Origin: Streptosporangium minutum
GTDB taxonomy: Bacteria; Actinomycetota; Actinomycetes; Streptosporangiales; Streptosporangiaceae
Direction: 5' to 3'
Length of the DNA: 41,223 nucleotides
Assembly: GCF_002149035.1 (NCBI RefSeq)
Contig: NZ_NGFP01000041.1
Coordinates: 5,104-46,326, forward strand
Within the stretch, counting starts at the first letter, position 1, and each line of letters begins with the position of its first letter. Positions 1 to 41,223 of the stretch are shown piece after piece. Below the pieces are notes generated by a model. It made no database searches and was not told the origin of the DNA. It worked only from the letters and a program-made list of their open reading frames with translations. Position numbers and translations under genes: made by a program.

Positions 1-55
1 CGTACGGCAGGCGGACCGGCTGGGGGGCACCGTGTTCCGCCCGGTGCCCGTGCCG

Positions 56-415
56 CTAGATGGCCCGGCCCAGGGCCGCGCCGATGAACGCCGCCACCAG
101 GCCGAACACGACGTTGAGCCCCATGTTGGCCACCGCGAGGCGGCGTTCGCCCTTCTCCGCCAGGCGCAGGGTGTCGTTGGCCAGGGTGCTGTAGGTGCTG
201 AGCGCGCCGCAGAAGCCGGTGCCGGCCAGGAGCAGCAGCCATTCGGGCAGCCGCCCGGCGACCGTCCCCACCACGATCAGGCCGAGCAGGAACGAGGCCG
301 ACACGTTCGCGACGAAGATGGCCCACGGGAAGCGCGAGGGGATCCGGATCCCGAGGAGGTCGCGGAGCGAGGCCCCGACGGCGCCGCCCAGCAGCACCAG
401 GATCGCGGCGATCAC
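56..415 (-). CDS. crcB: CrcB family fluoride channel (second of pair)
   Basis: This 119-residue integral membrane protein belongs to the CrcB/Fluc family, which exports fluoride as a dual-topology dimer. The typical four hydrophobic segments are visible, with the family core GFCGALSTYSTLANDT near the middle (around residues 65-80), where the polar Ser/Thr track lies. The GTG start at 415 overlaps the TGA of the upstream crcB copy (GTGA, 4 bases), so I reject the longer open frame that continues upstream inside the other gene. The overlap implies translational coupling of the pair. Paired crcB genes are common in Gram-positive bacteria and can form heterodimeric channels. The family assignment is firm; whether this pair is hetero- or homodimeric is inference. 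Confidence 0.9.
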   Translation of the reverse strand: MIAAILVLLGGAVGASLRDLLGIRIPSRFPWAIFVANVSASFLLGLIVVGTVAGRLPEWLLLLAGTGFCGALSTYSTLANDTLRLAEKGERRLAVANMGLNVVFGLVAAFIGAALGRAI

Positions 416-795
416 ATCACCCTCCTCGCGACGGCCGTCCCGACGAATACGGCGATCATCGCCAGCACGGGGGTGAGCACGAGATGGGTGACGGCCACGC
501 CGGTGTCGCCGGAGTGGAACTTGTCCTCCACGTTCACCGCGTAGGAGGAGAAGGTGGTGAACCCGCCGAGGAAGCCGGTCGACAGGAACGGCCCGACGAG
601 CGGATGGCCGGGATGCCGCTCGATCCAGACCGTCAGCAGGCCGATCAGCAGGCAGCCGGTCACACTGACGACCAGGAGCGTCCACTGCAGTGCGTGCGGC
701 GGGTTCGGGAAGGCCGCGTGTATCAGGTGGCGGGCCAGAGCCCCCAGCGCTCCACCGCAGGCCACCGCGGCAAGCGCGGGTCTGGAGATCTTCAT
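412..795 (-). CDS. crcB: CrcB family fluoride channel (first of pair)
   Basis: This is a 127-residue membrane protein of the CrcB/Fluc fluoride exporter family. It has an N-terminal glycine/alanine-rich helix with the GGALGALARH motif, and the signature GFLGGFTTFSSYAV at about residues 75-88, which carries the conserved phenylalanine and threonine/serine track of the fluoride pore. It has four predicted membrane segments. The ATG at 795 is the first start in the frame; the Shine-Dalgarno match in front of it is weak. It lies directly upstream of, and overlaps by four bases, the second crcB gene. I see no convincing fluoride riboswitch in the 170 bases upstream, although these often precede crcB. 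Confidence 0.9.
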   Translation of the reverse strand: MKISRPALAAVACGGALGALARHLIHAAFPNPPHALQWTLLVVSVTGCLLIGLLTVWIERHPGHPLVGPFLSTGFLGGFTTFSSYAVNVEDKFHSGDTGVAVTHLVLTPVLAMIAVFVGTAVARRVM

Positions 796-913
796 TGCGT
801 CAGGCTAACCCCGGCATACGCCTCTGACCTGGACAGACACACGCAACATCAGATCAGGGCCGCGGCGGGCACGGTCCCGGAGCCCCCCCGTCCGATCAGG
901 CCGGCCGGGGCCG

Positions 914-982
914 GGCGCCGTCGGCGGCGCCTGCCCGTCCGGCCGGGCCCGGCGAGGCCTGGCGCCGTCAGCGGCGCCTGCC
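914..982. repeat. 22-bp direct repeat spanning the plsC stop codon
   Basis: A 22-base GC-rich block at 914-935 recurs at 961-982 with one mismatch, 47 bases apart. The second copy contains the stop codon of the acyltransferase gene and the single mismatch falls in that stop (TCA versus TCG on the plus strand). Each copy is internally self-complementary (GGCGCC at both ends), so each could also fold as a terminator hairpin. The rest of the 796-967 gap is GC-rich with no other recognisable feature. Confidence 0.7.
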
Positions 983-1675
983 GGACTCCTTGGCCGCACG
1001 GGCGGCCTCGGCCTTGGCGCTCGCGGCGTATCTGTCGACGTACTCCTGATCGGCGAGCTCCATCAGCGCGTACATGATCTCGTCGGTGACAGCGCGCAGG
1101 ACGAGGCGGTCGTCCTCCATCCCGTAGTAGCGGGAGAAGTCCAGCGGCTTGCCGAACCTCACCCCTGGGCGGATGCCCAGCTTGGGGAGGGGACGGCCGG
1201 GGGGCATCATCTCGAAGGTGTTGACCATCGCCCACGGGACGACCGGCGCGCGCGACTCCAGCGCCAGCCGGGCCACGCCGGTCTTGCCCTTGTAGAGGCG
1301 GCCGTCGGGCGAGCGGGTGCCCTCGGGATAGATGGCGAGCACCTGGCCCTCGCCGAGGATGCGCTTGCCTGTGCGGAGCGCCCCCTCGCTGGCCTTGCCA
1401 CCCGAACGGTCGATCGGGACGGTGCCCACGCCGCTGAAGAAGGCCCGGCTGAGGGCGCCCTTGAGGCCGCGGCCGGTGAAGTAGTCGGACTTGCCGAGAG
1501 AGATCACCTTGCGCGGCAGGAAGAGCGCCCCGAAGAAATGGTCGGCGAATGACAGGTGGTTGCCCGCCAGGATTACCGGCCCCTCCTTGGGCACGTTCTC
1601 CACCCCCTCCGCCCACGGACGGAAGACGAGATGGAGGAAGGGCCAGAGGATGGCCTTCACCACCCAGTAGAACAC
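968..1675 (-). CDS. 1-acyl-sn-glycerol-3-phosphate acyltransferase family protein (PlsC)
   Basis: A 235-residue membrane-associated acyltransferase, predicted to acylate lysophosphatidic acid or a related lysolipid during phospholipid synthesis. Motif I NHLSFAD (the H-x4-D catalytic pair) lies near residue 38 and motif III PEGTRSPDG near residue 120; an N-terminal hydrophobic segment would anchor it to the inner face of the membrane. I chose the GTG at 1675 because GGAG sits six bases upstream; a longer frame to 1738 has no such site. The C-terminus is alanine/lysine/arginine-rich. It is transcribed divergently from the esterase gene at 1824. The substrate cannot be told from sequence; a role in glycolipid rather than bulk phospholipid acylation is possible. 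Confidence 0.88.
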   Translation of the reverse strand: MFYWVVKAILWPFLHLVFRPWAEGVENVPKEGPVILAGNHLSFADHFFGALFLPRKVISLGKSDYFTGRGLKGALSRAFFSGVGTVPIDRSGGKASEGALRTGKRILGEGQVLAIYPEGTRSPDGRLYKGKTGVARLALESRAPVVPWAMVNTFEMMPPGRPLPKLGIRPGVRFGKPLDFSRYYGMEDDRLVLRAVTDEIMYALMELADQEYVDRYAASAKAEAARAAKESGRRR

Positions 1676-1709
1676 GTGAGGCTCCTTCGATTGACAGGCG
1701 GGACCTGGA

Positions 1710-1738
1710 GTTATCTTCGCACCTCCAGTGCCGGCCAA
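1710..1738 (-). promoter_or_regulatory. Possible promoter of the plsC-type gene
   Basis: On the minus strand TTGGCC (1738-1733) and GATAAC (1715-1710) are separated by 17 bases and lie 35 bases upstream of the chosen start. This matches a housekeeping-sigma arrangement loosely; it is inference from spacing and hexamers only. Confidence 0.3.
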
Positions 1739-1823
1739 CTACACCGCGAAACCACTCAAATCGACCTCTCGCAAAATACGCCCCACTCGTGCGACGATCG
1801 GGCGAACCTTACAAGGAGCTGCG

Positions 1824-2588
1824 ATGCCAGTCATGCCCGGCGCAGAGCCGTACCACCATAAAGGTGGTCAGATCGGCGTCTTGCTCTGCCATGGATTCAC
1901 CGGCTCGCCCCAGTCGCTGCGCCCGTGGGGCGAGCACCTGGCCGCGGCCGGCCTGACCGTGGCGCTGCCCCGGCTGCCCGGCCACGGCACCACCTGGCAG
2001 GAGATGAACCGCACCCGCTGGGAGGACTGGTACGCCGAGCTGGACAGGACCCTGGCGGACCTGCGCGGCCAGTGCGCCGAGATCTTCGTGATGGGTCTGT
2101 CCATGGGTGGCTGCATGGCACTGCGGCTGGCCCAGGTCCACGGCGCGGGGATCAGGGGGCTGGTGATCGTCAACCCGTCGGTGACCAGCGACGTGCCGCT
2201 GCTCCGGCTGGCGCCGCTGCTCGGGCTGGTGGTCCCCTCGGTGCCGGGCGTGGCGGGCGACATCAAGAAGGAGGGGGCGACCGAGCTAGGCTACACACGC
2301 ACTCCGGTCAGGGCCGCGGCCAGCCTTACCCGGCTGTGGGCACTGACCCAGGCTGAGCTGGGCAAGGTCACCCAGCCGGTGCTGGTCTTCCACAGCTCGC
2401 AGGACCATGTGGTGAAACCGGCCAGTGTGCGTATTCTGCGTGAGAGGCTGAGCGGGGGGAATCTTAATGTGGTGGAGCTCAACGACAGCTACCACGTCGC
2501 GACGCTCGACAACGACGCTGATCGGATCTTCTCGGGGAGCCTGGAGTTCGTCCACGCGAACACCTCGCTACCCTTGCAGAGAGACTGA
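1824..2588 (+). CDS. Alpha/beta hydrolase (carboxylesterase / monoacylglycerol lipase type)
   Basis: A 254-residue cytoplasmic serine hydrolase. The oxyanion-hole region HGFTGSP is near residue 27, the nucleophile elbow GLSMGG near residue 93, the acidic residue in SSQDHVV near residue 196 and the catalytic histidine in SYHVATLD near residue 230, so the whole triad is present. The HGFTGS plus GLSMGG combination resembles the Est30/monoacylglycerol-lipase group, which cleaves short to medium acyl esters. The ATG at 1824 has AAGGAG six bases upstream and is preferred to an upstream start at 1728. It lies next to an acyltransferase, consistent with lipid turnover, though that link is inferred. 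Confidence 0.88.
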   Translation: MPVMPGAEPYHHKGGQIGVLLCHGFTGSPQSLRPWGEHLAAAGLTVALPRLPGHGTTWQEMNRTRWEDWYAELDRTLADLRGQCAEIFVMGLSMGGCMALRLAQVHGAGIRGLVIVNPSVTSDVPLLRLAPLLGLVVPSVPGVAGDIKKEGATELGYTRTPVRAAASLTRLWALTQAELGKVTQPVLVFHSSQDHVVKPASVRILRERLSGGNLNVVELNDSYHVATLDNDADRIFSGSLEFVHANTSLPLQRD

Positions 2589-2654
2589 TCGCGAGTGGGG
2601 GATGCGCGGTTTCCGGGAGGAAGTGGCCCGCCGATGAGTAACGAGCCCAGCTAA

Positions 2655-3137
2655 GTGACACCTCAAAGCGATGAGGACGAGGTCTGGCGTCAGATCGTCG
2701 CGTCCTTCAACGACACCGCCGTACGCGACTCGGCCGACCAGCCGTGGCCCGACAGCGAGAACCTGCCCTCCGAACCTCCCCGGCGCGTGGTCAAACAGTC
2801 GGACGAGGACGAGCGCCCGCCGGCGGAGGACCTCTCCGACGCCGACACCGATACCGATACCGGCACCGAGCAGGCGGATCCCGACGACGAGGGTCACTAC
2901 GTGCCCCCGCCGCCGCCTCCGCTGCCCAAGACGGACACCACCACCAAGATCGCTTGGCTGGCCCTCTTCGGCGGCCCGGCCTACCTGCTGCTCAGCGCCG
3001 CCCTGAACTGGCAGTTGCAGGGCTGGATGCTGTTCACCGCGGTCGCGGCGTTCATCGGTGGTTTTGTGGCGCTCGTGGTGCGGATGGGCGACGGCCCGCC
3101 AAACGACTCAGGCTGGGACGACGGCGCGGTCATCTGA
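2655..3137 (+). CDS. Acidic-N-terminus two-helix membrane protein, function unknown
   Basis: A 160-residue protein that I do not recognise by function. Residues 1-90 are hydrophilic and very acidic, with an Asp/Thr repeat and a run of six prolines. They are followed by two hydrophobic helices (about residues 96-115 and 120-142) and a short acidic tail. The topology suggests a small inner-membrane protein with a disordered cytoplasmic arm. The start is odd: an ATG at 2634 with a good GGGAGGAAG site is in the same frame but is stopped after six codons by TAA, and the GTG at 2655 follows that TAA immediately. Either GTG is used by reinitiation, or the original start has been lost to a nonsense change. 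The end of the gene is duplicated (see repeat 3103-3170). Confidence 0.72.
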   Translation: MTPQSDEDEVWRQIVASFNDTAVRDSADQPWPDSENLPSEPPRRVVKQSDEDERPPAEDLSDADTDTDTGTEQADPDDEGHYVPPPPPPLPKTDTTTKIAWLALFGGPAYLLLSAALNWQLQGWMLFTAVAAFIGGFVALVVRMGDGPPNDSGWDDGAVI

Positions 3138-3170
3138 CGACTCAGGCCGGGACGGCGGCGCGGTCGTCTG
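3103..3170. repeat. 34-bp tandem duplication across a stop codon
   Basis: Bases 3103-3136 are repeated directly as 3137-3170 with three substitutions. The stop codon of the membrane protein gene (TGA at 3135-3137) sits at the junction, so copy one is coding and copy two is the 3' untranslated sequence between two convergent genes. Confidence 0.85.
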
Positions 3171-3174
3171 ACGG

Positions 3175-4305
3175 CTACGGCTTGGCGCGCTCCGAGGTGC
3201 CCAGCCGCTCGATCACGTCGGTGTAGCGGCCGTCGGCGTCCACCACGTGGCCCACGGTGACCACGGTGCCGGCGCCCGGCAGGTAGGCCACCGACTGGAG
3301 CCTGATGGTCCGGGGGGCGACGGCGGCCGCGCCGCGGAGCGGCCTGACCGTGCGGCCGTCGTAGCGGAGCAGGAAGGCCTCGCCGGGCCGCTCCAGGTCC
3401 ACCCCGGAGATCCAGAAACGGCCCTTGCGGTCACCGGTCACGCCGTACAGGCGCACGTCGCCGCCGGGCGGGGTCAGCCGGGACCACTTCTTGCCGTTCC
3501 AGGACAGGATCAGCGGGCCGGCCCTGCCGGAGTCGTCGTAGACGCCGCCGACGGCCAGCGCCCGCTTCGGCCCGTCGAGGTGGATGTCGCGCAGGTAGCC
3601 GCCGGGGATGTCCGGGACGTGGAAGGTCTTCCAGCGCCCGCCGGACAGCCTCGTGATCAGCGGCCTGCGGCCGGTGTCACCCACCGCCCACCCGTCGCTC
3701 CTGCCGGCCAGGGCCACGCCGTACAGCGTGCCCTTCTCTTCGAGCTGGGTGAGCTTCCACTTGCCGCCCCCGGTCCCGGTGACGACGAGCGGGTGCTTGT
3801 CCCGGCGGCCGACCGCGACCATCCGGCTGGGGGCCGCCGCCACCCCCCCCAGCCAGTCGCCGACGCGCAGGCTGTCGACGGTGACCCGGTCGAAGGCCGC
3901 CCCGTCTCCCCTCGCCAGGTACGGCAGGCCGTCATGGCCCTCGCCGACGGCCCACAGCTCGGTCGGGGAGGCGGCCGCGACCGAGCGCAGGAGCCCCGCG
4001 CCGGTGGGATCGTTGCGGATGCCGACCTCGGTCCAGGTCACGCCGTCCCAGTGGGTGATCGCGCCCCGGCTCTGCCAGATGTCCCAGACGCTCTGCTGGC
4101 CCACCGCCCAGACACTGGTGGCCGAGACCCCGGCCACGTCGGACAGCGACCCGTCACTGCTCAGCCGCGCGCTGGTCGGCGCCTGCCAGGCCTCCGCCGC
4201 TGGCGGGCTGGCGGGCTCGGCGTGGGCGGCGGGCAGACGCGGAGACAGCAGGAGCAGGCCTCCCGCGCAGAGCGCCAGCGCACGCCGCGGAAGGCGACGG
4301 GTCAT
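3175..4305 (-). CDS. Secreted beta-propeller-like protein
   Basis: A 376-residue exported protein. It starts with an arginine-rich n-region, a hydrophobic stretch and an AHA signal-peptidase site near residue 30. The mature part contains recurring units ending in (V/L)WAVG or similar (SVWAVG, ELWAVG, GWAVGD, FWISG), each with Trp-rich strands about 45-50 residues apart, as in WD40/kelch-like or photosystem-II-assembly-type propellers. No catalytic residues are recognised; a binding role outside the cell is likely. ATG 4305 was chosen; an in-frame TTG at 4311 overlaps the upstream stop codon as TTGA and is an alternative. It follows the EEP-family gene by two bases, so the two are cotranscribed and probably coupled. 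Confidence 0.75.
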   Translation of the reverse strand: MTRRLPRRALALCAGGLLLLSPRLPAAHAEPASPPAAEAWQAPTSARLSSDGSLSDVAGVSATSVWAVGQQSVWDIWQSRGAITHWDGVTWTEVGIRNDPTGAGLLRSVAAASPTELWAVGEGHDGLPYLARGDGAAFDRVTVDSLRVGDWLGGVAAAPSRMVAVGRRDKHPLVVTGTGGGKWKLTQLEEKGTLYGVALAGRSDGWAVGDTGRRPLITRLSGGRWKTFHVPDIPGGYLRDIHLDGPKRALAVGGVYDDSGRAGPLILSWNGKKWSRLTPPGGDVRLYGVTGDRKGRFWISGVDLERPGEAFLLRYDGRTVRPLRGAAAVAPRTIRLQSVAYLPGAGTVVTVGHVVDADGRYTDVIERLGTSERAKP

Positions 4306-4307
4306 GC

Positions 4308-5060
4308 TCAAATGGTAAGGGCCGTGCCCGGCCCGCGTGCCCGCTCCCCCCTGTTGCCCTCCCGCGGGCGCGGGCGGCCCAGCTCGGCCACCACCGGCAG
4401 ATGGTCGGTGGCGGCCACCAGATCGGCGGGATCGGCCTCGGCCACGCCGCAGGAGAGGACCGGGAGCCCCGCCGCCGCGAAGATCGCGTCGATGCGCCTC
4501 CCGGGTCTCCGCGCCGGGAAGGTGAGCCCGTCACCGCGCGGCGAGACCGGGTAGCAGTCGGTCAGGTGTCCGGCCAGGTGCCGCCAGGCCGGCTCGTGGG
4601 ACTGCTCGTTGATGTCCCCGGCGAGCACCGGCAGCGCGCCGAACCGGCCGGCGGCGGCCCGCAGCAGGGCCAGCGCCTCCGTCGCGTGGCACAGCCGGGC
4701 GCCCCTGTGGAGGTCCAGGTGGACGGAGCCGACGGCCACCCGCCGCCCCTCGGCCTCCAGCACCGCGATCGCGACCGCGCGCTGCTCCAGACCGGGGAAC
4801 CATCTGAGCAGGTGCCCCTCGCCGTGCAGCAGCCGCACGCCCGGGCCGACCAGCACGGCCACCCCGCCCAGGCGGCGGCCCGCCGCCACGGTCAGCCCAC
4901 CGGAGGCGGCCAGCCGCCCGCGCCTGCGGCGCCAGCGCAGGAAGCGGGGGGCCTCCTGCACGCAGAGCACGTCGGGGCGGATCGCGCTGATCACCCGTCC
5001 CAGCGCGGCGGCGTCGTCTTTCATGGAACGCACGTTGTAGCTGGCGACCCTGAGCACCAC
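4308..5060 (-). CDS. Endonuclease/exonuclease/phosphatase (EEP) family protein
   Basis: A protein of about 250 residues with the metal-dependent EEP fold shared by exonuclease III, DNase I and sphingomyelinases. Visible family motifs are SYNVRS near the N-terminus, the metal ligand in VLCVQEAP, the catalytic SVHLDLH, AGDINE and the C-terminal TDHLPVVAEL. The substrate could be nucleic acid or a phosphoester lipid; the sequence does not decide. The start is uncertain: the GTG at 5060 (or 5057) follows GAGG, whereas the ATG at 5093 has no ribosome-binding site. There is no clear signal peptide from the shorter start. It lies 89 bases after the glucokinase gene and just upstream of a secreted propeller protein. 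Confidence 0.8.
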   Translation of the reverse strand: MVLRVASYNVRSMKDDAAALGRVISAIRPDVLCVQEAPRFLRWRRRRGRLAASGGLTVAAGRRLGGVAVLVGPGVRLLHGEGHLLRWFPGLEQRAVAIAVLEAEGRRVAVGSVHLDLHRGARLCHATEALALLRAAAGRFGALPVLAGDINEQSHEPAWRHLAGHLTDCYPVSPRGDGLTFPARRPGRRIDAIFAAAGLPVLSCGVAEADPADLVAATDHLPVVAELGRPRPREGNRGERARGPGTALTI

Positions 5061-5149
5061 AGCCACCTCACTCGACGGAGCGTCCTGAAGCATGACGAGA
5101 TGCGCTGTGAAGGCGGCCCGGCGGGCCCCGGCGTGCCAGGGCCCGCGGG

Positions 5150-6094
5150 TCAGCGCCTGCGCGCGAGGTCCGCCGCGCCGACCAGACCGGCCGACGCGCC
5201 CAGCTCGGCCAGGCGGATGTCGGCCAGGGGACGGTGTCCCCGGCCGGTCAGGTTGCGGGCGAAGGCCTCACGGACCTGGTCGATCCAGAGGTCGGCGGCG
5301 CGGGAGACGCCGCCGCCGAGGACGAAGCACCCGGGGTCGAGGACCGCGGCGAGGTCGCACAGGCCCTGGGCGAGCCACTCGGCCATCGCGGAGAACGCCG
5401 CCAGGGCGGCCGGGTCTCCCTGCTTGGCCGCCTCGGTGACCTCATGGCCCTCGATGTGCTCGGGGGTGCCGCCGGAGATCTTCAGCAGCACGGCGGCGCG
5501 TGCCGGGTCGGCCTCGGCGATCGCCCTGGCCTCGGCGACCAGGGCGTTGCCGCTGGCGTACTGCTCCCAGCAACCGAGGTTGCCGCACCCGCACAGGCGA
5601 CCCTCCGGCACCACCTGCATGTGGCCGAGCTCGGCGCCCATGCCCCAGCGGCCACGGTAGAGGGCGCCGTCCAGCACGACCCCGCCGCCGATGCCGGTAC
5701 CGACGGTCACGCAGACCAGATGGCTCTCGCCGCGCCCGGCGCCGAACTTGGCCTCGCCCCACGCCATCGCGTTGGCGTCGTTCTCCACCACGACGGGCAG
5801 ACCGACGAGGTCGGAGACCTTCTTCTGCAGCGGCTCCTCGCGCCAGGCGAGGTTGGGCGCGAAGCGCACGACGGACCGGGTCTCGTCGACGAACCCGGCG
5901 GCGCCGAGGCCGACGGCCTCGATCTCCCGGCCCTTGGAGAGTTCCCGGACCGCCTCGGCGATCGTCTCCGCGACCTGTTCGGGGCTGGTGGCCGGGGTGG
6001 GCCGCAGAAGGTGCTCGACGATGCGGCCGTCCTCGTCCACGACGCCCGCCGCGACCTTGGTACCGCCGATGTCAACGCCGATGGTCAGCGCCAT
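5150..6094 (-). CDS. glkA: ROK family glucokinase
   Basis: A 314-residue sugar kinase that phosphorylates glucose with ATP. It shows the phosphate-1 motif DIGGTK (residues 8-13), the sugar-binding ENDANAMAWGE with catalytic Asp near residue 110, the glycine-rich VTVGTGIGGG, and the zinc-binding ROK signature CGCGNLGCWEQYASG near residue 170 together with the upstream ELGH histidine. Length and motifs match actinobacterial GlkA, which in Streptomyces also mediates glucose repression. ATG at 6094 is preceded by AGGGTGG. It sits in a run with the Cys-pair protein 22 bases upstream and the ArsA-like ATPase before that, so it is probably cotranscribed with them. Confidence 0.93.
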   Translation of the reverse strand: MALTIGVDIGGTKVAAGVVDEDGRIVEHLLRPTPATSPEQVAETIAEAVRELSKGREIEAVGLGAAGFVDETRSVVRFAPNLAWREEPLQKKVSDLVGLPVVVENDANAMAWGEAKFGAGRGESHLVCVTVGTGIGGGVVLDGALYRGRWGMGAELGHMQVVPEGRLCGCGNLGCWEQYASGNALVAEARAIAEADPARAAVLLKISGGTPEHIEGHEVTEAAKQGDPAALAAFSAMAEWLAQGLCDLAAVLDPGCFVLGGGVSRAADLWIDQVREAFARNLTGRGHRPLADIRLAELGASAGLVGAADLARRR

Positions 6095-6116
6095 TGTCCA
6101 CCCTTTCCCCCTGGGC

Positions 6117-6560
6117 TCACCCCAGGTCGATGTGCTCCACGGGGGTCTCTTCTCTGCCGCGCTCCCGTGCCCGCTGCGCGGGCGTGGGCTTGTTGAGCCC
6201 GTCGACCGCCGACCTGAACGCGGCGAACAGCTCGCTGCCCGCCTGCATCAGGTGGTCGGCGACCGCTCCGCCGGACTCGCGCTGAGCGGCCATCGCACGG
6301 CAGACGGGGCAGGCCCGGCAGATGTACTCGTCATGCTCGGAGACCGCCTCCTCCCACACGTCACGGCTGCCGCCACGGCTTCCGCCGGTGGAGAAAGCAC
6401 TGCCGAACCCGGTCATCGTGCCCTTGATCAGGTTCTTCCGCAGCTCTCTGGCCGCTCTCTGCTGGAACGTGTCGAAGAGTTTGAACGCCTCCTCGGTCGC
6501 GTTTCCCAGCGGATCCCGGTCGTTCTCGGTCCTGCCGGTCTTGTCGGTCTTCTCAGTCAT
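6117..6560 (-). CDS. Small protein with CxxC motif (DUF5304-like)
   Basis: A 147-residue soluble protein. The N-terminus is charged (Thr/Lys/Glu/Asp), a possible amphipathic helix follows, and a CRACPVC motif near residue 80 gives two closely spaced cysteines plus a third that could bind metal or a thiol partner. From memory a DUF5304-type gene sits next to glkA in Streptomyces; that assignment is by position and look only. ATG 6560 has GGGAGGG seven bases upstream. Its first bases overlap the 3' end of the ArsA-like gene by eight bases, implying coupling. Function is unknown; the fixed neighbourhood with ArsA and glucokinase is the main clue. Confidence 0.75.
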   Translation of the reverse strand: MTEKTDKTGRTENDRDPLGNATEEAFKLFDTFQQRAARELRKNLIKGTMTGFGSAFSTGGSRGGSRDVWEEAVSEHDEYICRACPVCRAMAAQRESGGAVADHLMQAGSELFAAFRSAVDGLNKPTPAQRARERGREETPVEHIDLG

Positions 6561-7722
6561 CAGGCCCTCCCGATTGGAACCGTACCCGGAGAAGGCCGTC
6601 ACGGAGCACCGCCTCCCGCACGGATCTGCGGGCCAGGGCCGCGGGCAGGGCCAGGACCCGGCGGTAGGAGCCCGCGTTGACGATCAGCTCGTCGCCCTTG
6701 CGGGCCAGGTCCACCTCGCCCTTCTCGGCGAACGGCAGGGCCAGGAGCAGCTCGCCCTCGGGGGTGATCCGCAGCGGCGGGTCCACGGTGGGCGGGGCGA
6801 AGGGGTCGGACTCGCCGTACATGGCCTCGGCGACCCGGATGAGGGCGGCGGGGCCGACGGGCTCGGCGTCCAGGTAGGGCACGGTGTGGACGGGCAGCGG
6901 GGCGAAGGACTGCTCGACTTCGGCCAGGTGCCCGGCCTGGGCCTCCACCCACCGCTGCCGCCACGGGTCGGCGCCCTCGGCGGGGAAGACCCGGTTGGCG
7001 ATCACCGCGTCGACGCGGTAGCCGTACAGGCTGAGGGAGGTGAGCGTGCGGCGGGCCTCGGCCAGGACGACGGCCTCGGGGGTGAGCACCAGCCGGACGC
7101 TGGCGTCGGGCCCGGTGAGCAGCTCGCGGACCTCCAGCAGGCCCCGGTGGAGCCGCTCCCCCGCGCCGACCACGTGGTCCTCGGGCACGCTGACCTGCGC
7201 CACCCGGCGGATGAGCGGGGAGAGCGTGCGCAGGAGCCGCCTGCCGACCGGCAGCAGCCGGTTGACGTGCCAGTCGAGGGCCTCGGGCAGGGCGAGCAGC
7301 CGGAGCGTCTCGGCGGTGGGCGCGCAGTCGATGACGATGACGTCCCAGCGGCCGCTGCGGGCCTGCTCACGCAGCTCCAGCAGGGCGATGACCTCCTCGG
7401 CGCCCGGCAGGACGGTGATCTCCTCGGCGGTGACCTCGTCCAGGCCCAGCTCGGCGAAGAAGCCCCTGGCGTAGTCGCGCAGGTCGCCCCACTGGCGCTC
7501 CAGCGCCTTCTGGGTGTCCACCTGGTGCAGGTGGAGGCCGGGCGAGACCTCCGTGGGCTCGGCCCCGGCGGTCGCGCCGAGCGTGTCGGCGAGCGAGTGC
7601 GCGGTGTCGGTGGAGACCACCAGCGTCTTATGCCCCGACCTGGCCGCGAGGGTGGCGGTGGCGGCCGCCGCGGTCGTCTTGCCGACGCCGCCCTTACCGG
7701 TGAACAGCAGGACCCGGCTCAC
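6553..7722 (-). CDS. ArsA/GET3-family ATPase
   Basis: A 389-residue P-loop ATPase of the ArsA/Get3 (SIMIBI) class. It has the deviant Walker A GKGGVGKTT at residues 9-17, a switch I region STDTAHSLADTLG, and switch II VIDCAPTAETLRLL near residue 135. The last 75 residues (PLRITPEGELLLALPF onwards) form the small beta-sandwich domain found C-terminal in bacterial ArsA-like proteins, resembling an alpha-crystallin fold. No ArsB, ArsC or ArsR gene is nearby and the Cys triad of arsenite-binding ArsA is not obvious, so a role in membrane-protein handling or another client is more likely than arsenic export. The GTG start has GGAGG at good spacing. It is flanked by the SRPBCC gene upstream and the Cys-pair protein downstream. 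Confidence 0.88.
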   Translation of the reverse strand: MSRVLLFTGKGGVGKTTAAAATATLAARSGHKTLVVSTDTAHSLADTLGATAGAEPTEVSPGLHLHQVDTQKALERQWGDLRDYARGFFAELGLDEVTAEEITVLPGAEEVIALLELREQARSGRWDVIVIDCAPTAETLRLLALPEALDWHVNRLLPVGRRLLRTLSPLIRRVAQVSVPEDHVVGAGERLHRGLLEVRELLTGPDASVRLVLTPEAVVLAEARRTLTSLSLYGYRVDAVIANRVFPAEGADPWRQRWVEAQAGHLAEVEQSFAPLPVHTVPYLDAEPVGPAALIRVAEAMYGESDPFAPPTVDPPLRITPEGELLLALPFAEKGEVDLARKGDELIVNAGSYRRVLALPAALARRSVREAVLRDGLLRVRFQSGGPDD

Positions 7723-7783
7723 GCGTCCTCCCCGCCCGGCGGCCCGGGGCTCACGCCCGAGGGCCCGGCGCGGCCCGGCTCCC

Positions 7784-8221
7784 TCATGAGGTCTCGACGC
7801 GCTTCTTCAGTCCCTTCAGGGCGGTGTCGATGATGACCTTCTCCGCCTTCCGCTTGATCATGCCGATCATGGGGACCTTGAGGTCCACGGCGAGCTCGTA
7901 GGTCACCTCGGTGCCGCCGCCCTCGTCGGCGAGGCGGTAACTCCCGGTGAGTCCGGAGACCATCTTCCCCGCCTCGGCGATGTGCCAGTCGACGGAGTCC
8001 TCGCCGTGCCAGGTGTAGGCGAGGGTGTATTCGTCGCTGATCACGCCCGCGTCCAGGGTGAACCGGACCGTGGCCGGACGTCCGTCCTCGCCGGCGGAGA
8101 GCACGCGCGCCGACTTCACCTGGCCCGCCCACTCCGGGTATGAGGCGAAGTCGGCGATCACCGTCATGATGGGGGACCGGCCGGCGCCGATCGTGATGCT
8201 CGAAGTGGTGCGATCAGCCAT
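7784..8221 (-). CDS. SRPBCC (START/Bet v1-like) family protein
   Basis: A protein of about 145 residues with the polyketide-cyclase/START-like hot-dog fold: an N-terminal strand SSITIGA, the YPEWAGQVKSARVLS block, central strands with W residues and a long C-terminal amphipathic helix. Members bind hydrophobic ligands in a deep cavity; the ligand here is unknown. ATG at 8221 fits family starts; an in-frame ATG at 8242 with GGA upstream is the alternative. It is 61 bases upstream of the ArsA-like ATPase, an association I recall from mycobacteria (Rv2185c/Rv2184c), suggesting a shared lipid or membrane-related function. Confidence 0.82.
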   Translation of the reverse strand: MADRTTSSITIGAGRSPIMTVIADFASYPEWAGQVKSARVLSAGEDGRPATVRFTLDAGVISDEYTLAYTWHGEDSVDWHIAEAGKMVSGLTGSYRLADEGGGTEVTYELAVDLKVPMIGMIKRKAEKVIIDTALKGLKKRVETS

Positions 8222-8264
8222 GGGGTTACCGTACTCGTTCATCGTTTCCAGGCGAACTCCCGGC

Positions 8265-9032
8265 TCACCACTCCAGCACGAAGGGCACTCCCCTGCCGCG
8301 GAAGTGACCCACGTTGAGGCATTCGGTCCTGCCGATCCGCGTGCGGGCGGCCAGGGGCTGGTGCACGTGGCCGAACAGGGCGTAGCGCGGCTGGGTCCGC
8401 CTGATCGCCTCCAGCGTGGCCTCGCTGCCCCGCTCGAAGCGCCGGGCGACCACGTCGTAGAGCAGTTCGGGGACGGCGGGAGGGATGTGGCAGCAGAGCA
8501 CGTCCACCTCTCCCACGGCCTCCACCTTGCGCGCGAACTCCTCGTCGTCGATCTCGTTCGGCGTCCGGTACGGCGTGCGCAGCCCGCCCCCGACGAAGCC
8601 GAAGCGGAGCCCGCCGATCTCCACGCTCTGCCCGTCGAGCACGTGGTGGCCCTCCCGGAGGTATTCGGGCCAGTAACGCGGCAGGTCCACGTTGCCGTGG
8701 GTGAGGTAGGCCGGGGTCGGCATGGCGGCGAAGATCTCGCCGTACTGCCGGCGGACCGAGCGCTCGATGTGGTCGCGGGGGTCGCCGTCCAGCGAGGCCC
8801 AGAGCGCGGCCGACATCTCCCGCGCCTCGTCGAACCGCTTGGCCGTGCGGAGCGCGATGAACTGCGTGGCCCTCTCCTGCCCGAACAGCTCGGGGAAGAT
8901 GCCCTGGGAGTGGTCGTCGTAGTCGATGAACAGGATCAGGTCGCCCAGGCAGACGAGCGCGTCGGCGCCCTCGCCCGCGCGCGCCAGGGCGGCGGCGTTG
9001 CCGTGCACATCACTGACGACATGAACCCGCAT
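8265..9032 (-). CDS. Calcineurin-like metallophosphoesterase
   Basis: A 255-residue phosphoesterase with the dimetal motif order SDVHGN (residues 7-12), CLGDLILF, THGNVD (GNxD/H block), CCHIPPAV and FGHVHQP. All metal-ligand blocks are present, so it should be active on a phosphomonoester, phosphodiester or nucleotide; the substrate is not evident. I chose ATG 9032, eight bases after AGGA; in-frame ATGs at 9041 and 9050 are possible. It is the first gene of the minus-strand run leading to ArsA and glucokinase, and is divergent from the acyl-CoA synthetase across a 213-base gap. Confidence 0.87.
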   Translation of the reverse strand: MRVHVVSDVHGNAAALARAGEGADALVCLGDLILFIDYDDHSQGIFPELFGQERATQFIALRTAKRFDEAREMSAALWASLDGDPRDHIERSVRRQYGEIFAAMPTPAYLTHGNVDLPRYWPEYLREGHHVLDGQSVEIGGLRFGFVGGGLRTPYRTPNEIDDEEFARKVEAVGEVDVLCCHIPPAVPELLYDVVARRFERGSEATLEAIRRTQPRYALFGHVHQPLAARTRIGRTECLNVGHFRGRGVPFVLEW

Positions 9033-9132
9033 GCCGGACATCCTAACCATCCGCTAAATACGGACATAGGTAACAACTCGGATGCGACCTCGGGGCCGGA
9101 AGGTTGGTTCGGAGGTCCCGTGCGACGAGACT

Positions 9133-9175
9133 GATACCGTGAAATCGCCCCCGGCAACGCCTGGGTAACGGTATC
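9133..9175. promoter_or_regulatory. Inverted repeat in the divergent phosphoesterase/fadD promoter region
   Basis: GATACCGT (9133-9140) and ACGGTATC (9168-9175) form perfect 8-base arms around a 27-base loop, within the 9033-9245 gap between two divergent genes. It may be an operator or hairpin. No clear -10/-35 pair could be fixed in this gap. Confidence 0.35.
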
Positions 9176-9245
9176 CACCGGCGCGTGACTTATCGCGGTA
9201 ACTTCCAGGCAGCCCATTGATCCGCGCGTCTTCAGGGAGTGACCC

Positions 9246-11039
9246 GTGCGCGAGTACAGCGTCCCCGTACTGGTGGATGTCCCCGCCTCCGCCAACCTGA
9301 CCGACACTGTGTTCCAGCGCGCCGAACGGGAGCCGGGCACCGTCACCCTGCGCCGCAAGGTCGGCGACGACTGGATCGCCGTCACCGCCGGGGAGTTCCG
9401 CGACCAGGTCGCCGCGGTGGCGCGAGGACTGATCGCGGCCGGGGTCGGCGCCGGTGACCGGGTGGCCCTGATGTCGCGCACCCGCTACGAGTGGACCGTG
9501 ATCGACTACGCGATCTGGGCCGCCGGCGCGGTCAGCGTGCCGATCTACGAGACCTCCTCCTCCGACCAGGTCAGATGGATCGTCTCCGACAGCGGCGCGA
9601 AGGCCGTGTTCGTGGAGCTGGAGTCGCACGAGGAGGCCGTCCGCGAGGTGCTGGCCGAGCTGCCGGACCTCAAGGACGTCTGGCGCATCGACGGCGGCGC
9701 GCTGGAGGAGCTGGCCGCGGGCGGCGCCGAGGTGTCCGACGCGACGCTGGCCGAGCGCAGGACCGGCCGCGGCACCGCCGACCTGGCCACCATCGTCTAC
9801 ACCTCGGGCACCACCGGCAGGCCCAAGGGCTGCGCGCTGACCCACGACAACCTGCTGTTCACCGCCAGGAACGTGGCGGCGGGCCCGCTGGACCCGCTGT
9901 TCACCGCCGACGGCCGGGCGGCCCTGCTGTTCCTGCCGCTCGCGCACGTCTTCGCCCGCATGATCCAGCTCGTGCTGATCGAGACGGGCACCGTGCTCGC
10001 GCACACCCCGAACATGAAGAACGTCGCCCCCGACCTGCAGGGTTTCAAGCCGACGTTCCTGCTGGGCGTGCCCCGGGTGTTCGAGAAGGTCTACAACGGC
10101 GCCGAGCAGAAGGCCGCCGGCGACGGCAAGAGCAAGATCTTCCACGCCGCGGCCGACACCGCCATCGCCTGGAGCCGGGCGCAGTCGGCGGGCGGCGCCG
10201 GGCTCGGCCTCAGGCTGAGGCACGCCCTGTTCGACAGGCTGGTGTACGGCAAGCTCCGCGCGGCCACCGGAGGCAGGCTGTCGGCCGCGGTGTCCGGCGG
10301 CTCGGCCCTGGGCGAGCGGCTCGCCCACTTCTTCCGGGGCGTGGGCATCGAGGTCTTCGAGGGCTGGGGCCTGACCGAGACCTCCGCGCCGTCGGCGGTC
10401 AACATGCCGGGCGCCAACAAGATCGGCACCGTCGGCAAGCCGTTCCCCGGCGTCACGATCGGCATCGGCGAGGACGGCGAGGTGCTGGTCAAGGGCCGTC
10501 ACGTCTTCGGCGGCTACTGGAACGACGAGAAGGCGACCGGCGAGGTGATCGACGCCGACGGCTGGTTCCACACCGGCGACGTCGGCGAGCTCGACAAGGA
10601 CGGCTACCTGCGCATCACCGGCCGCAAGAAGGAGATCCTCGTCACCGCCGCGGGCAAGAACGTCGCCCCGGCCCCGATGGAGGACCTCATCCGGGCCCAC
10701 CCGCTGATCAGCCAGGCGATGGTGGTCGGCGACGACCGGCCGTTCGTCGCGGCGATCATCACCCTCGACCCCGAGGCGCTGGAGCAGTGGAAGGGGGCCA
10801 ACGGCAAGGCCGGGGCCACCCTCGCCGACCTCAGCACCGACCCGGCGATCCTCGCCGAGGTGCAGAAGGCGGTGGACAGGGCCAACAGGTCGGTCTCCAA
10901 GCCCGAGCAGATCAAGAAGTTCGCGGTGCTCGACAGCGACATCAGCGAGGAGAGCGGGCATCTCACCCCGACCCTCAAGGTCAAGCGCAACATCGTGATG
11001 CGCGACTTCGCCAAGCACATCGACTCCCTGTACGGCTGA
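9246..11039 (+). CDS. Long-chain acyl-CoA synthetase (AMP-forming), FadD15-like
   Basis: A 597-residue ANL-superfamily enzyme that activates fatty acids to acyl-CoA through an acyl-adenylate. Motifs: the P-loop YTSGTTGRPKG near residue 188, the gate/linker region GWGLTETSAPS near 375, GWFHTGDVG near 440, GRKKEILVTAAGKNVAP (hinge and A10-type region) near 458, and a C-terminal lysine in TPTLKVKRN. The large size and the YETSSSDQVRWIV segment match the eukaryote-like long-chain FadD15 group. The GTG start has GGGAG six bases upstream. It lies beside a PimB-type mannosyltransferase, as in mycobacteria, which hints at supply of acyl groups for envelope lipids, but general fatty-acid use is equally possible. 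Confidence 0.92.
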   Translation: MREYSVPVLVDVPASANLTDTVFQRAEREPGTVTLRRKVGDDWIAVTAGEFRDQVAAVARGLIAAGVGAGDRVALMSRTRYEWTVIDYAIWAAGAVSVPIYETSSSDQVRWIVSDSGAKAVFVELESHEEAVREVLAELPDLKDVWRIDGGALEELAAGGAEVSDATLAERRTGRGTADLATIVYTSGTTGRPKGCALTHDNLLFTARNVAAGPLDPLFTADGRAALLFLPLAHVFARMIQLVLIETGTVLAHTPNMKNVAPDLQGFKPTFLLGVPRVFEKVYNGAEQKAAGDGKSKIFHAAADTAIAWSRAQSAGGAGLGLRLRHALFDRLVYGKLRAATGGRLSAAVSGGSALGERLAHFFRGVGIEVFEGWGLTETSAPSAVNMPGANKIGTVGKPFPGVTIGIGEDGEVLVKGRHVFGGYWNDEKATGEVIDADGWFHTGDVGELDKDGYLRITGRKKEILVTAAGKNVAPAPMEDLIRAHPLISQAMVVGDDRPFVAAIITLDPEALEQWKGANGKAGATLADLSTDPAILAEVQKAVDRANRSVSKPEQIKKFAVLDSDISEESGHLTPTLKVKRNIVMRDFAKHIDSLYG

Positions 11040-11049
11040 CGCCGTCCCG

Positions 11050-11070
11050 GCCCGGCCGGTCCGGCCGGGC
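11050..11070. terminator. Perfect hairpin after the acyl-CoA synthetase gene
   Basis: Ten-base perfect arms (GCCCGGCCGG / CCGGCCGGGC) around a single base, 10 bases after the fadD stop and between convergent genes. There is no T-tract, so this would be an actinomycete-type stem-only terminator. Confidence 0.5.
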
Positions 11071-11143
11071 CCGGCGGGCGGTGCACGCGGTGCACGACGG
11101 GATCGCCGCACGACCGCCCGGACCGGCGCGTCAGACCCGGCCA

Positions 11144-11193
11144 CGCGGGTAGTCGCGGGTCAGACGCGGGCAGTCGCGGGCAGACGCGGGTCA
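11144..11193. repeat. 10-bp tandem repeats adjoining the pimB stop codon
   Basis: About five degenerate 10-base units of the type CGCGGG(T/C)(C)AG(T/A) run from 11144 up to and including the minus-strand stop codon of the mannosyltransferase (11191-11193). The rest of the 11071-11143 gap shows no feature. Confidence 0.6.
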
Positions 11194-12315
11194 GGAGGGT
11201 CGCGCCGGTTCGAGCAGCCGGGCGAAGCGGGTGGCGACCCGCTCCCAGTCCCACTCCCGCGTGACCCACTCGCGTCCGCGCCGGCCCATCTCCCGGGCCC
11301 TGGCCGGATCCGTGAGCAGGTCGATGAGGGCCCCGGCCACCTCGGCCGGGGAGGTCCCGTCCACGACCAGGCCGGTCTCCCCCTGCAGCACCGCGTCGGG
11401 GGCCCCGCCCGACGAGCCCGCCACCACGGGCAGCCCGCTGGCGGAGGCCTCCAGGTAGACGATGCCGAGCCCCTCCACGTCGATGCCGCCCAGCCGGGTA
11501 CGGCACGGCATGGCGAACACGTCGCCGGCGGCGAGGTAGGCGGGCAGCGCCGCCGACGGCACCGGCCCGGCGATCCTGACCGAGCCGCCCATCGGCCGGG
11601 CCAGCCGCTCCAGGGTCCTGCGGTACGGCCCGCCGCCGACGAGCAGCAGCACCCCGTCCGGCACGGCCCGCAGCACCTGGGGCCAGGCCCGCAGCAGGAC
11701 GTCCTGCCCCTTGCGCGGCACCAGCCGGGACAGGCAGACCACGACCGGCCGGTCCCCCAGCCCCAGCGCCGCGCGGACCTGTCCCGCACCGGCCTCCGGC
11801 CGGAACAGGCCGGTGTCGACGCCGGGCGCGAGCCGTACCAGCTTGCCGCCGGCGATCACCGGGGCCAGCCGCTGCCTGGTGTACTCCCCCAGGTAGGTGA
11901 CCACGTCGGCGTGGCGGCCGACCCTGGCCAGCAGGCGGCGGGCGAGCGGGACCTGCGCCCAGGAGGCCTCGTGGCCGTGGGTGATCATGACGATGCGCCC
12001 CGCGCCGGCGGCCCGCATCCTGGGCGCGAGCAGACCGAGCGGGGCCGCCGCCCCGAACACCACGGTGTCGCACTTGAACTCGGCGACCAGCTCCGCGGCC
12101 CGGCGGGCGACCGCGCGGGTGGGCAGCATCAGCGAGGTGGGGTGCCGCACGACCGGGTACGGCTGCCGGGCGTCGAACGCCTCGCAGCCGGGCCACCGCG
12201 GGGCGTAGACGACCACAGAGTCCGGCGGGAGGCAGGCGGCGAGACCGTGCACGAACGACTGGATGCCGCCCACCCGGGGCGGGAAGTCGTTGGTGACGAT
12301 CAGCGCGCGGTTCAC
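11191..12315 (-). CDS. pimB: GDP-mannose-dependent mannosyltransferase, PimB type (GT4)
   Basis: A 374-residue GT-B fold, family GT4 glycosyltransferase. The N-terminal glycine loop TNDFPPRVGGIQSFVHGL is near residues 8-25, the histidine of THGHEASWA near 118, the donor-binding Arg/Lys in SRLVPRKGQD near 205, and the E-x7-E type donor motif VEGLGIVYLEASASG near 285. These agree with PimB', which adds the second mannose to phosphatidylinositol monomannoside on the inner membrane face. GTG at 12315 overlaps the stop of the M48 protease gene (GTGA), so the longer frame upstream is rejected. The neighbouring fadD15-like gene supports the assignment. Another mannosyl- or glucosyltransferase of GT4 is the alternative. 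Confidence 0.82.
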   Translation of the reverse strand: MNRALIVTNDFPPRVGGIQSFVHGLAACLPPDSVVVYAPRWPGCEAFDARQPYPVVRHPTSLMLPTRAVARRAAELVAEFKCDTVVFGAAAPLGLLAPRMRAAGAGRIVMITHGHEASWAQVPLARRLLARVGRHADVVTYLGEYTRQRLAPVIAGGKLVRLAPGVDTGLFRPEAGAGQVRAALGLGDRPVVVCLSRLVPRKGQDVLLRAWPQVLRAVPDGVLLLVGGGPYRRTLERLARPMGGSVRIAGPVPSAALPAYLAAGDVFAMPCRTRLGGIDVEGLGIVYLEASASGLPVVAGSSGGAPDAVLQGETGLVVDGTSPAEVAGALIDLLTDPARAREMGRRGREWVTREWDWERVATRFARLLEPARPS

Positions 12316-13589
12316 GGCTCCCGCATGCCGTTCAGCAGGGCCCAGGAGCGCGCCATGGCGATGCGCTGCGGGGCTGTGGGGTGGGAGACGTAGAGGACGT
12401 ATTCGAAGGCGTCCGGCGACAGATCCGAGATGTTGGTGACCGACAGCCGTCTCTGCATGGACACGAACGCGGCCGGATCCCTGGTCAGGTCCAGCGCGTG
12501 CGCGTCGGCGCGAGCCTCGATGTGCCTGCTGACCAGGTTCTGCGCCGGCCCGGACAGGACCGTGGCCAGGCTCAGCAGCCCCATGACCAGGCCCACCGCC
12601 TTCGGGTCGGCCACCGAGGCGATCCCGGTGCGCCGCCGTACCGGCCGCCAGGACGCCGCGAGGTAGAGCAGGCACGCCCCGCAGGCCGCGCCCAGGGCGC
12701 CGACGAGCGTGCCGTACAGCACGTCGTCGGCCTTGGCGTGGCCCAGCTCGTGCGCGACCACCAGCTCGACCTCGTCGGCGGGGGCCCGCAGCAGCGTGTC
12801 GTAGACCACGATCCTGCGGGTCGCGCCGAAGCCGGAGACGTAGGCGTTGAGCGCGGTGGTCCGCCGGGAGGCGTCGGCGACCAGGACGTCCTCGACGGGC
12901 ACGCCGTCGCGGGCCGCCATGCTGAGCAGGTCGTCGCGGAGCTGCCCGGCGGGCATCGGCGTGAAGTCGTTGAAGACCGGCTCGATCAGCACGGGGTAGG
13001 CGAAGGAGGCGGCCACGGTCAGCGCGAACGCGCCGGCCGCCGCGGGGATCCACCAGCGCCGGTAGCGGCGCGCCAGCGCGACCACCGCGAGCACCATGAT
13101 CGCGTTCAGCCCGGTCCTGATGCCGATGTTCTTGACCCGGTCGGCCGTCCAGGCCGGCCAGTTCTGGGTGGAAAGGCCGAACTCGCGCAGGTAGGTCTCC
13201 GACCACATGCCCAGCGGCCAGCGGAGGATCTCCACCGCCACCGACAGGACGAGGACCCCGAGCAGCACCCGCAGCCACCACGGCCCCCTCAGCCGGCCGA
13301 GCAGCCGCGCGCCCAGCGGGGTGCTCACCAGGACCCCGGCCACCACGAGGGTCAGGCCGAGCGACAGGTAGGCGGGCGCGCTGACCGCCGCGTCGAAGGT
13401 CTCGGAGCGGGCGATCTGGTCCGGGGTGAAGTCGCGGGCCGGATCCGGCGGGACAGACGGGGCGGCGGCGGGCAGGGCCCGCCAGGGCGTGGTGAACGCC
13501 ACGATCGCCAGCGTGGCCGCGCCGAGCGCGGCCAGCGCCCACCCTGCCACCCTGATGCCCGAGGGCGCCTCCACCGTGGTCGTCGTCAT
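12312..13589 (-). CDS. M48 family integral membrane metalloprotease (Ste24/CAAX-type)
   Basis: A 425-residue polytopic zinc protease. There are five hydrophobic segments in the first 250 residues, then the zinc motif HELGH near residue 278, two further membrane segments, and the third-ligand region EARADAHAL near 352. The arrangement and the YVSGFGATRRIVVYDTLL stretch match the Ste24/CAAX-protease-1 class, which cleaves or quality-controls membrane proteins. ATG 13589 is chosen because AAGGGA lies just upstream and the sequence before it is a repeat array rather than protein-like; the open frame to 13880 is an artefact of the 48-bp repeats. It is coupled by a GTGA overlap to pimB downstream. 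Confidence 0.87.
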   Translation of the reverse strand: MTTTTVEAPSGIRVAGWALAALGAATLAIVAFTTPWRALPAAAPSVPPDPARDFTPDQIARSETFDAAVSAPAYLSLGLTLVVAGVLVSTPLGARLLGRLRGPWWLRVLLGVLVLSVAVEILRWPLGMWSETYLREFGLSTQNWPAWTADRVKNIGIRTGLNAIMVLAVVALARRYRRWWIPAAAGAFALTVAASFAYPVLIEPVFNDFTPMPAGQLRDDLLSMAARDGVPVEDVLVADASRRTTALNAYVSGFGATRRIVVYDTLLRAPADEVELVVAHELGHAKADDVLYGTLVGALGAACGACLLYLAASWRPVRRRTGIASVADPKAVGLVMGLLSLATVLSGPAQNLVSRHIEARADAHALDLTRDPAAFVSMQRRLSVTNISDLSPDAFEYVLYVSHPTAPQRIAMARSWALLNGMREP

Positions 13590-13804
13590 CGGATCCCTTC
13601 CCGCAGGCGTGTCGCAGCCCCCGGGGAGGCCGCAGGCATGCCCGTCGTGTCCCGCGCCATGGCGATCCCCCCGGAGGCCGCAGGCGTGCCCGCCGTGGTC
13701 CGCGTCACGGCGCCCCTTCCGGAGGCAGCAGGCATGCCTGTCATAGTCCGCGCCATGGCGATCCCCCCGGAGGCCGCAGGCGTGCCCGTCGTGGTCCGCG
13801 TCAA
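13586..13804 (-). CDS. Possible small repeat peptide (72 codons, four 16-residue units)
   Basis: This open frame is made almost entirely of the 48-bp repeat and would encode four units of the form M(T/A)R(T/D)xTG(T/M)PAAS followed by TRLREGIR. Its TTG start overlaps the TGA of the upstream peptidase gene (TTGA) and its TGA overlaps the ATG of the M48 gene (ATGA); GGAGGG lies seven bases before the TTG. Because each unit starts with an in-frame ATG, GTG or TTG behind a purine-rich site, the frame may be an array of start signals rather than a functional peptide. No homologue is known to me. Translation is uncertain. Confidence 0.3.
   Translation of the reverse strand: MTRTTTGTPAASGGIAMARTMTGMPAASGRGAVTRTTAGTPAASGGIAMARDTTGMPAASPGAATRLREGIR
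13613..13804. repeat. Four 48-bp tandem repeats, each with SD and start codon
   Basis: On the minus strand the units begin at 13804 (TTG), 13756 (ATG), 13708 (GTG) and 13660 (ATG), exactly 48 bases apart. Each of the later start codons is preceded by GGGGGGATCGCC or GGAAGGGGCGCC. Units 1 and 3 resemble each other and so do 2 and 4, giving a 96-base higher-order period. The array fills the gap between the HExxH peptidase and the M48 protease genes, and the unit resembles the M48 gene's own start (GGGATCCG-ATGACG). Confidence 0.9.
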
Positions 13805-14586
13805 CCCAGTTCCCTCCGGAGGTGGTCACGCCAGGCGGCGGTGAGCTCCGCCGGCGACAGGCCCAGCGCACTGCCGACATCGCTACCGTAGAGCCTCACC
13901 AGCGCCTTCTCACCGAAGCGCTCCGCGATGTAGCGGCAGGCGAGCCACGCCTCCTCGTAGGTCTGCGCCAGCCGCGGGGCGCCGGGGGCGAAGTCGGCGG
14001 CTCCGGGGAGGCGGGCGGGCAGGGTGCCGGCGCGCACCTCCGCGGCCAGCTCGGCGGCGGCCTCACGGACCCCGATCCCGGCGTCGCGGTATCCCACGTA
14101 GTCGGCGAACCCCTCCGACAGCCACATCGGCACCCGGCCACCGCGGGTCGCGCCGGTGGCCACGTGGGTGAGCTCGTGCGTGATCACCACGTCCCGGCCG
14201 ATCGCGCTGAGCCTCGCGTAACCCGACGGCAGGACGATCACCCTGTCGGCGGTGGCCATCGCGGCCAGCCCTCCCGTGCTCCCGGCGCCCGCGAGCGCCG
14301 CCGCCTCCGCGTCGGTGGCGGGAAAGAGGATCACCGGCCGGACCGGCCCCCAGATCCGCCCGACGGTACGGCGGGCACGGTCGGCCCTCGACGCCAGATC
14401 GCGGAGATCGGCGAGCGGGACGCGGTGGCCGATCACGACGGAGTGCTCCCCGCGGACCACGGTCGCGGCCCCCGGCCAGAGGCCGCGCGTCTCCTGCGGG
14501 AGCGGCCCCGCTCCGGCGGTCAGACCGGCGCTCATCAGCGCCAGCATCCCGGTGAGCACGGCGCGGCGCCCTCTCCGGACGGACAT
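13801..14586 (-). CDS. Secreted HExxH metallopeptidase-like protein (peptidase MA-like)
   Basis: A 261-residue protein with an Arg-rich n-region and hydrophobic signal (about residues 1-28). The gluzincin-like zinc motif HELTHVATGA lies near residue 137 with the third ligand in WLSEGFADYVGY near 157, so the active-site set is complete. It resembles the basic-secretory/peptidase-MA group. ATG 14586 has no good ribosome-binding site; it may be leaderless, or a later GTG/ATG (residue 10 or 14) may be used, which would shorten the signal. It is followed without a gap by the 48-bp array and then the M48 membrane protease, so two metalloproteases are probably cotranscribed. The substrate is unknown. 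Confidence 0.78.
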   Translation of the reverse strand: MSVRRGRRAVLTGMLALMSAGLTAGAGPLPQETRGLWPGAATVVRGEHSVVIGHRVPLADLRDLASRADRARRTVGRIWGPVRPVILFPATDAEAAALAGAGSTGGLAAMATADRVIVLPSGYARLSAIGRDVVITHELTHVATGATRGGRVPMWLSEGFADYVGYRDAGIGVREAAAELAAEVRAGTLPARLPGAADFAPGAPRLAQTYEEAWLACRYIAERFGEKALVRLYGSDVGSALGLSPAELTAAWRDHLRRELG

Positions 14587-14661
14587 ATGAGTTGATGTTA
14601 CTCGACCGGCATGGAGCGGCCCCGTCCATCCGCGGAGGATGGACGGGGCCGATTCGCCCGG

Positions 14662-15246
14662 TCAGCCGCCGGGACGGACCGCTCCGGCGAAGGAGGACTT
14701 GTAGTACCCCTTCAGCTTCACGATCCGGACCGTCTTGCCACTGCTCGGCGAGTGGACCATCTTGCCCTTGCCGACATACATGCCCACGTGGCCCTTGCCG
14801 TAGAAGAACATCAGGTCACCGGGGCGCAGGCTGCTCCACGAGACCTTCTTCCTGACGGCGCGGTACTGGCTGTGCGTGATCCGGGGGAGGGAGACGCCGG
14901 CCTTGCGCCACGCGTACTGGACGAGCCCGGAGCAGTCGAACGAGCCGGGGCCGGAGGCTCCCCACCGGTACGGGTCGCCGATCTGCTTCGTGGCCGCCGA
15001 GACGGCCTTGTGGGCCTTCACCTTCTGCCGTGCGACCTTGCTCGTCCGGGTCGTCTTGGCCTTCGCCGTGCTCTTGGTCTTCGCCGTGCTCTCGGCCTGG
15101 ACCGCGACCACGATGTCCGACGTCGCCTGTGCCGCCGTGGATCCCAGCACGACCGCCCCGGACGAGGCGGTCAGGGTGAGCGCGGCGCCGCCGAGGGAAA
15201 GGCGGGCAAGGCGTGACAGACAGGGGTTACGCAGGGTGGTAGACAG
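14662..15246 (-). CDS. Secreted NlpC/P60 cell-wall endopeptidase, apparent CTG start
   Basis: From the CTG at 15246 the product is 194 residues: an n-region with Arg, a hydrophobic core and an AQA signal-peptidase site near residue 41, then a Lys/Thr/Ala-rich linker and an NlpC/P60 domain. The catalytic Cys is in SFDCSGLVQYAW, the His in GKGHVGMYVG and the third polar residue in KMVHSPSSG. Such enzymes cut peptidoglycan stem peptides. AAGGAG lies five bases before the CTG, and no ATG, GTG or TTG occurs between it and the upstream in-frame TAA. The alternative GTG at 15150 has no ribosome-binding site and would delete the signal peptide, so CTG is favoured. Expression is probably controlled by the c-di-AMP riboswitch just upstream. 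Confidence 0.85.
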   Translation of the reverse strand: MSTTLRNPCLSRLARLSLGGAALTLTASSGAVVLGSTAAQATSDIVVAVQAESTAKTKSTAKAKTTRTSKVARQKVKAHKAVSAATKQIGDPYRWGASGPGSFDCSGLVQYAWRKAGVSLPRITHSQYRAVRKKVSWSSLRPGDLMFFYGKGHVGMYVGKGKMVHSPSSGKTVRIVKLKGYYKSSFAGAVRPGG

Positions 15247-15272
15247 GATTTCTCCTTGGGGCTTCCACTGAT

Positions 15273-15408
15273 GCCTACCGGGTTAGCTGACGGATTCGGA
15301 CGGGGAAGTCGCCCTACGGCATGAAATATGCCGATTCACCCCTGGCCACACCTTGAGGGCCCTTGGGTCCCCGGTTCCATGCCTCCTGGCTGCACGGATT
15401 CGGCAAGC
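15273..15408 (-). ncRNA. c-di-AMP riboswitch (ydaO/yuaA)
   Basis: The leader of the NlpC/P60 gene carries hallmark segments of the ydaO/yuaA aptamer in order on the minus strand: GCCGAATCCG, GGAACCGGGGACCCA, CAGGGGTGAATCGGC, GTAGGGCGACTTCCCCG and CCGAATCCGTCAGCTAACCC. The outer P1 helix closes between GCTTGCC (15408-15402) and GGTAGGC (15279-15273). The class binds cyclic di-AMP and usually turns expression off; in actinobacteria it often precedes cell-wall hydrolase genes. Only 15 bases separate P1 from AAGGAG, so control could act on ribosome access; no separate terminator stem is visible. Confidence 0.92.
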
Positions 15409-15463
15409 CACCGCGATGGGGTCCAGCCCCGGAGGGGAGCGGCGGCCGATTGGATTTTCCGCG

Positions 15464-15519
15464 GAATGCCTGACTTTCGGGCAGGCATTCGTCGCGGCGA
15501 CATGGCTTGCCACCGCGAC
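15464..15519. other. Two adjacent inverted repeats upstream of the riboswitch
   Basis: A perfect 9-base-arm hairpin (GAATGCCTG / CAGGCATTC, 15464-15490) is followed directly by a 7-base-arm hairpin (GTCGCGG / CCGCGAC, 15491-15519). They lie between the tetR gene and the riboswitch, without T-tracts. They could terminate incoming transcripts or be operators. Confidence 0.5.
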
Positions 15520-15635
15520 GCCAGAAGGTACTCCGATCACCAAATTTCAGCAAAGCAATGCCAGGGGAATGGAGATCGACAAGCGCCCCTCCCGCTTCCG
15601 TAATCCCTGCGTGATAGGCGGTTCCGCTATTTCTT

Positions 15636-15700
15636 TATGACCCTCGTCACACTCTCGTGATCATCACCTGAAGACCGCCATTTATGTAACATTCGTCACA
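15636..15700. promoter_or_regulatory. Two CRP-like sites in an AT-rich stretch
   Basis: On the minus strand TGTGACGAATGTTACA (15700-15685) and TGTGACGAGGGTCATA (15651-15636) share the TGTGACGA half and are near-palindromic, resembling the GTG-N6-GNCAC pattern of actinobacterial Crp with one mismatch each. The local base composition (15600-15720) is clearly more AT-rich than the window, as at a promoter. Regulation of the riboswitch gene by cAMP-Crp is inferred, by analogy with Streptomyces rpfA. Confidence 0.4.
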
Positions 15701-15720
15701 CTAATTTCGATCTTCAAATC

Positions 15721-15743
15721 CTCCGGTCCGCGGACGGCCGGAG
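15721..15743 (-). terminator. Possible terminator after tetR
   Basis: The minus strand reads CTCCGGCCGTCCGCGGACCG followed by GAG and then GATTTG, a GC-rich stem-loop with nested complementarity ending in a mildly T-rich stretch, 110 bases after the tetR stop. Bases 15744-15852 show nothing else recognisable. Confidence 0.35.
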
Positions 15744-15852
15744 TGAGGACGTCGAGCGTCTTCGCGAGTGAGGGAACGAGCCGGAAACGGGCGGTGCGGT
15801 ACTGGACGGCCACCGATGAAGCACTCGGCAGACCCGGACGAGCACTCGTACC

Positions 15853-16440
15853 TCAGGGTCGCGGTCGAGGGCCCATGCCGGTGAAGAGGGCGTCGAGGAT
15901 CCGGTCGACATACTCATGGGTCAGTGGTTCCTGAGTGATCAGGAGCTGGAAGTACAGCGGGCCGGACAGGATCGCCATCGCCAGGTCGAGGTCGAAGCCG
16001 GGCGACAGCTGGCCCTGGTCGCGGGCCGCCTTCAGCCGGGCGACGGTCTTGTCCGCCTGCGGGGCGATGAAGCGCTCGTTGAGTGCGGCGGCGATCCGGG
16101 AATCGTGCTGGGCCTCGCCGATCAGGGCCTGGAACAAGGGGCCGAAGGACGCTCCGGCCAGCAGGTCGACGGCCGCGTAGATCTGCGCGCGCAGATCGGC
16201 GACGACGTCGCCGGTGTCGGGATAGTCCAGGCCCGGCCCGTTCAGCGACAAGAGCGAGTCGAGCAGCAGAGCCCCCTTGGATGACCATCGGCGGTAGATG
16301 GTGTGCTTGCCGGCGCCGGCGCGGGCCGCGACCGCTTCGATGCTCAGGTTGGCGTAGCCGATCTCCCGGCCCAGCTCCAGCGTGGTCCGCATGATGGCCT
16401 CGGTCCGGTCGGCGCCGCGACGATGGGGTGCGTCCGTCAT
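15853..16440 (-). CDS. TetR family transcriptional regulator
   Basis: A 195-residue repressor. The N-terminal helix-turn-helix is clear (SIEAVAARAGAGKHTIYRRW, about residues 33-52, followed by the usual K-x-ALL segment). The C-terminal ligand domain resembles the TetR_C_11/16-like class. ATG 16440 has AAGGTGG four bases upstream. Two copies of a palindromic site lie immediately upstream, one placed between likely -35 and -10 elements of this gene, so autoregulation and control of the divergent genes are likely. The inducer is unknown; the divergent genes encode an erythromycin-esterase-family enzyme and a FAD monooxygenase, suggesting an antibiotic or aromatic small molecule. Confidence 0.9.
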   Translation of the reverse strand: MTDAPHRRGADRTEAIMRTTLELGREIGYANLSIEAVAARAGAGKHTIYRRWSSKGALLLDSLLSLNGPGLDYPDTGDVVADLRAQIYAAVDLLAGASFGPLFQALIGEAQHDSRIAAALNERFIAPQADKTVARLKAARDQGQLSPGFDLDLAMAILSGPLYFQLLITQEPLTHEYVDRILDALFTGMGPRPRP

Positions 16441-16455
16441 GCCGCCACCTTATCG

Positions 16456-16473
16456 GTACGGCACGTGCCGTAC
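16456..16473. promoter_or_regulatory. TetR operator, site 1 (perfect 18-bp palindrome)
   Basis: GTACGGCACGTGCCGTAC is a perfect palindrome in the 5' region of tetR. It lies between a possible tetR -35 (TGTCAA) and -10 (CGATAA) on the minus strand and directly abuts the TTGACA on the plus strand. Nineteen bases starting at 16452 are identical to site 2. Confidence 0.8.
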
Positions 16474-16502
16474 TTGACAGTGAGAGCCCGCTTGAGCATC
16501 AT
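16474..16502 (+). promoter_or_regulatory. Likely plus-strand promoter between two TetR operators
   Basis: TTGACA at 16474-16479 is a consensus -35 element; CATCAT at 16497-16502 lies 17 bases later as a weak -10. It would drive the short frame at 16635, the esterase-family gene and perhaps the monooxygenase. Operator 1 touches the -35 and operator 2 covers the expected start of transcription. Confidence 0.6.
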
Positions 16503-16505
16503 CGC

Positions 16506-16524
16506 ATCGGTACGGCACGTGCCG
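16506..16524. promoter_or_regulatory. TetR operator, site 2
   Basis: These 19 bases repeat exactly the sequence at 16452-16470, including the 12-base palindromic core CGGCACGTGCCG (16513-16524). Spacing between sites is 54 bases, about five helical turns, so both would lie on one DNA face. Confidence 0.75.
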
Positions 16525-16634
16525 ATGCGCTAAGGAGAGCGACCGCCAAGGGCGGCGTGTCCCACCTCGACACGCACGGCGCCCAGGCAACGAGACCCGC
16601 CGTTCTCCCCCACTTCTCCGGAAAGAAGACGATC

Positions 16635-16691
16635 ATGGCCGGCAGCATCGACGACCCGGAGAAAGCGGCCCCCGCGCAGATGCAGGGGTAA
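16635..16691 (+). CDS. Short frame (18 codons) upstream of the esterase gene
   Basis: An ATG behind GGAAAG opens an 18-residue frame beginning MAGSIDD and ending MQG, in the leader between the TetR-controlled promoter and the erythromycin-esterase gene. It could be a leader peptide, or the remnant N-terminus of a deleted gene. Nothing in it identifies a family. The following 16692-16877 bases hold no other recognisable gene. Confidence 0.3.
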   Translation: MAGSIDDPEKAAPAQMQG

Positions 16692-16877
16692 GGCGGCCCA
16701 CCCCCAGCGAGGGCGACGGACCGCTCAGCAGTCCTGGCACAGGACAACCGGCAGCCCGGCGCGGCCCGGTGGCTTCACCGCCATGCCGCCGAGCTCCCGT
16801 GGCGCCCCGCGTGCGGTGTCCCGCACTCCCATCCCGTCATTCGATTCACCTTCCAACACCGGAATCGAGCTGTCAGC

Positions 16878-18149
16878 ATGCCTGTCCCGTCCCACCACAC
16901 CTCATTCGCCGGCTGGCTTGGCGCCCATGCCGTCCCGCTCACCCACCTCGACCCCGAGGCGCCGCTCGATGACCTGGAGCCGCTGCGCGAGCTCATCGGC
17001 AACGCGCGCGTCGTCGCGATCGGTGAGAACTCCCACTTCATCAACGAGTTCGCGCTCATGCGCCGGCGCATCCTGCGGTTCCTGGTCGAACGCTGTGGCT
17101 TCACCGTCCTGGCCTTCGAGTACGGCTTCAGCGAAGGCTTTCCCCTTGACGCGTGGGCTCAAGGCGAGGGCACGGACGATGACCTGTCGGCCCACCTCGC
17201 CACGGCGATCCCCGTGGGGCTCGATGAGCCACTGCGCTGGATGCGCCGGCGCAACGCCACAGCCGCGGCGCCGGTCCGTTTCGCCGGGATCGACATCCCG
17301 GCGGCCGGTGGGTCCGTGCTTCCCGCCCTGGCACCGGTCGCCGACTACCTGCGCCAGGTCGATCCCGAGACCCTCCCCGCGATCCAGAAGGCGATGCGGA
17401 TCGCCGAATCGTTCGCCGGCGCCTCCGCGGCCGCGGCCGCACCGGCCTGGACCCGCCTGGCCGCCGCCGAGCAGGACGCCCTCAGCGCGACCCTGATGCG
17501 TCTGCTCATCCGGTTCCGCGCCGTCGCACCGCTGTACGTCTCCCGTGGTGACCAGCACAGTTATGACATCGCCCTGCGTCGCCTCGAGGCCGCCTGCCAC
17601 GCCGACTACGGCTTTCGCGCCATGGCCGGCCTGTACGCCGGCAACGGCCTGACCGCCGACACCTCGGCCCGGGACGTCTACATGGCCGGGTCGATCCTGT
17701 GGCACCTGGAGCGCCTCCACCCCGGGACCCGGATCGTGCTGGCGGCCCACAACGCCCACATCCAGAAAACGCCGGTCTCCTTCAACGGCCACCTCACCGG
17801 GCTCCCCATGGGACAGCACCTGCACAGCTCCCTGGGCGATGACTACGTCGCCCTCGCCCTGACCGGCATCACCGGACACACCGCCGACATGCGCCCCGAC
17901 GAGAACGCCCGCTTCGGTTTCGCCATCGACGACACCGCGCTGGAGCCGCCCGAGCAGGGAAGCGTCGAAGCCGCCTTCGCCGACGCCGGCCTGGGGCTCA
18001 GCATCGCCGACCTCCGCCGGGCGCACCACGAGGTCCCCGGCCCCGACCGCATCCGGATCCAGAGCGCCTACCTGCACACCCCCGTCCTCGACGCGTTCGA
18101 CGGCGTCCTCAGCACCCCGACCTCCACCGTGGCCGACATCGCAAGCTGA
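16878..18149 (+). CDS. Erythromycin esterase family protein
   Basis: A 423-residue protein of the erythromycin-esterase (EreA/B-like) family. The conserved pieces are present in order: GENSHFINEF near residue 50 (Glu and His of the active site), AFEYGFSEGF near 80, a central ADYGFRAMAG region, and AAHNAHIQK near 300. Some members hydrolyse macrolide lactones; many others have unknown substrates, so macrolide resistance is a hypothesis. The ribosome-binding site before ATG 16878 is weak. It is divergent from tetR and shares the double-operator region. A FAD monooxygenase follows on the same strand after 145 bases. The product has no signal peptide and should be cytoplasmic. Confidence 0.85.
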   Translation: MPVPSHHTSFAGWLGAHAVPLTHLDPEAPLDDLEPLRELIGNARVVAIGENSHFINEFALMRRRILRFLVERCGFTVLAFEYGFSEGFPLDAWAQGEGTDDDLSAHLATAIPVGLDEPLRWMRRRNATAAAPVRFAGIDIPAAGGSVLPALAPVADYLRQVDPETLPAIQKAMRIAESFAGASAAAAAPAWTRLAAAEQDALSATLMRLLIRFRAVAPLYVSRGDQHSYDIALRRLEAACHADYGFRAMAGLYAGNGLTADTSARDVYMAGSILWHLERLHPGTRIVLAAHNAHIQKTPVSFNGHLTGLPMGQHLHSSLGDDYVALALTGITGHTADMRPDENARFGFAIDDTALEPPEQGSVEAAFADAGLGLSIADLRRAHHEVPGPDRIRIQSAYLHTPVLDAFDGVLSTPTSTVADIAS

Positions 18150-18294
18150 GGGACCTCGACTTGAACGCTGGGACGAGTTGTTCAGCCCCGCCGGTCGTGC
18201 CGCACGGTCGCCGGCCGAGGCAAGCATCTTCGGACATGTTGTTGACGATCAGGTCGCGCGATGACGCGACGAAAGCCTGCGAGGAGAGTGACCG

Positions 18295-19824
18295 GTGACG
18301 AACGCCGATGTGATCATTGTGGGGGCCGGGCCGACCGGTCTCATGCTGGCCGTTGAACTGCGTTTGGCCGGGGTGCGGCCGTTGGTGCTGGAACGGCAGC
18401 CGAAGCGCCGGGACATCCCCAAGGCCGGGGGCCTGGGCGGGCAGATCCTGGAGCTGCTGCGCTGTCGCGGGTTGCTGGAACGATTCGAAGCCGCCTGCAC
18501 CGGCCCCGCTCCCGCCCCTCGCTTCCCGTTCGGCGGGGTGCACCTGGACTTCACCCAACTGGCAGACCCGCCGCTGCACGCTCTGCCGCTACCGCAGCAG
18601 CAACTCGAGCGGCTGCTCGACGACCGCGCCGCCGAACTCGGTGTCGACATCCGCCGGGGGCACGAGGTGGCCGGGGCTAGCCAGGACGACGCAGCGGTGA
18701 GGGTGGACGTGCGCGGCCCCGACGGGCCGTACCAGGTGAGCGCCCGCTACCTCGTGGGCTGCGACGGCGCGCGCAGCCGGGTCCGGGACCTGGCCGGCAT
18801 CGGCTTCCCCGGCACCACCTATCCGGAGGTCAACCGGCTGGCCCAGGTCAGCTTGCCCGACACGGTGACCGTGCTCGGCAATGGCGATCTCGACGTGCCC
18901 GGCTTCGGCACGATCCGCGCGGGTTTCACCCGGACGGACCACGGCCTGTTCGGCCTCGGCTCCTCGCCTGATTCCAAGGTCGTCTCCCTCTACACCACCG
19001 AAGACGAGAGCACCGAATACGACGACGACATCCCGATGACCGTCGCCGAACTCCAGGACGGCATCCGCCGCGTGCTCGGCGTGAACCTGCCCGTGGGAGA
19101 GGCGATCCGGCTGTCGCGCTTCACCTTCAAGGCCCGGCAGGCCGAACGCTACCGCCAGGGGCGGATCCTGCTCGCCGGCGATGCGGCGCACCTGTTCCCG
19201 GCCACCGGCGTGGCACTCAACGCCGGCATGCTGGACGCGGTCAACCTGGCCTGGAAGCTGGCCGCCGACCTGCAGGGCTGGGCGCCGACCGGCCTGCTGG
19301 ACACCTACCACGACGAACGTCACCTCGCCGGCGCCCGCACCATGCTGCACACCCGCGCCCAGGTGGCCCTGCGGCGCGGACACGACGCGGCCGCCGAAGC
19401 ACTGCGAGACGTCTTCTCCGAACTGCTCACCGACGAACAACCGCTGCGCCGGATGGGAGCCCTGGTCGCCGGCACCGACATCCGCTACCCGATGCCAGGC
19501 ATGAGCCACCACCCGCTGACCGGCACCTTCACTCCCGACCTCACCCTGCACACCGACCAGGGCGTCACCGGCGTCGCGCAACTCATGCACCCCGCCCGGC
19601 CCATCCTGCTCGACCTCGCCGACCGCCCGGACCTCCGCCGGCACGCCTGGGACTGGCGACATCGCGTCGACGTCCACACCGCCAAAACCGATGACCGACC
19701 GGCCGACGCCCTGCTGATCCGCCCGGACGGCCACATCGCCTGGGCCGCGACCCTCGACGAACCTGCCGGCACCACCGCGCCCGCGCTGCGCGAAGCGCTC
19801 TCCTCCTGGTTCGGCACACCCTGA
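18295..19824 (+). CDS. FAD-dependent aromatic/polyketide hydroxylase
   Basis: A 509-residue class A flavoprotein monooxygenase. It has the FAD dinucleotide fold GAGPTGLMLAVELRLAG at residues 9-25, the DG motif GCDGARSRVRDLAG near 158, and the GD motif GRILLAGDAAHLFPATG near 293. The C-terminal part (after about residue 400) resembles the thioredoxin-like domain of phenol hydroxylase/polyketide hydroxylases. Relatives hydroxylate aromatic polyketides or inactivate rifamycins and tetracyclines. The GTG start has GAGGAG about eight bases upstream. With the TetR regulator and Ere-family enzyme next to it, a detoxification or small-molecule tailoring cassette is plausible. A 23-bp tandem duplication covers its stop codon. 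Confidence 0.88.
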   Translation: MTNADVIIVGAGPTGLMLAVELRLAGVRPLVLERQPKRRDIPKAGGLGGQILELLRCRGLLERFEAACTGPAPAPRFPFGGVHLDFTQLADPPLHALPLPQQQLERLLDDRAAELGVDIRRGHEVAGASQDDAAVRVDVRGPDGPYQVSARYLVGCDGARSRVRDLAGIGFPGTTYPEVNRLAQVSLPDTVTVLGNGDLDVPGFGTIRAGFTRTDHGLFGLGSSPDSKVVSLYTTEDESTEYDDDIPMTVAELQDGIRRVLGVNLPVGEAIRLSRFTFKARQAERYRQGRILLAGDAAHLFPATGVALNAGMLDAVNLAWKLAADLQGWAPTGLLDTYHDERHLAGARTMLHTRAQVALRRGHDAAAEALRDVFSELLTDEQPLRRMGALVAGTDIRYPMPGMSHHPLTGTFTPDLTLHTDQGVTGVAQLMHPARPILLDLADRPDLRRHAWDWRHRVDVHTAKTDDRPADALLIRPDGHIAWAATLDEPAGTTAPALREALSSWFGTP

Positions 19825-19849
19825 AATCCTGGTTCGGCACACCCTGAAA
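19804..19849. repeat. 23-bp perfect tandem duplication across a stop codon
   Basis: Bases 19804-19826, which include the last codons and TGA of the monooxygenase gene, are repeated exactly at 19827-19849. Confidence 0.95.
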
Positions 19850-19992
19850 CGACGGCGAGATCGCCGCGCTGAGGCAGGCGTGGCCCAGCGGGGGCAACTG
19901 GTTGATCATTCACTGCATCGAGCCGGGTCAGGCCGGGTTTGTAGCCGTAGCACTCGGGCGAGGGCCCGGCGTCGGTCGCGGAAGGAGGCGGC

Positions 19993-20026
19993 GGGCCGGT
20001 CGCGGGCGCGGGCCGGTCGCGGGCGC
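19993..20026. repeat. 17-bp perfect tandem duplication
   Basis: GGGCCGGTCGCGGGCGC occurs twice head to tail at 19993-20009 and 20010-20026, in the gap before lemA. Nothing else is recognised between 19850 and 20127. Confidence 0.9.
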
Positions 20027-20127
20027 GCAATGCTTCTGCAGGCGAGGTGCAAGGGGTCCGGGGTCAGATGAGTGACCGCGCGGCGGACCGGGTCCGCGCA
20101 CGCCGCCACTCTCCCCGGGAGGCTCCC

Positions 20128-20697
20128 TTGGTCACTCAGGCCGTTCTCGTCTTTCTCGCCCTGGTCCTCGTGCTGCTCCTCGTGCTGCTCCTCGTCTCGA
20201 CCTACAACGGGCTGGTCCGCAAGCGCGGCGCGGTGGACAGCGCCTGGGCCCAGGTCGACGTGCAGCTCAAGCACCGTCACGAGCTCGTCCCGGACCTGGT
20301 GGAGACCGTGAGGGGCTACGCCGCCCACGAGTGGCAGGCTCTGGAGGCGGTGCTCGCCACGCGCTCCCGGGCGGCCGGCGCCCAGAGCCGTGCCGAGCGG
20401 GCGGTCGCCGAGACCACGCTGTCCGGGGCGCTGCGGAACCTGTTCGAGGTGGCCGAGTCCCACCCCGGCCTGAAGGCCGACCAGAACTTCGCCGAGCTAC
20501 GGGAGGAACTGGCCACCACCGAGAACCGGATCGCCTCCTCCCGGCAGCACCACGACGACGCCGTCCTCATCTACAACAACGTGATCCAGATGGTCCCGGC
20601 CAACATCGTGGCGGGCGTGACCGGCTTCGCGCGGCGCGAGTACTTCCGGGCACCGGATGAGGAAGGCGGCCGGGTCCGGGCGCGGTCCCGGCAATGA
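20128..20697 (+). CDS. lemA: LemA family protein
   Basis: A 189-residue LemA protein: one strongly hydrophobic N-terminal helix (about residues 4-23), STYNGLVRKR directly after it, and then a long alpha-helical domain with WAQVDVQLKHRHELVPDLVETV, NLFEVAESHPGLKADQNF and YNNVIQMVPANIVA, all diagnostic. The N-terminus is outside or in the membrane and the coiled bundle follows; the cellular role is unresolved in most bacteria. TTG 20128 is chosen because GGGAGG lies five bases upstream and it places the helix at the N-terminus; the frame could extend to 20047 but without a site. LemA is often paired with TPM or HtpX proteases; neither is adjacent here, though the M48 protease lies 7 kb away. Confidence 0.9.
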   Translation: MVTQAVLVFLALVLVLLLVLLLVSTYNGLVRKRGAVDSAWAQVDVQLKHRHELVPDLVETVRGYAAHEWQALEAVLATRSRAAGAQSRAERAVAETTLSGALRNLFEVAESHPGLKADQNFAELREELATTENRIASSRQHHDDAVLIYNNVIQMVPANIVAGVTGFARREYFRAPDEEGGRVRARSRQ

Positions 20698-20796
20698 GAT
20701 CCCCGGCCGCCGCGGCGTCGTCCCCCGGGGTGGTCACCGCTCCCGGGCCCGCGACGACCGGGGACCCGGCCACCGCGCGACCGGGACGGCCGGGAA

Positions 20797-20957
20797 CCGG
20801 GAGAGGCCGTCAGGACAGCCGGGAGAGGCCGTCAAGACAGCCTGGAGAGACCGTCAGGGGCGGACGAGAGGGCGTCAGGGACAGCCCTCTGGAAGAGACC
20901 ATCAGGGACGGACCGGAGAGGCCGTCAGGCGGACCGGAGAGGGTGTCAGGGGCGGAC
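20797..20957. repeat. Degenerate 21-25-bp minisatellite (about seven units)
   Basis: Seven imperfect units of the form CCGGGAGAGGCCGTCAGGACAG run from 20797 to about 20957; the first two (20797-20840) differ by one base. The last unit overlaps the stop codon of the second NlpC/P60 gene (20946-20948). Units are contiguous with no spacers, so this is not a CRISPR array. Bases 20698-20796 show no other feature. Confidence 0.8.
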
Positions 20958-21938
20958 GGCCCCGACCAGGCGGCGGCCGTAGGCCGACAGGGGGACGACT
21001 TTGACGACGTCTCCGGTCTGCGGGGCGTGGACGATCTTGCCGTTGCCCGCGTAGAGGCTCACATGGCCCAGTCCCTCGCTGAAGATGAGGTCCCCGGCCT
21101 GGAGCTCGCTCACTGAGACCTTGCGGCTCGCGCCCCAGCTCCACTGCTCCCAGGTCGTGCGGGGAAGGCTGACGCCGCCGCTGCGCCAGGCGGCCTGGAC
21201 GAGGCCGGAGCAGTCCCAGCCCCCCGGGCCCGTGCCGCCGTACTGGTAGGGCTTGCCGACCTGGGCGAAGGCGAAGGCCAGGGCGGCCCGGGCGTTGCCC
21301 GAGGCCGGGCCGTTGTACTGGATCCCGGTGCTGTTGGGATCGCCGGTCCGGAAGGTGCCGAGCTCGCGCAGCAGCTTGGTCTGGGCCTTCACCATCTTCT
21401 CGACCTTGGCCTTCTCCGCGGCCAGCTCGTCACGCGTCTTGTCGGCCTCGGCCAGTGCCTCCTTGGCCGTGTCGCGGCTCACACGCAGCAGCTTGTTCGC
21501 CTCGTCGAAGGCCTCCAGGGACAGGGCACGGGAGGCGGCCATCTGGTCGACGGCGGCCAGGCCGCTCAGCAGCGTTCCGGGATCGGGCTTGTTGATCATG
21601 CCCTCCCAGCCGCTCACCCCGCCGAGCTGGTAGCTGCTGACCGCCATCGTGACGAGCTCCTGGCGCAGCCCTGCGACCTTGGCGTTCTGGCGCGTGAGGT
21701 CGCCGTTCAGCGCCCGGTACTTCTTGCGGGCCTTCTTCAGCTTCTCGCCGGCCTGGTTGTACTTCTCGACGACCTTGTCGGCCTGGTCGTTGAGCTTCTC
21801 CAGCTTCTTCTTGGCCTGGGCGACGGTCGGCTTCGGTTCGGCGAAGGCACCGCCGACCGGTAGCAGGAACAGCGCGAGCGCCACCCCCACAGCCATCGGC
21901 ATCCGCCCGAACCCACCCGGCATACCCGCCACGGCCAC
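20946..21938 (-). CDS. Secreted coiled-coil NlpC/P60 peptidoglycan endopeptidase (RipA/Rv2190c-like)
   Basis: A 330-residue exported hydrolase. A signal peptide ends near residue 34 (AFA), then a Lys/Glu/Ala-rich coiled coil spans about residues 38-195, and the C-terminal NlpC/P60 domain has the catalytic Cys in GWDCSGLVQAAW, the His in GLGHVSLYAG and the third residue in KIVHAPQTGD. Coiled-coil NlpC/P60 proteins such as RipA act at the septum, and the coiled coil usually restrains or targets the enzyme. The GTG start has GGAGG seven bases upstream. Its place next to the pimB/fadD region and the exonuclease gene matches the Rv2190c position. Unlike the other NlpC/P60 gene it has no riboswitch, only a short leader with a TACTAT -10-like element. 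Confidence 0.9.
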   Translation of the reverse strand: MAVAGMPGGFGRMPMAVGVALALFLLPVGGAFAEPKPTVAQAKKKLEKLNDQADKVVEKYNQAGEKLKKARKKYRALNGDLTRQNAKVAGLRQELVTMAVSSYQLGGVSGWEGMINKPDPGTLLSGLAAVDQMAASRALSLEAFDEANKLLRVSRDTAKEALAEADKTRDELAAEKAKVEKMVKAQTKLLRELGTFRTGDPNSTGIQYNGPASGNARAALAFAFAQVGKPYQYGGTGPGGWDCSGLVQAAWRSGGVSLPRTTWEQWSWGASRKVSVSELQAGDLIFSEGLGHVSLYAGNGKIVHAPQTGDVVKVVPLSAYGRRLVGAVRP

Positions 21939-22023
21939 GACGCCGCCTCCCCCAGTGCAAAGACCTGGGCGGAATAGTACAGAACCAGTAAGGGTTAGCT
22001 CACCTTTTTGGCTGTTTTGCTCT

Positions 22024-22638
22024 TTACCCGCAGGCGGCGATCCCGCAGATCTTCGCGGTCATCCTGCCGGCGTCCTTCAACTGGTCGGCCCAGTCCCGCT
22101 TGACCGGCTTGGCGTACTCCCCGGCCCGAAGGTAGACCAGCACCGCGTTCCCCTTGCGGACCACCACGCTCCGGTCTCCGCCGATGCCGGCCTTCTTGCC
22201 GTAGTAGACCTGCCCGGAGACCTTCAGGGCGTCGTCTCCGAGGCCGGCCACGGCGGTGGAGGCGTAGCGGTAGCCGGAGCCGCCGTCGCTCCTCGACCCG
22301 CACGCGGACAGCGCCGCGCGGATCTGGGCCATGGCCTGCTCCGCGTCCGCCCTGGAGCCGTACAGAAGCACCTGCTCGACCTTCATGAAGTCCGGCACAC
22401 CGGTGAACCTCACCGTCCGCGCGGCCACCCGGCCCGCCTTGCCGACGGCGCCCCTGCCGCACGGGTCGACCGCGAACCGCGCCTTCGGCGAGTCGCTGAC
22501 CTTCCAGTTGGTCTCGGGGTCGCGGTCCTTCACGGCCGCGGCCTTCTCGTACAGCAGGAAGCCCTTGGGGATGCCCGGGGCGGCGGCGGCCGTACCGGCC
22601 ACGAGGGCGGCGCAGACCAGTACGATGATCTTCTGCAT
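22024..22638 (-). CDS. Secreted protein, possible sensor-like domain
   Basis: A 204-residue exported protein: a clear signal peptide with cleavage after about residue 21 (AAAAP), then an alpha/beta domain with cysteines in DPCGRG, SACGSR and KICGIAACG that probably form disulfides. The pattern (strand-rich start, EQAMAQIRAALSACG helix, AGLGDDAL, VVVRKGNAVLVYLR) resembles the extracellular PknH-like sensor domain of actinobacteria, but this is an impression rather than a match. ATG 22638 is preceded by GGAGG eight bases upstream. It lies 46 bases after the NYN protein gene, on the same strand. Function is unknown. Confidence 0.7.
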   Translation of the reverse strand: MQKIIVLVCAALVAGTAAAAPGIPKGFLLYEKAAAVKDRDPETNWKVSDSPKARFAVDPCGRGAVGKAGRVAARTVRFTGVPDFMKVEQVLLYGSRADAEQAMAQIRAALSACGSRSDGGSGYRYASTAVAGLGDDALKVSGQVYYGKKAGIGGDRSVVVRKGNAVLVYLRAGEYAKPVKRDWADQLKDAGRMTAKICGIAACG

Positions 22639-22684
22639 CGAATCAACCTCCAGTGTGATCCGATGCACCATAAGGCCAAAAGGT

Positions 22685-24007
22685 TCAGCCGCGCCCGAGA
22701 CGTCGCAGAAGCAGAACCGACGGGACCGGCCGCGCGCCCATCCGGCGGACCGACTCGGCCACCTCACGGTCGGAGGAGACCACCGCGACGGCACGGCCGG
22801 CGGGCTCGGCGCGGACCAGCTGACGGATCAGGTCGTCGGCGATCTGGCCGGGAGCGCTGAACATCACCCGGACTCCCCGGGGAGCCGACACCGGGACCGG
22901 GCCGTTCAGCTCGGCGCCGTCGAAGACGCAGGTCAGCTCGGTGCGCGTCTGCGCGTACAGCGCGCCGAGCCCGGTGAGCAGGCGGTTGCGCTGGTCGGCG
23001 AGGGTGAGCGTGCCGTAGCCGGTCTTGGTCACGTTGTAGCCGTCCACGATCAGGTGGATCTGCGGCAGGGCGAGCAGCTGGTCGAGAAGGACCGGGTCGT
23101 CGTCGGCGAGCGCCCTGGCGGGCACCGCCTGGACCCCCTGCCTGCCGGGCGCGACCGAGGCCACCGAGTCGGCGGGCCGGCTGATGCTGGAGGGCAGGGC
23201 GAGCTCCCTGCGCAGCCCGGCGGCGGCGTCCTGGAGGGCGTCGAGCAGCATGCGGACCTTGGTGTCCTCCACGCTCCGGCCCTCGCGGGCGGCCCGGCGG
23301 GTGGCCTCCAGCTGCCGCTCGGCATCGGCCACGCGCTCACGGAGACGGCGCAGCTCGCTCTCCCCCGCGCTTCCCGCCGACGCGGCGGCGGCCTTGACCT
23401 CCTGCGCGGCCTCCTCCACCTCGGCGGCCCGCGCGTCGGCCGCCTTGGCCCGCTCGCGGGCGTCGTGCAGCTTGCGGCGGAGGTCGGAGATCTCCGAACG
23501 GGCCGTCTTGAGCTGCTCGCGCAGCCGGTCGGACTCCTCCTTGGCGGCGCTCTTCTGCGCGGCCAGCTGCTCGCGCAGCCGGGTGAGGGTCTGCTCCTGC
23601 GCCGAACCCTCCGCCGCGGCGGCCGACTGCTCCAGGTCCGCGCGGGCGGTCTCCACCATCCCCGCCCAGCCCGGCGGCCGGGTCAGATAGGCGGCGGCGG
23701 CGACCAGGACGGGCTCGGCGGCCGGCGGCATGACGCCCTCGGCGAGGCTGGCCACCAGCTCCGGCCAGCCCGCGCTCAGCGTCTCGGCGACCAGCTCGCG
23801 GAACTTCTTGTCACTCTCCAGCTGGGCGGCGATCGGCGCACTGCCCAGTTTGGCGCGTTTACGAGGGTCGAACCTGGCGATCCCCCTGAGGGGCAGGGGC
23901 ACGGCCGAGGCGGGCATCGACCCCAGGATCTGGGATGCCAGCTCCACGACGTGTAAGCGAACCTGCTCGGGTAACGGACGAGACAGGCCCTCTCCGGCTG
24001 AACTCAT
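22685..24007 (-). CDS. Coiled-coil protein with C-terminal NYN (YacP-like) RNase domain
   Basis: A 440-residue cytoplasmic protein. The N-terminal 120 residues are helical, followed by a long Glu/Arg/Ala-rich coiled coil (about residues 120-260) and a C-terminal NYN/PIN-like domain: IHLIVDGYNVTKTGYG with the catalytic Asp near residue 320, CVFDGAELNG near 360, and VVSSDREVAESVRRMGA near 415. YacP-type NYN proteins are predicted or shown RNases. In actinobacteria such coiled-coil NYN proteins are a conserved but little-studied group. ATG 24007 is chosen with AGGGG upstream; GTG 24010 is one codon earlier. It is divergent from the APH-like gene. Confidence 0.83.
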   Translation of the reverse strand: MSSAGEGLSRPLPEQVRLHVVELASQILGSMPASAVPLPLRGIARFDPRKRAKLGSAPIAAQLESDKKFRELVAETLSAGWPELVASLAEGVMPPAAEPVLVAAAAYLTRPPGWAGMVETARADLEQSAAAAEGSAQEQTLTRLREQLAAQKSAAKEESDRLREQLKTARSEISDLRRKLHDARERAKAADARAAEVEEAAQEVKAAAASAGSAGESELRRLRERVADAERQLEATRRAAREGRSVEDTKVRMLLDALQDAAAGLRRELALPSSISRPADSVASVAPGRQGVQAVPARALADDDPVLLDQLLALPQIHLIVDGYNVTKTGYGTLTLADQRNRLLTGLGALYAQTRTELTCVFDGAELNGPVPVSAPRGVRVMFSAPGQIADDLIRQLVRAEPAGRAVAVVSSDREVAESVRRMGARPVPSVLLLRRLGRG

Positions 24008-24115
24008 CACGGCCCCTACTCGGATTGGTCTTCACGTCAAGGGTACGGCTACCGCACCCTGACCCGGACATGACCGCAAATCCGGCTCCGGCCCGGCGGG
24101 CAGGTGAACTTTAGA

Positions 24116-24143
24116 TGGACAAGCCCTTGATCGCAGGTATACG
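24116..24143 (+). promoter_or_regulatory. Possible promoter of the APH-like gene
   Basis: TGGACA (24116-24121) and TATACG (24138-24143) are 16 bases apart, about 45 bases upstream of the chosen start. It lies in the divergent gap 24008-24187, which shows no other feature. Confidence 0.35.
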
Positions 24144-24187
24144 ACTGTGCCCATCGACGTGTGACGCACGCCACCCCGGAGGGCGCG

Positions 24188-25309
24188 ATGGACGAGCAGG
24201 ACGGCCAGACCGGACAGATGCGCACCTCCACCCGCGACCTCGGCGAGCTGCGCGAGCGGGTGCGCTCCTGGCTCACCGGCCGCCTGGGCCGCCCCGTGAC
24301 GGTGTCGCGGCTGTCGCAGCCCTCGGGCAACGGCATGTCCAGCGAGACCCTGCTCTTCGACGCCTCCTGGGACTCCCCCGAAGGCAGGCGGGAGGTCGGA
24401 TGCGCCGCCCGGATGGCCCCGGCGAGCGAGGCGGTTCCGGTCTTCCCCGCCTACGACCTCGGCAAGCAGTTCGAGGTCATGCGGATGGTCAGGGAGCGCG
24501 CCGGGGTGCCCGCCCCGCGCACCCTCTGGTTCGAACCCGATCCCGGGCCGCTGGGCACGCCGTTCTTCGTGATGGAACGGCTCGCCGGCGACGTGCCGCC
24601 GGACGTGATGCCCTACACCTTCGAGGGCTGGCTGCTCGACGCCTCCCGGGCCGACAGGGACCGGCTGCAACGGCAGAGCGTCGAGATCCTGGCCAGACTG
24701 CACGACACCCCGTTCACCGCCGAGGAGCTTGAAGCAGTGGAGCCCGGCGGGTCCGGCGGGTCCGCCGCCCTGCGCAGGCACGTCGACGACCAGCGGGCCT
24801 ACTACGAGTGGGCGCACGGCTCGATGCGGATCCCGGTGCTGGAGCGGGCGTTCGCCTGGCTGGAGGAGCACTGGCCCGCCGCTCCCGGACCCGCCGTGCT
24901 GAGCTGGGGCGACGCGCGCATCGGAAACGTGATGTACCGGGACTTCACCCCGGTGGCGGTGCTGGACTGGGAGATGGCCACCGTCGCCCCCCGCGAGCTG
25001 GACATCGCCTGGATGATCTTCCTGCACCAGTTCTTCCAGGAGGTCGCCCAGCTCTTCGGGCTGCCCGGCCTGCCGGATTTCATGCGGCGCGAGGACGTCT
25101 GCCGGACATACCAGGAAATCACCGGCTACAGCCCTCGCGACATGGAGTTCTACGAGATGTACGCTGCGCTCCGGCACGGCGTCATCATGGCCCGCGTCTG
25201 GCACCGGCGCATCCACTTCGGCGAGCAGCCCATGCCCGACGACCCCGACGACCTGGTCATGCACCGGGCCGCGATCGAGCGGATGCTGGACGGGAGCCAC
25301 GGCTGCTGA
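24188..25309 (+). CDS. Phosphotransferase family protein (APH-like kinase fold)
   Basis: A 373-residue protein with the aminoglycoside phosphotransferase-like (PF01636) fold. The N-lobe is around residues 30-100 and the hinge FFVMERLAG near 127; the catalytic loop LSWGDARIGNVMY near 240 contains the Asp and Asn (the usual His of HGD is replaced by Trp), and the metal-binding VLDWEMATVAPRELD is near 260. The ACAD10/FadE36-like subgroup, often linked to acyl-CoA metabolism in actinobacteria, fits best; aminoglycoside resistance is unlikely. ATG 24188 has GGAGGG at good spacing, better than the GTG at 24161. The substrate is unknown. Confidence 0.83.
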   Translation: MDEQDGQTGQMRTSTRDLGELRERVRSWLTGRLGRPVTVSRLSQPSGNGMSSETLLFDASWDSPEGRREVGCAARMAPASEAVPVFPAYDLGKQFEVMRMVRERAGVPAPRTLWFEPDPGPLGTPFFVMERLAGDVPPDVMPYTFEGWLLDASRADRDRLQRQSVEILARLHDTPFTAEELEAVEPGGSGGSAALRRHVDDQRAYYEWAHGSMRIPVLERAFAWLEEHWPAAPGPAVLSWGDARIGNVMYRDFTPVAVLDWEMATVAPRELDIAWMIFLHQFFQEVAQLFGLPGLPDFMRREDVCRTYQEITGYSPRDMEFYEMYAALRHGVIMARVWHRRIHFGEQPMPDDPDDLVMHRAAIERMLDGSHGC

Positions 25310-25390
25310 CCCCGTTCCGGTCCCCGGCGGCCGACACCGGGCCGGGGCCGGAGCTTTAAATGTCGGTCGAGGCTCCTATCGTCTTGAACC

Positions 25391-27115
25391 GTGGATTACG
25401 TCGTGCAGGGAACGCTGGACGAATTGGGCACACCGCTCAGCCAGATCACGTTCGTCGTGTTCGACCTGGAGACCACCGGGGTTTCGGCGGGCGAGCACGC
25501 GATCACGGAGATCGGCGCGGTCAAGGTCCGGGGCGGTGAGGTGCTGGGCGAGTTCGGCACCCTCGTCGACCCCGGGTCGCCGATCCCGCCGTTCATCTCG
25601 GTTCTGACCGGCATCACCGACACCATGGTCGCGGCGGCACCGAAGATCGAATCAGTGCTGCCCTCGTTCCTGGAGTTCGCCGAGGGCACCACCCTCGTGG
25701 CGCACAACGCGGGATTCGACCTGGGCTTCATCAAGGCGGCCTGCGCCGCTCACGGCTACCCCCCGCCCACCCATCCGGTGGTCGACACCGTCGTCCTGGC
25801 GCGCAAGCTGCTGACCCGCGACGAGGCGCCCAACTGCAAGCTGTCCACGCTGGCCCGGATCTTCAGCAAGACCGAGCCCCGCCACCGCGCGCTCGCCGAC
25901 GCCCAGGCCACCGTGGACGTGCTCCACGCCCTGCTGGAGCGGGCTGGCTCGTTCGGGGTGCACACCCTGGAGGAGCTCAGGGGCTTCGTCCGCGCGCCCA
26001 CCCCGGAGCAGCGCCGCAAGCGGCACCTGGCCGACGGGGTGCCGACCGGCCCCGGCGTCTACGTCTTCGAGGACGAGCGGGGCGACCCGCTCTACGTCGG
26101 CAAGAGCACCAACCTCCGCAACCGCGTGCGCAGTTACTTCACCGCGGGCGAGACCCGGCCCCGGATCCGCGAGATGATCGGCATCGTCGAGCGGGTCCGG
26201 CCGATCGCCTGCGCGACCGCGCTGGAGGCCGAGGTCAGGGAGCTCAGGCTGATCGGCTCCGCCAAACCGCGCTACAACCGCAGGTCGCGCTTCCCGGAGA
26301 AGATGATCTGGCTCAAGCTCACCGACGAGCCGTTCCCCCGTCTGTCGATCGTCCGTGAGGTCAAGGACGACGGCGCCGGCTATCTGGGCCCGTTCACCAG
26401 CACCCGCGCGGCCGAGGACGCCCGCACCGCGCTGCACGAGGCGGTCCCGCTCCGGCAGTGCACCGAGAAGATCACCTCCCGCACCAGGCGCTCCGCCTGC
26501 GCCCTCGCCGGGCTCGGCAGGTGCGGGGCGCCGTGCGAGGGCCGCCAGAGCGCCGAGGAGTACGGCCTGCACGCCGCGGCCGCACGCCAGGCGATGGAGC
26601 TGGACGTCACCCCCGTCTTCTCCGCCGTCCAGGCGCGCATGGAACGCCTGGCCCTCGAACAGCGCTACGAGGAGGCGGCGGCCGACCGCGACAGGCTCGT
26701 CTCCTACGTCCGTGCCTCCGCGCGCATGCAGCGGCTGAGCGCGCTGACCTCGATCCCCCAGATGGTCGCCGCCTCCCCCGCGGCGGGCGGCGGCTGGCAG
26801 ATCCACGTCGTCCGGTACGGCAGGCTGGCCTCGGCCGGGGTGATGCCCAGGGGCGCGCATCCCACCCCGTTCGTGGACGCGCTGGTGGCCACCGCCGAGA
26901 CCGTCGTGCCGGGACCGGGCCCCGTCCCCGCGGCCAGTGCCGAGGAGACCGAGTGCATCCTGCGCTGGCTGGAGTCCCCCGGGGTGCGGTTGGTGCAGGT
27001 GGAGGGCGCCTGGAGTCTGCCCGCCGGCGGCGCGGGACGGCTCAGGGCCCGCCTCGACCGCGCCTATCCTGCCTCCGAGCCGCACCGGCGGCGTGAGGGG
27101 CGCCCGATGCGCTGA
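25391..27115 (+). CDS. DEDDh 3'-5' exonuclease fused to GIY-YIG/UvrC N-terminal domains
   Basis: A 574-residue predicted DNA-repair nuclease. The N-terminal DnaQ-like domain has FDLETTG (residues 24-30), VAHNAGFD near 103 and the final HRALADA near 163, a complete DEDDh set. A GIY-YIG domain follows (GVYVFEDERGDPLYVGKSTNLRN split around residues 221-240), then a UvrC-like cysteine segment (CALAGLGRCGAPC) and a UVR motif (ERLALEQRYEEAAADRDRLV near 418) that may bind UvrB. The RNase H endonuclease half of UvrC is absent, so it resembles a Cho-like 3' incision enzyme coupled to an exonuclease. The GTG start has no ribosome-binding site; TATCGT eight bases upstream suggests a leaderless mRNA. It corresponds to Rv2191 in position. 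Confidence 0.9.
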   Translation: MDYVVQGTLDELGTPLSQITFVVFDLETTGVSAGEHAITEIGAVKVRGGEVLGEFGTLVDPGSPIPPFISVLTGITDTMVAAAPKIESVLPSFLEFAEGTTLVAHNAGFDLGFIKAACAAHGYPPPTHPVVDTVVLARKLLTRDEAPNCKLSTLARIFSKTEPRHRALADAQATVDVLHALLERAGSFGVHTLEELRGFVRAPTPEQRRKRHLADGVPTGPGVYVFEDERGDPLYVGKSTNLRNRVRSYFTAGETRPRIREMIGIVERVRPIACATALEAEVRELRLIGSAKPRYNRRSRFPEKMIWLKLTDEPFPRLSIVREVKDDGAGYLGPFTSTRAAEDARTALHEAVPLRQCTEKITSRTRRSACALAGLGRCGAPCEGRQSAEEYGLHAAAARQAMELDVTPVFSAVQARMERLALEQRYEEAAADRDRLVSYVRASARMQRLSALTSIPQMVAASPAAGGGWQIHVVRYGRLASAGVMPRGAHPTPFVDALVATAETVVPGPGPVPAASAEETECILRWLESPGVRLVQVEGAWSLPAGGAGRLRARLDRAYPASEPHRRREGRPMR

Positions 27116-27157
27116 TAACTTCGGAGCTGCAAGCCGTACTCAACGAGGAGGAAGCTC

Positions 27158-27445
27158 GTGGTCACCGCGATCGTGCACATCAACGCCGAGGTGGACCGGA
27201 TCCCCGAGGTCGCCCAGACGATCGCCGAGATCGACGGGGTGAGCGAGGTGTACTCCATCACCGGGGAGTACGACCTGATGGCCATGGTCCGGGTCTCCGC
27301 CTACGAGGAGATCGCCGAGGTCATCCCCGGCCGGATCAACAAGGTGGACGGGGTGCTGCGCACCGAGACGCACATCGCCTTCCGCACCTACTCCAGGCAC
27401 GATCTCGACGCCGCCTTCTCGATCGGTCTCGGCGAGTCCGACTGA
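27158..27445 (+). CDS. Stand-alone Lrp/AsnC effector-binding (RAM) domain protein
   Basis: A 95-residue protein consisting only of the Lrp/AsnC C-terminal ligand-binding fold: VTAIVHINAEVDRIPEVA, a GVSEVYSITGEYDLMAMVRV core and TETHIAFRTYS. There is no helix-turn-helix, so it cannot bind DNA alone; stand-alone RAM proteins form oligomers that bind amino acids or act as partners for full-length regulators. The GTG start has GAGGAGGAA upstream. It follows the nuclease gene by 42 bases on the same strand and ends three bases before the convergent kinase gene's stop. Confidence 0.88.
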   Translation: MVTAIVHINAEVDRIPEVAQTIAEIDGVSEVYSITGEYDLMAMVRVSAYEEIAEVIPGRINKVDGVLRTETHIAFRTYSRHDLDAAFSIGLGESD

Positions 27446-27448
27446 CGC

Positions 27449-28258
27449 TCACGCGGGCGGGCGAGGGGCCGAACGGATCTCGCCCGCCGTGGGCAGCCGG
27501 GCCCGCACCTCGAATCCCCCCTCGGGGAGCGCCTCGGCTTCGAGGGTCCCGCCGAAGAGCGTGGCGCGCTCGCGCATGCCGAGCAGGCCGGTGGTCGCCG
27601 TGGTGGTGACCTGGCCGTCGTCGCGGACCAGTACGTCCAGGAAGCCCGGCCGCCAGCGCAGGGTGACGTGGGCCGAGTGCGCCCGGGCGCGCCTGAGGGT
27701 GTTGCTGAGCGCCTCCTGGACGATCCGGTAGGCCGACAGTTCCAGGGCGAGACCGATCTCGACGGGCCTGCCGTCCTCGATCACGTCCACCGTCAGGCCC
27801 GCGGTGCGGACCTGGCTCAGCAGGTCGGAGAGATCCGACAGCTTGGGTTGGGGTGTCCTGCTCCCCGGGGACCCCTCGGTCCTCAGCAGGCACAGTATGC
27901 GCTGGAGCTCCAGAAGCGCCTGGCGGCCCGACTCCTCGGCCAGCCGCAGGGTCTCCCGGGCCCGTCCGGGATCCTTCTCCATGATCATGCGACCGGCGCC
28001 GACGCCGAGCGTCATCATGCTGATCCCGTGGGCGACGACGTCGTGCAGTTCGTGGGCGATGCGGGTGCGTTCCTCGGTGACGGCGGCATGTGCCAGCGCG
28101 TCCTGCTGGTCGGCGAGCTTGTCCTGCTCGCGGCGGAGCCTCAGGAGCAGGAGCCGGCGTTCACGGACGAGTCCCGCGATGACCAGGGACAGGCCGAACA
28201 CCACCAGAAGCACCAGGACAGGCAGTATCTGCTCGGCCGGGGGGTCAACGCACCACAT
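27449..28258 (-). CDS. Orphan sensor histidine kinase (HisKA_3 type)
   Basis: A 269-residue kinase with one predicted membrane helix (about residues 12-30), a short coiled linker, then the dimerisation domain EERTRIAHELHDVVAHGISM with the phospho-accepting His near residue 68, and an HATPase_c domain (EALSNTLRRARAHSAHVTL, VRDDGQ, TGLLGMRERATLFGG). NarL/DesK-type kinases usually have several helices or a sensor domain; this one has almost no extracellular part, so it would sense in the membrane or cytoplasm. No response regulator gene lies beside it. There is no ribosome-binding site before the ATG, but TAGATT ends six bases upstream, so translation is probably leaderless. Confidence 0.88.
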   Translation of the reverse strand: MWCVDPPAEQILPVLVLLVVFGLSLVIAGLVRERRLLLLRLRREQDKLADQQDALAHAAVTEERTRIAHELHDVVAHGISMMTLGVGAGRMIMEKDPGRARETLRLAEESGRQALLELQRILCLLRTEGSPGSRTPQPKLSDLSDLLSQVRTAGLTVDVIEDGRPVEIGLALELSAYRIVQEALSNTLRRARAHSAHVTLRWRPGFLDVLVRDDGQVTTTATTGLLGMRERATLFGGTLEAEALPEGGFEVRARLPTAGEIRSAPRPPA

Positions 28259-28291
28259 GAACGCAATCTAGGACCGCCCTCGGAGAGGCTG

Positions 28292-28334
28292 CATCCCCTC
28301 ACGGGTGGATCTTCCGTCCGCCCGTGAGGGGATG
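28292..28334 (-). terminator. Strong hairpin between trpD and the kinase gene
   Basis: CATCCCCTCACGGG (28292-28305) and CCCGTGAGGGGATG (28321-28334) are perfect 14-base arms around a 15-base loop, eight bases after the trpD stop. No T-tract follows. It separates trpD from the downstream kinase, whose promoter lies after it. Confidence 0.7.
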
Positions 28335-28342
28335 ATCCGAGG

Positions 28343-29389
28343 TCAGCGCGGCTTCAGCGCCTGGCTGGTCTCGATCCAGCGGTCGAGGGTGGCCGCGGCG
28401 GCACCGGAGTCGAGGGCCTGGACGGCCCGGCCGTAGCCGACGGACATGGCGGCGTCGAGGTCGTCGCCCTTGCCTTCGAGGGCGACCAGCGCGGCGGCGG
28501 CGTTGAGCAGCACCGCGTCACGGACCGGGCCGGTCTTGCCGCCGACCAGGTCGCGCACGGCCTGGGCGTTGTACACCACGTCCCCGCCGCGCAGCGCGTC
28601 GGGAGCGGCCCTGGGGATGTCCAGCACGGCCGGGTCGAAGACGGCCCGGGTGGCGTTGCCCTCGCGCACCACCCAGACCGTGGAGGTGGTCGCGGTGGTG
28701 AGCTCGTCCAGCCCGTCGTCGCCCCGGAAGACCAGCGCCGACACCCCGCGCTCGGCGAACACGCCCGCGACCACGGGGAGCATGCCCGGGTCGAAGATGC
28801 CGATGGCCTGGGCCTCGGGCCTGGCCGGGTTGGTCAGCGGGCCCAGGAAGTTGAAGACCGTCGGGATCCCGAGCTCCTTGCGCGACGGGCCGGCGAAGCG
28901 CAGGGCCGGGTGGTAGAGCGGCGCGAAGCAGAAGGCGATGCCCGCCTCCAGCGCGACCTTGGCGGTGCCGGACGGGGGCAGGTCGAGCACGACCCCCAGG
29001 TGCTCCAGCACGTCGGCGGCACCGCAGGAGGAGGACGCGGAGCGGTTGCCGTGCTTGACCACCCGCGCGCCCGCGGCGGCGGCCACGATCGCGGCCATGG
29101 TCGAGACGTTGACCGTGTGCGCGCGGTCGCCGCCGGTGCCGACGACGTCGACGATGGGACCCTCCACCGACAGCGGGGTGGCCCGCTCCAGCATCGTGCG
29201 CGCCAGCCCGGTCACCTCCGCGACCGTCTCCCCCTTCGCCCGCAGGGCCACGGCGAAGCCGGCGATCTGTGCGGGCGTGGCCGAACCGGACATGATCTCG
29301 TTCATCGCCCAGGCGGTCTCGTCCGCCGTGAGGTGCTCACCGGCGAGCAGGGCCGTCAGCAGCGCGGGCCAGGTGGTGCGCGCGTCCAT
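28343..29389 (-). CDS. trpD: Anthranilate phosphoribosyltransferase
   Basis: A 348-residue enzyme of tryptophan synthesis that transfers phosphoribose from PRPP to anthranilate. It shows the PRPP loop [15 protein letters not shown] near residue 84, the anthranilate-binding [18 protein letters not shown] near 113, [19 protein letters not shown] near 170 and the metal-binding DGLDELTT near 228. Its length is normal. The ATG has GGAG upstream. It stands alone, away from other trp genes, between a histidine kinase and a receiver-like gene, as in other actinobacteria where trpD adjoins ctaE-qcrCAB. Confidence 0.95.
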
Positions 29390-29407
29390 GGGGGTCTCCA
29401 GAAGGTT

Positions 29408-29836
29408 CTACCGGGCGGTCAGGCGGGTGGAGAGGCGGCGGCGCATCAGGTCGGCGACGGTGTCGGCCAGGACCACCGGGTCGATCGGCTGCGGCACGAC
29501 GGCCTCGGCTCGGGACCATTCGGCCAGCCAGCGGTCGTCGCGGCGGGCGATCAGCAGGCAGATCGGCGGGCAGTCGTAGACCTCGTCCTTGGCCTGCCGC
29601 GCCACGCCCATGCCACCGGCCGGCTGCGCCTCGGCGTCGAGCACGGCGACGTCGATCTCGTCCGAGTCGAGGTGCTGGACGACCTTGGCGTGGGTGGCGC
29701 ACTCCACGATCTCCACGAGGGGCACGTCGGCGGCGGGACGCCGGCCGATCGCCTGACGCACCTTCTCGCGGGTGCTCGCGTCGTCGCTGTAGACGAGGAC
29801 CCTCATTTTGTCGTCGGCGCTCACGGTCGCACTCAC
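29408..29836 (-). CDS. Degenerate response-regulator receiver protein
   Basis: A protein of about 140 residues consisting of one receiver-like domain: [16 protein letters not shown] with the acidic pair, the putative phospho-site Asp in [15 protein letters not shown], and [16 protein letters not shown], where the usual invariant Lys before Pro is Gln. There is no output domain. Loss of the Lys suggests an unphosphorylated or pseudo-receiver that acts by binding. The start is uncertain: GTG 29836 (used here), GTG 29824 and ATG 29806 are in frame; none has a well-spaced ribosome-binding site. It is divergent from the ctaE-qcrCAB operon and 18 bases upstream of trpD. Confidence 0.72.
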
Positions 29837-29927
29837 TATCCCTTGTCGATGTATGGTCACCTGGGATGCTACCGGTCACCCGGCCCGCGGACCCAGGCCG
29901 GAGGCATCGGCGAGCGAAATGCCCCGT

Positions 29928-29948
29928 ACGTCCACTTTGAATGGACGT
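29928..29948. promoter_or_regulatory. Inverted repeat upstream of ctaE-qcrCAB
   Basis: ACGTCCA (29928-29934) and TGGACGT (29942-29948) are perfect 7-base arms around CTTTGAA, a possible operator about 55 bases upstream of ctaE. A second small hairpin (CCCCC-TATT-GGGGG, 29954-29967) follows. No confident -10/-35 pair could be assigned. Confidence 0.4.
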
Positions 29949-30001
29949 TTGAGCCCCCTATTGGGGGGTCGTGCGGCGACCCGAGCCGGGGAGCCGCAAT
30001 A

Positions 30002-30619
30002 ATGCTGCCCGTGGCGACAGCATCCGCAATCTCAACGACGACGACAGCACACTCGTCCCGCAGGCCAGATCTGGTCAGCGTCGGGACGATCGTCTGGCTG
30101 TCCTCTGAGCTCATGTTCTTCGCGGCGCTGTTCGCGATGTACTTCACCATCCGGTCGGTGAGCCTCGGCCAGGGTCTGCCCTGGCCCGAGGCCCACCTGA
30201 ACGTTCCGTTCTCGCTGGCCAACACGATCATCCTGGTCCTGTCGAGCGTGACCTGCCAGCTGGGCGTGTGGGCGGCCGAGAAGGGCCAGGTCGCCAAGCT
30301 GCGCTTCTGGTACATCGTCAGCTTCCTGATGGGCGCCGTGTTCGTCGGCGGCCAGCTGTACGAGTACAGCCAGCTGGTCCACGAGGGGCACACCCTGTCG
30401 CACTCCGCGTACGACTCGGTGTTCTACCTGACCACGGGCTTCCACGGCCTCCACGTGACCGGTGGACTGATCGCGTTCCTGTTCATGCTGGGACGCACGT
30501 ACGCCGCGAAGCGCTTTACCCGTGAGCAGGCGACCAGCGCGATCGTCGTGTCCTACTACTGGCACTTCGTCGACGTGGTCTGGATTGGCCTTTTCGTGAC
30601 CATCTACGGCATTCATTAA
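30002..30619 (+). CDS. ctaE: Cytochrome c oxidase subunit III
   Basis: A 205-residue membrane protein with five hydrophobic segments, the actinobacterial short form of aa3 oxidase subunit III. Diagnostic pieces are [17 protein letters not shown] near residue 33, GQLYEYSQL near 120, [14 protein letters not shown] near 145 and [12 protein letters not shown] near 182. It stabilises the catalytic core of the oxidase in the plasma membrane. ATG 30002 has GGGGAG eight bases upstream; GTG 30011 is possible. It heads the ctaE-qcrC-qcrA-qcrB operon, which in actinobacteria couples oxidase and bc1 complex synthesis. Confidence 0.95.
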
Positions 30620-30635
30620 GGAATCGGGGATCTCA

Positions 30636-31445
30636 GTGAACAGGATCACCGCTAGGCGGCGGCATCCCCTCGCGAGATACGCCGTCCTGCTTCTGGCCCT
30701 CGGGCTGGTCGGAGGGTTCTACACCCTCGTGGCCCCGCCGGGCGAGCGGGCCGACGCGGCCATCGCGGCCGGCAGGGCCGACGACGTGGCGCAGGGCAAG
30801 AAACTCTTCGAGCAGAGCTGCGCGAGCTGCCACGGCCTCAACGCCGAAGGCACCGCACAGGGTCCGTCGCTCGTCGGCGTCGGCGCGGCCGCCGTGGACT
30901 TCCAGGTCAGCAGCGGCCGTATGCCCCTGGCCAACCCCGGCGCCCAGGCACCGCGCAAGCCCACGGCTCCGTGGGTCAACGACGAGACCATCAAGCAGCT
31001 CTCGGCCTACATCCAGTCTCTCGGCGGCGGCCCGACCGTCCCCACGCAGGAGCAGGTCGACCCCGCCAAGGGCGACAAGGCGAAGGGTGGCGAGCTGTTC
31101 CGCGCGAACTGCATCCAGTGCCACAACTTCGTCGGCGCGGGCGGCGCCCTGACCCAGGGCAAGTACGCCCCGCCGCTGCACGAGGCCACCCCGACGCAGA
31201 TCTACGAGGCCATGATCACTGGCCCGCAGGCCATGCCGGTGTTCAACGACAGCATCATCACTCCCGAGCAGAAGCGGGACATGATCGCCTACATCGTGGG
31301 CGTGCGTGAGGAGCCCAACCCCGGCGGCGCAGGTCTCGGCCGCATCGGCCCGGTAACCGAGGGCCTGGTGGCCTGGATCGCGGGCATCAGCCTGCTCGTC
31401 CTGGCCGCCATCTGGATCACCGCGAAGAAGCGACAGGCCCACTAA
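30636..31445 (+). CDS. qcrC: Diheme cytochrome c subunit of the bcc complex
   Basis: A 269-residue subunit with an N-terminal membrane anchor (about residues 13-31), two class I cytochrome c domains with CASCH at 62-66 and CIQCH at 159-163, and a C-terminal membrane helix (about 243-263). In actinobacteria this diheme protein replaces soluble cytochrome c, passing electrons from the bc1 complex directly to the aa3 oxidase within a supercomplex. The GTG start follows GGGGATC. It is 16 bases after ctaE, and its TAA shares one base with the qcrA ATG. Confidence 0.96.
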   Translation: MNRITARRRHPLARYAVLLLALGLVGGFYTLVAPPGERADAAIAAGRADDVAQGKKLFEQSCASCHGLNAEGTAQGPSLVGVGAAAVDFQVSSGRMPLANPGAQAPRKPTAPWVNDETIKQLSAYIQSLGGGPTVPTQEQVDPAKGDKAKGGELFRANCIQCHNFVGAGGALTQGKYAPPLHEATPTQIYEAMITGPQAMPVFNDSIITPEQKRDMIAYIVGVREEPNPGGAGLGRIGPVTEGLVAWIAGISLLVLAAIWITAKKRQAH

Positions 31446-32554
31446 TGACTGACAGCAATCACGACATCGAGCAACCCGACGGACGCGTGCCCAAGCGCGT
31501 CATCGGCACCCCCTCGCCCGCCGCGGACACCGCCCTGCTCGGAACCGGGGAGCAGCACGCCGGGGACCTCGACGTCCCCGGCGTGACCCCGCAGAACGAG
31601 GCGACGGCGAAGAAGGGCGAGAAGTTCGCCGCCCTGTGCTTCACCATCGCCCTGATCGCGGGCATCGGCTTCATCGTGTCCTATGTGGCGTTCCAGGTCG
31701 GCGACATCGAGAAGACCAAGGTCTCCAACCTGGCCCTGGGCGGCGCGCTCACGGTGGCGCTGCTCGCGCTGGCCGCGGGCATCGTGGTCTGGGTCCGCAT
31801 GATCATGCCGAAGTACAACCTGGTCCAGGAGCGCCACCCGATGGCCTCCGACGGTCAGGCCCGGGAGTACGTCGCCGAGACCTTCCTGCAGGGCGCGGCC
31901 GAGAGCGGCATCACCAAGAGGCCGCTGCTCCGCCGTACGCTGCTGCTGGCCGCGGCCCCGCTGGGCCTGGCCCCGCTGGTCCTGCTGCGCGACCTCGGCC
32001 CCTCCTACGCCGACTTCCCGAAGAAGCTGCGGCACACCGTCTGGGGCGAGAAGACCAAGGACGGCAAGCACCGCAAGCTCGTCGTCGAGGGGACCGGCGC
32101 GCCGATCCGCGCGGCGGACTTCAACTCCCCGGGCGGCATCCTGTCGGTGGTGCCCGAGGGTTACGAGCACGACCTGAACGCGCTGGCCAAGGCCACGCTG
32201 ATCCTGATCAAATTCCGGCCGGAAGAGATCAAGTCCGGAACGAACCTGAACTGGACGCACGACGGCATCGTGGCGTACTCGAAGATCTGCACGCACGTCG
32301 GCTGCCCCGCGGCCCTGTACGAGCAGACCACGCACCACATCCTGTGCCCGTGCCACCAGTCGACCTTCGACGCCGCCGACGGCGCCAAGGTCATCTTCGG
32401 TCCGGCCGCCCGGCCTCTGCCCCAGCTGCCCATCGCCGTGGACAATGAGGGTTACCTCGTCGCCACGGCGGACTTCGCCGTTCCTCCCGGTCCCAGCTTC
32501 TGGGAGCGCGGCGACGCCGAGGCCGAGGTCCGTGAGAACGGAGGCCACGCATGA
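31445..32554 (+). CDS. qcrA: Rieske iron-sulfur subunit of the bcc complex
   Basis: A 369-residue Rieske protein. The actinobacterial form has three membrane helices, seen at about residues 60-82, 95-120 and 158-180, ahead of the soluble [2Fe-2S] domain. The cluster ligands are in CTHVGC (Cys282, His284) and CPCH (Cys301, His304), with the extra Cys287 and Cys303 forming the usual disulfide. It moves electrons from menaquinol to QcrC. The start overlaps the qcrC stop by one base and the end overlaps qcrB as ATGA, so translation is coupled along the operon. Confidence 0.96.
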   Translation: MTDSNHDIEQPDGRVPKRVIGTPSPAADTALLGTGEQHAGDLDVPGVTPQNEATAKKGEKFAALCFTIALIAGIGFIVSYVAFQVGDIEKTKVSNLALGGALTVALLALAAGIVVWVRMIMPKYNLVQERHPMASDGQAREYVAETFLQGAAESGITKRPLLRRTLLLAAAPLGLAPLVLLRDLGPSYADFPKKLRHTVWGEKTKDGKHRKLVVEGTGAPIRAADFNSPGGILSVVPEGYEHDLNALAKATLILIKFRPEEIKSGTNLNWTHDGIVAYSKICTHVGCPAALYEQTTHHILCPCHQSTFDAADGAKVIFGPAARPLPQLPIAVDNEGYLVATADFAVPPGPSFWERGDAEAEVRENGGHA

Positions 32555-34188
32555 GCGCCGGAAGCGTTCCGAAGCCCATAGCGAGCACAAGCAGTTTCAT
32601 CGACGACCGCATCGGCGCGGGGAACTTCCTCAAGCGCAACCTGCGGAAGGTCTTCCCCGACCACTGGTCGTTCCTGCTGGGCGAGATCGCGCTCTACTCG
32701 TTCATCGTCCTGCTGCTGACCGGCACGTTCCTGACGTTCTTCTTCAAGCCCACCATGGGTCATGTCATCTACGACGGCTCCTACGAGCCGCTCAAGGGCG
32801 TCATGATGTCCGAGGCGTACGCCTCGGCTCTGCACATCAGCTTCGACGTCCGCGGTGGTCTGCTGATGCGGCAGATGCACCACTGGGCCGCCCTGCTGTT
32901 CGTCGCCGGCATGATGGTGCACGCGCTCCGAGTGTTCTTCACCGGTGCGTACCGCAAGCCGCGTGAGCTCAACTGGCTGATCGGCGTCGGCCTGCTGACG
33001 CTCGCCCTGCTTGAGGGTCTGACCGGCTACTCCCTCCCCGACGACCTGCTCTCCGGCGCCGGTCTGCGGATCACCGAGGGCGTGGCGATCTCCCTGCCGC
33101 TGGTCGGCACCTGGATCACCTTCTTCCTCTTCGGCGGCGAATACCCCGGCGAGGACGTGGTCTCCCGGTTCTACTCGCTGCACATCCTGCTCATCCCGGG
33201 CATCCTGCTGGCGCTGATCACCGCCCACATGATCCTGATGTGGGTGCAGAAGCACACGCAGATGCCGGGCAAGGGCCGCACGAACAACAACGTGGTGGGC
33301 GCTCCGTTCTACCCGGCCTTCATGGCCAAGGCCGGCGCGTACTTCATGTTCACGTTCGGTGCGATCGCGCTGCTGGGCACCTTCGCCCAGATCAACCCGA
33401 TCTGGCTGTTCGGTCCCTACACCCCGGCCGACATCTCGGCGGGTTCGCAGCCCGACTTCTACATGGGATTCCTGGAGGGCTCGCTCCGCCTGATGCCCGC
33501 CTGGGAGATCAACGTCCTGGGCTTCACGCTGCCGCTGAGCGTGCTGATCCCCGCGCTGGTCCCGATGGGCATCGTCATGACGGGTCTGGCCCTGTATCCG
33601 TTCATCGAGCAGTGGGTCACCGGGGACCGCAGCGAGCACCACATCGCCGAGCGTCCCCGCAACAACCCGCACCGCACCTCGATCGGCATCTCCGCGGTCA
33701 CCTTCTACGGCATCCTGTGGCTGCTGGGCGCCAACGACGAGATCGCGGCGTTCTTCCACGTCTCGCTGAACTGGACGACCTACGTCGGCCGGGTGCTGAT
33801 CTTCGTCGGTCCCGCGGTCGCCTACTTCGTCACCTACCGGATGTGCCTGGGCCTGCAGCGCAGCGACGCCGCGGTCATCGGGCACGGCGTGGAGTCCGGC
33901 GTCATCAAGCGCCTGCCCTCGGGTGAGTACATCGAGGTCCACGTTCCGCCGAACGAGGCCATCGAGGCGCACATGCGCGGCAAGACGGCGATCCCGGTGA
34001 TCACCGGCACCTCCGCCGACGGCGACGGCATCCCGCCCAAGGGGATGCGTGGCCCGCTCGGCAAGCTCCGCGCCAAGCTGAGCAAGGCCTACGGCGGGGA
34101 GAAGATCCCGCTCGACGGCGAGCACCCTCACGAGGAGCACGCGGCCGTCGGCTCGGGCGAGGACGACAAGTCCCTCACCCGGCACTGA
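32551..34188 (+). CDS. qcrB: Cytochrome b subunit of the bcc complex
   Basis: A 545-residue polytopic cytochrome b. The heme-ligand histidines lie in two helices, MHHWAALLFVAGMMVHALRV near residues 110-128 and SLHILLIPGILLALITAHMI near 210-229. The Qo-site loop and C-terminal helices follow (NVLGFTLPLSVLIPALVP near 320, and later segments). The last 120 residues after the final helix are a soluble extension typical of actinobacterial QcrB. It oxidises menaquinol and is the target of imidazopyridine-type inhibitors in mycobacteria. It is the last gene of the operon and is followed by a clear terminator hairpin. Confidence 0.96.
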   Translation: MSAGSVPKPIASTSSFIDDRIGAGNFLKRNLRKVFPDHWSFLLGEIALYSFIVLLLTGTFLTFFFKPTMGHVIYDGSYEPLKGVMMSEAYASALHISFDVRGGLLMRQMHHWAALLFVAGMMVHALRVFFTGAYRKPRELNWLIGVGLLTLALLEGLTGYSLPDDLLSGAGLRITEGVAISLPLVGTWITFFLFGGEYPGEDVVSRFYSLHILLIPGILLALITAHMILMWVQKHTQMPGKGRTNNNVVGAPFYPAFMAKAGAYFMFTFGAIALLGTFAQINPIWLFGPYTPADISAGSQPDFYMGFLEGSLRLMPAWEINVLGFTLPLSVLIPALVPMGIVMTGLALYPFIEQWVTGDRSEHHIAERPRNNPHRTSIGISAVTFYGILWLLGANDEIAAFFHVSLNWTTYVGRVLIFVGPAVAYFVTYRMCLGLQRSDAAVIGHGVESGVIKRLPSGEYIEVHVPPNEAIEAHMRGKTAIPVITGTSADGDGIPPKGMRGPLGKLRAKLSKAYGGEKIPLDGEHPHEEHAAVGSGEDDKSLTRH

Positions 34189-34203
34189 CCGCTCCGCCAC
34201 AGG

Positions 34204-34235
34204 CAGGGCCCGGACACCTCGGTGTCCGGGCCCTG
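34204..34235 (+). terminator. Terminator of ctaE-qcrCAB
   Basis: Perfect 14-base arms (CAGGGCCCGGACAC / GTGTCCGGGCCCTG) around CTCG, 15 bases after the qcrB stop and followed by TCGTCTCT. Confidence 0.85.
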
Positions 34236-34279
34236 TCGTCTCTCCGGACCACTCCCACCGGCCGTACGGCACCCGGGGA

Positions 34280-34415
34280 CCCGTACGCGCCCCTCAGGGC
34301 TCTGTGGAGATCTTCGGACGCCGGCCTCGGGAGCCGTTACGCATCCCTGGAGCACCGCGAAGACCACCGGGCGCCGACCCCGGGGCCCGTACGCGCCCCT
34401 CAGGGCTCTGTGGAG
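34280..34415. repeat. 30-bp direct repeat, 106-bp period, between convergent genes
   Basis: Thirty bases at 34280-34309 recur exactly at 34386-34415; sequence after each copy is loosely similar, suggesting an old 106-base tandem duplication. It fills much of the gap between qcrB and the L,D-transpeptidase; no gene is seen in 34236-34489. Confidence 0.85.
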
Positions 34416-34489
34416 GCATCCGCACGCCGTTCCGGCGGCAAGGGGCGCGACCGGGGTCGGCGGGGCCCTGTGGTGCGCCTGGGGCGCCG

Positions 34490-35698
34490 TCAGCGGGACT
34501 CGGTGGTGAAGTGCTTGACGCTGCTCCACTTGAGCCACTGCTTCCAGTTCTCCTGCCAGTGACCCCAGCCGTTGGTCGGCTCCAGCACCCGGGGCGATCC
34601 GGTGATGATGATCGGGTCGCCGATCAGGGTGTTGTCGATGAACCACTTGGCGTTCTCCGGGCTGACGTTGACGCAGCCGTGGCTCACGTTGGAGTTGCCC
34701 TGCGAGCCCACCGACCATGGGGCGCTGTGGATGTACTCGCCGCTGTTGGAGATCCGGACGGTGTTGTAGACGGTCATCTGGTAGTAGCCCGGCGACCCGG
34801 GCCCGATGCCGGGCGAGGTCATGACGGTGACGGGCTCGCGGGACATGGCCAGGTGGATGCCGCTGGTCGTGTAGTACTTCCAGGCGCCGCCCTGGCCCGC
34901 GCTCATGGGCATCTCGCGGATCTTCCTGCCGTCGCGCCTGACGGTCAGGTGGTGGGTGCCGGTGCTCCCCCTGGTGATCTGGGAGCGGCCGATCTTGAAG
35001 TCGATGCTCTGGTTCCGCTTGCCGTACAGGCCGGCGCCGCCGCGCACGCCCGCCAGGCGGGCCTCGACCCGGACCTTGGTGTGCGCCGGCCAGAACTCCC
35101 GGGGGCGGAAGTGCACCGTCTTGTCGTCGAACCAGTGCCATGCCCCGAAGACCGGCCTGGAGGCGTGGACCATCAGGTTCCGCTCCACCGCGACGCGGTC
35201 GGAGATGGGCTGGTCGAAAGTGATCATGACCGGCATGCCGACACCGACGGTGAGGCCCGTCATGTCCCTGTTGGGGGCGAAGGTCTCGATCGCGAAGGTC
35301 TTGTCCGCCTTGACGGTGGAGAAGGAGGTGGTCGTCTCGGTGACCTTGCCCGCCGGGTTCACCGCCGTGGCGCTGACCCGGTAGGAGGTCCCCGGGGTCG
35401 CCGTGCCCCGGCTGCGCCACTGGGTGCCGTCGGCGCTCAGCACGCCCGCCAGGGAACCGCTGCCGCCCTTGACGGTGACCTTCTTCAGAACCCCGCCCTG
35501 GGCCGCCACCAGGACGGTCGTACCCGTCGGCACCTTGCCGGCCCTGTCGACGGGGACCACGCTGACGGCCGCGTCGGCGTAGCTCATGGGGCTCGGCGTG
35601 CCCTGCACTCCGGCGCTGTTGCCGGCCGCACATGAGGTCGCCAGCACCAAGGCCAGCAGCCCGGCCCCCTGGCTCGAACCACGGATCGCCTGCCCCAC
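34490..35698 (-). CDS. L,D-transpeptidase lipoprotein (YkuD domain, Ig-like N-terminus)
   Basis: A 402-residue cell-wall cross-linking enzyme. A lipoprotein-type signal ends at the Cys of LATSCAAG near residue 23. Ig-like beta domains occupy about residues 40-245 (TAVNPAGKV, MPVMITFDQPISD), and the YkuD catalytic domain follows with the His/Cys motif SHGCVNVSPENAKWF near 350. A Trp-rich C-terminal tail follows. It forms 3-3 cross-links in peptidoglycan on the outer face of the membrane, like LdtMt2. The GTG start has GGGGGAG six bases upstream. It lies alone between the two respiratory operons and is convergent with qcrB. Confidence 0.93.
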   Translation of the reverse strand: MGQAIRGSSQGAGLLALVLATSCAAGNSAGVQGTPSPMSYADAAVSVVPVDRAGKVPTGTTVLVAAQGGVLKKVTVKGGSGSLAGVLSADGTQWRSRGTATPGTSYRVSATAVNPAGKVTETTTSFSTVKADKTFAIETFAPNRDMTGLTVGVGMPVMITFDQPISDRVAVERNLMVHASRPVFGAWHWFDDKTVHFRPREFWPAHTKVRVEARLAGVRGGAGLYGKRNQSIDFKIGRSQITRGSTGTHHLTVRRDGRKIREMPMSAGQGGAWKYYTTSGIHLAMSREPVTVMTSPGIGPGSPGYYQMTVYNTVRISNSGEYIHSAPWSVGSQGNSNVSHGCVNVSPENAKWFIDNTLIGDPIIITGSPRVLEPTNGWGHWQENWKQWLKWSSVKHFTTESR

Positions 35699-35800
35699 GT
35701 GAACTCCCCCGTCCCGGACTCATCTACTGATTCTGTTATTACCCGGAGTAAGCGGAGCACCACGTAAGACATCACTCCTAACCTCCCAACAAACGCCAAA

Positions 35801-35833
35801 AAGCGGACCACGGAAATTTTCCGTGGTCCGCTT
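35801..35833 (-). terminator. Intrinsic terminator of ctaC-ctaD-ctaF
   Basis: AAGCGGACCACGG and CCGTGGTCCGCTT are perfect 13-base arms around AAATTTT; on the minus strand the stem is followed by a short T-run (CTTTTTGGCG). It lies 20 bases after the ctaF stop, a textbook intrinsic terminator. The gap 35699-35800 holds the L,D-transpeptidase promoter region, with no pair I could fix. Confidence 0.9.
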
Positions 35834-35853
35834 CTGGCGGAGACGTGCCGGGA

Positions 35854-36249
35854 TCAGTGCGAGAAGTTACCCCGGTAGTACTCGAAGACGAATCCGATCA
35901 TGCTCATGATGACCGCGAAGACGCCGATGAGGAAAAGCCACCAGCCGATGACCAGGCCGACCGCGGTGAGCGAGACGGCCAGGCAGACGAACAGCGGCCA
36001 CCAGCTGTGCGGGCTGAAGAAGCCGAGCTCTCCGGCGCCGTCGCTGATCTCACCCTGCTTGTTGTCCTCCGGCTGCTCGCCGATGCGGCGAGCGGTGTAC
36101 ATCAGGTAGTAGCCGATCATGAAGGCGAAGCCCACCGAGATGGCCATCGCCGTCGTGCCGACCGGCTCCCTGGACCAGAACCAGTAGACGACGTCCACCG
36201 CGGCGAAGAAGATCCCGCAGAGGATGAACAACCAACCCTGGACCTTCAT
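35854..36249 (-). CDS. ctaF: Cytochrome c oxidase subunit IV, actinobacterial type
   Basis: A 131-residue protein with four membrane helices (about residues 4-24, 33-52, 84-102 and 104-124), joined by a hydrophilic loop with [14 protein letters not shown]. This is the actinobacteria-specific oxidase subunit IV (PF12270). Its ATG overlaps the TGA of ctaD as ATGA, so it is translated with the catalytic subunit. It is the last gene before the terminator. Confidence 0.94.
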
Positions 36250-37910
36250 CGGTTCTCCTCCAGCTGCTCACGCGGGACCGAGGCGTAGGGGTGTCTGAGG
36301 TCGAACGCCGGGCGCTCGGACCGGATGCGCGGCAGCGAGGTGAAGTTGTGCCGCGGCGGCGGGCAGGATGTCGCCCACTCCAGCGAGTTGCCGAAGCCCC
36401 ACGGGTCGTCCACGGTGACCTTCGGCGCGGTCTTGTGGGTCTTCCACACGTTGTAGAGGAACGGCAGCGTGGAGGCGCCGAGCAGGAAGGCTCCGATCGA
36501 GGAGACCATGTTCAGGTCGGTGAAGCCGTCGATCGGGCTGTAGTCGGCGTAGCGGCGCGGGAAGCCCTGCGCGCCCAGCCAGTGCTGGACCAGGAAGGTG
36601 GCGTGGAAGCCGATGAACAGCGTCCAGAAGTGCACCTTGCCCAGGGTGTCGTTGAGCATCTTGCCGGTGAACTTGGGCCACCAGAAGTAGAAGCCCGCGA
36701 ACATCGCGAACACCACCGTGCCGAAGACGACGTAGTGGAAGTGGGCCACGACGAAGTAGGAGTCGGACACCTGGAAGTCCAGCGGCGGCGAGGCCAGGAT
36801 GACTCCGGTCAGACCGCCGAACAGGAAGGTGACCAGGAAGCCGATCGAGAACAGCATCGGCGACTCGAAGGACAGATGCCCTCGCCACATCGTGCCGATC
36901 CAGTTGAAGAACTTCACCCCGGTCGGTACCGCGATGAGGAACGTCATGAACGAGAAGAACGGCAGCAGCACCTGGCCGGTCGGGAACATGTGGTGCGCCC
37001 ACACGGTGATCGACAGACCGGCGATGGCGATGGTCGCGCCGACCAGGCCGATGTAGCCGAACAGCGGCTTGCGGCTGAAGACCGGGAGGATCTCGGTCAC
37101 GATGCCGAAGAACGGCAGCGCGATGATGTAGACCTCGGGATGGCCGAAGAACCAGAACAGGTGCTGCCAGAGCAGCGCGCCACCGGTCTCCGACGCGAAG
37201 ATCTGGGTGCCGAGCTTGCGGTCGGCCTCCAGGGCCAGCAGGGCCGCGGCGAGCACCGGGAAGGCCATCAGCACCAGGATCGAGGTGAGCAGGATGTTCC
37301 AGGTGAACATCGGCATCCGGAACATGGTCATGCCGGGTGCGCGCATGCAGACGATCGTGGTGATGAAGTTCACCGAGCCGAGGATCGTGCCCAGACCGCT
37401 GATGGTCAGGCCGACGATCCACAGGTCACCGCCGATGCCCGGCGAGCTGATCGCGTTCGACAGCGGGGTGTAGGCGAACCAGCCGAAGCTGGCCGCGCCG
37501 CCCGGGGTAAGGAAACCCGACAGGGCGATGGTGCTGCCGAAGGTGAACAGCCAGTAGCTGACCATGTTCAGACGCGGGAACGCCACGTCGGGCGCGCCGA
37601 TCTGCAGCGGCATGAGCTCGTTGGCGAAGCCGGCGAACAGCGGCGTCGCGAACATGAGCAGCATGACCGTGCCGTGCATGGTGAACAGCTGGTTGAACTG
37701 CTCGGTACTGGTGATCTGCAGGCCCGGTTGCGCCAGCTCCGCTCGCATGATCAGCGCCATGACGCCGCCGATCAGGAAGAACACGAACGAGGTGATCAGG
37801 TAGAGATGTCCGATGATCTTGTGATCGGTGGACGACATCCACTTCGCGATGACGGAGCCCTTGCGGGCCCCCACCGGCGCGAGAGCGATGGGTTCGTTAA
37901 GTGCGGTCAC
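36246..37910 (-). CDS. ctaD: Cytochrome c oxidase subunit I (aa3 type)
   Basis: A 554-residue catalytic subunit with the expected twelve membrane helices. Heme a ligand [11 protein letters not shown] is near residue 73, the CuB and Tyr-crosslink motif [15 protein letters not shown] near 255, the paired CuB histidines in WAHHMF near 305, and the heme ligands in [10 protein letters not shown] near 390. It reduces oxygen to water and pumps protons. GTG 37910 overlaps the ctaC stop (GTGA) and its end overlaps ctaF, so the three are tightly coupled. The family start around MTALNEP agrees with this choice. Confidence 0.96.
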
Positions 37911-38704
37911 TGGGCACCCGCCTGGCTAGCGATGTACTGGTCGAACTCGGCCTGCGGGACGAGCTTCACGTTGAAGAGCATCCGGCTGTGGTCCGTACCG
38001 CAGAGCTCGGCGCACCGGCCGGCGTAGACGGCGGGCTTGTCCAGCGTGTCGACCTCGAACTTGTTGTCGACACCCGGGATCACGTCGCGCTTGAAGTGGA
38101 AGGCCGGCACCCAGAAGGAGTGGATGACGTCCGGGGAGACGAGGTCGAACTCGACCTTCTGGTTCACCGGGAGCATCAGCTGCGGCCCCTGGGTGTAGTC
38201 GCTGACGGGCTTGCCGACGACTTCGACCTTCTTGCCGTTGTACTCCGTCGTGAAGCGCCAGCTCCACTGGAATCCCTCGACCTTGACCTTCACGGGCGCC
38301 TGGCCGGTCATCGCGTTGACGTAGTTCTGGTCACGCGCGGTGAAGTAGAAGAAGACGCCGACCATGATGATCGGCACCACCGTGTAGAGGATCTCGATGG
38401 GGAGGTTGTAGCGCACCTGAGGCGGCAGCTCATCCTTCGAGTTCTTCTTCTTGCGGTGGAAGGCAACGGACCACAGGATCAGGCCCCACACGACCACACC
38501 GGTGGCGAGAGCGGCGATCCAGGATCCGTTCCACAGATTCTGAACGGTCTCGGCCTGCTTGGTGATGCCGCCGGGCAAGCCGCCCCGGGACCACTCATCG
38601 GCACTACAGGCCGTCGCGGACACCAACAGCAGCGCCAGAGCGGCAGCGCGTGGCACCCGGCGGCGGGCCAACGGACGCCGTGCAGAACGGCGGGTCGGAC
38701 TCAC
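37907..38704 (-). CDS. ctaC: Cytochrome c oxidase subunit II
   Basis: A 265-residue subunit, probably a lipoprotein (hydrophobic stretch ending [10 protein letters not shown] near residue 33), with two membrane helices and a periplasm-facing cupredoxin domain. The CuA site is intact: Cys, Cys, His and Met in [12 protein letters not shown] near 240, plus [11 protein letters not shown] upstream. It accepts electrons from QcrC. GTG 38704 is chosen because AGG lies six bases upstream; the frame can extend to a GTG at 38740, but that lies inside a perfect hairpin. It overlaps ctaD by four bases and heads the operon. Confidence 0.94.
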
Positions 38705-38727
38705 GGATCGCCTACCCCACAGATGAA

Positions 38728-38748
38728 GCCCAGGAGTCACTCCTGGGC
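38728..38748. promoter_or_regulatory. Perfect inverted repeat in the ctaC leader
   Basis: GCCCAGGAGT (38728-38737) and ACTCCTGGGC (38739-38748) flank a single base. It lies 24 bases upstream of the ctaC start in its probable leader, so it may be an operator or an RNA hairpin. Confidence 0.55.
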
Positions 38749-38762
38749 GGTCGTTTATTCAT

Positions 38763-38793
38763 GTTCACAACTTGTAGTTCACAGCTTTACGCT
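38763..38793. promoter_or_regulatory. Divergent promoter region with GTTCACA direct repeats
   Basis: GTTCACA occurs at 38763-38769 and again at 38777-38783. On the plus strand TTCACA (38764-38769) and TACGCT (38788-38793) are 18 bases apart; on the minus strand TGTGAA and GAATAA are 17 apart. They could serve the cysteine desulfurase and ctaC respectively. The repeats resemble Rex half-sites but are direct, not inverted. Confidence 0.35.
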
Positions 38794-38872
38794 GGGGGAC
38801 ACACTAGCGCGGACCACCCCCGCCCCCCCGCGCAGCCCCCAAATGCGCCGCACTTGGTGCGACGATTGAGGC

Positions 38873-40009
38873 GTGGCGTACTTCGACGCGGCCTCCACCG
38901 AGCCGCTGCACCCTCAGGCACGCGAGGCGCTGATCGCGGCGCTCGACGTCGGCTGGGCCGACCCGGCGAGACTGTACGGTCCAGCCCGCCGCGCAAGGAT
39001 GTTACTGGAACAGGCGCGGACGGAAATCGCCGAGGCGCTCGGCGCCCGGCCCGACGAGGTCTCGTTCACCGCCTCCGGGACCCAGGCCGTGCATCTGGGC
39101 GTGCTCGGCACCCTGCACGGGCGGCGGCGCGCCGGGCGCCGCCTGGTGACCTCGGCGGTGGAGCACTCCAGCGTGCTGCACGCCGCCGGGATCCACGAAC
39201 GCGACGGCGGTTCGGTCGAGACGATCGGCGTCGGCCGTACCGGCGTGGTGGACCTGGCCGCGTTCGGCGAGGCGGTCCTCGCCGGCGGTACGGCCCTGGC
39301 CTGCCTGCAGAGCGCCAACCACGAGGTCGGCACGGTCCAGCCGGTCGCCGAGGCCGCGGCCCTGTGCGCCGAGGCCGGCGTGCCGCTGCTGGTGGACGCG
39401 GCGCAGACCGCCGGCCGGATGCCGCCGCCGGACGGCTGGTCGGTGCTGACGGCGAGCGCGCACAAGTGGGGCGGCCCCGCCGGGGTCGGCGTGCTGGTGG
39501 TCCGCAAGGGCACCCGGTGGCGCACCCCGCTGCCCGAGGACGACCGGGAGCGCCGCCGGGTCCCCGGCTTCGAGAACGTGCCGGCGATCGTCGCGGCGGC
39601 CGCCGCGCTGCGCGCCATGGCGGCCGAGTCGGCACAGGAGTCGGCCCGGCTCTCGTCGCTCGTGGACCGGATCAGGAGGGAGGTGCCCCGGCTCGTCCCC
39701 GATGTCGAGGTCATCGGCGATCCCGTCGCACGAGCCCCGCATATTGTCACCTTTTCGTGTCTTTACGTGGAAGGTGAAGCACTGCTGACAGAACTGGACA
39801 AGGCGGGATTCGCCATATCGTCTGGCAGTTCATGTACGGCGAGTACGCTTCGTCCATCGCATGTTTTGGAGGCCATGGGCGTGCTTACACACGGCAACGT
39901 CCGGGTATCGCTGCCCCAGGGCGCGTCCGGCACGGATGTCGACCGCTTCCTCGCCGTCCTGCCGGACATGGTGAGGAGGATCCGCGAGGACGCGGGCGTA
40001 AGGACGTGA
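38873..40009 (+). CDS. Cysteine desulfurase (NifS/IscS-like)
   Basis: A 378-residue PLP enzyme that removes sulfur from cysteine. The PLP Lys lies in SAHKWGGPAGVGVL near residue 200, the His/Asp pair in EHSSVLHA near 98 and VDAAQTAG near 177, and the catalytic Cys in SSGSSCTAS near 324, in a short loop typical of IscS/NifS-type desulfurases. Its partner is probably the TusA-like protein encoded 25 bases downstream, giving a sulfur relay for thiolated tRNA or cofactors. GTG 38873 is preceded by GAGGC. It is divergent from ctaC. Confidence 0.93.
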   Translation: MAYFDAASTEPLHPQAREALIAALDVGWADPARLYGPARRARMLLEQARTEIAEALGARPDEVSFTASGTQAVHLGVLGTLHGRRRAGRRLVTSAVEHSSVLHAAGIHERDGGSVETIGVGRTGVVDLAAFGEAVLAGGTALACLQSANHEVGTVQPVAEAAALCAEAGVPLLVDAAQTAGRMPPPDGWSVLTASAHKWGGPAGVGVLVVRKGTRWRTPLPEDDRERRRVPGFENVPAIVAAAAALRAMAAESAQESARLSSLVDRIRREVPRLVPDVEVIGDPVARAPHIVTFSCLYVEGEALLTELDKAGFAISSGSSCTASTLRPSHVLEAMGVLTHGNVRVSLPQGASGTDVDRFLAVLPDMVRRIREDAGVRT

Positions 40010-40034
40010 TCGACATTCGGGGAGTGAAGGCTTC

Positions 40035-40304
40035 ATGACGTCCAGGCAGACCGCCGCGGAGGGGTCCACCCAGCCTCCGGCGCTGACCATCGACGCGCTG
40101 GGCAAGAAGTGCCCGATCCCCATCATCATGCTCGCCGAGCAGATCAACCAGGTCCCGCGCAACGGGATCGTCTCGGTCCTCGCCGACGACCCCGCGGCGT
40201 TCACCGACATCCCGGCCTGGTGCCGGCTGAAGTCCCACCACCATGTGGCCAGCCACGAGCTCCCCGGCGGCGGCTGGGCCATCCACGTGCGGCGTAACTA
40301 CTGA
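40035..40304 (+). CDS. tusA: TusA-like sulfurtransferase
   Basis: An 89-residue small sulfur carrier. The active-site motif KKCPIPIIML is near residue 29, with the CPxP sequence of TusA/YeeD proteins, followed by the conserved two-layer alpha/beta pattern (VLADDPAAFTDIPAWC, HELPGGGWAIHVRR). The Cys accepts persulfide sulfur from a desulfurase, here surely the adjacent gene product. An ATG with AAGG four bases upstream is used. The final target could be tRNA thiolation or molybdenum-cofactor sulfuration; the sequence does not decide. Confidence 0.92.
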   Translation: MTSRQTAAEGSTQPPALTIDALGKKCPIPIIMLAEQINQVPRNGIVSVLADDPAAFTDIPAWCRLKSHHHVASHELPGGGWAIHVRRNY

Positions 40305-40325
40305 TTTATCCGGAAACGGGTAGGA

Positions 40326-40356
40326 CCCCCCGAAAGTCGGCACACGTTTCGGGGGG
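40326..40356 (+). promoter_or_regulatory. Hairpin that encloses the CBS gene ribosome-binding site
   Basis: CCCCCCGAAA (40326-40335) and TTTCGGGGGG (40347-40356) are perfect 10-base arms around an 11-base loop. The G-run of the 3' arm is the Shine-Dalgarno sequence of the CBS gene, ending five bases before its ATG. It may terminate tusA transcription or hide the ribosome-binding site. Confidence 0.75.
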
Positions 40357-40361
40357 AACGC

Positions 40362-40784
40362 ATGAGCGGGGAGACTGCCAAGGACCTGATGAGCTCGGGA
40401 GCCCGGTGCATCGAGGCGCATGAGACGCTCGACCGGGCCGCGCAGCTGATGCGGGAGCTGGGGGTCGGCGCGCTGCCGATCTGCGGGAGCGACGACCGGC
40501 TCAAGGGGATCATCACCGACCGCGACATCGTGGTGAAGTGCGTGGCCGCGGGCAAGGACCCGTCGAAGGTCACCGCCGGGGACATGGCCACCGGTCTGGT
40601 CTGGGTGTCCGCCGACGCCACCGCGGGGGACGTCCTGGCCACGATGGAGCAGCACCAGATCAAGCGGCTTCCGGTGATCGAGGACCACCGCATCGTCGGG
40701 ATGATCAGTGAGGCCGATCTGGCCAAGCATCTCCCGGACGACCAGCTCGCCGACTTCGTGCACCGCGTCTACGCGAAAGCCTGA
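40362..40784 (+). CDS. Two-CBS-domain protein
   Basis: A 140-residue protein made of a single Bateman module: CBS1 (AKDLMSSGARCIEAHETL to IITDRDIVVKCVAAG, about residues 6-64) and CBS2 (AGDMATGLVWVSADATA to IVGMISEADLAKHL, about 72-130). Such modules bind adenine nucleotides (AMP, ATP, SAM, or c-di-AMP in some). The layout resembles mycobacterial Hrp1 (hypoxic response). No catalytic domain is attached. ATG 40362 follows the G-run within a hairpin arm, so translation may be controlled by folding. It is convergent with the PfkB gene. Confidence 0.92.
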   Translation: MSGETAKDLMSSGARCIEAHETLDRAAQLMRELGVGALPICGSDDRLKGIITDRDIVVKCVAAGKDPSKVTAGDMATGLVWVSADATAGDVLATMEQHQIKRLPVIEDHRIVGMISEADLAKHLPDDQLADFVHRVYAKA

Positions 40785-40939
40785 GCTCCGGGCGCGCCGC
40801 GCTCCCCGGCGTCGCCGTGGGGTCGCGGAACGCCGGGCCTCCCCGCCCCCTCGTCACCCGGACCGCCAGGCGTCCTGCCCGCCCGGCGTCACAGCGGGCG
40901 GCGTCACGGCGGGCGGCGGTCCGGCGAGGAGCGTGGTGT

Positions 40940-40985
40940 ACGGCGAGCCCGGTGGTCGGCCGGTGGCCTCCAGCGGGCTCGCCGT
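40940..40985. terminator. Bidirectional hairpin between convergent genes
   Basis: ACGGCGAGCCC (40940-40950) and GGGCTCGCCGT (40975-40985) are perfect 11-base arms around 24 bases with further internal pairing. The rest of 40785-40939 is GC-rich with no gene seen. Confidence 0.55.
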
Positions 40986-40994
40986 GGTGAGAAC

Positions 40995-41223
40995 TCAGGC
41001 GTGGTGGCACTTCACGTGCTGGGCCACCTCGGCGGCGGCCTCGGCGCCGTAGGCGGCGGCGAAGCGCTCCAGGAAGACCTTCTGGCCCAGTTCGTACTCC
41101 TGACCGCCGACGCGCTCCAGCACGTGGGTGGCGGTGAGGTTGCCGACCTGGCCGCACCGCTCCAGGGACAGGCCCCAGGCCAGGGCGGACAGGAAGCCGG
41201 ACCGGAAGGCGTCGCCCACGCCG
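40995..41223 (-). CDS. PfkB family carbohydrate/nucleoside kinase, C-terminal part
   Basis: Only the last 75 or so codons are in the window; the frame stays open through the end. The PfkB signature 2 (GVGDAFRSGFLSALAWG), including the catalytic Asp and the anion-hole glycines, begins right at the window edge. The tail ends KCHHA. In position it matches the PfkB-type adenosine kinase (AdoK, Rv2202c) that follows ctaC in mycobacteria, but from the C-terminus alone ribokinase, fructokinase or adenosine kinase cannot be told apart. Confidence 0.85.
   Translation of the reverse strand, partial: GVGDAFRSGFLSALAWGLSLERCGQVGNLTATHVLERVGGQEYELGQKVFLERFAAAYGAEAAAEVAQHVKCHHA

Follow-up and report, generated by a model that had tools for sequence, protein, structure and literature searches.

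Between two metalloprotease genes of a soil actinomycete, Streptosporangium minutum, lies a short run of repeats in which every unit looks like a translation start of its own, and the question raised by this locus is where such a run comes from and what becomes of the ribosomes that reach it. The window (the whole stretch of 41,223 nucleotides that was analysed) had previously been read from its letters alone. The original prediction described four 48-base units carrying TTG, ATG, GTG and ATG in one frame of 72 codons, which overlaps the upstream stop as TTGA and the M48 start as ATGA; all of these elements were found in place, on the minus strand. The features of the locus, listed 5' to 3' on that strand, are the following.

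13801..14586, minus strand: upstream gene, Peptidase_MA-like metallopeptidase, 261 aa, with a HELTH (HExxH) motif in its translation
13586..13804, minus strand: 72-codon open frame spanning the array, its stop lying within the ATGA of the M48 start
13757..13804, minus strand: unit 1, TTG start, overlapping the upstream TGA stop as TTGA; same position as the M48 start of relatives (positional homolog)
13709..13756, minus strand: unit 2, ATG start
13661..13708, minus strand: unit 3, GTG start, 46 of 48 bases identical to unit 1
13613..13660, minus strand: unit 4, ATG start
13590..13612, minus strand: array tail, 23 nt, resembling a shortened second half of the unit, with an SD-like GAAGGG
12312..13589, minus strand: downstream gene, M48 (CAAX-protease-like) membrane metallopeptidase, 425 aa, starting MTTTTVEAPSG

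The intercistronic array thus comprises four 48-nt units (13804-13613) and the 23-nt tail, which sets the unit starts out of frame with M48; the M48 ATG (13589-13587) follows directly 3' of the tail. TRF scored the array at 247 with a period of 48 and at 314 with a period of 96. None of 40 dinucleotide-preserving shuffles of the entire window scored above 84, and the array is therefore not a product of chance. The near-identity of units 1 and 3 stands against 35-37 matching bases in the remaining pairs and probably reflects recent copying of one unit. A second degenerate tandem array with 22/44-bp units of the GAGAGGCCGTCAGGACAG type is present at 20800-20958 of the window, possibly in an intergenic position, and a degenerate 10/21/31-bp tandem repeat (11126-11194) is found at the 3' end of a glycosyltransferase gene (11191-12291, minus strand) whose stop adjoins it.

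That both flanking genes encode metalloproteases, as had been proposed, holds for the downstream gene, which matches M48 at 84.3 bits (Pfam cutoff 20.3) and whose N-terminal domain is of the CAAX-protease type. The upstream gene matches Peptidase_MA_2 with 24.5 bits, under the Pfam cutoff of 32.4 bits, but carries the HELTH motif. The gene pair is old, since a homolog of the upstream gene lies at most 1.4 kb before M48 in 94 of 96 loci from Streptosporangium to Kribbella; a search with the upstream protein across the family gave a match in 115 of 200 genomes.

The M48 gene was present in all 16 Streptosporangium genomes compared. Its junction with the upstream gene is a plain 4-nt NTGA stop/start overlap in nine of them, a near-overlap in one, a spacer of about 50-190 nt in four and an array in two, these being the window genome (4 units) and Streptosporangium canum CGMCC 4.2126 (3 units), the sister of the window species. 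Both array carriers share the TTGA, the 48-nt units, the 23-nt tail, the ATGA and the frame, so that the frame and its two overlaps are preserved in a relative. In a tree of both proteins, made with a quick method, the array pair is grouped with an SH-aLRT of 98 inside a five-species clade with an SH-aLRT of 99, and the other three species of this clade have the plain overlap; the array is hence a derived state. Copy number, which had been suspected to vary, does so between the two sister species (4 versus 3, one genome per species, both draft assemblies in which unit counts are possibly misassembled), and it does so with the frame kept. The accompanying idea of a phase-variable on/off switch did not survive: as 48 is a multiple of 3, gain or loss of 48 nt changes neither frames nor overlaps, and both are the same with 3 or with 4 units.

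Arrays of this layout are known from the MIRUs. In the available excerpts, these are described as minisatellites of mainly intergenic location, with 40-100-bp units and a hypothesized transcription as part of operons (PMC3635867), which occur also in senX3-regX3 (PMC4213456) and are variable in copy number (PMC3635867, PMC4213456, PMC12548453). According to the accessible part of a 2025 review, the MIRU ORF couples to the next gene at -4 nt, and ORFs coupled in this way likely permit insertion with little effect on expression (PMC12548453). To the extent covered by these excerpts, the array here is alike in consisting of tandem units of the 40-100-bp class (48 nt) in an intercistronic position, in 4 and 3 copies, and in that its ORF ends in the ATGA of the next start (-4 nt). 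In the original MIRU description by Supply et al. from 1997, the ORF reportedly overlaps the upstream stop as well. A mobile MIRU-like element inserted at an ATGA junction would accordingly lead to the same outcome, namely an ORF overlapping at both ends of a stop-start junction and present in variable copy number. However, dispersal, which is defining for MIRUs, was not seen. The 219-nt sequence was found at one place only in the genome of the window, and a model of the seven units, searched against the 16 genus genomes with the best 150 candidates per genome scored, returned only the known 4 + 3 units (48-58 bits), the next matches reaching about 20 bits; no second location of the unit was found among these candidates. 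Moreover, the sequence within the unit is that of the junction hosting it, of which the unit appears to be a copy, and we consider the insertion of a mobile element extremely improbable.

The origin of the unit was analysed by comparing it to the junctions of relatives. The original prediction had noted that the unit resembles the initiation region of M48, as if this region had been duplicated repeatedly, and this derivation is borne out. Anchored at the start codon, unit 1 and the M48 start share 16 of 18 bases in five relatives, while the best of 3886 NTG sites in the same loci reached 13. This background best was exceeded in 11 of 16 genomes, including the own M48 starts of the array genomes (14 and 15 of 18). 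The nearest non-array relative by M48 identity (G004, locus L004; 89%) scored 12 of 18, a value equalled by 46 of the 3886 background sites, and L015 scored 13 of 18, i.e. not above the background best. The scores of L011, L013 and L016 (7, 8 and 9) are uninformative, because they were anchored at the start of the match and not at the gene start. The unit model also gave weak matches (14.6-16.5 bits, E 0.09-0.27) at the M48 starts of G013, G007, G012 and G006, in agreement with descent of the unit from the 5' end of M48. Because its first position is the start codon, the model is silent on the half that lies upstream of this codon in the junction.

For this other half, the end of the upstream gene is a candidate source. 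An SD-like CCTCCGGAGGG sits in the last codons of the upstream gene, and its core, with at most one mismatch, precedes the next start in five of seven units (as CCTCCGGAAGG in three units and CCTCCGGGGGG in two). If one mismatch is allowed, each of these SD-core 11-mers is matched at 3 of 65453 background positions. The core is missing from the last unit of each species, which has diverged. Alignment of the whole unit to the junctions gave scores of 39, 35 and 33 for G011 (L005), G001 (L006) and G006 (L012), as high as none of 1822 background windows. Eleven of the 14 non-array junctions were not above the background maximum (e.g. L010 with 31, L004 with 25, L015 with 20 and L008 with 12), the score of L004 being reached by 24 of the 1822 windows; the maximum itself, 32, was obtained with windows of L009 extending to its M48 start, and the background thus partly carries the signal itself. 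Aligned freely to the upstream gene end, the second half of the unit did not stand out significantly: its score was reached by 377 of 8942 background windows with one form and by 177 with another, and for some relatives nucleotides 16-60 of M48 provide an equal or better fit. This free alignment does not settle the origin of the second half; the SD core, taken together with its position, is the informative feature. On these comparisons the first half of the unit can be firmly assigned to the M48 5' end, the upstream gene end appears as the better of two local origins for the second half, and the unit as a whole is most likely a copy of the local junction.

The fit to M48 nucleotides 16-60 leads to a different history, in which an in-frame N-terminal tail of M48 expanded, in the manner of many relatives, and was later split off by the loss of 25 nt. 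In support of it, the peptide of the unit, MTRTTT, resembles the M48 starts MTQTMT and MTRTMT, and the interval itself is a recurrent repeat hotspot in relatives. Of the 14361 bases that separate the upstream stop from the conserved M48 part, 15.3% lie in TRF arrays (score >=70, 88 loci), as compared to 0.57% in the body of the upstream gene and 0.31% in that of M48. Arrays were found in this interval in 21 of 88 loci, and of the 29 array rows 24 have a period divisible by 3. Once the two array genomes are set aside, the corresponding values are 19 of 86 and 21 of 25; some TRF rows are one array described twice. These counts use 88 of the 96 loci: six duplicates (L032, L033, L034, L037, L041 and L074) were excluded, as were L066 (54 nt upstream on the contig) and L095, which have no upstream homolog.

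In Nonomuraea, the arrays lie inside long repeat-rich N-terminal tails of M48 of up to 196 aa by the earliest-start rule, i.e. with the first in-frame start codon counted from the -4 position onwards. The 48 of 88 loci counted by this rule are an upper estimate, since the rule takes the earliest start and in Nonomuraea the genuine start is apparently an ATG that lies about 12 nt farther in and is preceded by GGGGAGG. These tails share with the window array the gene, the interval and periods that are mostly multiples of 3, and differ in that the repeats of the window are out of frame with M48 and bear stop-start overlaps at their ends. A pure tail expansion does not predict the upstream SD core found at the right spacing in the majority of units, and an in-frame 48-nt array at the M48 junction was seen in none of the 16 genus genomes. 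The split-off tail is thus a tentative alternative with a real but minor probability; it overlaps with the explanation that we prefer, the two differing in the extent of the first duplication, and their probabilities consequently do not add up to one.

Other repeats occupy the same interval. L071, L079, L081, L063, L072 and further loci carry differing tandem repeats with periods of 6-60 bp, and L090 (Actinomadura pelletieri) has an unrelated 53-bp x 3.1 array that begins at the upstream stop of the same junction, with a period that is not a multiple of 3 and a core pattern found once in the genome as an exact match. The TGAGCGMAGCGARTCG element of the Actinomadura junction has one exact match in each of 2 of 5 genomes.

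What the array does was addressed from its divergence between the two species. It differs at 21 of 168 bases (12.5%), and the flanks at 13 of 786 bases in the upstream gene and 33 of 1278 in M48 (1.7-2.6%). This count leaves aside unit 3 of the window, which nearly duplicates unit 1, and compares the second units of the two species with each other; excluding this last pair gives 12 of 120. The differences fall on the three codon positions as 8/7/6, and the changed codons comprise 12 nonsynonymous and 4 synonymous ones. No sign of purifying selection on the array peptide was detected in this two-species comparison, and the conserved, functional repeat peptide that had been suggested was rejected, the differences being spread evenly over codon positions and mostly nonsynonymous.

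An unconstrained peptide is in line with a neutral repeat, i.e. a tolerated minisatellite whose 72-codon frame stays untranslated while M48 is started from its own SD. The M48 frame is likewise open across the whole array, which indicates that open frames come cheaply here and makes the open 72-codon frame weak evidence. An SD-like site is retained just before M48 (GAAGGG in the window, GGAGGG in S. canum), hence M48 may not need coupling, and the fact that 4 of 16 genomes get by with spacers of about 50-190 nt indicates that tight coupling is inessential in the genus. On the other hand, the TTGA, the ATGA, the 48-nt length and the unit NTGs were all kept despite the 12.5% divergence, an argument that is weak as it comes from two species, and a purely neutral array is in our view rather unlikely. 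Two further routes into M48 were rejected: an N-terminally extended M48 read through the array, for which inspection of the translation revealed no ATG, GTG or TTG in the M48 frame before the M48 ATG, and a -1 frameshift into M48, for which no X XXY YYZ heptamer was seen by eye at the tail.

An NTG (ATG, GTG or TTG) opens all seven units of the two species. TTG is a weak start codon, and the SD pairing energy at unit 1 of the window, which has it, is -10.0 kcal/mol; the internal starts range from -7.3 to -9.4 and M48 has -7.0 kcal/mol. The S. canum values are, in corresponding order, -10.0, -7.3, -7.3 and -11.3 kcal/mol, and those of the plain-overlap genomes lie between -10.0 and -10.3 kcal/mol in the seven of nine that were scored. 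Similar GGAGG-plus-start combinations can be found in antisense orientation in all 4 window units and in 1 of the 3 S. canum units, so that the conserved NTG alone is weak evidence. The array may conceivably tune the coupling of the two proteases, as the original prediction suggested. The NTG with an SD-like site at every unit start (-7.3 to -10.0 kcal/mol) and the copy number of 4 versus 3 would suit a rheostat, in which the number of ribosome re-entry sites sets the output of M48 per upstream protease and the peptide is a by-product. Against such a device, the internal starts all lie in a single frame closed by a single stop, and extra starts would accordingly only add flow; we regard the rheostat as quite unlikely.

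An element acting at the DNA or RNA level, be it a promoter, an operator array or a riboswitch, was considered as well. The MIRU region of senX3-regX3 can drive expression of regX3, according to the accessible part of the source (PMC4213456), and GGCATGCC palindromes are present in 2 of 4 window units. The palindrome is found in 0 of 3 S. canum units, however, and a scan with E. coli-type consensus sequences, insensitive for actinomycetes, showed no promoter- or terminator-like site at the array. The RNA fold of the array is ordinary (z -0.62; 52 of 200 shuffles fold as well) and no Rfam match was obtained there, on which grounds a structured RNA was rejected. We therefore hold any such element to be very unlikely.

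With moderate confidence, we interpret the array as a young, locus-specific minisatellite that arose by in-place tandem duplication of a putative coupling junction. In the ancestor, the upstream gene end and the M48 start would have met in one ATGA behind an SD located inside the upstream gene. About 48 nt spanning this junction, namely the SD part of the upstream gene and the first M48 codons, would then have been duplicated in the common ancestor of the window species and S. canum; that the first duplication spanned the junction is suggested by the composition of the units. Copy number would have shifted later, to 3 in S. canum and to 4 in the window species. The first copy would retain the old junction as TTGA, and the start of M48 would have moved to the ATGA of the last copy. 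The units would be read in the former frame of M48, and the last copy, 25 nt short, would detach M48: with a tail 25 nt short of a full unit, the M48 frame is shifted.

According to this duplication model, ribosomes leaving the upstream gene would reinitiate at TTGA, cross the unconstrained 72-codon frame and reinitiate at ATGA, and coupling would in consequence be kept and the insert tolerated. Internal starts, if used, would lead through the same frame to the same final stop. Most plausibly, then, the 72-codon frame carries ribosomes that have finished the upstream gene on to the start of M48. We infer that coupling and reinitiation take place from the layout, which resembles known termination-reinitiation coupling in having an NTGA overlap and an SD-like site at both ends of the array frame; an NTGA overlap with an SD in the upstream gene is likewise found at the junction in 9 of the 16 genus genomes, with the SD energy scored in 7 of these 9. 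It differs from such coupling in that a non-conserved frame lies between the two genes, and the coupling itself is putative. The best reading of the frame is that it preserves stop-start coupling in a MIRU-like, yet undispersed layout.

In the literature searched, mostly outside subscription journals, no equivalent of a tandemly duplicated coupling junction was found. The TAACTGA repeats of Beggiatoaceae are also direct repeats adjoining start codons, but are heptamers at many loci and, in the available part of the source, no junction copies (PMC4679880). The locus would thus represent a case in which the MIRU layout, a coupled-ORF intercistronic minisatellite, arose without a mobile element, through duplication of a stop/start overlap. 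As the presumed ancestral, the 3-copy and the 4-copy states all exist in sequenced species, what a relay of this kind would do to translation of the downstream gene is directly measurable.

The surroundings of the gene pair contain further features. A c-di-AMP riboswitch (RF00379, 82.8 bits) was identified at 15257-15415 of the window on the minus strand, followed by a gene for a cell-wall hydrolase of the NlpC/P60 type (14662..), which closely precedes the protease pair in the same orientation; riboswitch, hydrolase gene and protease pair could be on one shared transcript. Further along, on the plus strand, an EreB-type erythromycin esterase-like gene (16878-18149) and a rifampin-monooxygenase-type FAD monooxygenase-like gene (18295-19824) were recognized, both scoring below the curated cutoff.
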